A stretch of 64,000 nt of DNA from an uncultured Parvularculaceae bacterium (GTDB lineage: Bacteria > Pseudomonadota > Alphaproteobacteria > Caulobacterales > Parvularculaceae): positions 62,001-126,000 of the forward strand of contig CAMYLZ010000012.1 in assembly GCA_947259375.1 (NCBI GenBank), in the 5' to 3' direction. The notes under the pieces were generated by a model. The model had not been told where the DNA came from, searched no databases, and saw only the letters and a program-made list of their open reading frames with translations. A program made the position numbers and the translations under genes. The first letter of the stretch is position 1, and every line of letters starts with the position of its first letter. Of this stretch, positions 1 to 64,000 are shown in pieces.

Positions 1-776
1 AGCAATTGCGAATAATAAGGATCATTCGCCGCGCACAGCCCCAGCAGCAGGTCGATTTCATTGATGCCGGAAAAATCCCCGCCATTGGCGCCGCGATATT
101 CAGCTCGCGCCACACGGTAGGGTTTGTAATAAGGCCGCACGCAATAAAAGAAACGATCACGATCAAGCTCCTTGAACAGGAGCGCATTGGAATCGATGAC
201 GTCTTTGAGCGCATCGCCCGCGTCCTCAAACAGGATCGCCGCCGTCGGATGGGTGACGCCAAGCGGCAGGATGCGCGTCAACAGCTCCGCCGCGCGTTTG
301 TAAGCGAAAATGCTGCGCAGGTTGTAATCGAGGAAAAGATACTCATCCGGCAGGCTCGTGAAACTTTTCGGCCTGCCGTTCACCGCGCGATTGCGCGTCG
401 TCAGATGCGCCGTTGCAAAACGCGGCACGACACCAATGAAAGACGCGATATGCATGGCGAGGGCCGATGCTTCCGGCAGCGGCGATTTTTCCTCCCGCGC
501 CGGGTTGGTAACCTCGTGCCGGCGCAAGGAGGCCATATAGAGCCCGACATCGCCGAGCAGATCGAACGCATTGTCAAACCCCTCGTCGGTATTGCCTTCC
601 GCAAGCAGCTTGACGATGAATTCATGACCTTCCGCGCGGATCTGGTTTTTAATCTCGTCGCCAACGCCTTCGACATTCTCGCGCGCTTCCCGCGCAAAAT
701 AGAGCTCTTCCAGCGCGGTGTTCATCTCCACAAAGGACGTTCTGATCCAGTGCTCGAAATCTTTTGAAAGCGTCAT
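1..776 (-). CDS. PrnB-like (DUF1864) protein, C-terminus cut by window edge
   Basis: I translated the minus strand from ATG at 776. The frame stays open for 258 codons to the window edge, so the C-terminus is missing. The stretch reading RPYYKPYRVARAEYRG followed by ANGGDFSGINEIDLLLGLC resembles the PrnB/DUF1864 branch of the tryptophan- and indoleamine-dioxygenase fold. In pyrrolnitrin biosynthesis PrnB rearranges 7-chlorotryptophan. No other pyrrolnitrin gene is visible, so the substrate here is unknown. The proximal heme His of this fold would lie beyond the edge and cannot be checked. A GGAGG ribosome site sits about 10 nt before the ATG and is partly buried in a hairpin (778-826). The gene follows metH on the same strand after 84 bp. 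The family call comes from memory of the motif, without a search. Confidence 0.6.
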   Translation of the reverse strand, partial: MTLSKDFEHWIRTSFVEMNTALEELYFAREARENVEGVGDEIKNQIRAEGHEFIVKLLAEGNTDEGFDNAFDLLGDVGLYMASLRRHEVTNPAREEKSPLPEASALAMHIASFIGVVPRFATAHLTTRNRAVNGRPKSFTSLPDEYLFLDYNLRSIFAYKRAAELLTRILPLGVTHPTAAILFEDAGDALKDVIDSNALLFKELDRDRFFYCVRPYYKPYRVARAEYRGANGGDFSGINEIDLLLGLCAANDPYYSQL

Positions 777-777
777 G

Positions 778-826
778 AAAAACGATCCTCCGCCGGCGCG
801 TCCCGTCGCGCAGGGTTTTGGATCGT
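778..826 (-). terminator. Terminator-like hairpin overlapping the ribosome site of the PrnB-like gene
   Basis: Outer arms ACGATCC (782-788) and GGATCGT (820-826) pair, and an inner arm pair GCGCG (796-800)/CGCGC (807-811) stacks inside. On the minus strand the 3' arm is followed by five Ts (782-778) and then, one base later, the ATG at 776. The 3' arm also includes part of the GGAGGATCG ribosome site. The element could end metH transcription, hide the ribosome site of the next gene, or do both. Confidence 0.55.
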
Positions 827-860
827 CTTATCTTATTCGCCGGTCAGTGGAAACGCCCGC

Positions 861-3512
861 TTATTCCGTCCCGGGCGCATAGTTGAGGATCGGCCCCAGC
901 CAACGCTCGGCGGTGCGCAGATCCCAGCCCTTGCGGCGGGCATAATCCTCGACCTGGTCTTTTTCGATCCGCCCCACCGCGAAATAACGGCTCTCCGGAT
1001 GGCTGAAATAAAGCCCGGAAACACTTGCAGGCGGGGTCATGGCGAAACTTGAAGTGAGCTCTACGCCGGCGCGCGCCGGCGCATCCAGCAACCGGAACAG
1101 GGTTTCTTTTTCCGTATGATCTGGCTGCGCCGGATAGCCCGGCGCTGGGCGGATTCCGGCGTATTTCTCCGCGATCAACTCTTCGCTGGAAAACGCCTCA
1201 TTAGGCGCATAGCCCCAAAGCTCGCGGCGCACCCGCTGGTGCAACATTTCTGCGAAACCTTCGGCAAAACGGTCGGCAAGCGCTTTGACCATGATCGCCG
1301 AATAGTCGTCATGCGCGGCCTTGAATGCGTCGGACTTTTCGAGCTCTCCATGACCGGCGGTGACGCAAAACCCGCCGACCCAATCGGCGCCCTCGCTCAC
1401 AGGCCGGACGAAATCCGCCAGCGCCAGATTGGGGCCTTCCGATTTTTTGATCTGTTGGCGGACCGAATAAAACCGCGCGATCTCGCTCGCGCGGTCTTCA
1501 TCCGCCCACAAAACGATATCATCGCCATCCGCATTGGCCGGCCAAAATCCGACCGCCGCCTTCAGTCTCAACCATTTTTCCGCAACCAGCCTGTCGAGCA
1601 TCGCCTGTCCGTCGCGCCACAGTCCGCGCGCCGCTTCGCCGCGTTTTTCATCGTCAAGAATCTGCGGATAACGCCCTTTCAGATCCCAACTCATGAAAAA
1701 CGGCGTCCAGTCGATATAAGTCAGGACATCTTCAAGCGAGACATCGTCGATGGTTCTAGCGCCGGTGAAGGATGGCGGCGCGCCGTTCTGGCCAGACCAG
1801 TCGGGCGTGAAGGCGTTGGCGCGCGCATCGGCTATCGAAAGCCGCTCTTTCGGCCCGCCCCCGGCGCGCGATTGGCGAATCCGTTCGTATTTCGCTTTCG
1901 TTTTCTCCCATACGCGCGGGCGATCGGTCTCGGAAAGCAAGGACGACACAACGCCCACCGCCCGGCTCGCATCAGCGACATGGAGGGTCGGCGCGTTTTT
2001 GTAACCGGGCTCGATTTTCACCGCCGTATGCGCGGGCGATGTGGTCGCGCCGCCGATCAAAAGCGGCAGGTCCATTTTCCGACGCTGCATTTCCGAAGCG
2101 ACGAACACCATCTCGTCAAGCGACGGGGTGATCAGCCCGGAAAGACCGACAATGTCGACATCATGTTTTTCGGCTTCGTCGAGAATTCTCTCCGCCGGGA
2201 CCATAACGCCAAGGTCGATCACCTCATAGCCGTTGCATTGCAGAACGACGCCAACGATGTTCTTGCCGATATCGTGGACGTCGCCCTTCACCGTTGCCAT
2301 GATGACCTTGCCATTGGACTTGCCGACAAGGCCGAGGCGCTCTTTTTCATCTTCCATGTAAGGCAGCAAATGGGCTACGGCCTGTTTCATGACACGAGCG
2401 GATTTTACGACCTGCGGCAGAAACATTCTGCCGTCGCCGAAAAGATCGCCGACAATGTTCATGCCGTCCATCAACGGGCCTTCGATCACATGCAAGGGAC
2501 GCTCGGCAGCGACGCGCGCTTCTTCCGTGTCCTGTTCGATGAATTCCGTGATGCCGTGCACCAGTGCGTGCGACAGCCGCTCGCGCACCGGTTTGTCGCG
2601 CCAGGCGAGGTCTTTTTTCTGGCTCTCGCCTTTCTTGCCGCGATATTGCTCGGCAATCTCCAGCAGGCGTTCCGTGGCGTCATCGCGGCGATTGAGGATC
2701 ACATCCTCAACCCGCTCGCGCAGATCCGGCTCGATGTCGTCATAAATGTCGAGCTGGCCGGCATTGACGATCGCCATGTCCATCCCGGCCTTGATGGCGT
2801 GATAGAGAAAGACCGAATGCATTGCGCGGCGCACCGGTTCATTGCCGCGGAACGAAAACGACACGTTGGACAATCCGCCGGAGACATGCGCGCCCGGCAA
2901 TGCGGTGCGGATGCGTTTTACCGCATCGATAAAGGCGCGAGCATAGCCATTATGCTCCTCAATCCCAGTAGCGACAGCAAAGATATTAGGGTCGAAAATG
3001 ATATCTTCGGGCGGAAAGCCGGCTTTTTCCGTCAACAGATCATAGGCGCGCTTGCAGATGCGGAATTTCTCGTCCGCCGTTTCCGCCTGGCCCTTTTCAT
3101 CAAAGGCCATTACAACGGTCGCCGCGCCATAGCTGCGAATGGCGCGGGCCTGTTTCAGGAACGGCGCCTCGCCCTCTTTAAGCGAGATCGAATTGACGAC
3201 CGCTTTTCCCTGCACGCATTTAAGACCCGCCTCGATCACCTCCCATTTCGAGGAGTCAATCATTACCGGGACGCGCGCGATGTCCGGTTCGGCGGCGATG
3301 AGATTCAAGAACGTCGTCATCGCCTCGACGCCGTCCAACATTCCCTCATCCATATTGACGTCGATGATCTGCGCGCCGTTTTCCACCTGCTGGCGCGCCA
3401 CCTCGATGGCGTCCGCATAGCGGTCCTCGGTGATCATCTTGCGGAACTTCGCCGAGCCGGTGACGTTAGTGCGTTCGCCAATATTGACGAATGTGGCGGT
3501 CTGATTGGTCAT
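861..3512 (-). CDS. metH: Methionine synthase, cobalamin/folate part (split MetH, C-terminal)
   Basis: This 883-residue protein carries the C-terminal modules of cobalamin-dependent methionine synthase. A pterin-binding domain comes first ([16 protein letters not shown] near the start), then the cap and B12-binding domains with [15 protein letters not shown], whose His is the usual lower cobalt ligand, SGLITPS and GGATTS. The AdoMet-dependent reactivation domain closes it ([15 protein letters not shown]). It moves the methyl group from 5-methyl-THF to homocysteine together with the separate homocysteine-binding subunit just upstream. I chose ATG 3512 because a longer frame from 3551 would run into the upstream gene, and homology begins directly after MTNQTATF. 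Split metH genes are known in alphaproteobacteria. Confidence 0.95.
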
Positions 3513-3528
3513 GTTTCTGGTTCCGCCG

Positions 3529-4593
3529 TCAGGCCAGTTCGAAGGGCTCAAGCCCGGAAAGACGCATCATCGGTTTATGCGAGGGGACGACACGCGGCGG
3601 GTTGCCATGCGCGGCTTCTGCTATCGCGGAAATATGCGCCGGCGTCGTGCCGCAGCAGCCGCCCAGCAGATTGACGAGGCCGCTTTCAGCCCATTCGCGC
3701 AACATGGAAGACGTCTCTTCCGGCGTTTCATCATATTCGCCAAAAGCGTTAGGCAGGCCGGCATTCGGATAAGCGGCGACCAGCGTATCGGCGATACGCG
3801 CGAGTTCCGCGATATGCGGGCGCATCAGCGCGGCGCCGAGCGCGCAATTCAATCCGATCGCGAAGGGTTTTGCATGGCGCACCGAATTCCAGAACGCTTC
3901 CACCGTTTGGCCCGAAAGAGTGCGCCCGGATTTGTCCGTGATCGTGCCGGATATCCAGACAGGCAACCGTTCAAGCCCTTCCGCCTCAAGATCAGCGATG
4001 GCTTTGAGCGCTGCTTTGCAATTCAGCGTGTCGGTAATGGTCTCGATCAGGTAAAGATCGACGCCGCCTTCATTGAGCGCACGGATTTGCGTTTTATAGG
4101 CTTCATATACCTGATCGAACACGACCGAACGCGCGCCGGGGTCGTTCACATCCGACGACATGGACAGCATCTTGTTAAGCGGCCCGATGGAGCCCGCGAC
4201 GAAGCGCGGTTTTTCAGGCGTTTTCGCCGTCCATGCATCCGCCGCGGCGCGCGCGATCCTCGCGCCTTCGAAATTGATGTCACGCACATCCGCTTCGCCG
4301 AGCTTGTAATCGTCCTGTGCGATCACCGTCGCGGAAAACGTATTGGTCTCGCAAATATCCGCGCCAGCCGCGTAAAACGCATCCAGTAACTCTGTGATAA
4401 TGTCCGGGCGCGTCAGGCACAAAATATCGTTATTGCCTTTTAGCGGGTCGGGATGGCCCGCAAAACGCGCGCCGCGAAAATCCGCCTCGTCAAGGCCCTT
4501 GCGCTGGATCATCGCGCCCCAGGCGCCGTCAAGAATGAGGATGCGTTGCTTGGCCACCGCTTTCAGCGCACCGATGCGTTCACTGCGTTTCAT
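3529..4593 (-). CDS. Homocysteine S-methyltransferase subunit of split MetH
   Basis: This 354-residue protein matches the N-terminal homocysteine-binding barrel of MetH. It starts [20 protein letters not shown] and carries the zinc-ligand signatures GLNCALG and GGCCGTTP, whose three Cys bind the Zn that activates homocysteine. The pterin, B12 and activation domains are absent because they sit in the next gene, 16 bp downstream, so the two products should work as one enzyme. Its ATG overlaps the metF stop in a TGATG arrangement, which implies translational coupling within the metF operon. Confidence 0.93.
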
Positions 4594-5468
4594 CAGGCGG
4601 CCTCATGCGCTTTCGCCACGCCGAGCAGACGACAGGTCGCCAAGGACAGGTTCGCGCGGTTCATGGTGTAGAAATGGAAATCATCGACGCCCTCGTCGCG
4701 CAACCGATTGCAAAGCTCCGCCACCAATTGCGCCGTGATGAGATCGCGCGTCGCCACATCGGCCTCGAGCCCATCGTAAAGCGCGGCGATGCGCGCAGGA
4801 ATGCGCGCGCCGCAGAGGGCCGCCATGCGGGCAAGACCCTTGAAGTTCGATTGCAGCATGATCCCCGGCACGATCGGGCGGCTCACGCCTGCATTTGCGG
4901 CCGCGTCGCGAAATCGGCAAAAAACATCCGGGTCGAAAAAGAACTGGGTGATGGCCCGCGCCGCGCCGGCGTCGAGTTTGCGTTTGAGATTTTCAATTTC
5001 CGCTTTGATATCTCGCGCATCCGGATGCACTTCTGGGTAGCAGCCGACGGAAATATCGAAATCCGCGATGGCTCGCGCCCCCGCGATCAGGTCACAGGCA
5101 TAAGCGTAACCGTCAGGGTGCGGGGCATAGGTCGCGCCCGGTCCTTCGGGCGGATCGCCGCGCAAGGCGACGATGCGGCGCACGCCGGCCTTCCAGTAGC
5201 GCGCGAGGACATCATCCACCTCGGCGCGCGATGCGCCGACGCATGTGATGTGCCCTGCAGGTTCGAGCGCAGTCTGTCCCGCCAGCCGCTCAACCACGCC
5301 GAGCGTACGCTCGCGGGTCGATCCGCCAGCCCCGTAGGTGACCGACACGAATGACGGATTGAGGGCGGCAAGCCGTTCGACGCTGTCCCACAACCGCGCC
5401 TCCATTTCCGGCGTTTTTGGCGGAAACAGCTCAAAAGAATATCGAATCTCGCGCGCACTTGGGCTCAT
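4593..5468 (-). CDS. metF: 5,10-methylenetetrahydrofolate reductase
   Basis: This 291-residue protein has the normal length of bacterial MetF. It reduces methylene-THF to the methyl-THF consumed by the two MetH subunits encoded downstream. Visible signatures are SFELFPPKTPEME at the N-terminus with the catalytic Glu, SVTYGAGGSTRERT, a GHITCVGASR strand, RIVALRGDPPEG, and a QFFFDPDVF segment of the FAD barrel. An AGAGGAG ribosome site sits about 10 nt before ATG 5468. A palindrome 30 bp upstream is the likely operator. The gene heads the metF-homocysteine methyltransferase-metH operon. Confidence 0.95.
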   Translation of the reverse strand: MSPSAREIRYSFELFPPKTPEMEARLWDSVERLAALNPSFVSVTYGAGGSTRERTLGVVERLAGQTALEPAGHITCVGASRAEVDDVLARYWKAGVRRIVALRGDPPEGPGATYAPHPDGYAYACDLIAGARAIADFDISVGCYPEVHPDARDIKAEIENLKRKLDAGAARAITQFFFDPDVFCRFRDAAANAGVSRPIVPGIMLQSNFKGLARMAALCGARIPARIAALYDGLEADVATRDLITAQLVAELCNRLRDEGVDDFHFYTMNRANLSLATCRLLGVAKAHEAA

Positions 5469-5497
5469 CCGCGAGCGGCTCCTCTAATTACATAACC

Positions 5498-5517
5498 ATA
5501 TAAAGATATCCTTATAT
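5498..5517. promoter_or_regulatory. 20-bp palindromic operator candidate upstream of metF
   Basis: ATATAAAGATATCCTTATAT is a palindrome centred on GATATC with one mismatched base pair per arm. It lies in an AT-rich island 30 bp before the metF start, inside otherwise GC-rich DNA. Palindromes of this type are expected for ArsR-fold regulators of methionine/SAH metabolism such as SahR. I infer that link, and no regulator gene is present in the window. Confidence 0.55.
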
Positions 5518-5646
5518 AGCGTCGCCTCGCAAGCGCACAATCGTGCAAAATTGCGGCAGATTTCTCTAAAGCAGGCGCACGCTAACCGCTTTCCGGCAAC
5601 GCAAGCGCCACGGGCCAATTGCAAACCGGCATGGAGAATTGCGCTG

Positions 5647-6873
5647 CTAAAGCGATTTGAGGTCGGTCGTCGCGTCGGCAAGCCTGGCGGGATCAACATG
5701 CGCGCCTGCCGTGATCAGCTTGCGCCCGACCAGGAAGGACGCCGGATCGTTAACCGCATCGACCGCAAGAACATGGCCGTCTTTCAGGTGCCAAAGCGAG
5801 AATTTTTTCTCCTCCGGCGCGCCGCGCATGACGACGTCGCCCGCCCCCTCCCCGAGGCCCGCCGTCTGCAGCTTGACGTCATACTGGTCAGACCAGAACC
5901 ACGGCAAAGCATCGTATACGGTGTTTTTCCCGGCCATATTGGCGGCGGCGACTTTCGCCTGTTCGATGGCGTTCGGCACAGATTCAAGCCGCATGCGCCG
6001 ACCATAACGCGGCGAAAGAAAATTCGTGCAATCGCCCGCCGCAAAGATGTTCGGATCGGAGCTGCGCGCATATTCGTCAACGATGATCCCGTTATCAATC
6101 TCGAGCCCGGCGGCCTGCGCAAGGGCCACGTCCGGCGCGGCGCCAATGCCGACTAGCGCAGCGGCGCATTCAATGACCTCGCCGGAAGCCAGCCGTGCAG
6201 CCGTGACCCGCCCTTCGCCTTCGAACCCTTCAAGCGCCGCCCCGAGCCGCAAATCGACCCCGGCATCCGCATGCAGCTTCGCGTAGAAATCAGATAGTTC
6301 TTTCACCGCGACACGGGCGAGCACCCGGTCCATCATCTCCAGCAGCACGACCTTGCGCCCCGCCTTGCGCGCCGACGCCGCCACTTCGAGCCCGATATAG
6401 CCGGCGCCGACAATGACGATCGCGCCATCCGCGTTGAGCAAGGGGTGCAACGCGTCAGAGTCAGAAAGCGAGCGCAGATAATGCACGCCCGCAAGCGCCG
6501 CGCCCGGCGCATTCAACCGCCGCGGCGGCGCGCCTGTCGCGATCAACAATTTATCGTAAGGCTCGCGCCCTTTCGCCGTTTCGACCATTTGCGCCGCGCG
6601 GTCGATCCCCGTCACCCGCTCGCCAAGACGCAGCGAAATATTCTGCGCGCCATAGAATTCCGCCGGCCGCAGGTATAACCGCTCGGCGGCGAGCTCTCCT
6701 TGCAAATAGGCTTTCGACAAGGGCGGGCGCTGATAAGGCGGAACCGGTTCATCGCCAAACATGACGATATCGCCAGCGAAGCCCGCCTGCCGAAGGCTGA
6801 TCGCGCCCTGCGCGCCGGCCTGACCTGCGCCGATGATCACGGCGCGCATGGATTTTGTGTTTTCGCTCATCAT
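5647..6873 (-). CDS. FAD/NAD-dependent ferredoxin reductase (rhodocoxin/putidaredoxin reductase type)
   Basis: This protein of about 408 residues belongs to the NADH:ferredoxin reductase family that feeds Rieske oxygenases and P450s. It has the FAD dinucleotide fold VIIGAGQAGAQGAISLRQ, the YQRPPLSKAYL segment after the first strand, an NAD-binding GAGYIGLEVAASARK motif, and the second FAD contact FAAGDCTNF. The frame could start at 6927, but the ATG pair at 6873/6870 follows AGGGG at a normal distance and lies close to the homologous core, so I use 6873. No ferredoxin or oxygenase gene is adjacent, so its partner is unknown. It is divergent from the oxidase at 7010. Confidence 0.85.
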   Translation of the reverse strand: MMSENTKSMRAVIIGAGQAGAQGAISLRQAGFAGDIVMFGDEPVPPYQRPPLSKAYLQGELAAERLYLRPAEFYGAQNISLRLGERVTGIDRAAQMVETAKGREPYDKLLIATGAPPRRLNAPGAALAGVHYLRSLSDSDALHPLLNADGAIVIVGAGYIGLEVAASARKAGRKVVLLEMMDRVLARVAVKELSDFYAKLHADAGVDLRLGAALEGFEGEGRVTAARLASGEVIECAAALVGIGAAPDVALAQAAGLEIDNGIIVDEYARSSDPNIFAAGDCTNFLSPRYGRRMRLESVPNAIEQAKVAAANMAGKNTVYDALPWFWSDQYDVKLQTAGLGEGAGDVVMRGAPEEKKFSLWHLKDGHVLAVDAVNDPASFLVGRKLITAGAHVDPARLADATTDLKSL

Positions 6874-7009
6874 AATGGGCGCCCCTGCTATCTGACTTTG
6901 ACGCTGCCTGTCCACAAGCGTGACCATCTCGTCGCCGTAAAGCGCTGCACTTATGGCGGTTTTCAGTTAAACTCCCCAGGACACAGGCGACAAGAAGGCA
7001 GGTGCGGAC

Positions 7010-8251
7010 ATGGCGCGATCGGCAGACATCGTCATTATCGGCGCCGGCATTATCGGGCTATGCACGGCGGTGCAGATCGCCCGGCGCGCGAAAGCGTCGA
7101 TCACGGTCCTTGATAAAGGCGCCGGCCCCGGCGAAGGCTCGACCGGCGCATCATCGGCGGTCTGCCGCTACAAATACACCCGCCCGGAAATGGTGAGGCT
7201 CGCCCGCGACGGCATCAACGCCTATCAGCATTGGGCCGCATTTACCGGGCTCGACGCGCCGCTGGCCCGCTTTCATCGCCATGGCGTCTTGTGGTCGTCC
7301 GACGGCAATCGCGATTGGCCGGCGGCGGAAGCCGAACGCCTTCGCTCATTCGGCATCGCCGCTGACGTGCTGGACGATGACGCGCTCGCAGAACGCTTTC
7401 CCGCGATTAGTCCATGCGTACTGGCGCCGGATTTCGAGACTGGCGCGCCTCATAAGTGCAGCGGCGGCGGCTTGCATCTTCTCGAAGTCGACGGCGGATA
7501 TTTCGATCCGGTTGACGCGCTGCACGACCTGATCACCACTGCGCGCGCACTTGGCGTCGACATTCGCTTTCGCACACGGGTCACCGGCTGCGACGTTTCG
7601 GCGGGCGCTATGCGCGGCGTCACTCTCGCCTCCGGCGAGCGCCTTGCCTGCGCAAACCTCGTCAACGCCGCCGGCCCCTGGTGCAACGATGTCTTCGACT
7701 ATGCAGGCCTCGCTTGCCCCTGGCCGCTTTCGCCGACACGCATTCAGATCGTGCATATAGATCGCCCTGAAGCGGTGGCCGGAGATCTGCCGGTTTGTGT
7801 CGATCCGCTCGCCGGCATCTATTTTCGCACGCAAAATCGCGGGCAACAGATCCTTGTCAGTTCTGTTCGCAAAGAAGACGAATGCGAGCGCGTCACTGCG
7901 CCGGACGATCTCGCAAATTACGCCAATGACGATTTCACGCGGGAAAAACTCCACGCGCTCCAGCACCGGCTACCGGGGCTCGCTTCAATGTGCAATGTCA
8001 GGGGCTGTAGCGGGCTATACACTGTCAATGAAAGCGACGTGCACCCAATTGTCGGCGAAACGCCAATCAAAGGGTTTTATGTAGCGAATGGCTTTAGCGG
8101 ACATGGTTTTAAACTGGCGCCGGCAATCGCTTCGCTCCTTGCACAGATGATTACAGGCGTAAAAGCCGATTTCGACACCAGTGAGGATGGCGGGTTTTTA
8201 AGCTTCAGCCGCGCGCCAATCGACATCGCCTCAAAGAGCGTGCTGGCCTGA
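7010..8251 (+). CDS. FAD-dependent amino-acid/amine oxidase of the DAO family
   Basis: This 413-residue protein starts with the Rossmann FAD motif IVIIGAGIIGLCTAVQIARR and follows with GSTGASSAVCRYKYTRPEM, the loop that contacts flavin in sarcosine-oxidase-beta and glycine-oxidase-like enzymes. The C-terminal VNESDVHPIVGETPIKGFY and NGFSGHGFKLAPAIA segments are the usual DAO-family end of the FAD site. It probably oxidises an N-methyl or secondary amine or an amino acid, and the sequence does not fix the substrate. It stands alone on the plus strand and converges on the carbonic anhydrase gene. Confidence 0.8.
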   Translation: MARSADIVIIGAGIIGLCTAVQIARRAKASITVLDKGAGPGEGSTGASSAVCRYKYTRPEMVRLARDGINAYQHWAAFTGLDAPLARFHRHGVLWSSDGNRDWPAAEAERLRSFGIAADVLDDDALAERFPAISPCVLAPDFETGAPHKCSGGGLHLLEVDGGYFDPVDALHDLITTARALGVDIRFRTRVTGCDVSAGAMRGVTLASGERLACANLVNAAGPWCNDVFDYAGLACPWPLSPTRIQIVHIDRPEAVAGDLPVCVDPLAGIYFRTQNRGQQILVSSVRKEDECERVTAPDDLANYANDDFTREKLHALQHRLPGLASMCNVRGCSGLYTVNESDVHPIVGETPIKGFYVANGFSGHGFKLAPAIASLLAQMITGVKADFDTSEDGGFLSFSRAPIDIASKSVLA

Positions 8252-8280
8252 CGCCGGACCGTCGTTGAATTTTTGCGCTC

Positions 8281-8871
8281 CTAACCGTGACGGCTGCAAT
8301 TCAAGTCCCGCAACCGCCCGTCATCCAGTGCATATATCCATCCATGGATGCGCAATGGCGCGCCGCGTCGCCAGGCCGATTGGATGATCGGGGTGCGCGC
8401 CAGATTTTCGACTTGCGATTGAACGCTAAGCTCGCACAGCCGCCTGTGGCGCGCTTCAAGGTCAGGCACAAGGTCGAGCGCGTCCGCATTGGCTTCGCTG
8501 ACATCGCGGATCGGCTGCAACCAGTGATCGATGACGCCATGCCGGCAACCGTCCATCGCCGCCCGCACGCCGCCGCAGCCATAATGCCCGCAAACGATAA
8601 TATGTTTGACGCAAAGCGATTCCACCGCAAATTCGAGGACCGACAACAGGTTCAGATCGCCGCGATGAACGAGGTTCGCCACATTGCGGTGAACGAACAC
8701 CTCGCCCGGCTCAAGCCCGGTGATGACATTGGCTGGCACCCGGCTGTCCGAACAGCCGATCCACAAAAATTCCGGATGCTGTAGCGCCGACAGGCGTGAA
8801 AAATAGTCCGGGTCATCAGCAAGTTTCCCACTCGCCCAATGCTCGTTATTGTCAAACAAAGCCTGCAACAT
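8281..8871 (-). CDS. Beta-class carbonic anhydrase
   Basis: This 196-residue enzyme interconverts CO2 and bicarbonate. The zinc and catalytic residues are visible as CSDSR (Cys40, Asp42, Arg44) and HYGCGG (His96, Cys99). ATG 8871 is preferred over GTG 8880 because GGTGG precedes it at a normal distance. It begins 35 bp after the hemerythrin-like gene on the same strand and is the last gene of the long nar unit. Placement there suggests that it handles pH or bicarbonate during anaerobic growth, which is an inference. Confidence 0.93.
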   Translation of the reverse strand: MLQALFDNNEHWASGKLADDPDYFSRLSALQHPEFLWIGCSDSRVPANVITGLEPGEVFVHRNVANLVHRGDLNLLSVLEFAVESLCVKHIIVCGHYGCGGVRAAMDGCRHGVIDHWLQPIRDVSEANADALDLVPDLEARHRRLCELSVQSQVENLARTPIIQSAWRRGAPLRIHGWIYALDDGRLRDLNCSRHG

Positions 8872-8906
8872 CGTTTCCACCGGCCATGGTCTTCGGTCTC
8901 GCGTCT

Positions 8907-9494
8907 CTAAAGCCGTCGCTCGCGAAAGGTCTGCGCCAAGATCGCCTGCTCGCGCGGCCCCAACCGCACCCGCGCGATCGGCAGCAACACGCCGTTCTCC
9001 AGCGCAAGATGCTGGGAAATATGTTCCGCGAAGCGTCTGAGCGTGCGTTTTGCGTTCCCGCCAAACGGCCTGCCCTCGATCCGATCGCGGATGACGCCCA
9101 AGACATCGTCAAGCCCGTGTTCGTCCTCGCGATGCTCATCTTCAAGGCGCTCCAGGATCCGGTCAACCTTGTCCTCAGGCAGACAATATTCCCGCAGCAT
9201 TGGAAACAGCGCCAGCTCCTCATCGCCGATATGCAAGGCGAAATCGCCGGTCAAAAACTCGACCAGCGCCCTTGCCCCGGCTTCATCAAACTCGCCATCC
9301 GCCATCATTACGAGGATTGCCGCCGCCTCTCTCTGGCGATGATGTTCCGCAAAGATGAAATCCAGCGGGCTGTCGATCATGCCCGCCGGCATTGCTTCGA
9401 TGACCCACGCGGCGGCGCCGCGCCGCTCGCCCGGCTCGATCGGGCGTTCGCCGCCGCCTGACGGCACGTCGTCCGGTATATGTGCAGCCACCAT
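8907..9494 (-). CDS. Hemerythrin-like (HHE) domain protein
   Basis: This 195-residue protein has spaced His and Glu residues typical of the HHE diiron four-helix bundle: FIFAEHHRQREAA, GDFALHIGDEELALFP, EDEHREDEHGL and FAEHISQHLALENGVLLP. Such proteins in nitrate-respiring bacteria bind O2 or NO or help repair Fe-S clusters. AAGGAG lies about 9 nt before ATG 9494. The gene follows the porin by 18 bp and precedes the carbonic anhydrase, so it is probably co-transcribed with the nar genes and may deal with NO made during nitrate reduction. Confidence 0.85.
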   Translation of the reverse strand: MVAAHIPDDVPSGGGERPIEPGERRGAAAWVIEAMPAGMIDSPLDFIFAEHHRQREAAAILVMMADGEFDEAGARALVEFLTGDFALHIGDEELALFPMLREYCLPEDKVDRILERLEDEHREDEHGLDDVLGVIRDRIEGRPFGGNAKRTLRRFAEHISQHLALENGVLLPIARVRLGPREQAILAQTFRERRL

Positions 9495-9512
9495 GACTAA
9501 ATGCTCCTTACG

Positions 9513-10760
9513 CTAATATTGAAACCGCAATGAAGCCCAAACGAGATTTCGATCGGCGAATACGCCGGCGCCGTCATAGACCGCGCCCTTAAGCTCCGCA
9601 GACCAATATTTCTCCAATTTAACGACCAGTCCTGCGTCGAACTCGGCACCAAAATCGATGTCGCTCAGCGCGCTTTCAAAATGATGATAGGTTGCGAACA
9701 GTTTGACATTATCGACGAGCGGCGCGCCATCCCACTTGTAACTCAGCGTCCCGTAGATATCTTCGATACCGGCGGCCGGCGTCGTCAGGAACACGTCCGC
9801 AAAGCCCTGAAATTTGTGTAGCGTCGCCAACGGCGTTGAAAAACCGGTAACGCCGTCGCCGCCCAACGCTTCATATCCAAACGTCCCGGAAAAAGGCTTG
9901 ACGCTCAGCGTCGCTTCTCCGTGGTAATAGTCTTCCGAATAATCCGCCGAATTGGCTGCATAATCTTTTTGCGATGCATATTCGCCGACAATGCCCAGCT
10001 TGACGCCCGCCGTCTTATCCAGCGTGAATGTGTTTTCGTAACGAACGCCCCAGGTCGACGATGACAGCCCCGGCGCCTCTTCCAGGTCCAGCAGGACACC
10101 ATAGCCTTTCAGCGTTCCCAGCGCGCCGGCGTCATAGGCGGCCGATATGACATGGCTATCGCTATCGAACTCGCCCGCCGGATGATCATCGCCGAAAATC
10201 CGGTGCACACGGCTGATATAAAGATAGTCAACGGTGAGGTTATCGATCACGGCGGAGGAAACCCACGCCGCATCGAACGTCTGCTGATTCTGGCGAAAGT
10301 CGACCGCCCCGACGAACCGGTGATTGTTGAGATTGAACCGCTGACGCCCCAGCGTGACCGGCGTTTTGTCGATACCGGTGAACGTCACCTGCGCGCGGTT
10401 GATTTCCGTCTCGTCCGGATCGGCGATCACGGGGAACTGCCCGCGCCCATTGGTCGTCGAATTGAAATGATCATCGCCAATCGACGCGACATTCTCGAAC
10501 TCGACGAGAACCTTGAAATTATAGACCTCGCCAGTTTCAAAGCCCAGCCGAGTACGGATCGTGTTGGCATACGCGTCTTGCGCAAATCCGTCCTGGTCCT
10601 TGTGCTCAAAACGATAGCGGACATCAACCAACGGTTTACCGCCCTTGATCGCTTTGATGATCGGATTGTCGCCCTCATTCCGCGCCTCATCCTCTGCGAA
10701 GGCCGGCAGAGCCATCGACGTTGACAACATTAATATGAGCGCGGTTTTCCCCAATGACAT
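9513..10760 (-). CDS. Outer-membrane porin (alginate-export/OprB-like beta barrel)
   Basis: This 415-residue protein begins with a clear signal peptide (MSLGKTALILMLSTSMALPAFA). Alternating aromatic and polar strands run to a C-terminal aromatic residue (VWASLRFQY), as expected for an outer-membrane barrel. The segment RVTFTGIDKTPVTLGRQRF-like (around residues 125-145) and the strand pattern suggest the alginate-export-type porin family. AGGAG precedes the ATG. It lies 24 bp after narI on the same strand, so nitrate, nitrite or another small anion is a reasonable guess for cargo, although the sequence alone does not show it. Confidence 0.75.
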   Translation of the reverse strand: MSLGKTALILMLSTSMALPAFAEDEARNEGDNPIIKAIKGGKPLVDVRYRFEHKDQDGFAQDAYANTIRTRLGFETGEVYNFKVLVEFENVASIGDDHFNSTTNGRGQFPVIADPDETEINRAQVTFTGIDKTPVTLGRQRFNLNNHRFVGAVDFRQNQQTFDAAWVSSAVIDNLTVDYLYISRVHRIFGDDHPAGEFDSDSHVISAAYDAGALGTLKGYGVLLDLEEAPGLSSSTWGVRYENTFTLDKTAGVKLGIVGEYASQKDYAANSADYSEDYYHGEATLSVKPFSGTFGYEALGGDGVTGFSTPLATLHKFQGFADVFLTTPAAGIEDIYGTLSYKWDGAPLVDNVKLFATYHHFESALSDIDFGAEFDAGLVVKLEKYWSAELKGAVYDGAGVFADRNLVWASLRFQY

Positions 10761-10784
10761 CTCATTTGCTCCTGTTGGTCATTA

Positions 10785-11492
10785 CTATTTGGCTGGCGCA
10801 GTGTGTGATTTCCGGGTTCTGACAAGCTGATAGCCGCGTCTTCCGAGATACCAGACCGGCGCGGAAAGCATGTGAACAAGCCGGGTGAACGGAAAGACGA
10901 GGAAAATTGTCAGCCCCAACACGAGATGCCCCTTGAATATCGGGTGAACATCCGCGACCAGCGCCGCAGCCCCGCCGCGAAATGTCAAAATGCGCTGCGC
11001 CCATTCCATGAATTTCACCATCTCATGTCCGTCGAGATGCTGAAGAGAGACGAATATGGTCGACAGACCAAGCAATAGCTGCGCAAACAGAATCAGCAGG
11101 ATCGACGTATCGCCAAAGCTCGAGGTCGCGCGAATGCGCGCGTCAAACAGCCGCCGGTGGATGAGCAACACCATGCCGACAAAACACATGACGCCCGCCG
11201 CGCCGCCAACGACGATCGCCAGCAATTGCTTGGCCCCGTGAGAAATGCCGATTGCGTCAAACACCCAGATCGGCGTTAACAAACCGACGAAATGTCCCCC
11301 GAAAATGATCAGGATGCCGACATGAAACAGGATGCTCCCGGCGACGAGTTGTTTGCGCCGCAGGAGCTGGCTGGATCCGGAACGCCAGGAATATTGGCCG
11401 TGGTCGAAGCGCAAAATACAGCCGACGACAAATACAACGAGGCAGATGTAAGGATAAAAGCCAAAGAAAAACTGGTTGAGAAACTCCGCCAT
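10785..11492 (-). CDS. narI: Respiratory nitrate reductase gamma subunit (cytochrome b)
   Basis: NarI anchors the NarGH dimer and passes quinol electrons through two b hemes. The 235-residue product has five hydrophobic segments. The His ligands appear as HVGILIIFGGHFVGL in helix 2 and HPIFKGHLVLG/RLVHML in helix 5. ATG 11492 follows an AGGAGC site and begins MAEFLNQFFFG like the family. A longer frame to 11543 adds a non-homologous Arg-rich leader overlapping narJ, so I reject it. It lies 4 bp after narJ. Confidence 0.95.
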   Translation of the reverse strand: MAEFLNQFFFGFYPYICLVVFVVGCILRFDHGQYSWRSGSSQLLRRKQLVAGSILFHVGILIIFGGHFVGLLTPIWVFDAIGISHGAKQLLAIVVGGAAGVMCFVGMVLLIHRRLFDARIRATSSFGDTSILLILFAQLLLGLSTIFVSLQHLDGHEMVKFMEWAQRILTFRGGAAALVADVHPIFKGHLVLGLTIFLVFPFTRLVHMLSAPVWYLGRRGYQLVRTRKSHTAPAK

Positions 11493-11496
11493 TGGT

Positions 11497-12204
11497 TCAG
11501 CTCCTTGCTGTTTTGGCGACATCCGCCGGCGACTCGCCGGCATTCATCCGATCGAGCATCTGCGCCACTTTGGGGCAGTCGCCCGCGCTTGGTCCGAAAG
11601 TCACCGGCTCGTCCTCCCACGCGGCGTCGAGCGCTTCGAGGTCGTTCGGATCGTCATCCGGCGCTTTTCGCAGATCGTCGAGCGCGCGCTTTGACGGCTC
11701 GCCGCCGGCAATCGCTTCCAGCATCCGGAAGACGGCCGCATAAGGCGAGGTGCGCTTGTCAAGCCGCTCCCGGATCGCCGCCAGAACGCTCAGCGGTTCA
11801 TTGAGCAGCGTCTGCGCCTCTTCCGCCGGGCGGGTCGATAGATATTCGAGAAACAGCGGCAGGAAATCCGGCAATTCGTTAGCGCCGATTTCAAGCCCGC
11901 CTTGCTCATAGAGGGTCTTCAGGTCGACCATCGCCTGCCCGCGATCACGAGACTCGCCATGGACATGTTCGAACAGATGCAGCGACAAGGAACGCGTGCG
12001 ATCGAACAAGAAGACATAGCGCTCCTGCAACTCATAAAGGTCGAGCGTTTCATAATCCGCAATCAGACGATCGACCTTGCGCAGAATTCGCTCGGGCGCG
12101 AGCGCCTCTTCGAAAATTACTTCACGAAGATTGCCAGCCGCTTCCTTGAGGTCCGCGGTCGGGTAGGAAAGCAGCGCGCTTAGGGCTTTATAGCTATTTG
12201 ACAT
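11497..12204 (-). CDS. narJ: Nitrate reductase assembly chaperone
   Basis: This 235-residue TorD/NarJ-type chaperone helps insert the molybdenum cofactor into NarG before membrane assembly. The family pattern is seen in YKALSALLSYPTADLKEA at the N-terminus, LSLHLFEHVHGESRDRGQAM, and NELPDFLPLFLEYLS. A C-terminal acidic stretch ending in the DCPKVAQMLDRM segment follows. It sits between narH (15 bp) and narI (4 bp), the standard narGHJI order. Confidence 0.95.
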   Translation of the reverse strand: MSNSYKALSALLSYPTADLKEAAGNLREVIFEEALAPERILRKVDRLIADYETLDLYELQERYVFLFDRTRSLSLHLFEHVHGESRDRGQAMVDLKTLYEQGGLEIGANELPDFLPLFLEYLSTRPAEEAQTLLNEPLSVLAAIRERLDKRTSPYAAVFRMLEAIAGGEPSKRALDDLRKAPDDDPNDLEALDAAWEDEPVTFGPSAGDCPKVAQMLDRMNAGESPADVAKTARS

Positions 12205-12219
12205 GAGTTTTGGCCTCCC

Positions 12220-13737
12220 TCAGACCTTTTCCTTGACGGCGCTTTTCGCAAAAAGCCCTGTCCATTCGATTGCGCGCGTCGGCTCGCCGCAGCCATCGCC
12301 AAAGCTGAAACCGCATTCGCCGCGAAGCCCGTAAGCGTCTTCCTCATATTCGCGATGCGATGTCGGGATGACGAAGCGATCTTCGTAATTGGCGATCGCC
12401 ATAAGGCGGTACATGTCCTCGATTTCACTCGCGCTCATGCCGACCTTGCCGGGCAACGTCTCATCGGGTGCGCCCTCGAATGATTTCGAGCGCATATAGG
12501 CCCGCATGGCGATCAGCTTCTCGAGCGCCTGGGCGACCGGCTCCTCGTCGCCCGCCGTCAACAAATTGGCGAGATATTTCATCGGAATGCGCAGATTCCG
12601 CACATTCGGCATGGCGCCCTTTTCGCCAAAGGCGCCGGCCTCGGCCATGGATTGGATCGGCGACAGCGGCGGCACATACCAGACCATTGGCAAGGTGCGA
12701 TATTCCGGGTGCAGCGGAAATGCGATCTTCCACTCCATCGCCATCTTCCAGATCGGCGAGGCTTTCGCCGCTTCGAGCCAGGTCTCCGGCACGCCGTCGG
12801 CGCGCGCCTGCGCCTGGACTTCCGGATCGTTGGGATCGAGGAAAATGTCGAGATGGCTGCCGTAAAGGTCGGTTTCCTTTTCGACGCTCGCCGCCTCCTC
12901 GATCCGGTCGGCGTCATAAAGCACCACGCCGAGATAACGGATGCGCCCGACGCAAGTTTCCGAACACACGGTCGGCTGGCCGGCCTCGAGGCGCGGATAG
13001 CAAAGCGTACATTTTTCGGATTTTCCGGTGTTCCAGTTGTAGTAGATCTTCTTGTAAGGGCAGCCTGAAACGCACATGCGCCAGCCGCGGCACTTGTTTT
13101 GGTCGATCAGGACAACGCCGTCTTCCTCGCGCTTGTAGATGGCGCCTGACGGGCACACCGCGACGCATGCGGGGTTGAGGCAGTGCTCGCAAAGCCTCGG
13201 CAGATACATCATGAAAGTGTTTTCGAACTGCCCGTAAATCTCCTTCTGGACATTTTCGAAGTTATAGTCCGCCGAGCGCTTGGAAAACTCGCCGCCAAGG
13301 ATCTCTTCCCAATTCGGGCCCTTGGTGATCTTTTCCATACGTTCGCCGGTGATCAGCGAGCGCGGGCGCGCCGTCGGCGCCGTTTTCATTTCCGGCGCTT
13401 TTTGCAAATGCTCATAGTCGAAAGTAAACGGCTCGTAATAGTCGTCGATTTCCGGCAAGTCGGGATTGGCGAAGATTTTCGAAAGAATGGAGAGCTTGCC
13501 GCCCATCTTCGGCTGGATCTTGCCGTTCTTCTTTCGCTCCCAGCCGCCATTCCAGCGCGCCTGGTTTTCCCAATCATCGGGAAAGCCGACGCCCGGCTTG
13601 GTTTCCACATTATTGAACCATGCATATTCGACGCCTTCGCGGCTGGTCCAGACATTCTTGCACGTCACCGAACAAGTGTGGCACCCGATGCATTTGTCGA
13701 GATTGAGCACCATTGAGATTTGGGCGCGGACTTTCAT
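12220..13737 (-). CDS. narH: Respiratory nitrate reductase beta subunit (Fe-S)
   Basis: This 505-residue electron-transfer subunit carries four Cys clusters: CIGCHTCSVTCKNVW, CEHCLNPACVAVCP, CRGWRMCVSGCP and CTLCYPRLEAGQPTVC-like. The Trp in CRGWRMC replaces one Cys and marks the site of the [3Fe-4S] cluster, leaving three [4Fe-4S] clusters as in known NarH. Its ATG overlaps the narG stop by 4 bp, so the pair is translationally coupled. Confidence 0.97.
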   Translation of the reverse strand: MKVRAQISMVLNLDKCIGCHTCSVTCKNVWTSREGVEYAWFNNVETKPGVGFPDDWENQARWNGGWERKKNGKIQPKMGGKLSILSKIFANPDLPEIDDYYEPFTFDYEHLQKAPEMKTAPTARPRSLITGERMEKITKGPNWEEILGGEFSKRSADYNFENVQKEIYGQFENTFMMYLPRLCEHCLNPACVAVCPSGAIYKREEDGVVLIDQNKCRGWRMCVSGCPYKKIYYNWNTGKSEKCTLCYPRLEAGQPTVCSETCVGRIRYLGVVLYDADRIEEAASVEKETDLYGSHLDIFLDPNDPEVQAQARADGVPETWLEAAKASPIWKMAMEWKIAFPLHPEYRTLPMVWYVPPLSPIQSMAEAGAFGEKGAMPNVRNLRIPMKYLANLLTAGDEEPVAQALEKLIAMRAYMRSKSFEGAPDETLPGKVGMSASEIEDMYRLMAIANYEDRFVIPTSHREYEEDAYGLRGECGFSFGDGCGEPTRAIEWTGLFAKSAVKEKV

Positions 13738-16700
13738 TCTGCGGCCTCCAGTTTCTTAGCGGCCGGCTCGTCCATCCAGTCGACCTTGTTCATTTTCCGG
13801 ACAATGACGAATTCGTCGCGATTGGACCCGACGGTGCCGTAATAATTGAACCCATAAGATTGCTGAGCGTAACCGCCGATCATGTGGGTTGGCTTCAGCA
13901 CCGCGCGGGTGACGGAATTGTGGATGCCGCCGCGCTGGCCGGTAATCTCCGACCCCGGCACATTTACGATTTTTTCCTGGGCGTGATACATCAGCACCAT
14001 GCCCGGCTTGACCCGCTGCGATACGACCGCACGAGCCGTCAGCGCGCCATTGGTGTTGTAGGCTTCGATCCAGTCATTATCCTCGATCCCCGCCTCTTTC
14101 GCATCGTCTTCCGATATCCAGACAATTGGCCCGCCGCGCGACAATGTCAGCATCAGCAAATTGTCCGTATAGGTCGAGTGAATGCCCCATTTCTGGTGCG
14201 GCGTGATGAAGTTGAGCACCACTTGTTTATTGCCGTTTTCCTTTGCATTGATGATCGGCTCGACCGTTTTCATGTCGACCGGCGGGCGATAAACGCAAAG
14301 CGTTTCGCCGAAAGCCCGCATCCACAGATGATCTTGATAAAGCTGCTGGCGCCCGGTCAGCGTGCGCCAGGGGATCAGCTCATGCACATTGGTGTAGCCG
14401 GCGTTGTAACAGACCTTTTCGGACTCAATGCCGGACCATGTCGGCGATGAGATGATCTTGCGCGGTTGTGCGACGATGTCGCGGAAGCGGATTTTTTCGT
14501 CTTCCTTAGCCTCTGCAAGATGGGCATGTTCGCGCCCGGTGGCTTTGGAAAGCGCGTCCCATGCCTTGACCGCCACTTCGCCATTTGTTTCCGGCGCCAG
14601 CATCAAGATTACTTCAGCAGCGTCGATCGCGCTGTCGATACGCGCGAGGCCCTTGGTCGGCCCCTCCTCCAAAACTTCGCCATTGAGCTCTTTCAAATGC
14701 TCAATTTCATGCTCCGTGTTCCATGCAATGCCTTTGCCGCCATTGCCGATGCTGGTCATCAGCGGACCAAGGGCGGTAAAGCGCTTGTAAAGGTTCGGAT
14801 AGTCGCGCTCGACAACCTTCACTGCCGGCATGGTCTTGCCCGGCACGGGCTCGATCTCGCCGCGTTTCCAGTCTTTGACATCCATCGCCTGGGCAAGCTC
14901 GCCCGCCGTATCATGCAAGGTCGGCGTCAGCACCACGTCTTTTTCAACGCCGAGCACCTCCGGCGCGACATCTGAGAAAGATTTGGCGATCCCTTTGAAG
15001 ATGTCCCAGTCGCTCTTGCATTCCCAAAGCGGATCCACCGCGCTGGACAGCGGGTGAATGAAGGGATGCATGTCCGAGGTGTTAAGGTCGTTCTTCTCGT
15101 ACCAGGTCGCCGTCGGCAGCGCGATGTCGGAATAGACGCAAGTAGTCGACATACGGAAATCGATGGTCACCAGCAAATCGAGCTTGCCTTCGGGCGCGTC
15201 ATCGCGCCATGCGACCTCTTCGGGTTTTTGCCCGCCGGTCTCGCCAAGATCCTTGCCTTGAACGCCATGATTGGTCCCGAGCAGGTGCTTGAGGAAATAT
15301 TCATGCCCCTTGCCTGACGAGCCAAGCAGGTTCGAGCGCCAGACAAACATGTTGCGCGGCCAGTTCGCCGGATCGTCGGGGTCTTCACAGGACATTGTTA
15401 GCGCGCCGGACTTCAGTGAGCGCGCCACATAGTCATGCGCCTCCAGACCGGCCGCCGCCGCGTCTTTCGACACCTCCAGCGGGTTGCGTTTCAATTGCGG
15501 CGCGGAGGGCAACCAGCCCATGCGTTCAGCGCGGGCGTTAAAGTCGATCAGCGAACCGCTCCAGTTTCCTTCCGGCGCCAGCGGCGATAAGATTTCGTCA
15601 ACGCCGAGCGTTTCATAGCGCCACTGATCCGTGTGCGCATAGAAAAACGACGTCGAATTCATGTGGCGCGGCGGACGCGCCCAGTCGAGGGCGAAGGCCA
15701 GCGGCTGCCAGCCGGTTTGCGGGCGTAGCTTTTCCTGCCCCACATAATGCGACCAGCCGCCGCCGGACTGGCCAATGCAACCGCACATCACCAGCATGTT
15801 GATGATGCCGCGATAATTCATATCCATGTGGTACCAGTGATTGAGCCCCGCCCCGAGGATCACCATCGACTTGCCGCGGGTTTTCTCCGCATTGTCGGCA
15901 AAGCCGCGCGCCACCGCGATCACCTTGTCGCGGCTAACGCCAGTGATCGTCTCCTGCCAAGCGGGCGTGTATGGCGCGTCAGCGTCATAGCTTTCCGCAA
16001 CCCATTCGCCGCCCAAGCCGCGATCGACGCCGTAATTGGCGACCATCAGGTCAAAGACCGTCGCCACCAGCGTTTCACCGTCTTTCAGCGCCATGCGCTT
16101 GACCGGCACGCGCCGCTCAAGAACATCCGGATGGTCGGTTCCGCGGAAATGGTCATGCTCGCGATTGCCGAAATAGGGAAACGCCACCGCGGCGACATCA
16201 TCACGCCGATCGATCAGTGAAATGGCGAGGTCCGTGTCGTCGCCCTTGCCGGTCTTTTCCTCAAGGCTCCACTTTCCGGCATCGCCCCAACGGAAACCGA
16301 TTGAGCCGCGCGGGCAGACGACGCTGTCCGCGCGCTTGTCGAAGGCGATGGTCTTCCATTCCGGATTGTTCGCTTCGTCCAGCGTCCCGTCGAAATCCGA
16401 TGCGCGCAGCAACCGGTCCGGAATAAGCCGCCCGTCCTTTTTAACAAGGCGCACCAGCATCGGCATATCGGTGTATTTACGGGCGTATTCCTGGAAATAT
16501 TCCGCCTGCCGATCGATATAGTACTCTTTCAGGATGACATGGCCGAAAGCCATGGCGAGGGCCGCGTCCGTGCCCTGCTTCGGCGACAGCCACATATCGC
16601 CGAACTTCGAGGCTTCAGAATAATCCGGCGAGATAACAACGCTTTTCGCGCCCTTATATCGCGCTTCGGTATAGAAATGCGCGTCCGGCGTTCGCGTCTG

Positions 16701-17471
16701 CGGCACATTCGAGCCCCACAGCATCAAGAAGCCCGAATTGTACCAGTCGGCGCTTTCCGGCACGTCCGTCTGCTCGCCCCAGGTCATTGGACTCGCCGGC
16801 GGCAGGTCGCAATACCAGTCGTAAAAGCTCATGCATGTGCCGCCAAGCAGCGACAGATAGCGCGAGCCGGCCGCATAGGAGACCATCGACATAGCGGGGA
16901 TCGGCGAAAAGCCGATGACCCGGTCGGGCCCGTGTTTTTTGGCCGTATAGGCGTTAGCCGAGGCGATGATTTCGTTCACCTCCGCCCAGTCGGCGCGCAC
17001 GAAACCGCCCAGCCCGCGCTGGCGCACATAGGATGCGCGTTTTTCCGGATTTTCAACGATCGACGCCCAGGCGGCGACCGGCGTCCGCGTCGCGCGCGCC
17101 TCTCTCCAGAGCTTGAGCAGCCGGCTGCGGATCAGCGGATGCTTCAGCCGGTTGCCGCTATAGAGGTACCAGCTATAGCTCGCTCCGCGTGAACAGCCGC
17201 GCGGCTCGTGGTTCGGAAGGTCCGGGCGCGTGCGCGGATAATCCGTCTGTTGTGTTTCCCACGTAACGATCCCGCCCTTGACATAGATCTTCCAGCTGCA
17301 AGAGCCCGTGCAGTTCACGCCATGGGTCGAGCGAACGACTTTATCATGCTGCCAGCGCTTGCGATAAGCATCCTCCCAGGTGCGGTCTTCCTTTGTCAGG
17401 ACGCCATGCCCGTTAGAGTAATCGCTGACGCGGTTCTTGAAATAGGTCAGTCGGTTAAGGACGTGACTCAT
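13734..17471 (-). CDS. narG: Respiratory nitrate reductase alpha subunit (Mo-bisMGD)
   Basis: This 1245-residue catalytic subunit reduces nitrate to nitrite on the cytoplasmic face. The N-terminal FS0 cluster motif is HGVNCTGSCSW, with a His ligand instead of the first Cys. The expected molybdenum Asp lies in YDWYCDLPPASPMTWGEQTD. There is no Tat signal, as expected for membrane-bound NarG. The length matches the family. The start overlaps the narK stop by 4 bp and the stop overlaps narH. Confidence 0.97.
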   Translation of the reverse strand: MSHVLNRLTYFKNRVSDYSNGHGVLTKEDRTWEDAYRKRWQHDKVVRSTHGVNCTGSCSWKIYVKGGIVTWETQQTDYPRTRPDLPNHEPRGCSRGASYSWYLYSGNRLKHPLIRSRLLKLWREARATRTPVAAWASIVENPEKRASYVRQRGLGGFVRADWAEVNEIIASANAYTAKKHGPDRVIGFSPIPAMSMVSYAAGSRYLSLLGGTCMSFYDWYCDLPPASPMTWGEQTDVPESADWYNSGFLMLWGSNVPQTRTPDAHFYTEARYKGAKSVVISPDYSEASKFGDMWLSPKQGTDAALAMAFGHVILKEYYIDRQAEYFQEYARKYTDMPMLVRLVKKDGRLIPDRLLRASDFDGTLDEANNPEWKTIAFDKRADSVVCPRGSIGFRWGDAGKWSLEEKTGKGDDTDLAISLIDRRDDVAAVAFPYFGNREHDHFRGTDHPDVLERRVPVKRMALKDGETLVATVFDLMVANYGVDRGLGGEWVAESYDADAPYTPAWQETITGVSRDKVIAVARGFADNAEKTRGKSMVILGAGLNHWYHMDMNYRGIINMLVMCGCIGQSGGGWSHYVGQEKLRPQTGWQPLAFALDWARPPRHMNSTSFFYAHTDQWRYETLGVDEILSPLAPEGNWSGSLIDFNARAERMGWLPSAPQLKRNPLEVSKDAAAAGLEAHDYVARSLKSGALTMSCEDPDDPANWPRNMFVWRSNLLGSSGKGHEYFLKHLLGTNHGVQGKDLGETGGQKPEEVAWRDDAPEGKLDLLVTIDFRMSTTCVYSDIALPTATWYEKNDLNTSDMHPFIHPLSSAVDPLWECKSDWDIFKGIAKSFSDVAPEVLGVEKDVVLTPTLHDTAGELAQAMDVKDWKRGEIEPVPGKTMPAVKVVERDYPNLYKRFTALGPLMTSIGNGGKGIAWNTEHEIEHLKELNGEVLEEGPTKGLARIDSAIDAAEVILMLAPETNGEVAVKAWDALSKATGREHAHLAEAKEDEKIRFRDIVAQPRKIISSPTWSGIESEKVCYNAGYTNVHELIPWRTLTGRQQLYQDHLWMRAFGETLCVYRPPVDMKTVEPIINAKENGNKQVVLNFITPHQKWGIHSTYTDNLLMLTLSRGGPIVWISEDDAKEAGIEDNDWIEAYNTNGALTARAVVSQRVKPGMVLMYHAQEKIVNVPGSEITGQRGGIHNSVTRAVLKPTHMIGGYAQQSYGFNYYGTVGSNRDEFVIVRKMNKVDWMDEPAAKKLEAAE

Positions 17472-20218
17472 GCTGCCCCTCCTTGGGCGATAGTTGACGT
17501 ATGGATGGCCGGTGCGCGGCCGCGTTCGATGTCATGCAACAGGCCGCCCTTGCGGGAATAAACGGCCCAGGTGATGACGGCGCAGACAAGGTAGAAGACG
17601 AGGAAACCGATTAGCGCGGCTCCTGGTCCGCCTGTCGCGGCGATGGACGTGCCGTAAGACTTCGGAATGAAGAAGGCGCCATAGGCGGCGATCGCCGATG
17701 TGAAGCCGATGATCGCGGCGGATTCTTTTTCCGCCTGACGCAACCGCGCCTGGCTGTCGAGTTCCGGCATCAGATGCGGCATCTCCGCCCGCATTATGAT
17801 CGGGATCATCTGGAAGGTCGACGCATTGCCAACGCCCGTTGCAAAGAACAGGACCATGAACATCGCGAAGAAGCCCCAGAACGCGCCCGGCTGATCCTTG
17901 ATGCCGAGGAAGTAAAGAACGCCGCCCACCGCAACGATCATCAGCAGGAACATCCAGAAGGTGACGCGCGCGCCGCCCCATTTGTCGGACACCCAGCCGG
18001 TCATCGAGCGCGACAGCGCGCCAACCAACGGTCCGAGGAAGGCGTATTGAAGCACGTTCACGTCCGGAAACTGGGTCTTCATCAGCAGCGGGAATCCCGC
18101 GGAATAGCCGATGAACGAACCGAATGTGCCTGTGTAAAGGATGCACATGATCCAGTTATGCTTGCGCGAGAAGATTACCGCCTGCTCGGCGAAGGACGCC
18201 CGCGCGGAGGCGATGTCATTCATCCCGAACCATGCGGCAACGGTGGCGATCAAAAGGAACGGCACCCAGATGAAGCCGGCGTTTTGCAGCCACAGTAATT
18301 CGCCGCCGCTTGCGTTTTGCGCTTCGCCGCCCATCGCGCCGAATACGCTCGCGGTGATAACCAGCGGCACTAGGAATTGCATGACGCTGACGCCAAGATT
18401 GCCAAGGCCGGCATTGAGAGCGAGCGCGTTGCCCTTCTCCTTTTTCGGAAAGAAGAAACTGATATTGGCCATGGACGAAGCGAAGTTGCCGCCGCCAAAG
18501 CCGCAAAGCAGCGCCAGCACCAGGAACAGGAAGTAAGGTGTTTCAGGGTCCTGCACCGCATAGCCGATGCCGAAGGCCGGGATCAGCAAGGATGCGGTCG
18601 TCAACGTCGTCCACAAGCGCCCGCCAAAGATCGGCACCATGAAGGAATAGAATATCCGCAACGTTGCGCCGGAAAGCCCCGGCAGCGCCGCCAGCCAAAA
18701 GAGCTGGTCGGTGGTATAGTCAAAGCCAATCGCCGGCAGCTTGGCGACAACGACAGACCAGACCATCCACACCGAAAAGGCCAGCAGCAGCGCGGGGATC
18801 GAAATCCATAAATTGCGATTGGCGATGCGCTTGCCCTTTTCACGCCAAAACGTCTCATCGTCAGGACGCCAGTCTTCAAGCACCGGGCTCGTCTTCTCGC
18901 CATGTTCGCGCGTGTGCACTTCCTGCAGCTCGGGGAATTGCGGCAGCGCGCCAAGCTCTTCGCCGAGCGATTTTTCTTCCATCCGGCGAATGGCGAAATG
19001 CATCCATAGAGCGGAGACGCCAACAATTGCGAACAGCAGCATGAAGCAGCTCGTCCAGATCCCGGTCAGGTCGTTCATGACGCCGAAAGTGATCGGTAAA
19101 ATGAAACCGCCAAGGCCGCCGATCATCCCGACAAGACCGCCCACGCCGCCGACATGCCCCGGATAATAGACCGGGATATGCTTGTAGACGGCGGCTTTGC
19201 CGAGCGACATGAAAAAACCGAGAACGAAAATCAGAATGACGAAGGGAACCAGCCCCATCTGCGTCGAGAATGCTATCGGCCCGTCAATGCCGTGAATGAC
19301 ATAATCTGTATGCGGATAGGATAGCATGAACGTGCAGACGATGGAAACGAGGAACGTCCAGTACATCACCTTGCGCGCGCCGATCTTGTCGGAGAGATAG
19401 CCGCCATAGGCGCGAAAGATGCTCGCCGGCACCGCATAGAACGCGGCCAGCATGCCCGCTGTCTTGATATCAAGACCATATACGCCGATGAGATAGCGCG
19501 GCAGCCACAAGGCGAGCGCCACGAAGGCGCCGAATACAAAGAAGTAATAAAGCGCGAACCTCCAGACCTGCAGCTTTTTCAGTGGCTCCAGCTCCATCAG
19601 GGCCGAGCGCGGTTTTTCACCTTTGGCCCTGCGCGCCAGCGTCGCCGGGTCTTCCTTGGTGACCAAGAAAAAAACGACCGCGATGGCCAGCAGGACGAGC
19701 GCGTAAATCTGTGCGGTTTTTTCCCAGCCGACAGCAACGAGGATAAACGGTGCGGCGAAGTTGGTCACGGCCGCACCGACATTGCCCATGCCGAAGACGC
19801 CAAGCGCCGTGCCCTGTTTTTCGCTCGGAAACCATTTCGACGTGTAGGCGATCCCCACCGCGAAAGACCCGCCAGCGAGGCCGACGCCAAGCGCTGCAAG
19901 CAGGAACATTGGATAGGTATTGACCGTTGACAGCAGCCATACCGCCACCGCAGCAAAGAACATGACGGCCGCGAAAACCCGGCGCCCGCCAAATTGGTCT
20001 GTCCATATTCCAAGAAAGATCCGGCTGATCGAACCGGTCAGGATCGGCGTCGCCACCAGCAGGCCGAACTGGGTTTCGCTAAGCCCCAGATTTTCTTTAA
20101 TCTGCACCCCAATAATGGAAAAAATCGTCCAGACGGCGAAACACGCCGTGAACGCAATCGTACTGGCGCTGAGGGCTCTCGTTTGCTGCCCGCTTGTGAC
20201 GCCGTCTAGATGTCGCAT
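17468..20218 (-). CDS. narK: Fused NarK1-NarK2 nitrate/nitrite transporter
   Basis: Two complete MFS transporters are joined in 916 residues. Half 1 (about residues 15-420) has a nitrate-signature GGLVGMIGGLGGFILP. A charged linker of about 65 residues follows, and half 2 (about 490-905) has NAGLGNLGVSVMQFLVP. Fused NarK proteins are known in Paracoccus-type denitrifiers, where one half is a nitrate/H+ symporter and the other a nitrate/nitrite exchanger. The gene heads the operon: AGGGG is about 9 nt before ATG 20218, and the stop overlaps narG. The divergent region to 20469 holds the promoters. Confidence 0.95.
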   Translation of the reverse strand: MRHLDGVTSGQQTRALSASTIAFTACFAVWTIFSIIGVQIKENLGLSETQFGLLVATPILTGSISRIFLGIWTDQFGGRRVFAAVMFFAAVAVWLLSTVNTYPMFLLAALGVGLAGGSFAVGIAYTSKWFPSEKQGTALGVFGMGNVGAAVTNFAAPFILVAVGWEKTAQIYALVLLAIAVVFFLVTKEDPATLARRAKGEKPRSALMELEPLKKLQVWRFALYYFFVFGAFVALALWLPRYLIGVYGLDIKTAGMLAAFYAVPASIFRAYGGYLSDKIGARKVMYWTFLVSIVCTFMLSYPHTDYVIHGIDGPIAFSTQMGLVPFVILIFVLGFFMSLGKAAVYKHIPVYYPGHVGGVGGLVGMIGGLGGFILPITFGVMNDLTGIWTSCFMLLFAIVGVSALWMHFAIRRMEEKSLGEELGALPQFPELQEVHTREHGEKTSPVLEDWRPDDETFWREKGKRIANRNLWISIPALLLAFSVWMVWSVVVAKLPAIGFDYTTDQLFWLAALPGLSGATLRIFYSFMVPIFGGRLWTTLTTASLLIPAFGIGYAVQDPETPYFLFLVLALLCGFGGGNFASSMANISFFFPKKEKGNALALNAGLGNLGVSVMQFLVPLVITASVFGAMGGEAQNASGGELLWLQNAGFIWVPFLLIATVAAWFGMNDIASARASFAEQAVIFSRKHNWIMCILYTGTFGSFIGYSAGFPLLMKTQFPDVNVLQYAFLGPLVGALSRSMTGWVSDKWGGARVTFWMFLLMIVAVGGVLYFLGIKDQPGAFWGFFAMFMVLFFATGVGNASTFQMIPIIMRAEMPHLMPELDSQARLRQAEKESAAIIGFTSAIAAYGAFFIPKSYGTSIAATGGPGAALIGFLVFYLVCAVITWAVYSRKGGLLHDIERGRAPAIHTSTIAQGGAA

Positions 20219-20400
20219 CGTTTAACCCCTGGATTGATGAAAATCTCAGTTGGCGGAACTCTGCCTAGTAATCATCGTCAGAGGAACTTGGCGTCTCGTC
20301 ACGGATTGCCCGTTTGGCATCCAACGGGCCTGGATTTGCCTGGGCGCACCCATTGAATTGATCGACATGCCGGCGGCGGTTGACAGGCCCAATCAATGTC

Positions 20401-20414
20401 TTGACATTTATCAA
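20401..20414. promoter_or_regulatory. FNR/Dnr-type box
   Basis: TTGACATTTATCAA matches the FNR-family consensus TTGAT-N4-ATCAA at 9 of 10 defined positions, with the correct 4-base spacer. It is centred about 62 bp before the regulator start (20470) and about 190 bp before narK. That places it to activate the regulator gene itself and possibly narK on the other side. Confidence 0.75.
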
Positions 20415-20469
20415 GGCGCACATAAAAAAACATCAAATGCCTTATGGTGCGATGAATTAGGGGCCAGCA

Positions 20470-21186
20470 TTGCGCGACGAAGACAAGCAAATCATTCGGC
20501 GATTGGGACTTTTCCAGGACATGGATGCGGCGCGATTCGACGGGTTGTTGAACGCAGCGTTCCTTCAGCGTTTTCCCGAACGCGTCGTGCTCATCAATGA
20601 AGGTGAGCCGTCGGACTTCCTGCATATCGTCATTGACGGCATGGTCGAACTTTATGCGACACTGGACGGCCGTGAAAGCACGATGACGGTGTTGTCGCCG
20701 GTTTCCACATTCATTCTCGCCGCGGTTCTCAAGGACGCGGTTTACCTGATGTCCGCGCGCACCAGAACCGCGGCGCGCGTGCTCATGATACCGGCGAAAA
20801 GCGTACGCGACGCGATGGCCGAAGACGACGCTTTCGCCCGCTCCATCGTCGACGAGCTCGCCAATTGTTATCGCGGGGTCGTCCGCAACCAGAAAAACCT
20901 GAAACTTCGCACAAGCGTCGAGCGGCTCGCGAGCTATCTCGCCCATCAATATGTGCGCCAGGGCGCGACCGGAGAACTGACGCTGCAGATCGACAAGAAG
21001 ACCCTTGCTTCCATGCTCGGCATGACGCCCGAAAACCTGTCACGGTCCTTTTCGACATTGCGTCGCGCGGGGGTCGAGGTGAATGGTCCGGAAATCACCG
21101 TGCGCTCGCTCGACGAATTGCGCGAGATCGCGCATCATGCGCCGCTCATCGATAATTTTCCCAATACGGTCGAACACCAACAATGA
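20470..21186 (+). CDS. Crp/Fnr-family regulator, Dnr/NarR-like (no Fe-S cysteines)
   Basis: This 238-residue protein has a cyclic-nucleotide-fold sensor domain (about 10-125), a long dimer helix and a C-terminal winged helix. The recognition helix reads TPENLSRSF, which keeps the Glu-x-x-Ser-Arg triad that FNR uses to read TTGAT, and this agrees with the box 56 bp upstream. There are no N-terminal cysteines and only one Cys in all, so it cannot carry the FNR [4Fe-4S] cluster. A Dnr/NarR-type response to NO, nitrite or nitrate is the better guess. The first codon is TTG 20470 behind AGGGG, and ATG 20521 is an alternative. It is divergent from the nar operon and likely controls it. Confidence 0.88.
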   Translation: MRDEDKQIIRRLGLFQDMDAARFDGLLNAAFLQRFPERVVLINEGEPSDFLHIVIDGMVELYATLDGRESTMTVLSPVSTFILAAVLKDAVYLMSARTRTAARVLMIPAKSVRDAMAEDDAFARSIVDELANCYRGVVRNQKNLKLRTSVERLASYLAHQYVRQGATGELTLQIDKKTLASMLGMTPENLSRSFSTLRRAGVEVNGPEITVRSLDELREIAHHAPLIDNFPNTVEHQQ

Positions 21187-21196
21187 AAGGTCGCCC

Positions 21197-21508
21197 ATGA
21201 CCGACAAACTCCCGGCGGCGGCCGGCAAACTCGCTGAAAACCATCCTGACGTCTGGAAGAGCTATGCCGCGTTCGGCAAAGCGATTGCGGAGGCCGGTCC
21301 GCTAGACGCGCGAACCCGGCGGCTTGTGAACCTCGCTCTGGCGATCGGCGGGCGTTCCGAGGGCGCGGTTCATTCCCACGCGCGCCAAGCGCTGGCCGAA
21401 GGACTTGAAAAGAGCGACCTCGAACACGTCGCCCTGCTCGCCATGACCACGCTCGGCTTTCCGCAAGGCGTCGCCGGCTTGAGCTGGATCAAGGACGTCA
21501 CCGACTAA
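21197..21508 (+). CDS. Carboxymuconolactone decarboxylase/AhpD-like protein lacking the CxxC pair
   Basis: This 103-residue small helical protein fits the CMD/AhpD fold: LDARTRRLVNLALAIGGRSEGA, then VHSHARQALAEG, then HVALLAMTTLGFPQG. In AhpD enzymes the central position is CxxC, but here it is AVHSH without any Cys, so peroxidase activity by that route is unlikely. ATG 21197 follows AAAGG and lies 10 bp after the regulator, so it is probably co-transcribed with it. Its stop TAA overlaps the nnrS stop on the other strand. Confidence 0.75.
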   Translation: MTDKLPAAAGKLAENHPDVWKSYAAFGKAIAEAGPLDARTRRLVNLALAIGGRSEGAVHSHARQALAEGLEKSDLEHVALLAMTTLGFPQGVAGLSWIKDVTD

Positions 21509-22686
21509 GCCCCGGCGCGCGCCCCGGTGAGATACCGCCCATAGACTATGACGAATAACGCGAAGGCGCCGCTCCACAATAGTGCAGCGGCGGCGACCAG
21601 TTCCGTATAATGTGCCAGCGCGAACGGCGCGCCCACCCGCGCCGCCGCACCCGTATTGACCATCACAAACGCCAAAATGGTCGGCGCATCAGCGCTCAGC
21701 GCCCGCCCGGTATGCCCGCGCGTCGCGCGCGCCATCACCGCAAGGATCATGACGCCCATAGCCCCGGCGGTAAGCGCATGCACCCCCGCCTGATAGCTGA
21801 CGACGCCCGGCGCCAGCGCAGCGAGCCCGAGCAAAAGGAAACTCGCGACCACCCACAAATAACCGACATGGAGGATCGCCAGCAGCGGTTCCGAAAGCGT
21901 TTTCACCCCGCCCCAACGCGCAAGGCGCATAGAATGCAACACCGCCGCAGCGACCAGCAGCCAGCCAGTCGCGACCGCGTACGGCGCGGCCACCCATGCC
22001 GCCATGCTCACAGCGCCAGCGACGAGCGCCGCCTTGTCGATGACGCCGACACTCGCCGATACGGATGTACCGCCTCTCTTCGCCAGCCAGTTGCGCGTAA
22101 AACTTGGGGTAACCCGTCCGCCGATCAGGGTCAGCAGCACCGCGACAATAGCAAGCCCCGCACGCAGGCTCGCCGCCGCCGGCCCGCCTGCGATATGCGA
22201 CAGGTGCCATGCGACATTCGCCAACGCAAAAACCGAAACGAGAAGGCAAACCGGCGCGTTGCGCCAATTCTTGCCCGCCAGCACTTCACGCCAGACCAGA
22301 CCGGCGACGATAACGAAAAAAGCCGCATCAATGGCCGCCGTCGCCACAGGTCCGAACACGCCCGGCAGCGCCATGGCGACGCGGCCCGCTGCCCAAATCA
22401 ACGCCAAGGCCCCAAGCCGCGCCCCGGCGATCGGGAGCCGGCCGGTCCAGTTCGGAATGGCGGTGAACAAGAAACCGGCGATGATCGCCGGCAGAAAGCC
22501 GAACACCATTTCATGCGCATGATATTCAATCGCGTTCCCGCCCCAGAGTGTGCGGCCATAAGCCATTGAAACGGCTGTCATCAGCGGGACGAGCGCGGCG
22601 AACACCGCCCCGCCGAGAAAGAACGGCCGAAAACCGTGACTGAAGAGCGCTGGTCCCTGATATGTTTGTGTTTTCACTGGCGTCAC
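21505..22686 (-). CDS. nnrS: NnrS family heme-copper membrane protein
   Basis: This 393-residue polytopic protein of about 12 helices has the NnrS hallmarks: FSHGFRPFFLGGA near the N-terminus, then YHAHEMVFGFLPAIIAGFLF and IPNWTGRLPI. NnrS is tied to NO tolerance and denitrification and binds heme and copper. The start is GTG 22686 or the second GTG nine bases in, which has better spacing from GAAAGGCG. A candidate NsrR box lies 27 bp upstream. It converges on the CMD-like gene. Confidence 0.93.
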   Translation of the reverse strand: MTPVKTQTYQGPALFSHGFRPFFLGGAVFAALVPLMTAVSMAYGRTLWGGNAIEYHAHEMVFGFLPAIIAGFLFTAIPNWTGRLPIAGARLGALALIWAAGRVAMALPGVFGPVATAAIDAAFFVIVAGLVWREVLAGKNWRNAPVCLLVSVFALANVAWHLSHIAGGPAAASLRAGLAIVAVLLTLIGGRVTPSFTRNWLAKRGGTSVSASVGVIDKAALVAGAVSMAAWVAAPYAVATGWLLVAAAVLHSMRLARWGGVKTLSEPLLAILHVGYLWVVASFLLLGLAALAPGVVSYQAGVHALTAGAMGVMILAVMARATRGHTGRALSADAPTILAFVMVNTGAAARVGAPFALAHYTELVAAAALLWSGAFALFVIVYGRYLTGARAGA

Positions 22687-22712
22687 CGCCTTTCATGTTG
22701 CCATCAGTCACT

Positions 22713-22735
22713 ATTCTGTATTTAAAATGCATCTT
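22713..22735. promoter_or_regulatory. Candidate NsrR operator between nnrS and a hemerythrin gene
   Basis: The right half AAATGCATCTT equals the NsrR half-site exactly. The left half ATTCTGTATTT matches AAGATGYATTT at 8 of 11 positions, with the usual single centre base. It is 27 bp before the nnrS start and 160 bp before the divergent hemerythrin-like gene. NsrR is an Fe-S NO sensor of the Rrf2 family, and its gene is not in the window. Confidence 0.55.
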
Positions 22736-22894
22736 TTGTAATTGCGTCGCAAGAGCGTTCCGTGCAAAAATCCGCACACAGCGCTTGGCCGCCGGTAAAT
22801 TGAACGCATGACCGCACGGGCGGGGACTCTTCGCCAGTAACGAAAGCCCCCTCCCGCCCTTGACGCTGCAGGATATCACTGAAGGAGCCGTTCC

Positions 22895-23443
22895 GTGACG
22901 TCGCTCATTGATGATCTGGAAGCTGATCACGCTCGGTTTCGGCGATACATTGTCTGGTTCAATGAAGAAATCGGCAAGCTCGCCGCCGGCGGGAAGCCTG
23001 ATTACCTCCTGCTCAATCTGCTTTCGACCTATTTCGCAGAATATCCGGACGAGCTGCATCATAAAAAGGAAGATATCGTCTATACGCATCTCGCCGATAA
23101 AGTGCGCAATCGCCGCATCAAGCTGCACAATCTGCAGGAACAACACTTAGAAATATCGAAACGGGCAAATCGTTTTGCAGAAATCGTCAGGCTGATTATC
23201 AATGATGAAGAGTTGCCAATAGGCGAAATCGTTGAAGAAGCTGCATCCTATCGCGACATTCTGGCCGCGCATATGTCCGGCGAAGAGGAAGCGTTATTCG
23301 CGCCAGCGCGCAAGTTATTGAGTGAAAACGACTGGTGGGAAATTGATCGGGCTGTCGGCGACCTTTATGCCGAAGAGATTAATTTCGACAAGGCGCGGTC
23401 CGTACTGGCTATTGAAAAATCGCTGGATCAGTATGACCGGTAA
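22895..23443 (+). CDS. Hemerythrin-like protein (second copy)
   Basis: This 182-residue protein shows the HHE bundle pattern: DLEADHARFRRYIVWF, DELHHKKEDIVYTHL, LQEQHLEISKRAN and LAAHMSGEEEALFAPARKLL. The order matches hemerythrin-like proteins such as those induced by NO. GTG 22895 follows GAAGGAG. It shares its upstream region, including the candidate NsrR site, with nnrS, so a role in NO binding or Fe-S repair is likely. It is only distantly similar to the copy at 8907-9494. Confidence 0.85.
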   Translation: MTSLIDDLEADHARFRRYIVWFNEEIGKLAAGGKPDYLLLNLLSTYFAEYPDELHHKKEDIVYTHLADKVRNRRIKLHNLQEQHLEISKRANRFAEIVRLIINDEELPIGEIVEEAASYRDILAAHMSGEEEALFAPARKLLSENDWWEIDRAVGDLYAEEINFDKARSVLAIEKSLDQYDR

Positions 23444-23626
23444 GGCGCTGAAGATTTAATTCCCTTACAAATTAACACATTCGCCGTCGTACTCGGGCCG
23501 TGCCGGGCAACCCGGCGCGTGAAATTATCCGAAAGCCGTTTCGGCGTTAACGACTTTGGCCGCGAATCACCCTTAACATGCATTCAATATCTTTCTTTGA
23601 AAAATCCGTCATGGAGGCAAAAAGGC

Positions 23627-25504
23627 ATGTACGATTCCGCCGAGGTCGAAATTCCTGCAGAAAACATTCCCCCCGCTCGCATAAATATTCGCAGCTCAAT
23701 TGAGGAGTATCTATCGCGTGCGGACTGGCGCGTGCGCGCCAACGCCAATCAGGGATATTCCCTCGGCGGACTTATTCTCAATGTTTCCGGCAAGGTCATC
23801 GCCAATTACTGGCTCGATCATGTCTATGACGAGGCCGCCGGCCACGCCCATCGCAGCGGAGCCTTGCACATTCACGACCTCGACATGCTTTCGGGTTACT
23901 GTGCCGGCTGGTCGCTGCGCACACTGCTCAATGAAGGCTTCAACGGCGTCGCCGGCAAGATCGAGGCCGGGCCCCCGAAACATTTTTCGAGCGCCCTCGG
24001 TCAGGCCGTCAATTTCCTCGGCACCCTGCAAAATGAATGGGCCGGCGCGCAGGCCTTCAGCTCTTTCGATACCTATCTTGCGCCTTTCGTGCGTACTGAC
24101 GGCCTGGATTATGACGGCGTGCGCCAAGCGATGCAGGAATTCATCTTCAATCTCAACGTCCCGTCACGCTGGGGCACGCAAACGCCATTCACCAACCTCA
24201 CTTTCGACTGGGTCTGCCCGGAAGACTTGCGCGAAACCGTCCCCCTTGTCGGCGGCGAGGAAGCCGACTTCACCTATGGCGAACTGCAAGCGGAAATGGA
24301 TTTGATCAACCGCGCCTTTATCGATGTCATGACCAGCGGCGACGCAAAGGGCCGCGTCTTCACCTTTCCGATCCCCACTTATAACATCACGCCGGATTTT
24401 CCCTGGGAGAGCGAAAACGCCGAGGCGCTGTTCGACATGACGGCGAAATACGGCCTTCCCTATTTCCAGAATTTCATCAATTCCGACATGAAACCAAACC
24501 AGGTCCGTTCAATGTGTTGCCGCCTGCAGCTTGACCTGCGCGAGCTTTTACGCCGCGGCAACGGGCTCTTCGGGTCGGCCGAACAGACCGGCTCCATCGG
24601 TGTCGTCACCATAAATTGCGCGCGTCTCGGCCATCAATTCAAGGGGCGCGAGGATGCGCTCATTAAACGGCTGGACGCGTTGCTGAACCTGGCTCGCGAC
24701 ACGCTGGAGAAAAAGCGTGTCGTCATTCAGGAACTGATCGATAATGGGCTTTATCCGTACACTAAGCGATACCTCGGTACCTTACGCAATCATTTCTCGA
24801 CCATCGGCGTTAACGGGCTCAATGAAATGATCCGGAATTTCACCGGTGACGCCTATGGCATTACCGCGCCCGAAGGCGAAGCGTTCGCCCGGCGCCTGCT
24901 CGAACATGTGCGCGCGCGTATGCTCGAATATCAGGATGAGACCGGCAATATGTACAATCTCGAGGCGACGCCGGCGGAAGGCACCACCTACCGCTTCGCC
25001 AAGGAGGACCTGATACGCTTCCCGGAAATTCTGCATGCCGGCTCAGCGAGCGCGCCCTATTACACCAATTCAAGTCAGTTGCCGGTCGGCTTTACTGACG
25101 ACCCGTTCGAGGCGCTTGAACGACAGGATGATCTGCAAACGCTATATACCGGCGGCACAGTGCTGCACCTTTATATGAGCGAGCGGCTTTCCTCGACGGC
25201 CGCCTGCAAGGCGCTGGTAAAGCGCGCGCTTTCCAATTTTCGCCTGCCTTACATAACCGTCACGCCGACATTTTCCATCTGCCCGCATCATGGCTATCTC
25301 GCCGGCGAGCACGCCTTTTGTCCAAAATGCGACGCCGAACGCGACCTTTCCGCCGAAAGCGAGGCGCAGTTGCGCCAGCCATGCGAAGTCTGGACCCGCG
25401 TGATGGGGTATCACCGGCCGGTATCGGCATTTAATCCCGGCAAGCAAAGCGAGCACGCCGAGCGCCGGCATTTTGAAGAGCGCGCCGCCGCGTTGGCCGC
25501 CTGA
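23627..25504 (+). CDS. nrdD: Anaerobic (class III) ribonucleoside-triphosphate reductase
   Basis: This glycyl-radical enzyme makes dNTPs without oxygen. The C-terminus has the zinc-ribbon region SICPHHGYLAGEHAFCPKC and the radical-glycine loop TRVMGYHRP. The core has HIHDLDMLSGYCAGWSLR, where a Cys takes part in the thiyl chemistry. I start at ATG 23627 because GGAGG sits about 9 nt before it, giving 625 residues. An open frame continues upstream to GTG 23519 but has no such site. It is coupled to nrdG, whose ATG lies 1 bp after the stop. Confidence 0.93.
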   Translation: MYDSAEVEIPAENIPPARINIRSSIEEYLSRADWRVRANANQGYSLGGLILNVSGKVIANYWLDHVYDEAAGHAHRSGALHIHDLDMLSGYCAGWSLRTLLNEGFNGVAGKIEAGPPKHFSSALGQAVNFLGTLQNEWAGAQAFSSFDTYLAPFVRTDGLDYDGVRQAMQEFIFNLNVPSRWGTQTPFTNLTFDWVCPEDLRETVPLVGGEEADFTYGELQAEMDLINRAFIDVMTSGDAKGRVFTFPIPTYNITPDFPWESENAEALFDMTAKYGLPYFQNFINSDMKPNQVRSMCCRLQLDLRELLRRGNGLFGSAEQTGSIGVVTINCARLGHQFKGREDALIKRLDALLNLARDTLEKKRVVIQELIDNGLYPYTKRYLGTLRNHFSTIGVNGLNEMIRNFTGDAYGITAPEGEAFARRLLEHVRARMLEYQDETGNMYNLEATPAEGTTYRFAKEDLIRFPEILHAGSASAPYYTNSSQLPVGFTDDPFEALERQDDLQTLYTGGTVLHLYMSERLSSTAACKALVKRALSNFRLPYITVTPTFSICPHHGYLAGEHAFCPKCDAERDLSAESEAQLRQPCEVWTRVMGYHRPVSAFNPGKQSEHAERRHFEERAAALAA

Positions 25505-25505
25505 C

Positions 25506-26204
25506 ATGGCTCCATGCGACTTGCGCATTGGCGGTTTCGAGCCGTTTTCGACAGTGGACATGCCTGACCGGATCGCTGCGGTAATCTTTTGTCAGGGATG
25601 TCCGCTGCGATGCGGCTATTGCCATAACAAACACCTCATCCCGCCCAGCAAAGATAATTTAATCCGCTGGCAAATGATCGAAGAGCGTCTCGCCACGCGT
25701 CGCGGTCTCCTCGACGCCGTTGTTTTCAGCGGTGGCGAACCACTGGCGCAGCGCGCCCTGCCGGAGGCGGTTGCGCGCATGCGCGCGCTCGGCTTCTCCA
25801 TCGGCCTGCATAGCGCCGGCCCTTTCCCGCGCATGTTTGAACGGATCCTGCCGCTGGTCGACTGGGTCGGCTTCGACGTTAAAACCATCTTTGCCGATTA
25901 TACGCCCATCACCGGCGTTCCGGGCAGCGGCGCGCGGGCGGAGCAATCATTAAAGGCGCTTCTCGCCTCGGGAGTCGATTATGAAATCCGCACTACGCTG
26001 CCGCCCGGCGGTCTGCCGGGCGATGCGTTAGAAGCCTTGATCGAGGCGCTGAACGGGTATGGCGTCAAGCGTTTCGTCTTACAAGAAGCGCGCACCGCCA
26101 ACGCAGACGCGGATGCGCACGCCGCCTTCGAAGACGCCGCGGATCTCGTCTGGCGCCTCGGCCAATTCGCGCAATTTGACGTGCGTCGGGCCGCGCCAGC
26201 CTGA
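25506..26204 (+). CDS. nrdG: Radical-SAM activase of anaerobic ribonucleotide reductase
   Basis: This 232-residue protein carries the radical-SAM signature CPLRCGYC (CxxxCxxC) in an IFCQGCPLRCGYCHNK context. It should bind [4Fe-4S] and SAM and install the glycyl radical in NrdD. ATG 25506 follows the nrdD stop by one base, so the two are co-translated. A 5' extension of the frame would overlap nrdD and is not needed. An NrdG2-like subfamily is suggested by the length and by GFEPFSTVDMPDRIAAV. Confidence 0.92.
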   Translation: MAPCDLRIGGFEPFSTVDMPDRIAAVIFCQGCPLRCGYCHNKHLIPPSKDNLIRWQMIEERLATRRGLLDAVVFSGGEPLAQRALPEAVARMRALGFSIGLHSAGPFPRMFERILPLVDWVGFDVKTIFADYTPITGVPGSGARAEQSLKALLASGVDYEIRTTLPPGGLPGDALEALIEALNGYGVKRFVLQEARTANADADAHAAFEDAADLVWRLGQFAQFDVRRAAPA

Positions 26205-26245
26205 GCATTCAGATCGAGGCCATTCTATTCTGATCGAGAAAAAAT

Positions 26246-26322
26246 TGGTAGCGGGGGCGAGACTTGAACTCGCGACCTCAGGGTTATGAATCCTGCGCTC
26301 TCACCAACTGAGCTACCCCGCC
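26246..26322 (-). tRNA. tRNA-Met (anticodon CAT)
   Basis: The minus strand folds as a 77-nt cloverleaf. The acceptor GGCGGGG pairs with CCCCGCT, the D arm is GCTC/GAGC, the anticodon loop is TTCATAA, the T arm contains GTTCAAGT, and CCA is encoded at the 3' end. The GGCGGGGTAGCTCAG start is typical of elongator tRNA-Met in alphaproteobacteria. A31 and C39 do not pair in the anticodon stem. Confidence 0.93.
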
Positions 26323-26422
26323 AAAGGGCGATGCGCCGCCCATGGCGACGCGCCGGAGGGCGGTCTATAGCGGGCTCGGCGCGGCCTCGCAAGGGGCTTG
26401 TTGATACGCTGAACGGGGCGCG

Positions 26423-27538
26423 TCAGCGGCCTGCTTCACAAAGCAGCACCGCAGCGTGATCAGCAATTGCGAGACAGGCCGTAAGCCCCGGCGATTCGAT
26501 GCCGTAAAGGCCAAGATACCCCGCAACCCCATGAATTGACCTGTCCGAGAACAGAAAGTCCCCCTCCTCGCCCGGCCCTTTCAGTTTCGGGCGGATGCCC
26601 GCATAGCCGGGCTGAAGTTTTTCTGCGTCGATCTGCGGCCAGAAGCGGCAGGCGGCGGCCGCAAAGGCATCGCGGCGGGCGGCATCGACCGCATAGTCCG
26701 TATTCGTATCAACAAACGAAATATCAGGCCCCAGCTTCGCCTGCCCGCCAAGGTCACGCGTATAATGCACCCCCTGGCTGTCGGGAGACGGCAAGGGATA
26801 GATCAGCCGCTTGAACGGCGCCGGGCCGGTATAAGTGAAATATTGCCCTTTGCCGTATCTAAAGCGCGGAATGGTCTCCGGCGGGAGGCCGACAATGGAG
26901 CGTGCGACGCGGTCGGACCACAGCCCGGCGCAATTGACGAGTGTCTTCGCACGCAGCGTGACCGGGTCAGCCCCGCCGACTTCAACGTCAACGCCATCGT
27001 CGCGCACCCGCCCGCCAGTGACAGGCGAAGACAACGCCAATGCGCCGCCATGAGCTTCAAGCGCGCCCAGAAGCGCCAGCATCAATCCGTGACTGTCGAC
27101 GATGCCCGATGACGGCGAAAGGATCGCCGCATCGCAGCGAAGGTCAGGCTCCAGACCGCGCGCCGCAGCGCCATCGATGATTTCAAGATCGTGGACGCCA
27201 TTGCACTCGGCATTGACCTTTAATCCGCCAAGCGATGCGACCTCATCCTCGCCATTGGCGACGAGAAGTTTGCCGCATCTTGCGTGATTGACCTTATGCG
27301 TCTTGCAAAAGGCATAAAGCGCGTCACGCCCCTTGACCGCCAGCATCGCACGCACGCCTTCGGGCTTGTACTGAATACCGGCGTGGATGACTTCTGAATT
27401 ACGCGACGAGGTTTCCTCGCCAATCGCGGCATTTTTTTCGAGAACGAAAACCTCACGGCCCGCTTTGGCCAGAGCGCGCCCCACAGCGAGGCCGATGACG
27501 CCCGCGCCGATGACGATGGCGTCGGCGCGCTCAACCAT
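26423..27538 (-). CDS. L-2-hydroxyglutarate oxidase-like FAD enzyme
   Basis: This 371-residue protein has a Rossmann FAD motif (AIVIGAGVIGLAVGRALAK) and the ETSSRNSEVIHAGIQY signature of L2HGDH/LhgO oxidases. RPKLKGPGEEGDF and YGIESPGLTACLAIA complete the C-terminal FAD site. It likely oxidises L-2-hydroxyglutarate or a close 2-hydroxyacid, clearing a by-product of promiscuous dehydrogenases. It is the last gene of the mnmA-GNAT-YkgJ run, 6 bp after YkgJ. Confidence 0.85.
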   Translation of the reverse strand: MVERADAIVIGAGVIGLAVGRALAKAGREVFVLEKNAAIGEETSSRNSEVIHAGIQYKPEGVRAMLAVKGRDALYAFCKTHKVNHARCGKLLVANGEDEVASLGGLKVNAECNGVHDLEIIDGAAARGLEPDLRCDAAILSPSSGIVDSHGLMLALLGALEAHGGALALSSPVTGGRVRDDGVDVEVGGADPVTLRAKTLVNCAGLWSDRVARSIVGLPPETIPRFRYGKGQYFTYTGPAPFKRLIYPLPSPDSQGVHYTRDLGGQAKLGPDISFVDTNTDYAVDAARRDAFAAAACRFWPQIDAEKLQPGYAGIRPKLKGPGEEGDFLFSDRSIHGVAGYLGLYGIESPGLTACLAIADHAAVLLCEAGR

Positions 27539-27544
27539 GCCGGC

Positions 27545-27916
27545 CTAGTCCGTGGTCGCCACCCATTCAGGATCGTCCTGCACTTCGCGTTCCCAGATCA
27601 GGAACTCATAATAGCCGCAGCGTTTCTGGGTCGGAAATTCCCGGCAAATTTTCGGGCGCGCGTCATAGATCGTGCAATTGCGTGTTTCCTTGTCGAGAAA
27701 CATGCACGAGGTCACGAAATGCTCGTCATCGGTGTGACGCAGGACGCGCGGGTTTTCCTTGTCGCCCTTTTTGGTGAATTTCTTTTCGGCCTGCTCCGGC
27801 GTTACATCGAAATGCTTCGCCAGACGTTTGATGTCCGTCTTGGTCGTCGGGATATGCGTATATGAACAGCAATAGGCCGAGCATTTGAGGCAATCATAAA
27901 GGTTCTTTTTGGCCAT
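27545..27916 (-). CDS. YkgJ-family cysteine-cluster protein
   Basis: This 123-residue protein carries the cysteine pattern of the YkgJ family (formerly UPF0153): CLKCSAYCC near the N-terminus, FVTSCMFLD, NCTIYDARPKICREFP, and a late RCGYY. The cysteines probably bind a metal or an Fe-S cluster, and the cellular role is not established. ATG 27916 begins MAKKNLYD; a GTG three codons earlier is possible. Confidence 0.82.
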   Translation of the reverse strand: MAKKNLYDCLKCSAYCCSYTHIPTTKTDIKRLAKHFDVTPEQAEKKFTKKGDKENPRVLRHTDDEHFVTSCMFLDKETRNCTIYDARPKICREFPTQKRCGYYEFLIWEREVQDDPEWVATTD

Positions 27917-27935
27917 CAAATTCACCGCGCCGGAA

Positions 27936-28376
27936 CTACAAGACCACGTGGTAGTGAACGAATCCGGTCAGCGTTGCAACCTTATCATATAACTTTCGCA
28001 CCCGCGCGTCGTTCTCATGCGCATGCCAATAAACAGAGTTGCATGACCTTTTCTTCGCCTCTTCATAAACCTGCTCGATGAGCTTGCGGCCTGCGCCGCT
28101 GCCGCGCGCCGATTCGCTGACATAAACATCTTCGAGACAACAGGTCAGCTCCATCGACCAGGTCACCGGGTGAAGAATGCAATGAACCAGCCCGATCAGT
28201 TCGCCAGCCTCTTCGGCGACAAGCGCAAAAACCCGCTCGTCTTCGATCAAACGGTCGAATGTGGTCTGCGTCACCGTTTCGGAAACGCCTGTCCCGTAGA
28301 ACTCAAGATAATCGCGCCAAAGCACCCGCCAGCCTGTTTCATCGCTGGCGGTGATCGGCCTGATGCTAAAACTCAC
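27936..28376 (-). CDS. GNAT-family N-acetyltransferase
   Basis: This 146-residue single GNAT domain has its acetyl-CoA loop at [22 protein letters not shown] (R/Q-x-x-G-x-G/A form, split here by chance residues) and a closing beta bulge at [21 protein letters not shown]. The substrate cannot be told from sequence. GTG 28376 overlaps the mnmA stop (GTGA), so it is coupled to mnmA. Confidence 0.85.
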
Positions 28377-29560
28377 GCAGCCGTACCTAACTCCAAATTA
28401 CATGCGCCCGCGATCCAGCCGCCGCCGAGAACGCGGTCATGCGCGGCGTCAGGCGAATAGAAAACGCAGGCCTGTCCGGGCGCAACGCCCTCTTCCGGTT
28501 CGGCGAGGTCCACCGCCCAGCCGGTCGGGCTCGCCTCGTCCCAAACCAGCCGCGCCTGCGCCGGCGGACGTGTTGAGCGCACTTTCACTGCAACATCCGC
28601 CCCGGCGCGCGCGACGGCCTCGCCCTCGCCGTCGCCCAGCCAAGTGACGTCTTTGAGATGAATGCGCGAGACCAGCAACGCCTCGCGCGGGCCGACCACA
28701 ACCTGGCGTTTGTCAGCATCGAGCCGCGCCACATAAAGCGGATCGCCCGTCGCCACGCCAAGGCCGCGCCGTTGACCGACCGTATAATGAATGACACCCG
28801 GATGCCGGCCCATCACCGTCCCGTCCACATGGACGATCTCGCCGGGCTCGGCCGCGCCGGGGCGCAGGCGCTCAACAACGGAAGCGTATTTGCCTTCCGG
28901 CACGAAGCAGATGTCCTGGCTGTCCGGCTTGTCGGCGACAACCAGCCCCAGCGCATCGGCAATGCGGCGGACCTCCGCCTTCGGCATGTCGCCGAGCGGA
29001 AAGCGCAGGTAATCGAGCTGCTCTTTCGTGGTCGAAAACAGGAAATAGCTCTGGTCTTTCGACGCGTCCGCCGCGCGGCGCAGCTCTGGTCCGTTCGGGC
29101 CTTTAACGCGGCGAATGTAATGGCCCGTCGCCATGGCCGCCCCGCCAAGATCGCGCGCAGTCTCCAGCAGATCCTTGAACTTCACCCGTTCGTTACAGCG
29201 TACGCACGGGATCGGCGTCGCCCCGGCGAGGTACGTATCGGCGAAGTCTTCCATCACCGCTTCGCCGAAGCGGTTTTCATAATCGAGGACATAGTGCGGA
29301 AAGCCCATGGCTTCGGCGACCCGCCGCGCGTCCTGAATATCCTGACCGGCGCAGCAAGCGCCTTTTTTCTGGATGGCGACGCCATGATCGTAAAGCTGCA
29401 GGGTGACGCCGACGACGTCATAGCCGGAGAGTTTCGCCAAAGCGGCCGTCACCGAGCTATCGACGCCGCCGGACATGGCGACAATCACGCGCGCGCCGGC
29501 GGGCACGCCGAGATCGATCCGCGGCGCGTCGATGATGGATATGTCAGCCAGAGCGTTCAT
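28373..29560 (-). CDS. mnmA: tRNA-specific 2-thiouridylase MnmA
   Basis: This protein thiolates U34 of tRNA-Lys, -Glu and -Gln. The ATP pyrophosphatase P-loop is [14 protein letters not shown]. The first catalytic Cys is in [13 protein letters not shown] and the second in [14 protein letters not shown] start at ATG 29560 (395 residues), about 25 residues before the P-loop strand as in relatives. A TTG 57 bp earlier extends the frame without a clear ribosome site. It heads a four-gene minus-strand run. Confidence 0.93.
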
Positions 29561-29766
29561 TTCGGCGGGAACATAGGGATTGAAGGCCGCTGGCGCTAGT
29601 CCGAAATCATTCAACAAAGTTTCGCGGCGCCCCTTAAAAACCGGCGTTTGGTCCTGTAATTACAGGAAAACTTACGTTCCTCATCCAGCGCCATTCAGTT
29701 CCTAACTGCCTGAAACGCCTGCAATCGGAAGGAGGAAAGAACCTTTGTAGCCAGGAGAACGGTCCA

Positions 29767-31581
29767 GTGCTGGACGCCATAAACGCCACCATCCTGATCG
29801 GCGCGAGCCTGGTGGTGTTGAGCGTCGTCACGAGCCTCGTCTCGCAGCGCATCGGGGCGCCGTTGCTTCTGGTGTTTTTGGCGGTTGGGCTTTTGGCCGG
29901 TGAAGACGGCATACTCGGCATAGATTTCGATAGCGCCGAGTCGGCTTATTTCATTGGCTCTCTCGCGCTGGCGATCATCCTTTTCGACAGCGGTTTCCAC
30001 ACGCCGTTCAAAAGCTATCGACAAGCGGCCGGGCCGGCGCTGACGCTGGCGACGGCCGGCGTGATCTTGACGGCCGGCGGCGTTGGCGCCGCGGCGCACT
30101 TTTTGTTTGATTTGCCCTGGATCGAAAGCCTGATACTGGGGGCAATCGTTGCGTCCACCGATGCCGCCGCGGTTTTTTTCCTGTTGCGGGTCGGCGGCCT
30201 GAACTTGCGTGAACGCGTCAGGTCGACGCTTGAGATCGAATCCGGCGCCAACGACCCGATGGCGATATTCCTGACGGCAACCCTGGTTGAGCTCGCTGCC
30301 GCACGTTCTGATGGTTCGATCGCATTCAACGTCTCGTTCATCGCAACCTTCATTTCGCAAATCGGCCTGGGCGCCGTTCTTGGCGCCGTTGGCGGCGTTG
30401 CGATCTCCGCTCTCTTGAACAGGCTGCGCGGTATTGATGCAGGCCTGTTCCCTATTGCGGGCCTCGCCGCAGCGCTTGTGGTGTTTTCGGTCACCGGCCT
30501 TGTGGGCGGAAGCGGTTTTCTCGCCGCATATGTCGCCGGCCTTGTCGCGGGCAACCGGCGCATTGCCTTTGCTCATAGGATAAAACGGTTTCAGATCGGC
30601 ATGACGTGGCTCGCCCAGATCGGCATGTTTTTGACTCTCGGCCTGCTCGCTACGCCTTCAGAATTTGGCGGCGCGATCCTTCCGGCGATCGCGCTCGCCC
30701 TTATACTGATATTTCTCGCCAGGCCCGTAGCGGTGTGGCTGTGTCTTGCGCCCTTCAATTTTAAATGGCGTGAAATATTGTTTGTCGGCTGGGTCGGGCT
30801 GCGCGGGGCTGTCTCCATTCTACTCGCTATTTTACCGGGCCTCGGCGGCGTCGCCGGCGACGACATCTTTTTCAACATTGTCTTTGTAATGGTGATCGCT
30901 TCATTGCTTGTGCAAGGGTGGACCATCGGCGTTTCTGCGCGGCTGTTGAACATGAACGCGCCATACGAACCCGGCCTTGTCGACAGGCTGGAACTGGAGT
31001 TGCCCGGCAAAGCCGAGCTTGAGCTCATCGGATACCGGATCCACCCGGAAAGCGCAGTGGCGAAAGGCCAACGCGTGCCGCGTTGGGCGCGCCCGTCCAT
31101 TATCATTCGAGACGATCGCGCCCTTTCCGTCCACAAGGCCGGCCGTCTGGCGGCCGACGACCGGGTCTATTTGTTCGCAACAGCCAGCCAGGCGGATATT
31201 CTCGACACGATCTACGCGCGTCCGGCGGAAACGGATGACATGCGCCGTCTGAGCGATTTTTTTATTGACGGCGCTGCAAAAATCTCTGACTTGCGCGCCT
31301 TTTACGGTCTTGACCAGTTTGAGGATGAAATAAACGCCAGCGTCGCTGAACTGTTCGAAAAGGCGTTCGGCGGCGACGCAGACCTTGGCGACCGCCTCAC
31401 CTTTCCGCAAATGGACCTCATCGTCACGGCGCTGGACGACAAGGGCGGTGTTTTGAAAGCGGGATTGATTCTCGACCCGGTCAAACGCGTGCGTGAAAAT
31501 TTCTCAGACCGAGCCGCCGCATACATTCGCAACAAACTGCTTGCGTTGCACTACAAATTCCGCCGAGGCCATTCCCCTTGA
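29767..31581 (+). CDS. Potassium/proton antiporter (NhaP2/CvrA-like, CPA1)
   Basis: This 604-residue protein has about 12-13 hydrophobic helices (1-400) of the Na+(K+)/H+ exchanger fold. They include ASTDAAAVFFLLRVGG and ESGANDPMAIFLTA, the conserved ion-site segments of CPA1 members. A TrkA-C-like cytosolic domain follows (about 410-495), then an extra C-terminal region. This layout fits CvrA/NhaP2 proteins that export K+ for volume control. GTG 29767 follows AGGAGA. Confidence 0.87.
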   Translation: MLDAINATILIGASLVVLSVVTSLVSQRIGAPLLLVFLAVGLLAGEDGILGIDFDSAESAYFIGSLALAIILFDSGFHTPFKSYRQAAGPALTLATAGVILTAGGVGAAAHFLFDLPWIESLILGAIVASTDAAAVFFLLRVGGLNLRERVRSTLEIESGANDPMAIFLTATLVELAAARSDGSIAFNVSFIATFISQIGLGAVLGAVGGVAISALLNRLRGIDAGLFPIAGLAAALVVFSVTGLVGGSGFLAAYVAGLVAGNRRIAFAHRIKRFQIGMTWLAQIGMFLTLGLLATPSEFGGAILPAIALALILIFLARPVAVWLCLAPFNFKWREILFVGWVGLRGAVSILLAILPGLGGVAGDDIFFNIVFVMVIASLLVQGWTIGVSARLLNMNAPYEPGLVDRLELELPGKAELELIGYRIHPESAVAKGQRVPRWARPSIIIRDDRALSVHKAGRLAADDRVYLFATASQADILDTIYARPAETDDMRRLSDFFIDGAAKISDLRAFYGLDQFEDEINASVAELFEKAFGGDADLGDRLTFPQMDLIVTALDDKGGVLKAGLILDPVKRVRENFSDRAAAYIRNKLLALHYKFRRGHSP

Positions 31582-31729
31582 CGCAAGCAGACAGGTTCGC
31601 CCAAATAAATGTGCGGTGGATGATCTGCGCTGCTTGCAATAAAAACCAACGCGCGAATTCATATCCGCATCCATTGCATGATGATCCGGTTGCTCCATAT
31701 AACCCACGCTCGCTAGAAAGAGAAAGCTC

Positions 31730-32038
31730 GTGAACAACAAGTCTTTATGGTCATCCGCCGCTACGGCGTTTCTGGTCGGCGTCGAAACTTTTGTGGTCGC
31801 CTTTACTGCAGCTTGGGTCGGTCTGACGCTGGTTTTTCATGTTCAGTCATGGAAAACGCCCTCCGCAGCCATCGCTTTGGCGCTATCCGTCTGGTCTGCT
31901 GTGAGCATTTTCAACTTGGCGGAGAATTCTGCTCGCACGGAAATGGAACTGCAGAGAATGGCGATGCAGCAATCAACCGCCGCTGGCGCTTCCGACAAGC
32001 GAAAAATCGCCGGTAAAACCACCGGTCAAAAGGTCTGA
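31730..32038 (+). CDS. Small membrane protein, unknown
   Basis: This 102-residue protein has two hydrophobic segments (about 8-35 and 46-62), followed by a charged tail rich in Met, Gln, Lys and Ala. GTG 31730 sits behind an AGAAAGAGAAAG purine run. I do not recognise a family. It stands alone between the antiporter and hemA, 37 bp from the convergent hemA stop. Composition and frame look coding, but nothing indicates a function. Confidence 0.6.
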   Translation: MNNKSLWSSAATAFLVGVETFVVAFTAAWVGLTLVFHVQSWKTPSAAIALALSVWSAVSIFNLAENSARTEMELQRMAMQQSTAAGASDKRKIAGKTTGQKV

Positions 32039-32075
32039 GTAAACGATGACGGCTGAGCGCAGGCCGCCAATGACT

Positions 32076-33320
32076 CTAAGCCGCGCGTTTCAGCTTCAAC
32101 ACCGTCCAGGCGTCGTCAAGCGCGCCCAATAGAGTCGCCATGTGATCATCCGTATGCAGCGGGGTTGGTGTCAGACGCAGGCGCTCCGTCCCTTTGGGTA
32201 CGGTCGGATAGTTGATCGGCTGGACGTAGATATTGTGCTCTTCGAGCAGATAGTCGGTCACGCGCTTGCACTGCACCGGATCGCCCACCTTGACCGGCAC
32301 GATGTGGCTTACCGACGGCATGACCGGGAAGCCCTCTTCCGCCAGCAGCGCCTTCAGGCGCGCCGCGCGCTCTTGGTGTTGTTCGCGAAGATGGTTCGAT
32401 TGTTTCAATGTCTCGACGCTGGCGAGCGCGCCGGCGACCAGCACCGGCGACAGCGCGGTCGTGAAGATAAAACCTGACGCATAGGAACGAATAGCGTCAA
32501 TGATCGCTGCATTGGCGGTGATATAGCCGCCCATGACGCCAAACGCCTTGCCAAGCGTGCCTTCGATAATATCGATGCGATGCGCAACGCCGTCGCGTTC
32601 GGAGACGCCGCCGCCGCGCTGACCGTAAAGGCCCACCGCATGCACTTCGTCGAGATAGGTGAAAGCGTTATATTTCTCGGCGAGGTCGCAGATCTCTTTC
32701 AAGGGCGCGATGTCGCCGTCCATGGAGTAAACGGACTCAAACGCGATGACTTTCGGCCGCTCCGCCGGAAATTCCTGAAGCAACGCCTCGAGGTGTTCGA
32801 GATCATTATGGCGCCAGATGCGCTTGATCGAACGGCCGTCGCGGATGCCCTGGATCATTGAGGCGTGATTGAGCTCGTCCGACAGGATTACGCAATCAGG
32901 CAGAATGCGCGAGATGGTCGACAGCGTCGCCTCGTTAGAAACATAGCCGGAGGTGAACAGGAGCGCGGCTTCCTTGCCATGCAAATCCGCAAGCGCGCGT
33001 TCAAGCTGCACATGAAAATGCGTTGTGCCCGCAATATTGCGCGTACCGCCGGCGCCGGCGCCGACTCGGTCGGCCGCCGCTTTCATCGCGCCGACCACCG
33101 CCTCATGCTGGCCCATGCCGAGATAATCATTAGAGCACCAGACGGTGATCTCACGCGGCGCCTTCGCCGTTTCACCCGCGCCCGTCTGATCATGACCGCC
33201 ATAATAAAGCGCAGACGGAAAACGCCCGCGCATCCGTTCAAGGTCGGCGAACACCCGATAGCGCCCTTCCGCGCGCACGGCCGCGACCGCTCCTTCGAAA
33301 GCTTTGTTGTAGTCAACCAT
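32076..33320 (-). CDS. hemA: 5-aminolevulinate synthase
   Basis: This 414-residue PLP enzyme condenses glycine and succinyl-CoA, the C4 route to heme that is a hallmark of alphaproteobacteria. Visible features are the N-terminal [24 protein letters not shown]-like ([12 protein letters not shown]), [12 protein letters not shown], and the PLP-lysine segment [17 protein letters not shown]. The length equals the family norm. A terminator (33442-33471) isolates it from ldtR upstream. Confidence 0.97.
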
Positions 33321-33441
33321 TACCAGTGACAGGCCTTACATCCCGCTTGATCTTTCAGGGAACCATACTCAAGACGCACGATTAAGCGCCAGTCCTAATC
33401 CTCCGTAACATGGCGGACCGAACGCCGCATGTGCGAAATAA

Positions 33442-33471
33442 AAAACGCGCCATCACAAAATGGCGCGTTTT
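33442..33471 (-). terminator. Intrinsic terminator after ldtR
   Basis: An 11-bp perfect stem AAAACGCGCCA/TGGCGCGTTTT (33442-33452 with 33461-33471) has an 8-base loop. Read on the minus strand it is followed by a T-rich run. It lies 37 bp after the ldtR stop and before the hemA promoter region. Confidence 0.88.
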
Positions 33472-33507
33472 GCAGGTGTTTTTAAGAATGGCTCGCAAAA
33501 ATAACGG

Positions 33508-34044
33508 CTACAAACGGTAGCGCACCTGATCCGCCCAGAATCGCTCGAGCCGTTGCAGCGTCTTGTTGGTGTTTTCGATCAGTTCGATATTGACGCCGCC
33601 GACCTGCTCAACCGACGCGAGCTGGCGTTCAAACAGCGCGGCGATGGAATCGCGCACTTCCAGCCCGGATTCTGTCAGCGAAACGCGCTTCGAGCGGCGA
33701 TCGGTGCTGGAGCGCTCGTCGCGAATGTAGTTTTTCTCGACAAGCTGCTTGAGATTATAAGAAACATTGGAGCCGAGATAATGCCCGCGCGAGCGCAATT
33801 CGCCCGGCGTCAGTTCCGCATCGCCGATATTGTACAAGAGCAGCGCCTGGACCGAATTAATGTCAGTCTGCCCGATGCGCTCCAACTCGTCCTTGATCAC
33901 GTCAAGAAGCTGGCGGTGCAATCGCTCCACCAGATGCAGCAATTGCAAATACCCGGTTTCAAGCGCCTCGGGGTCCTGATCGACCATGTTTACGCTTTCG
34001 CCAATCACTTCACGTATCGCCCCGTTTACCGACATCGCATTCAC
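33508..34044 (-). CDS. ldtR: MarR-family regulator, LdtR-like
   Basis: This 178-residue winged-helix protein contains LHLVERLHRQLLDVIKDELERIG, then LTPGELRSRGHYLGSNVSYNLKQLVEKNYI as the HTH, and the DRRSKRVSLTESG wing. The pattern is that of LdtR, an alphaproteobacterial MarR regulator linked to L,D-transpeptidase and stress tolerance. It is divergent from hemB across 144 bp and lies upstream of hemA on the same strand. No ldt gene is in the window. The subfamily name is a judgement from pattern. Confidence 0.78.
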   Translation of the reverse strand: MNAMSVNGAIREVIGESVNMVDQDPEALETGYLQLLHLVERLHRQLLDVIKDELERIGQTDINSVQALLLYNIGDAELTPGELRSRGHYLGSNVSYNLKQLVEKNYIRDERSSTDRRSKRVSLTESGLEVRDSIAALFERQLASVEQVGGVNIELIENTNKTLQRLERFWADQVRYRL

Positions 34045-34188
34045 TCACTAAAACTCAGCACGAAATTGATCTCATGGTATAAAGGCGAGGTCTAAAAGCG
34101 CCGTTAAGTCACACTGTTCAATTTGAAATCAAATTCTATGGGGGGCGGTAATGAAAGTGGTTACCAAATCGCAAAGGACTAACGGATT

Positions 34189-35193
34189 ATGAACAAACGC
34201 CCCCTCGCCCGCTTTCCGGCCCTGCGCCTGCGCCGTCCGCGCATGTCCGACTGGTCGCGGCGGCTATATGCCGAAACGCGGCTCTCGCCGGACGATTTTT
34301 TGTGGGCCATCATTTTGAAAGACGGCGAAGGCGTGCGCGAGCCGATCGAAGCGATGCCGGGCGTTTTTCGCCTGTCGCCGGATGAAGCGGCGAAGGCGGC
34401 AAAACAGGCAAAATCGCTCGGCATTCCGGCTCTGGCGCTGTTTCCCTACACCGACGCAGATGGGCGCACGCCGGCCGGCGAAGAGGCGCTCAATCCGGAC
34501 AATCTCATGTGCCGCGCCGCACGCGCCATCAAGGATGCGGTTCCCGATATCGGCCTGATGGCGGATGTGGCGCTCGATCCGTATACAGACCATGGTCATG
34601 ACGGCCTGTTGAAGGACGGTGAAATCCTCAATGACGAAACAATTGAAGTGCTGGTGGCGCAGTCAGTCAATCAGGCGCGCGCCGGTTTCGACATCATGGC
34701 GCCGTCGGACATGATGGACGGCCGAGTCGGCGCCATCCGCGCCGGCCTTGACGCTGAAGGATTCCAGAACGTCCAGATCATGGCCTATGCGGCGAAATAT
34801 GCGTCAGCGTTTTACGGCCCCTATCGCGAGGCGATCGGCTCGGCCGGCGTTCTCAAAGGCGACAAGCGCACCTATCAGATGAATCCGGCCAATTCCGATG
34901 AAGCGCTGCCCGAAGTGGCGCTTGATCTTGCCGAGGGCGCGGACAGCGTCATGGTCAAACCGGGCGGCGCCTATCTTGATATTGTCCGGCGCGTCAAAGA
35001 CGCGTTCCGCGCGCCGACATTCGTTTTCCAGGTCTCCGGCGAATACGCCATGATCAAAGCCGCAAGCGCCAATGGCTGGCTCGATGGAGAACGTGCGATG
35101 ATGGAATCGCTGCTTGCCTTCAAACGCGCGGGCGCCGACGGGATCATCACCTATTTCGCCGCTGAAGCAGCGGCGTTGTTACAGAAAAATTAA
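34189..35193 (+). CDS. hemB: Delta-aminolevulinic acid dehydratase
   Basis: This 334-residue enzyme joins two aminolevulinate molecules into porphobilinogen, the step after HemA. The two Schiff-base lysines are in MAYAAKYASAFYGPYREA and SVMVKPGGAYLDIV. The metal loop reads DVALDPYTDHGHDG, with Asp instead of Cys, so it should use Mg/K rather than Zn. It is divergent from ldtR. Confidence 0.96.
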   Translation: MNKRPLARFPALRLRRPRMSDWSRRLYAETRLSPDDFLWAIILKDGEGVREPIEAMPGVFRLSPDEAAKAAKQAKSLGIPALALFPYTDADGRTPAGEEALNPDNLMCRAARAIKDAVPDIGLMADVALDPYTDHGHDGLLKDGEILNDETIEVLVAQSVNQARAGFDIMAPSDMMDGRVGAIRAGLDAEGFQNVQIMAYAAKYASAFYGPYREAIGSAGVLKGDKRTYQMNPANSDEALPEVALDLAEGADSVMVKPGGAYLDIVRRVKDAFRAPTFVFQVSGEYAMIKAASANGWLDGERAMMESLLAFKRAGADGIITYFAAEAAALLQKN

Positions 35194-35386
35194 CCGTGAT
35201 TTTCTCCTAAAGCGGGAATGTTGTCATCAGACTTTCGCTGAGGTCGCATTGTCGGCGATTTTACTCCGCCTAACGACGATGTTACATCGCGGCGCCTTTA
35301 TTGTCTGACTCTCTCATGCTATCGGCCCGCCATGGCGCGAAGGGTTACGCGCCGGCGCGGCCATTGCGCCCGTGGGAGACTAATCA

Positions 35387-36013
35387 ATGTTTTTGAAGGC
35401 TTCGATTGCCGCCGCCCGAGCGGCGATCGTAATTTTTCTGACCGCCAGTTCGGCGGACGCGGCAGTCATCTGCGTTGCAGCGGATCGCGGCGTCAATCCG
35501 CCTCTTGTTGATGCAAAGGACATTGGCGAGGCGTCTGGCGAAAGCGCCCTTCGTTATGTCACCACGCTCAATTACCGCTGGGACGACCCGGCAAATGCGA
35601 TGGCCTCCTTTTCGGAAAGCGATATTTCCGGCAATGGCGATGACCCCGCCTCCCTTTTTGATGGTTTCGGCATCGCCAATGCCGGCCTCGCGCCCGACGT
35701 AGAGTATTCGCTCGAATTTTTGCGAAGCGACGGTCTTTCCAACGCGGCCGCTTTGATCACTCATATTGCAGACCGGCTTTTTTCCAGAAACGCCGCGAGC
35801 GAACAGGCGTTGGCTGTCTTCCTTGGCGCCGTCCTGAACGACGCGCCGCCCCTTCGCCTCAATTTCATCACCGACGATGGCATGGCGGGCGGGCGAAAAG
35901 CGCAAACCCCGGCCGCGCAAGGAAATGATGCGCCGCTGCCATTGTTCCTCGCAGGCATTGCCGGGCTGGGCTTTGCCGGCCGCAAGAAAATGGACGCGGT
36001 CAGGGCTGTATAA
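35387..36013 (+). CDS. Secreted protein with VPLPA-CTERM-like sorting tail
   Basis: This 208-residue protein has an N-terminal signal peptide (FLTASSADAAV, cleavage around residue 26). Its C-terminus reads APLPLFLAGIAGLGFAGRKK, i.e. a short Pro-Leu-Pro motif, one hydrophobic helix and a basic end, as in VPLPA/PEP-CTERM proteins cut and moved by an exosortase. The middle has no family I know. GGGAG lies before ATG 35387. No exosortase or exopolysaccharide gene is nearby, so the processing machinery would be elsewhere. Confidence 0.7.
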   Translation: MFLKASIAAARAAIVIFLTASSADAAVICVAADRGVNPPLVDAKDIGEASGESALRYVTTLNYRWDDPANAMASFSESDISGNGDDPASLFDGFGIANAGLAPDVEYSLEFLRSDGLSNAAALITHIADRLFSRNAASEQALAVFLGAVLNDAPPLRLNFITDDGMAGGRKAQTPAAQGNDAPLPLFLAGIAGLGFAGRKKMDAVRAV

Positions 36014-36090
36014 AGACCAATCGCCCCATGGCGATTGCAACGGCCCCAGGCTTCAAAGCCCCCCGGCTCAAAGACCCGAAGCTCAACGGC

Positions 36091-36117
36091 GGCCCACAGT
36101 ATCAGCGGGCCTGCTTT
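36091..36117 (+). terminator. Weak terminator candidate after the CTERM gene
   Basis: GGCCC (36091-36095) can pair with GGGCC (36107-36111), followed by TGCTTTTT. The stem is short and the T run is imperfect, so this is tentative. Confidence 0.3.
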
Positions 36118-36816
36118 TTATCGGCCCCCATAGCCGCCTTTAGGCTTGAGCAGACCGCGCAGCGCGCCATAGAGCGGCAAAAAGGCGATCGCGACAAACG
36201 CCTTGATGGCGAAATCGCCAATCATCCAGTTTAGCCACGGCGCGCCGCGGCCAAGATAAAGACCCGGAAAATAGACCAGCGCATAGACGCCATATCCGAA
36301 CAACGCGGCGAAAAGCGGCGCCCTCCACCAGCGCAGATCGCCGCGCACGACGTCATAAACGCTCGCCGCCACATATTGCCCCGCCATGGCGCTAGCCGTG
36401 AATACCATGGTGAAACGCACCCCCGGCAGATCACCGTCTTCTAACGATGGTGCAAGATAAGAAAGCTCAGCAAACACCGCCAACGCTGCAATTCCCCATG
36501 CAGCGGTTACGGCGCGCGAAGCTTCGTCGCCGCCAAATTTGCGCGCAAACAGAATTACGAGCAACGCCGCCAGCCCCATCAGGAAGCCGCCGCGCGACAA
36601 CCAGAGAGACGGCCGCGAGCCCACCGCTTCGCCAGCAAAGCGGTCAAACAGATGCATCGGAATATCAACGGTAAGAATGGCGGCGAGCAATAGCGGCGTC
36701 AGCACAGCCGCCATGGCCGCCATGCGTGAAAGCGCGGCCACCGCCGCCGCCGAGCGGCGCGCAAGGCGCTCAATCGCAGTTTCTTGTGGTTGGCGTTTTT
36801 CGACCGCCGCTTCCAT
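36118..36816 (-). CDS. Membrane protein, possibly VUT/YhhQ-type
   Basis: This 232-residue protein has about six hydrophobic helices after a 25-residue basic start. GQYVAASVYDVVRGDLRWWR and WLNWMIGDFAIKAFVAIAFL resemble the VUT family, to which the queuosine-precursor transporter YhhQ belongs, but the match is loose. It follows rpmB by 47 bp on the same strand. If it is not a VUT protein, it is an unassigned inner-membrane protein. Confidence 0.5.
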   Translation of the reverse strand: MEAAVEKRQPQETAIERLARRSAAAVAALSRMAAMAAVLTPLLLAAILTVDIPMHLFDRFAGEAVGSRPSLWLSRGGFLMGLAALLVILFARKFGGDEASRAVTAAWGIAALAVFAELSYLAPSLEDGDLPGVRFTMVFTASAMAGQYVAASVYDVVRGDLRWWRAPLFAALFGYGVYALVYFPGLYLGRGAPWLNWMIGDFAIKAFVAIAFLPLYGALRGLLKPKGGYGGR

Positions 36817-36863
36817 GCCGCCCTACCTTCTTGGCCAGGCGCGGTTGAATCAGCGCACGGCGC

Positions 36864-37142
36864 TTAGGAAGCTTTCGCCAGTTTTCGCTTCACTTTCAAG
36901 GCGCTTGGCGACAATTGCGCATCATCCGCCTTGGTAAGGAAAACGTCGAGGCCTCCAACATGGTCGACCGTACGCAAGGTTGATGCCGCAACCTTGAACT
37001 TGAAGCCCTCTCCAAGCTTGTCGGAATGCAGCGTCACATTGCACAAATTCGGCAGAAAACGCCGTTTTGTCTTATTGTTCGCGTGGGAGACGTTGTTTCC
37101 GGTTGTCGGACCAACGCCCGTCAGATCGCACCGCCGCGCCAT
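36864..37142 (-). CDS. rpmB: 50S ribosomal protein L28
   Basis: This 92-residue protein begins [20 protein letters not shown] and continues with [15 protein letters not shown], the L28 signature. [18 protein letters not shown] forms the C-terminal half. Length and pattern are normal for alphaproteobacteria. The leader to 37342 is shared with the divergent histidine kinase gene. Confidence 0.97.
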
Positions 37143-37375
37143 GGGTCTAGCCTTCGCATGTTCGGTGCGTCGCGCCGGGTTCCGGCGGCGTTTGCACCCA
37201 GTTGAAACCTTGAAATCGAGCCGCGTCTCCTAGCCGAGGCTCGGCGAGGCGTCAAGGCGTATTCGCCTTCCATGCGCCGCAGCATGCCGCAATTGCGTAA
37301 TCTCCCCGTCGCCAGCGCTGCGATAAGCAAAATCTAAGGAATTTGCGCCATTTAGGAGACGAAGAAGGGCCCATT

Positions 37376-39175
37376 ATGCGAAACTCCCCACTGCTCGAGT
37401 TCTTTTGGCCGCCAATCATCGGCGACGACTATCTCGAAGCGGCGCGCAAGCGTTGCCTGATCGTGATCTCATTCGCGGCCGGGCTGGTCGGATTCGGATC
37501 CGGCATCCACAATTTCACCCAGTCCTTCACCGAATATCCCGTCCAGACGATGATCGCCGTCGCCGTGCCCCCGGTGCTGCTATTCTGCCCGGCCCTGTTG
37601 GCCCTCAAGGTCAGCACGCGAAAAGTCGCCTGGGTGTTTCTGATCGTGACATTCATTTCCATGCTCGCCGTCCCGATCATCGCCGGCGGCATGTTTTCAC
37701 GCGCGAATTTTTTCCTGCTGGCCTGGGCGGTCCTCACGACGCTGTTCCTTGGTTGGAAGCAAGGCGTCGGCGCCAGCCTGCTGGTGTTTTGCAGCTACTT
37801 ATTGCTGCATTCCATGCGCGCCGAGCTTTCGCCAAGCGTTTACGACGTTAATGCGGCGATGATTTCAGGCTGGCTTCTTTTTGCCTTGTCATCAACCCTG
37901 CTGGTTTTGATCATTGGCGCGGCGATCATCCAAAGGGAGATGGAACGCGCGACGTCAAGGCTCATCGAAGCACGCGCCGAAGCGGAAGCTGCTAATCAGG
38001 CGAAATCAGAATTTCTCGCCAAAATGAGCCATGAGATACGCACCCCCATGAACGGCATAATCGGCATGTCGGAAATGCTGAAAAAGTCGAAACTGTCGGG
38101 CGAACAACAGGTCTTCGCCAATACCATCATGGCGTCCGGCGAATCGCTCCTGACGATTATCAACGACATTCTCGACTTTTCAAAGATCGAGGCCGGCCGG
38201 CTAGAGTTTCGCAACGAACCATTCGTTCTCAAAGACCTGATCGAGCAGCTTCATATTCTGTTCAAACCGGGCGTGAGCGAGCGCGGCATCGATTTGCTGG
38301 TCGAAATCGACAAAGGCATCCCCTATTGCGTCAATGGCGATGCAAACCGCATCCGCCAGGTGCTGGTCAATCTACTCGGCAACGCCGTCAAATTTACGGA
38401 GGAAGGCCGCGTCACGCTTCGGGTGCGGGCGAATATCGATGACGGCGACGCAGAACTCGTCTTTGATGTTGAAGACACCGGCATCGGCATCGCTTCCGAC
38501 AAGCTCGAATGGATATTCGAAAGTTTCGAACAAGTCGACACAGTAAAGACGCGCCGTTTTGGCGGCACCGGCCTCGGCCTCGCAATATCAAGGCAGATAG
38601 CGCAGGCGATGGGCGGCGCCATCACTGTGCAGTCCGTCGAGGGCGAAGGTTCGACATTTACGTTTTGCGTCAACCTGCCGCTCGCCACCGCGCTGCCCGA
38701 AACCGAAGCGGCGCCCTCCGTCAAAGAAACCGAAGGCGCCGCTGAGATTACCCCAAGGCGGGGTGAAGCGCGGTCTATCCGTGTGTTGGCCGCCGACGAC
38801 AATGAGGTCAACAGGCTGGTGCTGAAATCAATGATCGACGCCGCCCGCTGCGACCTCGATTTCGCTGTCAACGGCGCCGAGGCTGTCGAAGCCTACAAGC
38901 AGGCGGAATATGATCTTGTCTTCATGGACATATCCATGCCGGTGATGGACGGCACCGAGGCGGCGCGGACGATCCGTCAATTTGAGCGCCAAACCGGGCG
39001 CGACTACACGCCGATCATTTGCCTGACCGCCCACGCCACCGATGGCCGGTCGCAAGAGTTCCTTGATTCAGGCATGGACGATATCGCGCCCAAACCGCTC
39101 AGCCAGAAAGTCGTCAAGCATATGATCGAAAAATGGGTGCGAGAATCGCCGGCAGATCAGCGGGCGTCCGCCTGA
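37376..39175 (+). CDS. Hybrid sensor histidine kinase/response regulator
   Basis: This 599-residue membrane kinase starts with about six hydrophobic helices (20-190). The HisKA phospho-site [17 protein letters not shown] has its His near residue 219. HATPase boxes are [19 protein letters not shown] and [13 protein letters not shown]-terminal receiver has DDNEVN and a phospho-acceptor Asp near 518 in [16 protein letters not shown] 37376 is preferred because the earlier TTG adds only 11 residues of unlikely sequence. No separate response regulator or sensor ligand domain is visible, so the signal is unknown. Confidence 0.93.
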
Positions 39176-39280
39176 CTTTGAGAATTCGCGGCGCGCGCCT
39201 ATATTAAAGGCGATTCAGATGGAACCGCCGTCACGCGCGCCGGCTTGCCCCGAGGCTCGAGAGTTTAGACCATACCCCCC

Positions 39281-42396
<3,116 letters not shown>

Positions 42397-42400
<4 letters not shown>

Positions 42401-42819
42401 CCGACGCCCAGCCGGCGGCGGCGGGGCGCGGCGACGGACAGGAAAGCCAGCGCATCGACCAATGGCTGTGGCGCACGCGCCTGTTCAAGACCCGGACACT
42501 TGCGGCGAAATTTGTCAGCAGCGGCAATGTCCGCCTTACCCGCAACGGCGACACCACCAGGATCGACAAGGCAAGCGCCAACATCCGCCCGGGCGACACG
42601 CTGGTTTTTACACGGAACGAACGGCTGCGCGTTATTTCCGTCGCCGCCTGCGCCGGCCGCCGCGGCCCGCCAAGCGAAGCGCAAACGCTTTACGAAGACC
42701 ACTCCCCGCCGCCCCCGCCAAAGTCAAAGGCGGCGGCGGCTTTCGAAAGGGATAAAGGCGCAGGCCGCCCCACCAAGAAAGACCGCCGCGCGCTCAATGC
42801 ACTTAAAGCCGGCGACTAA
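42397..42819 (+). CDS. S4-domain RNA-binding protein (HslR-like)
   Basis: This 140-residue protein contains RIDQWLWRTRLFKTRTLAAKFV and GNVRLTRNGDTTRIDKAS, the S4 fold of HslR, a heat-shock protein that binds stalled 50S-tRNA complexes. A basic C-terminal tail follows (KDRRALNALKAGD). Its ATG overlaps the helicase stop, so the two RNA-acting proteins are co-translated. Confidence 0.88.
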
Positions 42820-42831
42820 GAAAGGTTCACC

Positions 42832-43284
42832 ATGCTCGACAAGATCCGCTCCCTGTTTCGCCAGACGGCGAATGCGCCCGAGGCGACCGAAACCGATCCG
42901 CGCCAACTCGCTTTCGCCGCGCTTCTCGTAGAAGCGGCGCGGGCCGATGAAGTTTACGCCGATCACGAAATCGCGATCATCGACCGGGCGATACGCTCGA
43001 AATTCACGCTCGACGCCGCCGGCGCCGCCGCCCTTCGCGAAAAGGCCGAAGCCGTTCAGAATAACGCCAACGACATCCAACGCTTCACGCGGGTGATGAA
43101 GGAAATGAGCCATGCCGAGAAAATCAGCCTCATCGAAGAGCTCTGGGAGATTATCCTGTCCGACGGAGACCGTGATTCCTTCGAGGATGCGCTGGTGCGC
43201 CGCATCTGCGGGCTGATCTATGTGGAGGACCGCGAAAGCGGCGAAGCGCGTCAGCGCGTTGAAGCGCGCCTAAAAGGAAAATGA
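42832..43284 (+). CDS. TerB-like protein
   Basis: This 150-residue helical protein has the TerB/tellurite-resistance-like pattern: LAFAALLVEAARADEVYADHEIAIID and SHAEKISLIEELWEIILSDGDRDSFED, with acidic pairs that in TerB bind metal. No other ter genes are present, so resistance to tellurite should not be assumed. AAGAAAGG precedes the ATG. It lies 12 bp after the S4 gene. Confidence 0.82.
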   Translation: MLDKIRSLFRQTANAPEATETDPRQLAFAALLVEAARADEVYADHEIAIIDRAIRSKFTLDAAGAAALREKAEAVQNNANDIQRFTRVMKEMSHAEKISLIEELWEIILSDGDRDSFEDALVRRICGLIYVEDRESGEARQRVEARLKGK

Positions 43285-43371
43285 GGAATATTGCCGGTTT
43301 CGCGGCTTGCGTCGCGGCCATGAGAGAGTAAAGAAGAGCCAAAACTTCACAGATTCAAGGAGCGCACCCCG

Positions 43372-43710
43372 ATGACTTACGTGGTGACTGAAGCGTGCAT
43401 CAAATGCAAATACACCGACTGTGTGGAGGTGTGCCCGGTGGACTGCTTCTACGAAGGCGACAACATGCTGGTCATCCATCCGGATGAATGCATCGACTGC
43501 GGCGTTTGCGAGCCTGAATGTCCCGCCGAAGCGATTATCCCGGATACCGAGGACGGCGCCGACAAATGGGTCGAGATCAACACCAAATACGCCGCCGAAT
43601 GGCCGAATATCACTCAGAAAATCGATGCCCTGCCCGGCGCTGATGATATTGTCGATGAAAAGGGCAAGTTCGAAAAATACTTCTCCGACAAGCCCGGCCA
43701 AGGCTCCTGA
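43372..43710 (+). CDS. fdxA: Seven-iron ferredoxin FdxA
   Basis: This 112-residue protein binds a [3Fe-4S] and a [4Fe-4S] cluster, with Cys sets [17 protein letters not shown] and [12 protein letters not shown]. The rest ([18 protein letters not shown]) is the FdxA C-terminal arm. AAGGAG precedes the ATG. In many alphaproteobacteria it lies directly before carD, as here. Confidence 0.95.
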
Positions 43711-43761
43711 CGCCGTCGCCCTCCTCACGGCCATTGGCCCATAGCTTTTGTTGAAATTTTG

Positions 43762-43770
43762 TGCTAATAT
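43762..43770 (+). promoter_or_regulatory. Extended -10 promoter candidate for carD
   Basis: TGCTAATAT at 43762-43770 has the TG-N-TAATAT form of an extended -10 element inside an AT-rich patch after fdxA. No good -35 is seen. Start from here would give a leader of about 210 nt before carD. Confidence 0.4.
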
Positions 43771-43864
43771 CCTAGCTGAATCTTGGGTTCTCTTGCAGCA
43801 GGGCCATATTGGGCCGGAGCATTCAAAAGACTGTATAAGCCCCTGAAAAATCCCGCCTTTCTGA

Positions 43865-43883
43865 TTTTGGGGAGATCCCAAAA
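43865..43883 (+). other. Hairpin in the carD leader
   Basis: TTTTGGG (43865-43871) pairs perfectly with CCCAAAA (43877-43883) around a 5-base loop. It lies in the 279-bp gap between fdxA and carD, in which I find no gene. Confidence 0.5.
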
Positions 43884-43948
43884 CGCGCTGGTGTTCAGGT
43901 CCGGTCGGAACGCTCCTGCTTCAGGAAACATCAGATAGGAAATTGGCG

Positions 43949-43972
43949 CCGCCGGCTCTGTCGGCGGTTTTT
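43949..43972 (+). terminator. Terminator-like hairpin just before carD
   Basis: CCGCCG (43949-43954) pairs with CGGCGG (43962-43967), followed directly by five Ts. It ends 17 bp before the carD ATG, after the proposed promoter. It may attenuate carD or end a small transcript from the leader. Confidence 0.55.
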
Positions 43973-43989
43973 CAACGCAAGGGTCACAA

Positions 43990-44565
43990 ATGGCGACGAA
44001 ATCGAAAAAAAGCGTGACACGAAAGACGGCGGCGAAAAAATCGACGGCCAAGAAAGCCCCACCCCGAAAAACCGCCGCCAGGAATGCGACGGTGAAAACC
44101 ACCGCTCGAAAGGCCCCTGCCGCTTCGAAAAACGCCACTCAGAAGAAAGCCGCGCCGAAGACAGCCGCCAAGAAAACGGCCACGAAAAAAACCGCTGCAA
44201 TAAAGGCGACAGCGAAAAAAACCGTGACGAAAAAGACTGTCACCCGGAAATCAACAACCAAACCCGCCGCGAAGAAAGCGACTGTGAAAAGTACTGCGAA
44301 AACCCCCACCGCCAAGAAAGCGACCGTAAAAACGACGGCTGCAAAGAAACCAGCCGCCAAAAAAGCGAGCGTCAAAACCACCGCGAAAAAGGCTGCCCCC
44401 AAAGCGGCGGTCAAAACCGTAAAAAAACCGGCGCCCGCAAAGCCCGCTGCGGCAAAGAAAGCCGCCCCGGTAAAAAAAGCGGCCGCAAAGAAAGCGACCG
44501 CGACCAAGGCGAAGACCACCAAGAAAGTCGCTGCGGAAAAGCCGAAGAAGAAAAAGCTCGCCAAT
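43990..44565 (+). repeat. Lys/Ala-rich coding repeat tract
   Basis: AAG/AAA-GCC type codons recur in imperfect units for about 570 bp and encode the basic tail of the CarD protein. The tract is purine-rich on the coding strand and probably unstable in length between strains. Confidence 0.8.
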
Positions 44566-45213
44566 GTTGGCCAGGCGCCGCGCAAGACCACCCTCGCCGC
44601 GTCGATTCCGACTCCCACCAGCATTGCGCCGAAGGATACGCCCCAAGCGGATGCGGAGGCCTCTGACAATGCGCCGGCGTCGAAATCCGCTAAACAGGAT
44701 TTCAAGGTCAATGACAAGATCGTCTACCCGGCGCATGGGGTGGGCAAGATCGTCAGTCTCGAAAAACAGCAGGTCGCCGGCATTCCGATCGAGCTTTTCG
44801 TGATCAATTTCGATCAGGAAAAAATGAAATTGCGCGTGCCGACCGGCAAAGCGAAGGCCGCCGGCATGCGTCCCCTTTCCGACGAAAAGACGGTAAAGGA
44901 CGCAATCGGCACGCTCAAAGGCCGTGCTCGGATCAAGCGCACCATGTGGTCGCGCCGGGCGCAGGAGTATGACGCCAAGATCAATTCCGGCGACATCAAG
45001 CTCGTGGCGGAAGTGGTTCGCGACCTTTATCGCGGAGAAGACCAGCCGGAGCAAAGCTATTCCGAGCGCCAATTATTCGAGGCCGCCCTCGACCGCATGG
45101 CGCGCGAAGTCGCCGCCGTGCGCAGCGTCGATCTCGGCAAGGCGATCGAGGAACTTGAGGGCGTTTTGAAAAAGAAAACGGCGGCGGCGGCGGCAGCGGC
45201 GGCGAACGCCTGA
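43990..45213 (+). CDS. CarD-family RNA polymerase-binding regulator with histone H1-like N-terminal tail
   Basis: Residues 1 to about 200 are almost only Lys, Ala, Thr and Pro in repeats such as KKATVKTTA and AAKKAA, like the tails of eukaryotic H1 and bacterial AlgP/HupN. From about 237 the CarD RNA-polymerase-interacting domain begins (FKVNDKIVYPAHGVGKIVS), and a helical DNA-contact part continues to about 395 (SYSERQLFEAALDRMAREVA). Usual CarD/CdnL proteins are about 160-180 residues, so the tail more than doubles the length. AAGGG lies just before ATG 43990, which supports the long form. An intrinsic terminator follows. CarD stabilises promoter open complexes, and the tail should bind DNA without sequence preference (inference). 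Confidence 0.88.
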   Translation: MATKSKKSVTRKTAAKKSTAKKAPPRKTAARNATVKTTARKAPAASKNATQKKAAPKTAAKKTATKKTAAIKATAKKTVTKKTVTRKSTTKPAAKKATVKSTAKTPTAKKATVKTTAAKKPAAKKASVKTTAKKAAPKAAVKTVKKPAPAKPAAAKKAAPVKKAAAKKATATKAKTTKKVAAEKPKKKKLANVGQAPRKTTLAASIPTPTSIAPKDTPQADAEASDNAPASKSAKQDFKVNDKIVYPAHGVGKIVSLEKQQVAGIPIELFVINFDQEKMKLRVPTGKAKAAGMRPLSDEKTVKDAIGTLKGRARIKRTMWSRRAQEYDAKINSGDIKLVAEVVRDLYRGEDQPEQSYSERQLFEAALDRMAREVAAVRSVDLGKAIEELEGVLKKKTAAAAAAAANA

Positions 45214-45242
45214 CCGCCCCTTGTTTCCAACTTTCTTCAACC

Positions 45243-45274
45243 AAAAAGCCCTTGTGAAAGCACGGGCTTTTTTT
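45243..45274. terminator. Intrinsic terminator between carD and the nuclease-fold gene
   Basis: AAAAAGCCC (45243-45251) pairs with GGGCTTTTT (45264-45272), and the T run continues. It lies 30 bp after carD. The A-rich left side means it could also work for the opposite strand. Confidence 0.9.
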
Positions 45275-45314
45275 GCAACCGGACCCGCAATGCCGGAAAT
45301 TTCGGCGGCGTATG

Positions 45315-46082
45315 CTAACGCTCTCCCCCTTCACCACGCGGCGGCGCGAGCAATTCGATTTGCTTTTGATGCACGAGGTCGATCGATGGGCCGTTTATCT
45401 CGTCCACAAACCCGCGCACGCGAATCTTAGCGCCTGCAAGCGCCGCGAGGTCAAGACCGCCCTTCGCCCATAAGCGGCACAGGCGACCCGCAGCGCTGGC
45501 GGTAAAGTCAGTGCGATAATCTGCACCGAAATTAAGATAGCAGCGGCTGCGAACCGCATTGGCGTTGGCGACAACGCCTTCGATAAGGTGATAACCGCCG
45601 ACAGCGCCGCCGGCGGCGAGCGCATCGGCGATCTTGTATGCATCATAGGCCCAAAGCCCTTCATGACTGCGACGCGCCGCCGCTTCCCGCCTCATCAAAC
45701 GATCGATAAATGCAAGGTCGTCCGTATGCGGCGCCACCCGAACCGCGCCGGCCGAAACGAGCGCTTCCTGAACCGTTTCACCGCCGCCACGGCGTCTCAC
45801 CGAAACAGTGCGAACGCCCCACCGGGTTTTTGGCGCAACATCCTCAACCGCCAATTCACCTTCGAGCTGTTTTTGCAGTGCGCGCATCGCGGCCTCGAAA
45901 TAGGCCGGGCGGTCCGGCTTCAGGCTGTAGAGCGGCGGCGCTATGACATCGGCAAGCTGAAATTCCTCATCCCCGAGAATGAAACGGTCGCCGGAAAGCG
46001 CCCGCGCCCTGGCGCCGCCACGCGCCCCTTGCGATCCCAGAACGCAAGCGCCCGCATGGACGAGAAAGGCGCGCCGCTTCAT
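45315..46082 (-). CDS. SNase-fold (thermonuclease-like) exported protein
   Basis: This 255-residue protein has an N-terminal signal (MKRRAFLVHAGACVLG). An OB-fold domain like staphylococcal nuclease follows (FQLADVIAPPLYS, QKQLEGELAVEDVAPKTRWG, EALVSAGAVRVAP), and then a second beta domain (YHLIEGVVANANAVRSRCYLNFG). The usual SNase Asp-Ala-Pro-Glu turn reads IAPP, so the catalytic Glu seems to be missing and nuclease activity is doubtful. The start overlaps the pbpC stop by 4 bp, so it belongs to the cell-envelope operon. Confidence 0.7.
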   Translation of the reverse strand: MKRRAFLVHAGACVLGSQGARGGARARALSGDRFILGDEEFQLADVIAPPLYSLKPDRPAYFEAAMRALQKQLEGELAVEDVAPKTRWGVRTVSVRRRGGGETVQEALVSAGAVRVAPHTDDLAFIDRLMRREAAARRSHEGLWAYDAYKIADALAAGGAVGGYHLIEGVVANANAVRSRCYLNFGADYRTDFTASAAGRLCRLWAKGGLDLAALAGAKIRVRGFVDEINGPSIDLVHQKQIELLAPPRGEGGER

Positions 46083-48211
46083 CCGGCAACGACCCTCACC
46101 TTGGCGCGCGCCGACCGGCCTGCCCCGTCAACGACGACGATATCGTAAAAGCCCGCTTCATCTGGGCGCCAAAGATGCCTGCCGCTGGTCGCCTCGCGCG
46201 AAACCGGTTCGCCATTGACATACCAGCGATGCTCATGTGCGCCGCCTCGCGCCGCCAGCGCATAGCCGCGCTGTTCCGCACCAAGATAGATCTCGACGCC
46301 ATCGCGTGGAAAGACGATGCGCGGCGGCGCCGCCACGGCAGGTCGTTCGAACCGGGCAAGCACCGGCGCCAGCGCGTCCTGCGGCCCATCGCCAAGCGCA
46401 TCGTGAGCGCCGCCGCGCTGAAGCATGTCGAAAATATCAAACAACAGCGGGGCCGCCGTTCTGCGCCCCGTATGTCCCGGGCGCGGCGCCCCGTCAGCGC
46501 GCCCGACCCAAACGATTACTGTGTATTCACCGTCATGCCCGGCGGCCCAGGCATCGCGATAGCCGTATGACGTGCCGGTCTTGAACGCCACCGCCGACGC
46601 CTCGCGCGCGAGTGCCGCCGGCGCGCGGCCCTGGAGCGCGGGACTGTCCGCCAGGATTGCGCTGATGCGATGCGCCGTTTCTTCCGAGAACAGACGGTAG
46701 GCTGCGCTTGCAACGTCCTTCTCGTCTTCACGCCAGATCAGCGGCTTTACCGCACCGGCATCGCCCAGCGCGGCGTAAAGCGCCGCGAGCTCGCGCGCCG
46801 TCACGCCTGCGCCGCCTAATGCGAGCGCAAGGCCCGGCTTGCTGTCCGCCCGTTCGGGCGTACGCAAAGCGACGCCCGCCGATCGCAACAAGGACGCGAA
46901 GCGCGCCGCGCCCACCCGGTCCAGCGCGTTCACCGCCGGCACGTTCAGCGAATGCTGGAGCGCTTCGCGCACCCGCACCTCACCGCGAAATCCACGGTCG
47001 AAATTTTCCGGCGCGTAATCGCCGAAGGAGCGCGGCATGTCGTCGATCACCGTATCCGCACCCGCATGCCCTTCTTCAAAGGCCAGCGCGTAGATGAACG
47101 GCTTCAGCGCGGAGCCCGGCGAGCGCGCAGCCGCCGTCAGATCCATCCAGCCGCCGGGCGCATCAAGACCCGAAGAGCCAATGCTGGCGCGAACCGCGCG
47201 CGACTTGTTCTCAACGATCATCAAGGACGCGGTCGCGCCATCATCAAACTGTGCGGCATAATCCGTAAGTAGACTTTCCGCGCGCCGTTGCAGGTCCGCG
47301 TCGAGGCTTGCGCGGATTACGCCGCCTCCTCCTTCCGCTGCAAGGTTTCGCGCCGCATGATAGGCGTGGCGCGGCAATAGATGGCGGGTTTGCGGCAACC
47401 GCGCGTTTGCCGCTTCCTGCGCCAACCGAGGAGACAACGCGCCCAGCCCCTTCAGTTTTTCCAGAACCGCCGCGCGCGCGGCCCGCGCCGCATCCGGTTT
47501 CAAATCCGGACGGCGCGCTTCCGGCGCCTGCGGAAGTGCGATCAGAAGCGCTTGCTCCGCGTCTGTCAGCCGGCCCGGTTCCTTGTCGAAGTAAAGCCGG
47601 CTCGCGGCGCGCACACCTTCGATATTCCCGCCATAAGGCGCGAGCGTCAGGTATAGCTCGAGAATTTCCTGCTTTGATAAACGCCGCTCAAGCTGCAAGG
47701 CGCGCAGCATTTCGATCGCTTTTGATCCTGGCGTTCTCGGGCGCGGTTCAATCAGCCGCGCCGTCTGCATCGTGATGGTCGAGGCGCCGGAAGTAACGCG
47801 GCTCGCGCGCATGGACGCAGCGCCCGCACGCGCTACCGCCAGCAGGTCAACGCCCCAATGCGCATGGAATCTTTTGTCTTCGATGAGGATCAAGCGCTCG
47901 ATGAAAACTGGGTCAACCTCTTCGAGGCTGACGGCAAAACGCCAGCGTCCCTCGCTTGTAGTAAAGCCGTGCAGCCACGCGCCATGGCGATCGACCACCA
48001 GCGGCGAGACGGCCCGCGCCCGATCAATCTGCGGCGGAAAGAGAAGATCGAGCGCTGCAACGAACGCCAAACACGCTAATGCCGCCTTGGAGATCGCGCC
48101 GACAACGCCCCCGCCGAAAAATATGAATCGCGCCCATCGTGAGAACGCCAATCCTGCCCCTGCGCTTTCCGCGAAGCGCCGCACGCCGATCAAGCGGCGC
48201 AGCAATCTCAT
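46079..48211 (-). CDS. pbpC: Penicillin-binding protein 1C
   Basis: This 710-residue bifunctional cell-wall synthase has one TM helix near the N-terminus. A glycosyltransferase with EDKRFHAHWGVD (Glu near 110) follows, then a transpeptidase with SPGSALKPF (SxxK near 365), SLNVPA (SxN) and KTGTSYGYRD (near 540), and a C-terminal BiPBP_C domain. In enterobacteria pbpC sits beside the alpha-2-macroglobulin gene yfhM, and the same pair is found here with a 4-bp overlap. PBP1C is thought to repair the wall while the macroglobulin traps invading proteases. Confidence 0.95.
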   Translation of the reverse strand: MRLLRRLIGVRRFAESAGAGLAFSRWARFIFFGGGVVGAISKAALACLAFVAALDLLFPPQIDRARAVSPLVVDRHGAWLHGFTTSEGRWRFAVSLEEVDPVFIERLILIEDKRFHAHWGVDLLAVARAGAASMRASRVTSGASTITMQTARLIEPRPRTPGSKAIEMLRALQLERRLSKQEILELYLTLAPYGGNIEGVRAASRLYFDKEPGRLTDAEQALLIALPQAPEARRPDLKPDAARAARAAVLEKLKGLGALSPRLAQEAANARLPQTRHLLPRHAYHAARNLAAEGGGGVIRASLDADLQRRAESLLTDYAAQFDDGATASLMIVENKSRAVRASIGSSGLDAPGGWMDLTAAARSPGSALKPFIYALAFEEGHAGADTVIDDMPRSFGDYAPENFDRGFRGEVRVREALQHSLNVPAVNALDRVGAARFASLLRSAGVALRTPERADSKPGLALALGGAGVTARELAALYAALGDAGAVKPLIWREDEKDVASAAYRLFSEETAHRISAILADSPALQGRAPAALAREASAVAFKTGTSYGYRDAWAAGHDGEYTVIVWVGRADGAPRPGHTGRRTAAPLLFDIFDMLQRGGAHDALGDGPQDALAPVLARFERPAVAAPPRIVFPRDGVEIYLGAEQRGYALAARGGAHEHRWYVNGEPVSREATSGRHLWRPDEAGFYDIVVVDGAGRSARAKVRVVAG

Positions 48212-51200
48212 TGCGCCGCCGCGATGGTGACGCGCGAAACGCCGGTGCGCGCGAATAGGCCCGGCCGGTACATGTCTTCGACCACCGCGCCGGGCGCGAC
48301 AAACGCGCCTGGCGTTACCGCGCGGATAACGTAGGCGAGCGTGAAACGCTCCCCGCGCCGGATATCCACCGCGGCAACGAAGCGATCATCACGCGCCTCC
48401 GCGACGCGCGGGCGCGAAAGTTCGCCCACCCATTTATAAGGCCCGTTCCGGTCGCGCCCGCCGCCATCTTCAGGTTTCAGGATCGCTTCAATTTCAAAGC
48501 CCGCCGGCAACAAATCGGCGATAATCGCAGGGTGCAGGCGCTGATCCGACGCCCGGCCCGAAATCACCACCACCAACCGGTCATTCTGCCGGATTTGCGC
48601 AAGATCCGCCGGCCGCCCATCGCGGGTGGCGATGCGTTTGGCGAGGGTAAAGCCTTGCGCCGCCGCTGGCGGCGCCGAAGCCGGCGCGCCTGACACGCTC
48701 AGTGAACGGAAAATCTGCCCCTCGCCGTCATTACGATAAGCAAGGCCATCCGCGATCTCCGATGCCCCCGGCGTGAATGACGGCGCCGGCGGCAAATTGG
48801 CGAGCGCAACCCCGCCAACCGATAGGGCCACTGGCCCGCCCTCGCGCAGCAGCGCTTGCGCCGCCAGCAAGGTAAAGGCTTTTTCTTGCGTATGCATGGC
48901 GCCCGGCTCTTTCATCACCGTGGTGAAGGTTTCAGCAATGGCTTCGGTCTTGTCAGCTTGTCCGGCTTCGACGGCCAGCGCGAGGACGCCGGCGGTGTCG
49001 CGCAAGCTCGTTTGATAATAATCGCCGCGATTCTGCCAGCCGAAGGCGGCGACCGCTTTTTCAAAGGCGCTGCTCGCCCGGGCGCGATCGCCCATAAAGG
49101 CGAGCGCCGCGCCGATATGCGCGCGAGCAAGCGGGCTCGGCGTTTCATCGAGCAGCGCATCATGGAAATAGCGCAAATCCGACAGATCGGCCTGGCCGGC
49201 GCGCGCCAGCACATAAAGCGCATAGGCCGCCGACCGCCGGCGCAGATGTTCGCGCGTATCGTTGTTGCCGTTGAAATCCGCAACGCTTGTCTGGTAGCTT
49301 GCCAAATACCAGCGATCGACGCGGGCCATCTCCTGCAATGACGAATAAGCGCGCGCCAGCGCTGCTTCCGGCACCGCATAACCTTCCGCCTTGGCGCGAT
49401 AGAGAAAATCCGTCACATAAGCGCCAAGCCATGGCGATGCCCAGCGATCGCCGACACGCCACAAGCCAAAGGCGCCGTCCGTACTCTGACGGTCAAGCAA
49501 TGTATTTATTGCTGATTGCACGCGCGGGCGCACCTGGCGCTCCGGTCCGCGGCCGATTTCACCGCCCAGCACGTCAACGAATAATAGCGGCATCGCCGAA
49601 CTGGTCAGCTGTTCGGAGCAACCGTAAGGGTAGCGGAAAAGCGCATCGAGCAACGGTCCCGGCTCCACCCCGCGCAGGCGTGAGAAGGAGACCGCGACTT
49701 CCGCCGAGCCTGGAACAAAAGGTTCCGTCACTGTTTGCGTGAGCCGGAAAGTCTCGCCGGGATCCAGTGCGGCGGTCCTGACCTCCGTTATCGGAAAATA
49801 AGGCGTACGCGACTGGATCGGATAAGCGCGTGAGACGGCGAACCCGTCCGGCCCCTCGACCTTCAGATTGACCGCGCCGACGCCGACCTCGCCAGCCGCA
49901 AAGCTGAACGCTCTGGTCTGCTTTTCGCCGCGCGCCAGCGTGACAGTTTCACGCGCGGCAAGGCCTACCGGTCCCTCGCCGGAAAGCGAGATCACATAAT
50001 CGCCCGCCGCGCCCTCGACATTGTCGATCAGCAAGGTCGCGGTCGCGCTGTCGCCTGGCGCAATGAAGCGCGGCAGCGCAAGCTCAGCGGGCACAGGATC
50101 GCGCACGGTCAGCGGCTTCGACGCGCTGCCGAGCTTGTCTTTCGACCAGGCCACCGCCATAAGCCGCAATTCGCCATTAAAGTCCGGAACCTCAATCGGC
50201 ACGCGGGCCTTGCCGTCCTCGCCGACCGTCACCGGCCCGGAAAACAGCGCCACGGATTTCGTCGGCACGACGGTCAACCCCTCGCCGCCCAACTGATCGC
50301 CGCCAAATCGCGCCGGCGCGCCGAGATTAGCGTTCAAAATTCGTCCGTAATCATCGCGGAGCGCAACGCCGAGGCGCTTTTTGCCGTAATAATGCGCCAC
50401 CGGATCGGGCGATGAGAATTTCGTAATTCGCAAGATGCCTTCATCCACCGCCGCGAGCGTCATCATCACGCTCGCACCCGGCGCGGCGCCGGATATCGTC
50501 ACCGGCAGACCGAGGCGCTGGCGCGGCCGAAAAACATCCGGCTGGTCGATCGCCACCTCGAGTTTGCGCGCCTTCATGTCGAACGGAACATAGGTCGCGG
50601 CCATCGCCCGGCGCGGCGCCGGCTGGTTGCGCGCATCGCGCGGCGTGACGACGCTCGCTAGGACGTAAAAGCCCGCGCCCCAATCCTCGTCAGTATCGAT
50701 GATGATCTCGCGACCGCCTGCACCGACCTTCATCCGCTGCACGCGATGCACCCGGTCCGTGGCGATAGCGATCGTCGCCTCGCCTTCATAAGGCGAGTTG
50801 AGAAACAGCCGCGCGCGCGAGCCCGGCGCCACCGCGTCATTCTGCAGCGTCACCGCAGCCTGGTCCGGCGTATCCGCCCCCGCCGCATGCGAGCGCCAAC
50901 CCACATAAAAGCGAATATCGCTTGTCGCCTTGCCGCCGGCTTCGGTGACCGCCAAGCGATACGTGCCCGGATCAACGCGCTGGTTAACCAATGCTGCAAA
51001 CTGTTGCGGCCCGGTCTTGCCGCGTCCTTCAGCCACCAGCACATCGCGGAAAGAACGCCGCCAGCGCCACTGGCCGTTTTCACGATACCAGTCGAACCAG
51101 TAATCTTCTTCGACGAGACGCCATTCAAGCTCGCCATCGACTGGCTGGCCTTGCCAGTCAAGCAGCACCGCGTTGACCGCCACATCCTCATCCCGGCCAA

Positions 51201-53157
51201 AGCCGCTACCGTCGCTCGCGAGCTTAACGCCCACATAATGATCGTCAGGCCGTACCGGAATGCGCGCGGATTCACGCACAACGCGCCCGCCCGGCTCGAC
51301 AACGCCGACAACAAGATCCGCGCGCATCGGCGCGCCGTAATCTTTCGGCGCGTCATCGACTTTCAGCACGACGCTCGCTGCGCCCTCCGCATCGGTCACG
51401 GTTTTAGGCAGCGTGATGAAGCGTTCGTCGAACCGCCCGTTCACCGGCCCAAACCGATAGCCTGAAAAATCTGGAAACGGATTTGGATCGAGCCGCAGGC
51501 GCGCTTCCGCCTCGACCGCAAGACCGCTCGCCGGCGCGCCGTAAAGATAGCGGCTCGAAACTTCAAGCTCGCGCGCCTCACCCGGCCGGATCGGCGTTTT
51601 TTCGTCGCCTTCGATTTTCACCTCAAGGCGCTGCGGCACGAAATCCTCGACCGAGAATTGCGCCGCGCCGACAAGACCGTCCAAGCCGTCCGCCGCGACT
51701 TCGATGCGCCAGTGCCCGCGCGCGGCGGAGGCCGGCACATCATAGGCAAATGAGAAACCGCCCACGGAAAGTTTTTCAAAACGCCTCGTCAGGGCTTCGG
51801 TCGCATTTGGCCGGCGGATCGTCACCGTCAATGGCCGGTCATCGATGGCGCGCCCTGCATCGTTGCGCAGCAGGCCCGAAACATGGACCGTCTCGCCCGG
51901 CCGGTAAATGCCGCGATCGAGATACACGAATGCGTCAATTTTGGGTGGCGCAGCACGCCCGCCCACATCGCGGTCCGACAGATCAAGCGGCGCACGCGTC
52001 AAATCGAGCGCGGCGAAATCGTCCTGCGGGCCGTACGCCATCAACATGCGCGGCGTTAATGGATAGTCGCCATTGGTCGCCGCCCCCTGGAAACGCGCGC
52101 GACCATCCGCATCGGTGATCGCGGTGGCGAGAATATCATTATTCGCGGCGATCAGGCTCAGCTTGACGCCGGAATGCGCCCGCGCGGTCGCGATCGAACG
52201 GACGATTACGTCAATGCCGTCGGCGCCCGAATAGGTTGTCAACGCCATATCGGTGAAGACGATCCACCGCCAGGCCTGCGCCGTGCGATATTCATCAGCA
52301 CCGGGAGAGACATCTTTGATATGCAAAAAATACGCGCCGGGTTTCAGTTCGCCAAGCGCAGCGCCGAGGGCGAACACGCTGGTCGTCATTTCATTGCGCG
52401 CGCCCGGCGTTTCGATCTCGCCCGACCACAATTTGACGCCGACATCCTTGCCGTCTTCTTCATCCCAGACATAAGCGTAACGGTCTTCGCCTGTGGCCTC
52501 GCCGGCGACGATGTTCTTGCGCGCCAGCGAACGGTCCGAAACCCGGTAAACGCTAATCTCAAGCTTTTCGACATTGACTGTTTCAATACCGACGCCATCG
52601 GCCTCAAGCCGCGGAAGGATGACGCCGTCGCCGGCGAAACCCGCATAGGCCGGCTTGTCGCCAAAAGCGACAGTAAGACTGTCGGCGCGCGCGAGCCGGT
52701 CCCCGCCCCGCCCCGGCAGCCCGGCGCGCAAACGCACCTGATACTCCTTGTCGAACTCAAGGCCGACAAGGCACAGCGAAGTTCCGTCAACCTCGAAGGC
52801 GACGCCAGCCTCAGGCGTCACCCGCACATAATCCGCGTAATTGACATCGCCGCTATCATCGAGACGGCGCGTGAACTGCAGACAGGCTTTTGGCGCATCC
52901 GCGCCAGTGTCGAGGCGCAGCCGGCGATAGGCAAAGGCGTCATCCGTCGGTCCCGCCGGCCGGGGCGCGTCCTCGCCGCGCGGCGTCTGGAACGGATGGC
53001 GGGCCGTACGCGCTGGCGCCTCGCCGCCGATCGCTTGTTGCAGCGCCGGCGCGCCGCGCCCACCCGCTTCGGGCGCGACCGCCCGCCCGATGAACAACCC
53101 CGCGGCGAACGCCGCCAATACTCCGCCCGCGATAAACGCCGCCTGCCGTCGCGCCAT
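48208..53157 (-). CDS. Bacterial alpha-2-macroglobulin
   Basis: This 1649-residue periplasmic protease trap starts with one hydrophobic segment (AAFIAGGVLAAFAAGLFIG) and lacks a lipobox Cys, unlike E. coli YfhM. Serial MG domains follow (for example RGIYRPGETVHVSGLLRN near 420). The thioester motif YGCSEQ lies near residue 1180 in an alpha-alpha toroid, and the receptor-binding-like domain ends the protein. The intact Cys-x-x-Gln thioester implies covalent trapping of proteases. It is first in the coupled operon with pbpC. Confidence 0.93.
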   Translation of the reverse strand: MARRQAAFIAGGVLAAFAAGLFIGRAVAPEAGGRGAPALQQAIGGEAPARTARHPFQTPRGEDAPRPAGPTDDAFAYRRLRLDTGADAPKACLQFTRRLDDSGDVNYADYVRVTPEAGVAFEVDGTSLCLVGLEFDKEYQVRLRAGLPGRGGDRLARADSLTVAFGDKPAYAGFAGDGVILPRLEADGVGIETVNVEKLEISVYRVSDRSLARKNIVAGEATGEDRYAYVWDEEDGKDVGVKLWSGEIETPGARNEMTTSVFALGAALGELKPGAYFLHIKDVSPGADEYRTAQAWRWIVFTDMALTTYSGADGIDVIVRSIATARAHSGVKLSLIAANNDILATAITDADGRARFQGAATNGDYPLTPRMLMAYGPQDDFAALDLTRAPLDLSDRDVGGRAAPPKIDAFVYLDRGIYRPGETVHVSGLLRNDAGRAIDDRPLTVTIRRPNATEALTRRFEKLSVGGFSFAYDVPASAARGHWRIEVAADGLDGLVGAAQFSVEDFVPQRLEVKIEGDEKTPIRPGEARELEVSSRYLYGAPASGLAVEAEARLRLDPNPFPDFSGYRFGPVNGRFDERFITLPKTVTDAEGAASVVLKVDDAPKDYGAPMRADLVVGVVEPGGRVVRESARIPVRPDDHYVGVKLASDGSGFGRDEDVAVNAVLLDWQGQPVDGELEWRLVEEDYWFDWYRENGQWRWRRSFRDVLVAEGRGKTGPQQFAALVNQRVDPGTYRLAVTEAGGKATSDIRFYVGWRSHAAGADTPDQAAVTLQNDAVAPGSRARLFLNSPYEGEATIAIATDRVHRVQRMKVGAGGREIIIDTDEDWGAGFYVLASVVTPRDARNQPAPRRAMAATYVPFDMKARKLEVAIDQPDVFRPRQRLGLPVTISGAAPGASVMMTLAAVDEGILRITKFSSPDPVAHYYGKKRLGVALRDDYGRILNANLGAPARFGGDQLGGEGLTVVPTKSVALFSGPVTVGEDGKARVPIEVPDFNGELRLMAVAWSKDKLGSASKPLTVRDPVPAELALPRFIAPGDSATATLLIDNVEGAAGDYVISLSGEGPVGLAARETVTLARGEKQTRAFSFAAGEVGVGAVNLKVEGPDGFAVSRAYPIQSRTPYFPITEVRTAALDPGETFRLTQTVTEPFVPGSAEVAVSFSRLRGVEPGPLLDALFRYPYGCSEQLTSSAMPLLFVDVLGGEIGRGPERQVRPRVQSAINTLLDRQSTDGAFGLWRVGDRWASPWLGAYVTDFLYRAKAEGYAVPEAALARAYSSLQEMARVDRWYLASYQTSVADFNGNNDTREHLRRRSAAYALYVLARAGQADLSDLRYFHDALLDETPSPLARAHIGAALAFMGDRARASSAFEKAVAAFGWQNRGDYYQTSLRDTAGVLALAVEAGQADKTEAIAETFTTVMKEPGAMHTQEKAFTLLAAQALLREGGPVALSVGGVALANLPPAPSFTPGASEIADGLAYRNDGEGQIFRSLSVSGAPASAPPAAAQGFTLAKRIATRDGRPADLAQIRQNDRLVVVISGRASDQRLHPAIIADLLPAGFEIEAILKPEDGGGRDRNGPYKWVGELSRPRVAEARDDRFVAAVDIRRGERFTLAYVIRAVTPGAFVAPGAVVEDMYRPGLFARTGVSRVTIAAAQ

Positions 53158-53328
53158 GAACCCTCTCCCGTCTTCACGCCCGCCAAATCAGAATGTTGCG
53201 GGCAATTATGGCGGTTAATCAACACAAGGAAAACGATTCCGCGTCGAATCAGTGATTTTCCGGCGCCGATCGCCGAAAGCCGGTTTAGCTGCGCCGCAAA
53301 ATTGGATAAGGTCGCCGCCCAGCCGCGC
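53158..53328. other. Spacer between alpha-2-macroglobulin and the tRNA-Arg fragment
   Basis: I see no gene here. The 171 bp hold the divergent promoter regions of the macroglobulin operon and of the former tRNA-Arg gene. Confidence 0.5.
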
Positions 53329-53370
53329 GTCCCCGTAGCTCAGCAGGATAGAGCATCAGATTCCTAATCT
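53329..53370 (+). tRNA. 5' half of tRNA-Arg (anticodon CCT), cut in the anticodon arm
   Basis: The sequence starts GTCCCCGTAGCTCAGCAGG and runs through the D arm (GCTC/GAGC), the stem TCAGA and the loop TTCCTAA. It then keeps only TCT of the 3' stem before changing to CCCGACCTATATATAA. No variable loop, T arm or acceptor 3' strand follows. This is a tRNA gene split by integration, and the rest should be at the far end of the island beyond 64000. Confidence 0.8.
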
Positions 53371-53508
53371 CCCGACCTATATATAATATTCTCCATAAGA
53401 ACGTAAAATCATACATAATATCAATATGTTGTAAATTTACTTGCCTCGTTTTGATCGCCATTTTATCATTACACATAGCTTACACATTTTCGCACTTTTG
53501 AGACGATC
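53371..53508. other. AT-rich island edge with integrase promoter region
   Basis: Composition drops sharply to AT-rich right after the tRNA break, with TATATATAATATT and an ACATA/TATGT inverted repeat (about 53413-53430). This would suit integrase arm sites and a promoter for the integrase. No gene is seen. Confidence 0.55.
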
Positions 53509-55050
53509 ATGGCAGACCACACGATTATGGGCGGAAAAGTCCACGTTTATAAACGCGGACGAAGCCGATACTGGCAGTGCTCCACCTACATCGCCGGTAA
53601 GAACCGGCGTGTCAGCACCAAGCAGGAGAGCTTGGCGCAGGCAAAGGACTTTGCCGAAGATTGGTATCTGGACCTTCGCGGAAAGAACAATCGCGGCGAG
53701 CTGAAATCTGAAAAGACATTCAAGCAAGCCGCCGAGCAGTTTCTACGCGAGTACGAGGTCATCACCGAAGGTCAACGCCACCCCGGTTATGTCGAAGGAC
53801 ATGAGCGTCGGCTCAAGCTCCACCTTGTCCCCTTCTTCGGAGACAAGGGACTATCCGAAATCACTCCTGGCCTTGTGCAGGAGTACCGCATCTCCAGACT
53901 GAATCCAGACAACAAGCCAATCGAAAAGCCGTTCAAACAGGCGGTTCGCCAGTTTGAAAAGGAATACGGCTTTCGCAGCAATGACCGTACGGAACGCGAA
54001 GCCGAGTTCCGCCTTGAAACCGTGAAAAAGCACATCGTTCCCTATTTCAGCGACGCAGTTGCATCCACCGTCACATCCAAGGCTATCGAGAAATACCGCG
54101 ACTACCGGATTTCGGAGATAGATCAGGAACCCGCCATCGCCGCAAAGATGGTGGACCGGGAACTAGGCGCGCTTGGCGAAATGCTACGCTGGATGAAACA
54201 GCGCAGCAGGCCGCCGTCCAAGAGCACGATGCACCACGAGATCGTGACGCTTCGGCAGGTCATAAAGACCGCCATCCGCCACGGCTGGCTCGCACACCTG
54301 CCCGACTTCTCGCCCCCTTACCGGAAGGCCGAGAAGATTGCCCACCGCGCGTGGTTCTCGCAGGAAGAATACCGGAAGCTCTACGAGGCGTCCCGCGCCC
54401 GCACCCAACAATTCAAGGGCACGGCAAGGGCGTGGCCCAACGAGCAGTTGCACGACTACATCCTGTTCATGGCGAATACCGGCATGCGTCCGGATGAAGC
54501 CAACACGCTTGAGTTTCGCGACGTGGAGATCGTCGAGGACGAAGGAACCGGCGAAACGATCCTACTGATTTCAGTTCGGGGAAAGCGCGGTGTCGGCTAT
54601 TGCAAGAGCATGGCGAATGCCGTGCGGCCGTTTGAGCGGCTGCGCGACAGGCTTCGGCCTGCATCGGATGACCAGACCGACGATGACGACACAGAAACCA
54701 GTTCGGAAGAACGGGGCTGGCGGAAACCTAAGCCGACCGACCTTGTTTTCCCCGCCAATCACAAGAAGCAATTCAACGCCATTCTCGAAGAGAATGACCT
54801 CAAATTCGACCGCGAAGGCAGCAGGCGGACGGCCTACAGCCTGCGTCATACCTATATCTGTTTCCGGCTCCTCGAAGGTGCCGACATCTACCAGATCGCC
54901 AAGAACTGCCGCACCAGCGTCGAGATGATCGAGAAATACTATGCCTCGCACATCGCCACGACGCTCGATGCGTCAGCGATCAATGTGCGAAGGCCGAAGC
55001 GCAAAAATCAAAGCAAGGAAGACGACTCCGGCAAAAGGCCGGAGGCTTAA
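53509..55050 (+). CDS. Tyrosine site-specific integrase with duplicated core-binding region
   Basis: This 513-residue recombinase has a beta-rich arm-binding start (1-40). Two similar helical units follow (70-130, FKQAAEQFLREYEV to LVQEYRISR, and 140-201, FKQAVRQFEKEYGF to IEKYRDYRI), then the catalytic domain. Active-site residues are Arg327 (NTGMRPDE), Arg446 in YSLRHTYI and a Tyr at 477 or 478 (EKYYASH). The second His box reads NCRTS instead of GHSS. The usual core-binding unit is single. It faces into the island from the tRNA fragment and likely catalyses its integration. Confidence 0.92.
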   Translation: MADHTIMGGKVHVYKRGRSRYWQCSTYIAGKNRRVSTKQESLAQAKDFAEDWYLDLRGKNNRGELKSEKTFKQAAEQFLREYEVITEGQRHPGYVEGHERRLKLHLVPFFGDKGLSEITPGLVQEYRISRLNPDNKPIEKPFKQAVRQFEKEYGFRSNDRTEREAEFRLETVKKHIVPYFSDAVASTVTSKAIEKYRDYRISEIDQEPAIAAKMVDRELGALGEMLRWMKQRSRPPSKSTMHHEIVTLRQVIKTAIRHGWLAHLPDFSPPYRKAEKIAHRAWFSQEEYRKLYEASRARTQQFKGTARAWPNEQLHDYILFMANTGMRPDEANTLEFRDVEIVEDEGTGETILLISVRGKRGVGYCKSMANAVRPFERLRDRLRPASDDQTDDDDTETSSEERGWRKPKPTDLVFPANHKKQFNAILEENDLKFDREGSRRTAYSLRHTYICFRLLEGADIYQIAKNCRTSVEMIEKYYASHIATTLDASAINVRRPKRKNQSKEDDSGKRPEA

Positions 55051-55097
55051 TCCCCTTCTCTCACCCGTCAGGCTCGGAAGGCACCTTTAAGAGCCGT

Positions 55098-55128
55098 CAG
55101 GGCCAGCCCGTGGGGCGTTAGGGGCCTG
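55098..55128. repeat. Structured direct repeat, copy 1
   Basis: A 24-bp core (55102-55125), identical to copy 2, includes the small hairpin GCCC-GTG-GGGC. The outer flanks CAGGGCC and GGGCCTG can pair except for one position. It lies about 50 bp after the integrase stop. Confidence 0.6.
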
Positions 55129-55218
55129 GACGGGCAAAGGCCACCACCTATCTATCGTCCGGCAGCGGACACTTGCGGTGTGCCTTATTTCAGGCTGAGA
55201 GGGTAGCCGTTCAGCCGT

Positions 55219-55250
55219 CCGAGCCAGCCCGTGGGGCGTTAGGGGCTCGG
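55219..55250. repeat. Structured direct repeat, copy 2
   Basis: The same 24-bp core (55223-55246) appears 121 bp after copy 1. The flanks here are CCGAGCC and GGCTCGG and pair perfectly. They differ from copy 1 on both sides, so pairing is kept while sequence changes. The stretch 55051-55590 otherwise holds only one doubtful small gene. Confidence 0.65.
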
Positions 55251-55274
55251 GACACCTGAATAACTCTTTTGAGC

Positions 55275-55565
55275 TTATGACCTCCATTCAGGCAAGCCAT
55301 CGAGCTCGGCAGCTAGATGGTAAGCCCAAGACATCGAACGGGAATTCACGAAGATCGTGCCCTCGATCAAACAGAGCGGCCCCGCGATAAAGGCACCGAT
55401 CCGGAAAGCCTCCAAAGTGCCAATGCGTTCCTCCAATTGCGCCCCAAATTGACGGCAACCGCCACCCAACCAACCCTGCGCGGATTGGATATGCACCCGC
55501 GCTTCGTCGCCGGAACGGGTAGGCATTACCATTGTTATCTCCGCAATTTTCCCGTATTTTCTCAT
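55275..55565 (-). CDS. Doubtful small protein, unknown
   Basis: The minus strand reads 96 codons from ATG 55565 (MRKYGKIAEITMVMPT) to TAA at 55275. The composition looks protein-like, with a hydrophobic middle (FRIGAFIAGPLCLIEG) and SMSWAYHLAAELDGLPEW at the end. No family is recognised and the ribosome site is weak. ATG 55532 is an alternative that leaves more promoter space. It is divergent from the HTH gene. Confidence 0.35.
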   Translation of the reverse strand: MRKYGKIAEITMVMPTRSGDEARVHIQSAQGWLGGGCRQFGAQLEERIGTLEAFRIGAFIAGPLCLIEGTIFVNSRSMSWAYHLAAELDGLPEWRS

Positions 55566-55590
55566 TGGGAATCTTGCGCGCAGGAACGCC

Positions 55591-55779
55591 ATGCAGACCG
55601 ACATTATGACCATCCAAGAGGTGGCGGAGTATCTCAAGCTCAACCAGAAGACCGCCTATAGGTTGGCGTCTGAAGGCGAGATACCCGGTTTTAAAGTTGG
55701 CGGTTCGTGGCGGTTCAAACGACAGGACATCGAACGCTGGATTGCCCAGAGGACAAAGACGCAGAAAGATAAAAGCTAA
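55591..55779 (+). CDS. Small helix-turn-helix protein (excisionase/MerR-like fold)
   Basis: This 62-residue DNA-binding protein reads TIQEVAEYLKLNQKTAYRLASEGEIPGFKVGGSWRF (residues 7-42; the last part is the wing), then RQDIERWIAQ. That is the HTH_17 type also used by excisionases. AGGAA precedes the ATG. Its stop overlaps the hsdM start (TAATG), so it is translated with hsdM. This suggests that it controls the restriction operon like a C protein rather than acting as the excisionase of the island, though the second role cannot be ruled out. Confidence 0.85.
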   Translation: MQTDIMTIQEVAEYLKLNQKTAYRLASEGEIPGFKVGGSWRFKRQDIERWIAQRTKTQKDKS

Positions 55780-58214
55780 TGGCGATCAAGAAGACCGAAC
55801 TCTATTCCTCTCTCTGGGCAAGCTGCGACGAGCTGCGCGGCGGAATGGATGCCTCTCAGTACAAGGATTACGTCCTTACGCTGCTCTTCGTAAAATACGT
55901 TTCTGACAAATACGCTGGGGACCCGAATGGCCTAATCGTCGTTCCTGAAGGCGGCTCATTCGATGAAATGGCAAAGCTCGGCGGCGACACAAACATCGGC
56001 GAAAAAATCAACATCATCATCAAGCGCCTTGCTGAAGAGAACGACCTTCGCGGCGTCATCGACATCGCCGACTTCAATGACGAGGACAAGCTCGGCAAAG
56101 GCAAGGCGATGGTGGATCGCCTATCCAAGCTGATCAAAATTTTCGACAGCCTCGATCTAAGCGCCAACCGGGCCGAAGGCGATGATCTGCTTGGCGACGC
56201 CTACGAGTATCTTATGCGCCACTTCGCGACGGAGTCGGGCAAATCCAAGGGGCAGTTCTACACGCCCGCAGAGGTTTCCCGCATTCTCGCTAAGGTCATC
56301 GGCATTTCGAAAGAGACCAGCCAGGACGAGACAGTTTACGACCCGACCTGTGGCTCGGGCTCGCTCTTATTGAAAGTGGCGGATGAATCCCCGCGCGGCA
56401 TGTCGCTCTTTGGCCAGGAGATGGATAACGCCACCGCAGCCTTGGCCAAGATGAACATGATCCTGCATAGCAGCCCGACCGCGCAAATCTGGCAGGACAA
56501 CACGCTATCCGAACCCTATTGGAAAAATGCCGATGGCAGCCTGAAGGCCTTTGACTATGCCGTCGCCAATCCGCCGTTCTCCTTCAAAGCCTGGAGTTCT
56601 GGCGTCTCGGTCGAGGACGATCCCTATAAGCGATTTGAATACGGCACACCACCAGAGAAAAATGGCGATTACGCTTTTCTCCTTCACATCATCAAATCAC
56701 TAAAATCCGATGGTAAGGGCGCGGTGATCTTGCCCCATGGTGTTCTTTTCCGTGGAAACGCGGAGGCCACGATCCGGCGCAATCTGGTCAAGCAGGGATT
56801 CATCAAAGGCATCATCGGCCTGCCGCCGAACCTGTTTTATGGTACCGGAATCCCCGCCTGCATCATCGTGATCGACAAGGCGGCGGCAAAGCCGAAGAAC
56901 GACATTTTCATGATCGACGCTAGCAAGGGCTTTATTAAGGACGGCAACAAAAACCGTCTACGCAGTCAGGATATTCACAAGATCGTCGATGTCTTCAACA
57001 AGCGGTTGGTGATTGATCGTTACTCCCGCCTAGTGCCTTTCGAAAAAATTGAAGAGAACGACTTCAACCTGAATATCCCACGATACGTGGATTCATCCGA
57101 ACCCGAGGATATCCACGATCTGACGGCGCATATGAATGGCGGAATCCCGAACACCGATATCGACGCGTTAAAGCCATATTGGGATGTATTTCCCTCGCTT
57201 CGTGAAACGCTGTTTGGGCCGAACGGGCGCGACAATTACAGCGACGCAAAAATACCGGCAGACGAGGTCAGGCAAACCGTGCTCGCGCACGAAGAGTTTG
57301 AGGCTTTCCGCAAGAATGCGCTCACCCCTTTCGCAGAGTGGAAAGCGCACTACCTAGATCGGCTCCGCGCCATCGAGATTGGGGATGGCCCGAAAGACCT
57401 GATCTTCGATCTGTCAGAGAACCTACTTTCCCGCTATGCCGAGCCGCCTCTAATTGACCGGTATGACGTGTACCAGCTTCTCATGAACTATTGGTCGGAG
57501 ACCATGCAGGATGATGTCTACATCCTCGCGCAAGATGGCTGGGCAGCAGGCAATGTCATCCGCGAGCTGATTCCGGCCAAGGATAAAAACGGCAAGAATG
57601 TTTACAAGGAGGAGCACGACTTTGAGTTCAAGAAAGTCCGCTATAAGAGCGATCTTGTCCCGCCACAGCTCGTCATCAACTGCTTCTTCGCCGAAGATCA
57701 GCAAAATCTAGACAGCCTTCAGGCCGCCCACGACGAGGCCAGCCAAACGCTGGAGCAGTTTGTTGAGGACAATAGCGGCGAAGAAGGCCTGATCGAAGAC
57801 GCCAAGAACGATAAAGGTAAAGTCAGCCAGAAATCTGTGAAGGAATGTCTCGATAAGGCCGTCGATCAAGATGAGATTGCCGCGCTCAAAAAATGCATGA
57901 CGCTGATAAAGGCGGAAGCCGCTGCAAAGAAGGCTGTAAAGGACGCAAAGAATAAGCTCGACGCCAAAGTCTTCGCGAAGATCAAGGTACTGAGCGAGGA
58001 GAACATTCGCACGATTGTGATCGAGGACAAATGGCTAGCGACCTTGCAGAGCGACATCGACAGCGAGATTGAGCGCGTCACCAACAAACTGGTCAATCGC
58101 TTGAGGACGCTGGAAGAGCGCTACGCCACTCCCATGCCAAAATTGTCAGAGCGTGTCGGAGAACTAACCAGCAAAGTGGATGGCCACCTCAAAGCAATGG
58201 GGGTGTCATGGTAA
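55779..58214 (+). CDS. hsdM: Type I restriction-modification methyltransferase subunit
   Basis: This 811-residue N6-adenine methylase has an N-terminal HsdM domain (ELYSSLWASCDELRGGMDAS). The SAM-binding DPTCGSGSLLLKVA is near residue 187 and the catalytic NPPFS near 264. The C-terminal 300 or so residues form a long helical, charged extension that shorter HsdM proteins of about 500 residues lack. It modifies host DNA with HsdS and forms the restriction complex with HsdR. It overlaps the HTH gene upstream and hsdS downstream (7 bp). Confidence 0.95.
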   Translation: MAIKKTELYSSLWASCDELRGGMDASQYKDYVLTLLFVKYVSDKYAGDPNGLIVVPEGGSFDEMAKLGGDTNIGEKINIIIKRLAEENDLRGVIDIADFNDEDKLGKGKAMVDRLSKLIKIFDSLDLSANRAEGDDLLGDAYEYLMRHFATESGKSKGQFYTPAEVSRILAKVIGISKETSQDETVYDPTCGSGSLLLKVADESPRGMSLFGQEMDNATAALAKMNMILHSSPTAQIWQDNTLSEPYWKNADGSLKAFDYAVANPPFSFKAWSSGVSVEDDPYKRFEYGTPPEKNGDYAFLLHIIKSLKSDGKGAVILPHGVLFRGNAEATIRRNLVKQGFIKGIIGLPPNLFYGTGIPACIIVIDKAAAKPKNDIFMIDASKGFIKDGNKNRLRSQDIHKIVDVFNKRLVIDRYSRLVPFEKIEENDFNLNIPRYVDSSEPEDIHDLTAHMNGGIPNTDIDALKPYWDVFPSLRETLFGPNGRDNYSDAKIPADEVRQTVLAHEEFEAFRKNALTPFAEWKAHYLDRLRAIEIGDGPKDLIFDLSENLLSRYAEPPLIDRYDVYQLLMNYWSETMQDDVYILAQDGWAAGNVIRELIPAKDKNGKNVYKEEHDFEFKKVRYKSDLVPPQLVINCFFAEDQQNLDSLQAAHDEASQTLEQFVEDNSGEEGLIEDAKNDKGKVSQKSVKECLDKAVDQDEIAALKKCMTLIKAEAAAKKAVKDAKNKLDAKVFAKIKVLSEENIRTIVIEDKWLATLQSDIDSEIERVTNKLVNRLRTLEERYATPMPKLSERVGELTSKVDGHLKAMGVSW

Positions 58215-59419
58215 ATCCAGGTCCCCACGAGATCGACGAAATCAGAGCTCCGGATGGCTGGGAGCTGCTATACATCGGCGAACACTTTGAGTTCAAGAAT
58301 GGTTTGAATAAGGCAAAAAAGTATTTTGGTCACGGTACGCCCATCATAAATTATATGGACGTCTACAAATACCCAGGGCTTTTCCTATACCAAATCGTCG
58401 GTAAGGTCGATGTCAATTCGGAAGAGAAACGTGCGTATTCAGTAAGAAAAGGCGACGTATTTTTTACCCGCACATCAGAGACTCCTGAGGAGATCGGGAT
58501 AGCGTCTGTCCTTATCGATGATGTCGAGGATGGTGTGTTTAGTGGGTTTGTGCTCAGAGCGCGCCCAAATACCAATGCTTTCAACAACGATTTTAAAAAA
58601 TACTGCTTCTCATCCAGTGCGGTTCGCAAACAGATACAATCAACTAGCTCTTACACAACGCGAGCGTTGACGAATGGTCGTTTGCTTTCTCAAGTAGTCG
58701 TCCCTGCGCCTATCGATATCGAAGAACAAAAGGCCATCGCGGAGGTTTTGTCGGACGTCGATGCTCTGATAGAACATCTCGAAGCGCTGATCGCGAAAAA
58801 GGGCGATATCAAAACCGCCACGATGCAGCAGCTTTTCGCAATAGATGATAGCTCTAACATCACTGAATTCGGGAAAGTTTGCAGTTTGCGAAAAACACGA
58901 TGTGCGCCAGCCTCAGCTCCAGAGGGTTCAAAAAGCATCGAACTTGAGCACATCCAGGCCGAAACGGGAATTGTATTAGATAAAACTCCAATGCTTGAGC
59001 TGGTTTCTCTGAAGTCCTCTTATAAGCAGGGCGATATTCTTTTCGGAAAATTGCGATCTTATCTCCGGAAGTTTCACTTAGCCCAAGATTCAGGATACTG
59101 CTCGACCGAAATCTGGGTGATCGTGCCCGATAAGGATGTTGTCGAGCCCGAATACTTATACAACGTGGTTCAAACGAACCGTTTCATCGAAGCAGCTAGC
59201 GAAGCTTACGGAACACACATGCCAAGGGCTGACTGGGGCGTTGTATCGGAATTCAAAATGAAGCTTCCTTCTTCTCTAAAAGAACAGAAAAAGGTGGCTA
59301 GTGTGCTAATGGACATGGAAAAAGAGATAAATGAATTGCGTAATCAAAGCGTCAAACTTCAAGGCATAAAGCAAGGTATGATGCAGGAACTCCTTACGGG
59401 GAGGACGCGCCTGATATGA
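58208..59419 (+). CDS. hsdS: Type I restriction-modification specificity subunit
   Basis: This 403-residue protein has two target-recognition domains, each followed by a conserved helix: IEEQKAIAEVLSDVDALIEHLEALI near 175-200 and LKEQKKVASVLMDMEKEI near 355-375. Each domain reads one half of a split target site, which cannot be predicted here. Local base composition is more AT-rich than in the neighbours, a common sign of exchanged specificity genes. The stop overlaps the next gene by ATGA. Confidence 0.93.
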   Translation: MVNPGPHEIDEIRAPDGWELLYIGEHFEFKNGLNKAKKYFGHGTPIINYMDVYKYPGLFLYQIVGKVDVNSEEKRAYSVRKGDVFFTRTSETPEEIGIASVLIDDVEDGVFSGFVLRARPNTNAFNNDFKKYCFSSSAVRKQIQSTSSYTTRALTNGRLLSQVVVPAPIDIEEQKAIAEVLSDVDALIEHLEALIAKKGDIKTATMQQLFAIDDSSNITEFGKVCSLRKTRCAPASAPEGSKSIELEHIQAETGIVLDKTPMLELVSLKSSYKQGDILFGKLRSYLRKFHLAQDSGYCSTEIWVIVPDKDVVEPEYLYNVVQTNRFIEAASEAYGTHMPRADWGVVSEFKMKLPSSLKEQKKVASVLMDMEKEINELRNQSVKLQGIKQGMMQELLTGRTRLI

Positions 59420-60351
59420 CGCCGGTGAAAAGCTATTATCGCATTATGTTGGGGCGCGGAAGCATGCACGCCCAGGAATGCTATGATGGCGAATTCATCG
59501 GCACGCATTTTGGCTTCGATTTCGATCTGTCTGGCGAGCTGCCGGACGACTGGCGTGCCTTTAATGCCAAGTACCGTGAGGTTTATCTCAAGAATCACCC
59601 TGATAAATCAAAGGTAGCCGCTGGCCTTGCGTGCGGCGCTGTTTGGTCGATCTGCAAGGGGATTAGGAAAGGCGACATCGTGCTTTGCCCTAATGGACAG
59701 GGGCAGTATTGGGTTGGTGAAGTCGCCGGTGATTACTATTACGAAGCCGATACCTTCTTCCCCCACCGCCGCAAGGTGGCGTGGCTGCCATTTCTGATCG
59801 AACGCTCGGCTATGTCGCAGAGCCTTCAGAATTCGACAGGCTCAATCGGCACGGTATCTACCATCACCAAACATGCCGAGGAGATCGAGTCCTTCATCGG
59901 AGGGCACACACGCCCTCAATTAATCGCAACCGACGAATTGGTCGAAGACGCATCCGAATTTGCTCTCGAAAAACACCTCGAAGATTTCCTCGTCCAAAAC
60001 TGGTCATCGACCGAACTGGGCAAGACGCACGATGTGTACGAGGTCGATGGCGAACTCGTGGGCCAGCAATTCCCCAGCGATACCGGTCCAATCGATATCC
60101 TCGCCATCAGCAAAGACCAAAAAGAGCTCCTGGTCATTGAGCTGAAAAAGGGACGCGCCAGCGATGTCGTGCTCGGGCAAGTCCAACGCTATATGGGCTA
60201 TGTCCAGGATGAGCTGACCGAGAACGGGCAGAAAGTGCGCGGGATTATCATTGCTCTGGATGACGATTTGCGTTTGCGCCGTGCTCTGAGCGTGACAAAC
60301 AATATCGATTTTTACCGCTATCAAGTGAATTTTAAGTTGTTCAGGGGGTAG
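59416..60351 (+). CDS. EVE-like plus NucS-like PD-(D/E)xK nuclease inside the hsd operon
   Basis: This 311-residue protein has two parts. Residues about 1-130 contain KGDIVLCPNGQGQYWVGEV, a PUA/EVE-like fold that can bind modified bases. Residues about 180-310 are a NucS/Mrr-type nuclease with FALEKHLEDFLVQNW, Asp227 (GPIDILA), Glu242 and Lys244 (VIELKKG) and the Q-x-x-x-Y motif Gln255-Tyr259. All expected catalytic residues are present. It lies between hsdS (4-bp overlap) and hsdR (1-bp gap), so its product is made with the restriction complex. It may cut DNA by modification status, on its own or with HsdR (inference). Confidence 0.8.
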   Translation: MTPVKSYYRIMLGRGSMHAQECYDGEFIGTHFGFDFDLSGELPDDWRAFNAKYREVYLKNHPDKSKVAAGLACGAVWSICKGIRKGDIVLCPNGQGQYWVGEVAGDYYYEADTFFPHRRKVAWLPFLIERSAMSQSLQNSTGSIGTVSTITKHAEEIESFIGGHTRPQLIATDELVEDASEFALEKHLEDFLVQNWSSTELGKTHDVYEVDGELVGQQFPSDTGPIDILAISKDQKELLVIELKKGRASDVVLGQVQRYMGYVQDELTENGQKVRGIIIALDDDLRLRRALSVTNNIDFYRYQVNFKLFRG

Positions 60352-60352
60352 C

Positions 60353-63300
60353 ATGGCGAAGATCGGTCAAAAAGAAATCGCCACGCAAAAGCGCATCATT
60401 AAGCTTTTTGTTGATGATCTGAAATACACCTATCTCGGCGACTGGAAGGACCGCGAAGACAACGGCAACATTGAGGTCGAACATCTCACCACCTGGCTGA
60501 AAAAGAGCGGCGTCAGCGAGGCCCTGATTGGCCGCACGCTGCGCGAACTGGACCAAGCCGCTGCTCTTGGTGAAGGTAAAAACCTCTACGACGCCAATAA
60601 GGCCGTCTACAGCCTATTGCGTTACGGCGTGAAGGTGAAAGAAGGTGCTGGCGAGCAGAATGTCACTGTCCAACTAATCGACTGGGATCATCCAGATAAG
60701 AACGACTTTGCCGTTGCCGAGGAAGTCTCGGTGCGCGGCGAGAACAAGAAACGCCCCGACCTTGTTCTTTATGTAAATGGGATCGCGCTCGGCGTCATCG
60801 AACTCAAACGCTCCAGCGTCTCCATCGGTGAAGGCATCCGCCAGAATCTCGATAACCAGAAAAAAACATTCATCCGAAACTTCTTCACCACCATGCAATT
60901 GGTCATGGCGGGTAACGATACTGAGGGGTTGCGCTACGGCACCATCGAAACGTCAGAAAAGCACTACTATCAATGGAAAGAACAAATCGAGCATGGGTAT
61001 GAGCACTTGCTCGACTTCCATCTCTCATGCCTTTGCAGCAAAGACCGCTTTCTGGAAATAATCCACGACTTCATCGTCTTCGACGCAGGCACAAAAAAGA
61101 CCGGCCGCCACAATCAATATTTTGGCGTGAAAGCCGCGCAGGAATACGTGGATCGCCGTGACGGCGGTATTATTTGGCACACTCAGGGCTCCGGTAAGAG
61201 TCTGACAATGGTTTGGCTCGCCAAGTGGATACGCGAACATATCGAAAGCTCTCGCGTGCTCGTTATTACCGACCGCACCGAGCTTGATGATCAGATTGAA
61301 AAAGTCTTTCTGGGAGTTGATGAGCAGATTTACCGAACTGGGAGCGGCAAAGACCTCATCAGCACCCTCAACAAAAGTCATGAATGGCTGCTGTGTTCAC
61401 TGGTCCATAAATTTGGACGCCATGATCACAAGAACGATGATGACGATGATGAAACGGCGGCGGACGAATTTATTGCTGAGTTGCAGGCCAGCTTGCCAAG
61501 GGATTTCCACGCCAAAGGTGAAATCTTCGTGTTCGTCGATGAGTGCCACCGCACGCAATCGGGTAAATTACACGCTGCGATGAAAAGCATATTGCCGAAA
61601 GCCACTTTCGTTGGCTTTACAGGGACGCCATTACTCAAAAAAGATAAGCAAAAAAGCATCGAAATCTTCGGCCCTTATATCCACACCTACAAATTCGACG
61701 AAGCGGTAGAGGACGGGGTGGTTCTCGATTTGCGCTATGAGGCTCGGGACATTGATCAATTTCTGACCTCAGAGGAGAAGGTCGATAAGTGGTTTGATCT
61801 AAAAACGCGCGGCCTGTCCGACATGGCGCGCGTACAACTCAAACAAAAATGGGGCACCATGCAAAAGGTGCTCTCCAGCCAAGACCGGCTTGAGCAGATC
61901 GTCAACGACATCCTGATGGATATGGAGACCAAGCCTCGTCTAATGGATGGGCGCGGTAATGCCATGTTGGTTTGCTCCAGCATTTATCAGGCGTGCAAAA
62001 TCTACGACCTGTTCAGCAAGACCGACCTTGCGGGAAAATGCGCAATCATCACCAGCTATCAGCCTTCCCCTGCCGATATTAAAGGGGAAGAAAGTGGAGA
62101 AGGACTTACAGAGAAGCTGAACCAGTACAGCATCTACCGGCGAATGCTCGCTGACCATTTTGAGCTGCCTGAAGACGAGGCGATGGGGAAAGTTGAAGAG
62201 TTCGAGAAGCGCGTTAAAGAGCGTTTCAAAAAAGAACCCGGTCAGATGCGATTGCTTATCGTGGTCGACAAGCTCCTCACCGGTTTCGACGCGCCGTCAG
62301 CGACCTACCTTTATATCGATAAGGCCATGAAAGATCATGGTCTCTTCCAGGCCATATGCCGTGTGAATCGCCTTGATGGAGACGACAAGGAATACGGCTA
62401 CATTATTGACTACAAAGACCTCTTCAACCGCTTGGAGGGGGCTATTGGGGACTACACGAACGGGGCGTTTGACCAGTACGATGCAGCCGATGTTGCCGGG
62501 ATACTCACGAACCGCGTCGAAAAGGGAAAAGAGCGGCTTGATGAGGCACTAGAAGCGGTGAAAGCGATCTGCGAATCCGTCATGCAGCCGCGCGGCCAGA
62601 AAGAGTTTTACGACTATTTCTGCGGGGACGTCGCCGATAAGAATGCTGCAGCCGAGAATGAACCAAAGCGAGTGGCACTGTACAAGTCTGTGGCGGCGCT
62701 CTTGAGAGCTTACGCAAACCTTGCCAATGAGATGGAGGATGCAGGGTACACGCCGGAACAGATCGAAGCGATAAAGGCCGATGTTCAGTACTACGACAAA
62801 ATGCGCGACGAAATTAAGATGCGGAGTGGCGATTATCTGGACATGAAGCAATACGAGCCAGCAATGCGGCATTTGCTCGACACTTACATCCGTGCTGACG
62901 AAAGCAACGTAGTCGCGGACTTCGAAGAGCTGGGCCTTATCAACCTGATTGTTAAACAGGGGATGGGCGCTCTGGATACAATGCCGGACAGTATCAAAGA
63001 CAATGAAGAAGCAATGGCCGAGACAATCGAAAACAACATTCGCAAGGTCATTATTGACGAGCAGTCCGTCAACCCGAAATACTATGAACGTATGTCGGAA
63101 CTCCTCGATGCGCTTATCGGAGAGCGCAGGCAGCAGGCGCTTGACTACAAGAAGTATCTCGAAAAAGTCAAAGAGCTTTGCTCTCAGGTAGTAAATCCAG
63201 GCGGCATCAATTCTGCCGCTTACCCAACTACTATGAACACTCCCGCCAAGAAGGCGTTGTACGACAACCTTGGTGAAGATCAGGTGCTTGTAACAAAGAT

Positions 63301-63457
63301 CGATACGGTCGTGCGTCACACAAAAAAGGCTGATTGGATTGGCAGCCGGATCAAGGAGCGCGAGGTTCGTGGTGCCCTAATTCGCGAGCTGGGGACTTAC
63401 GATCTTAATATCGATGAAGTGATGGAATTGGTGAAAAGTCAGTATGAATATCAGTAG
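60353..63457 (+). CDS. hsdR: Type I restriction endonuclease motor/nuclease subunit
   Basis: This 1034-residue subunit translocates DNA and cuts it away from the site. The nuclease motif is RPDLVLYVNG followed by GVIELKRS (about 134-153). The helicase has Walker A HTQGSGKSLTMVW near 280, motif II DECHRTQSG near 397, GFTGTPLL as motif III, and DKLLTGFDAPS plus a QAICRVNRL motif VI. All key residues look intact. AGGGGG precedes ATG 60353. It overlaps the metallopeptidase gene by 14 bp. Confidence 0.96.
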   Translation: MAKIGQKEIATQKRIIKLFVDDLKYTYLGDWKDREDNGNIEVEHLTTWLKKSGVSEALIGRTLRELDQAAALGEGKNLYDANKAVYSLLRYGVKVKEGAGEQNVTVQLIDWDHPDKNDFAVAEEVSVRGENKKRPDLVLYVNGIALGVIELKRSSVSIGEGIRQNLDNQKKTFIRNFFTTMQLVMAGNDTEGLRYGTIETSEKHYYQWKEQIEHGYEHLLDFHLSCLCSKDRFLEIIHDFIVFDAGTKKTGRHNQYFGVKAAQEYVDRRDGGIIWHTQGSGKSLTMVWLAKWIREHIESSRVLVITDRTELDDQIEKVFLGVDEQIYRTGSGKDLISTLNKSHEWLLCSLVHKFGRHDHKNDDDDDETAADEFIAELQASLPRDFHAKGEIFVFVDECHRTQSGKLHAAMKSILPKATFVGFTGTPLLKKDKQKSIEIFGPYIHTYKFDEAVEDGVVLDLRYEARDIDQFLTSEEKVDKWFDLKTRGLSDMARVQLKQKWGTMQKVLSSQDRLEQIVNDILMDMETKPRLMDGRGNAMLVCSSIYQACKIYDLFSKTDLAGKCAIITSYQPSPADIKGEESGEGLTEKLNQYSIYRRMLADHFELPEDEAMGKVEEFEKRVKERFKKEPGQMRLLIVVDKLLTGFDAPSATYLYIDKAMKDHGLFQAICRVNRLDGDDKEYGYIIDYKDLFNRLEGAIGDYTNGAFDQYDAADVAGILTNRVEKGKERLDEALEAVKAICESVMQPRGQKEFYDYFCGDVADKNAAAENEPKRVALYKSVAALLRAYANLANEMEDAGYTPEQIEAIKADVQYYDKMRDEIKMRSGDYLDMKQYEPAMRHLLDTYIRADESNVVADFEELGLINLIVKQGMGALDTMPDSIKDNEEAMAETIENNIRKVIIDEQSVNPKYYERMSELLDALIGERRQQALDYKKYLEKVKELCSQVVNPGGINSAAYPTTMNTPAKKALYDNLGEDQVLVTKIDTVVRHTKKADWIGSRIKEREVRGALIRELGTYDLNIDEVMELVKSQYEYQ

Positions 63458-64000
63458 CCATCACATCAGCGTTTCTAACATCTCCGTCGAGGTGGTTCGC
63501 AAACCCATCAAGAACTTGCATTTGGCTGTCTATCCGCCTGACGGACGTGTGCGCGTTGCAGTCCCTAGCCACATCAGCGATGACAATGTGCGTTTAGCAG
63601 TGATTTCGAGACTTGGATGGATCAAGAAACAGCAAGCTGATTTTGCGGCACAGCCACGGCAGTCCGAACGCGTCTATATTTCCGGCGAAACTCATTACTT
63701 GTGGGGACGGCGCTACATCCTAAACGTACACTGGCGTCACGGGCGGCACGAATTGTTCGTTAAGAACAACAAGGTTTTGGACCTGTATGTCAGACCTGGA
63801 ACGTCTACGGAAAATCGAGCATTGGTGGTCAACGAGTGGTATCGCGCCGAGCTCAAAGCCAGGGTACCAGAGCTACTGGAAAAATGGGCGCCGAGAGTCG
63901 GCAAAGCGCCGCCCATGTGGGGCGTCAAGAAGATGCGGACAAAGTGGGGAAGCTGTAACGCTGATAGCGGCCGGATTTGGCTGAACCTCGAACTCGCAAA
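63444..64000 (+). CDS. YgjP-like (DUF45/M48-type) metallopeptidase, cut by window end
   Basis: The plus frame from ATG 63444 stays open for 185 codons to the edge. It shows the YgjP pattern: VSVEVVRKPIKNLHLAVYPPDG-like start, LGWIKKQQADF, and KKMRTKWGSCNADSGRIWLN. The HExxH zinc site should follow beyond 64000. The start lies inside the end of hsdR. Proteins of this type often follow hsdR, with an unknown job. It is the sixth gene of the coupled operon. Confidence 0.85.
   Translation, partial: MNISSHHISVSNISVEVVRKPIKNLHLAVYPPDGRVRVAVPSHISDDNVRLAVISRLGWIKKQQADFAAQPRQSERVYISGETHYLWGRRYILNVHWRHGRHELFVKNNKVLDLYVRPGTSTENRALVVNEWYRAELKARVPELLEKWAPRVGKAPPMWGVKKMRTKWGSCNADSGRIWLNLELA

What the first reader, a model, noticed from the sequence alone, without database searches (positions are those of the whole stretch)
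55591..64000. Six-gene coupled type I restriction operon: HTH, hsdM, hsdS, NucS-like nuclease, hsdR, metallopeptidase
Every junction is an overlap or a 1-bp gap (TAATG, 7 bp, ATGA, 1 bp, 14 bp), so all six proteins should be made together. The two extra enzymes and the HTH protein are embedded in the coupled unit, not merely neighbours. This looks like an extended restriction system in which an EVE-like reader and a second nuclease act beside HsdR.
Basis: partly seen in the sequence, partly recalled or inferred. Interest (0 to 1): 0.72.

Follow-up and report, generated by a model that had tools for sequence, protein, structure and literature searches.

The report
Restriction operon carrying swappable modified-DNA nuclease
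A bacterial DNA-restriction operon on a mobile island carries, in a slot between two of its genes that related operons fill with many different defence genes, a nuclease that probably attacks chemically modified viral DNA; it is a well-formed example of an arrangement already known.

Summary
In detail: six co-directional genes (HTH, hsdM, hsdS, nuclease, hsdR, YgjP-type metallopeptidase) whose five junctions overlap or lie 1 nt apart. HsdM, HsdS, HsdR and the metallopeptidase form the core of a widespread hsd family: the metallopeptidase follows hsdR in 16 of 16 copies found in 398 genomes of the phylum. The nuclease occupies a cargo slot between hsdS and hsdR that relatives fill with DarTG-like, GmrSD-like, Fic, GIY-YIG or other genes, or leave empty; it was not found with the other 15 copies. 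Of 60 readable homologue loci, 38 are in this slot, 3 elsewhere in hsd operons, 19 without recognised hsd genes; the window's closest homologue (76%) is one of the 19. The 'EVE-like reader' and 'second nuclease' are one protein: residues 2-172 match EVE/YTH folds, 184-306 match NucS/EndoMS, and the catalytic residues are invariant in 67 aligned sequences. It is catalogued as defence candidate PDC-S02. Best reading: an autonomous, modification-dependent (type IV-like) nuclease made together with a type I system that cuts unmodified DNA. New member of a known kind.

The parts
53330..53367 (+). tRNA-Arg-like 5' fragment, possible left end of the mobile island (right end: complete tRNA-Arg(CCT) outside the window at contig 12 position 140464)
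   Evidence: 89% match over 38 nt to C12:140465-140502; ARAGORN tRNA-Arg(cct) there; not an exact repeat, so attachment site is inferred
53509..55050 (+). tyrosine integrase of the island
   Evidence: Phage_int_SAM_3 30.3 bits, over its cut-off of 22.6; Phage_integrase 19.3 bits, below its cut-off of 27.1
55591..55779 (+). HTH_17 / MAD1-like small DNA-binding protein, first gene of the unit; probable operon regulator (inferred)
   Evidence: HTH_17 72 bits; NF047737 84.3 bits over cut-off 80; TAATG overlap with hsdM
55779..58214 (+). HsdM, N6-adenine methyltransferase of the type I system (811 aa)
   Evidence: N6_Mtase 346 bits; PADLOC MTase_I PDLC03027 1318 bits, full length
58208..59419 (+). 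HsdS, specificity subunit (403 aa)
   Evidence: Methylase_S, two stretches; PADLOC Specificity_I 308 bits
59416..60351 (+). EVE-NucS_C nuclease, PDC-S02 family: cargo in the hsdS-hsdR slot
   Evidence: PDLC04799 531 bits, residues 5-309 of 311; fold matches
59419..59931 (+). EVE/YTH-fold reader domain (residues 2-172)
   Evidence: VIA-align Z 10.4 to VcaM4I EVE-HNH, 10.2 to PH1033, 9.9 to YTHDC1, tied within 1; no Pfam EVE match by sequence
59965..60333 (+). NucS-like PD-(D/E)XK nuclease domain (residues 184-306); D227, E242, K244, Q255 invariant
   Evidence: Z 13.9 to EndoMS 5gke, 13.7 to NucS 2vld; 67 of 67 aligned sequences keep these residues
60353..63457 (+). HsdR, nuclease-translocase subunit (1034 aa)
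   Evidence: HSDR_N 143 bits, SWI2_SNF2 233 bits; PDLC03044 1577 bits
63444..64000 (+). YgjP-like (SprT/M48-type) zinc metallopeptidase, continues outside the window to equivalent 64172
   Evidence: YgjP-like 126 bits; complete 242-aa ORF with HELIH in L002 12445-13173

Best explanation
This is a complete type I restriction-modification operon of a widespread hsd family, carried on an integrated mobilizable island. Its constant parts are HsdM, HsdS, HsdR and the YgjP metallopeptidase. A small HTH protein leads the operon and probably regulates it. Between hsdS and hsdR lies a cargo slot that different relatives fill with different genes, several of them defence genes. Here the cargo is one protein that joins an EVE/YTH-type base reader to a NucS-type PD-(D/E)XK nuclease. 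Most likely it works alone: the EVE domain flips a modified base (more probably a modified cytosine than N6-methyladenine, since HsdM puts the latter on the host's own DNA) and the NucS domain cuts nearby. Phage that escape the type I enzyme by modifying their DNA would then meet a second enzyme made from the same transcript. Shown here: genes, junctions, core versus cargo, folds, conserved active site. Inferred: one transcript, regulation by the HTH, base flipping, the base recognised, cleavage, phage defence.
For: Core: the metallopeptidase follows hsdR in 16 of 16 phylum copies (in L114 both genes are broken), 37 of 38 nuclease-bearing loci and 7 of 7 plasmid loci opened of 33 hits. Cargo: of the other 15 phylum copies 10 have hsdS in view; 8 have other genes in the slot, 2 have none. 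Slot genes scanned include GmrSD-like HEC-06 and HEC-05 and SoFic; 4 of the 10 scanned match nothing in PADLOC. Opened plasmids show two DUF262 genes, TrlF plus RNA-binding protein, DUF4433 plus macro, GIY-YIG, a hypothetical gene, an IS-disrupted copy, or nothing. Swapping: on the HsdR tree the nuclease label needs 12 changes, 10 forced by starred branches; distances correlate HsdR-YgjP 0.74, HsdM-HsdR 0.56, nuclease-HsdR 0.25 (32 loci). Autonomy: 19 of 60 readable homologues have no recognised hsd gene nearby; the window's sister L021 (76%, support 100*) is one of them; L097 keeps an intact nuclease beside a 94-aa HsdR remnant; the nuclease also sits in the slot of other hsd types (L014; L026, L039, L043, L051, L094). 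Mechanism: VcaM4I, an EVE-HNH enzyme, heads the (tied) matches of the reader domain and flips 5mC/5hmC (PMC7897488, passages); EVE-PD(D/E)XK proteins are predicted type IV enzymes (PMC7641849, passages).
Against: No activity has been measured. The reader domain is not recognised by Pfam EVE; in the Foldseek list only NucS/EndoMS chains have E of 0.001 or less, YTHDF1 comes at 0.0018 and VcaM4I is not among the 50 shown; YTH (m6A readers) scores almost as well as EVE in VIA-align; pocket residues were not superposed. Model pTM is 0.51, so the arrangement of the domains is unknown. The preference for one slot (38 of 41) and tight coupling would also fit a partnership with the type I enzyme. Nuclease distances do follow those of the hsd genes more than permutations (HsdR 0.25, 1 of 500 as high; HsdM 0.27 and YgjP 0.39, 0 of 500), and HsdS, a core gene, correlates with HsdR no better (0.23), so weak correlation alone does not prove cargo. 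The nuclease label on the HsdR tree is somewhat clustered (shuffled mean 15.4 changes; 9 of 500 as low).
Confidence: 0.6

Rival explanations
1. The nuclease is a true accessory subunit: it docks on the type I complex, with the EVE domain steering HsdR or the NucS domain adding a second cut, so the operon is one dual-effector enzyme.
For: Same slot in 38 of 41 readable hsd loci; same 4-nt overlap with hsdS in 17 of 33; slot shared across several hsd types; nuclease distances follow those of the hsd genes above permutations.
Against: 19 of 60 readable homologues lack a recognised hsd gene nearby; not found with the other 15 phylum copies of this HsdR; unrelated cargo uses the same slot; 10 forced presence/absence changes on the HsdR tree.
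Confidence: 0.12
2. It is a NucS/EndoMS-like repair or structure-specific nuclease recruited to process type I cleavage products or mismatched or branched DNA.
For: C-terminal domain matches EndoMS and NucS (Z 13.9 and 13.7; NucS_C over cut-off).
Against: The NucS equivalog models are far below cut-off (37.7 against 216 bits, 21.2 against 252); the N-terminal domain is EVE/YTH-like; the family is patchy, with a near full-length match only in the window's own genome of 398 and partial matches in 4 others.
Confidence: 0.13
3. It is an abortive-infection effector that senses modified RNA or nucleotides through the YTH-like domain, or unleashes non-specific DNA cleavage on a phage trigger.
For: YTH domains bind m6A in mRNA (PMC7641849, passages) and match at Z 9.9; other cargo in this slot includes DUF4433 plus macro-domain (DarTG-like) genes and a Fic protein.
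Against: The nuclease domain belongs to a DNA-cutting family and the top-listed reader match is a DNA-modification-dependent enzyme.
Confidence: 0.1
4. Ordinary passenger: the nuclease is inactive cargo, kept only because it sits in a coupled operon.
For: One homologue, L056, is split into two frames.
Against: D227, E242, K244 and Q255 are invariant in 67 of 67 aligned sequences and position 27 is always aromatic (L056 and other incomplete copies were left out of that alignment); 59-76% identity for the 80 loci kept, across many phyla.
Confidence: 0.05

Closest known systems
RRDM island of enteropathogenic E. coli (rptR-hsdM-hsdS-darTG2-hsdR-M48; PMC12255303, sections 20 and 25 and passages read)
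   Same: Same gene order, downstream metallopeptidase, small DNA-binding leader gene, and an embedded defence module between hsdS and hsdR; the paper calls this site a potential recombination hotspot. An E. coli STEC1012 locus with that gene content has an HsdR 66% identical to the window's.
   Different: The slot holds the EVE-NucS nuclease instead of DarTG2, and the leader is HTH_17/MAD1-like instead of RptR. The EPEC sequence itself was not compared.
PDC-S02, PADLOC phage-defence candidate
   Same: Full-length match of the nuclease, 531 bits.
   Different: A single-gene candidate; the four papers that the search for the name listed include no mechanism in the passages I read of two of them.
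EVE-PD(D/E)XK and EVE-HNH putative type IV restriction enzymes (PMC7641849; VcaM4I, PMC7897488; passages read)
   Same: EVE-type reader fused to a nuclease in one protein.
TgvAB embedded in the Vibrio cholerae VPI-2 type I operon (PMC11411939, passages read)
   Same: A modification-dependent restriction system embedded in a type I operon, protecting against phages with modified DNA without HsdR's restriction activity.
   Different: TgvAB is a two-gene GmrSD relative; here a single unrelated protein.
NucS / EndoMS
   Same: C-terminal PD-(D/E)XK fold and motif.
   Different: Different N-terminal domain; NucS equivalog models not reached.

Membership tests
Type I restriction-modification | HsdM with N6-adenine methylase domain, HsdS with target-recognition domains, HsdR with nuclease and translocase domains, in one operon | tested here: met
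   order and junctions
Type I restriction-modification | Methylation and ATP-dependent cleavage at a bipartite site | not testable with these tools
   Needs methylome and restriction assays
PDC-S02 (PADLOC) | Full-length match to a PDC-S02 model | tested here: met
   PDLC04799, 531 bits, residues 5-309 of 311
EVE-PD(D/E)XK type IV restriction enzymes | Reader domain of EVE type | tested here: inconclusive
   VcaM4I Z 10.4, rmsd 3.2, 128 aligned; PH1033 Z 10.2; YTHDC1 tied at 9.9; no Pfam EVE match at E up to 1 for the 67 aligned sequences, in the 25 of 26 families shown
EVE-PD(D/E)XK type IV restriction enzymes | Intact PD-(D/E)XK active site in the same protein | tested here: met
   Z 13.9 to EndoMS; D227, E242, K244 in 67 of 67
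EVE-PD(D/E)XK type IV restriction enzymes | Cleavage dependent on a modified base | not testable with these tools
   Biochemical assay needed
NucS/EndoMS | Equivalog-level match to NucS over the whole protein | tested here: not met
   NF003270 37.7 bits against cut-off 216; NF002876 21.2 against 252
RRDM-type hsd island | hsdM-hsdS-[defence cargo]-hsdR-metallopeptidase, with HsdR of the same family | tested here: met
   Order; HsdR 66% identical to that of an E. coli locus with RRDM gene content
RRDM-type hsd island | RptR repressor as first gene | tested here: not met
   First gene is HTH_17 / MAD1-like
MADS | MAD1 HTH | tested here: met
   NF047737 84.3 bits, cut-off 80
MADS | MAD2 methyltransferase and MAD5 specificity subunit | tested here: not met
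   NF047738 46.7 bits against 720; NF047740 22.8 against 400

The most novel reading that the evidence does not exclude
The operon is a two-layer, dual-effector machine: the EVE/YTH-NucS protein reads the methylation state that HsdM writes, or a phage modification at the same sites, and physically works with the type I complex or its DNA translocation, so that one operon restricts both unmodified and modified DNA by one coupled mechanism.
Probability: 0.08. Interest if true: 0.75.

Novelty: new member of a known kind. Interest (0 to 1): 0.36.

Why it matters
It separates what belongs to this common restriction family (including the metallopeptidase, whose role is unknown) from what is interchangeable cargo (nuclease, regulator), and gives the catalogued but unexplained PDC-S02 family a concrete, testable mechanism: a single-protein, modification-dependent nuclease found both in an hsd slot and at solitary sites across many bacterial phyla. 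If right, one operon transfer delivers defence against both unmodified and modified phage DNA.

Tried and rejected
Considered and rejected: MADS membership (the HTH passes, the two other subunits fail). NucS orthology. The HTH as a fixed part of the system: of 32 nuclease loci with hsdM and at least 700 nt upstream, 1 has a homologue (L058) and 1 has RptR (L063) (3 more loci were too short). In 289 genomes of the class, 15 (own included) have a MAD1-like HTH at E up to 1e-14, 3 of them over the curated cut-off, in varied contexts. HTH as the island's excisionase: possible by family name, but it overlaps hsdM and L058 has the same pair, so regulator is preferred.

Led nowhere: sequence searches of the reader domain in Pfam and the PDB found no EVE match, only nuclease-half and chance-level ones. 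No homologue in 50,697 phage records or, at DNA level, in E. coli genomes; 4 in viral contigs, one of them distant. Promoter and terminator scan uninformative. Paper searches for PDC-S02 (4 papers), a NucS-type defence protein (15 of 635 listed) and the metallopeptidase with hsd (15 of 354 listed) showed no functional study of these in the listed titles. The preprint on embedded defences (10.1101/2024.01.29.577857) is not held; I saw only citations of it.

Limits: the 80 loci are the best of 248, so the fractions hold for close relatives only. 20 of the 80 were dropped as not readable (under 1.5 kb on a side). Gene calls come from my own ORF picker and phmmer seeds; 'no hsd' means none recognised among about four genes before and five after. 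The alignment of 67 took the window and 66 of 84 loci; 18 incomplete, broken or distant copies (L056 among them) were left out. In the nuclease tree 59 of 61 readable rows entered (L056 and L082 too short), and only 13 of its 56 inner branches are starred. The HsdR search scored only part of the first-look candidates in some genomes, and some copies are near-identical (L122 and L125; L123 and L124), so 15 copies are fewer independent cases. The HsdR tree mixes loci chosen for the nuclease with loci chosen for HsdR, so only the number of changes is used; L045, a divergent HsdR, was left in it. Labels such as zeta toxin, AlbA, XRE and GxxExxY that I thought of for slot genes are recalled motif impressions and are not used as evidence.
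Full report
What is there. Six co-directional genes run from 55591 past the window end: HTH, hsdM, hsdS, nuclease, hsdR, YgjP-type metallopeptidase. The metallopeptidase is complete outside the window (L002 12445-13173). No reading frame is broken and the expected domains are present: N6-methylase, two specificity stretches, HsdR N-terminal nuclease domain plus SWI2/SNF2 motor, and a HELIH zinc motif.

Where it sits. G+C falls from about 0.64 before the island to 0.49-0.53 over the operon. A tyrosine integrase lies upstream (53509-55050). Beyond the window the same contig carries, in order, an ArdC antirestriction protein, a pentapeptide-repeat protein, a VirD4/TraG coupling protein, a NikA/MobC-type protein and a relaxase, and an IetA-IetS-like pair. 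A tRNA-Arg-like fragment at 53330-53367 and a complete tRNA-Arg(CCT) at contig position 140464 bracket about 25 kb. The 38-nt match is only 89%, so the ends are inferred. This looks like an integrated mobilizable defence island.

The embedded protein. It matches PADLOC candidate PDC-S02 over its full length (531 bits). An AlphaFold2 model made with 67 aligned sequences has mean pLDDT 85 and pTM 0.51. In VIA-align, residues 2-172 match VcaM4I, an EVE-HNH modification-dependent endonuclease (Z 10.4), PH1033 (10.2; an EVE protein, recalled) and YTHDC1 (9.9), which are tied; residues 184-306 match EndoMS and NucS (13.9, 13.7). In Foldseek itself only the NucS/EndoMS chains reach E 0.001. D227, E242, K244, Q255 and nine N-domain residues (R9, F49, C73, P92, Y98, Y107, H117, R119, W123) are invariant in the 67 sequences; position 27 is always aromatic. 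EVE-PD(D/E)XK proteins have been predicted to be type IV restriction enzymes (PMC7641849, passages read), and VcaM4I flips 5mC or 5hmC into a pocket (PMC7897488, passages read).

Core or cargo? I tested this from both sides. From the HsdR side: 16 copies of this HsdR subtype (E up to 1e-150) were found in 15 of 398 genomes of the phylum. The metallopeptidase follows hsdR in all 16, though in L114 both genes are broken. The nuclease is present only with the window's copy: none is visible in the other loci, and a search of the same 398 genomes found none in those 14 genomes. Of the other 15 copies, 10 have hsdS in view: 8 carry other genes between hsdS and hsdR and 2 carry none. Three more have other non-hsd genes directly upstream of hsdR, and two are cut by the contig start. 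Ten slot genes were scanned against PADLOC: the clearest matches are GmrSD-like HEC-06 (L124) and HEC-05 (L134) and SoFic (L127); 4 of the 10 match nothing. Seven of 33 plasmid hits were opened: two DUF262 genes, TrlF plus RNA-binding protein, DUF4433 plus macro domain (gene content of the RRDM island), an IS-disrupted copy, a hypothetical gene, GIY-YIG, and an empty slot; all seven have the metallopeptidase.

From the nuclease side: 248 relatives were found in named genomes and the best 80 kept (59 to 76% identity). Sixty are readable on both sides. Of these, 41 lie in hsd operons: 38 between hsdS and hsdR, 2 before hsdM, 1 between hsdM and hsdS. Nineteen have no recognised hsd gene nearby. 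Among ten neighbours of such copies scanned, some are housekeeping genes (anthranilate synthase, DNA polymerase III gamma/tau, HSP70); of 45 neighbours scanned against PADLOC a few match defence candidates. The window's sister, L021 (76%), is one of the 19; its neighbours look like maf, pnp, rpsO and truB (names recalled from the sequences). The 38 include slots of a different hsd type (L026, L039, L043, L051, L094), and Acinetobacter plasmids have a third type with an Abi gene added. L097 has lost most of HsdR but keeps the nuclease. In plasmids, 18 records match the nuclease, 7 of them over 80% of its length, all 7 Acinetobacter; of the 7 hits I opened, three distant or shorter ones (L016, L018, L019) have no hsd gene annotated nearby and one (L017) lies between hsdM and hsdS of another hsd type.

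History. On a tree of 57 HsdR proteins the presence of the nuclease changes at least 12 times, 10 forced by well supported branches; shuffled labels need 15.4 on average, so the label is also somewhat clustered. On the nuclease tree the label 'no hsd nearby' changes 15 times, about as for shuffled labels (mean 15.7), but only 6 changes are forced by starred branches. In 32 loci with all five proteins, pairwise distances correlate 0.74 for HsdR with the metallopeptidase, 0.56 for HsdM with HsdR and 0.25 for the nuclease with HsdR. Against a simple reading, the nuclease-metallopeptidase value is 0.39 and HsdS, a core gene, reaches only 0.23 with HsdR. Short-term co-inheritance exists: the five nearest HsdR relatives of the window (L025, L046, L037, L035, L071) also carry the nuclease, but those loci were fetched through the nuclease.

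How it most likely works. The type I enzyme methylates its own sites with N6-methyladenine and cuts unmodified foreign DNA (established for the family). The cargo nuclease most likely recognises a modified base and cuts by itself. Because HsdM marks host DNA with N6-methyladenine, a reader of that base would endanger the host, so a modified cytosine or a larger phage modification is more likely (inference). TgvAB, a modification-dependent system embedded in a Vibrio cholerae type I operon, protects without HsdR's restriction activity (PMC11411939, passages read), which is the closest tested precedent I found. The HTH probably regulates the operon, as RptR represses the RRDM island (PMC12255303, sections 20 and 25 and passages read); the HTH here is of another family.

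Known or new. The operon layout, the slot and the idea of embedded defence genes are in print (PMC12255303, PMC11411939; the embedding preprint was seen only as a citation). The nuclease family is catalogued. What I did not find stated in the listings and passages I saw is the EVE-NucS make-up of PDC-S02 and its repeated occurrence both in this slot and at solitary sites. That is a useful clarification of a known kind, not a new kind of system.

Noticed in passing
window 53330-53367 to contig position 140540 (beyond the window): About 25 kb mobilizable island bracketed by tRNA-Arg sequences, with integrase, ArdC, pentapeptide protein, coupling protein, NikA/MobC-like protein and one relaxase gene.
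   Followed up: partly
L007:2783-6364 (contig 12, about 134782-138363): AAA ATPase plus subtilisin-like protease pair matching the IetA-IetS defence system (253.6 and 129.2 bits) on the same island.
   Followed up: partly
window 55092-55125 and 55213-55246: Two 34-nt direct repeats, 94% alike, between the integrase and the HTH gene; function unknown.
   Followed up: no
L014 and L020 (Acinetobacter plasmids): A different hsd type with a second hsdS upstream, and an Abi gene added after the nuclease in the slot.
   Followed up: no
L064: One slot holds a DUF262 (GmrSD-like) gene, the EVE-NucS nuclease and two more ORFs, so cargo can stack.
   Followed up: no
L143, L144, L150, L151, L155: MAD1-like HTH genes sit directly before other large proteins (one unlabelled family in L143, L144 and L150; HsdM-like in L155 and, by the search coordinates, L151), suggesting a general leader regulator of defence operons.
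   Followed up: partly
copies of this HsdR family examined (L105-L142 and nuclease loci): The YgjP-type metallopeptidase is nearly invariant after hsdR although its role in restriction is unknown to me; a protease that limits HsdR would fit (inference).
   Followed up: partly
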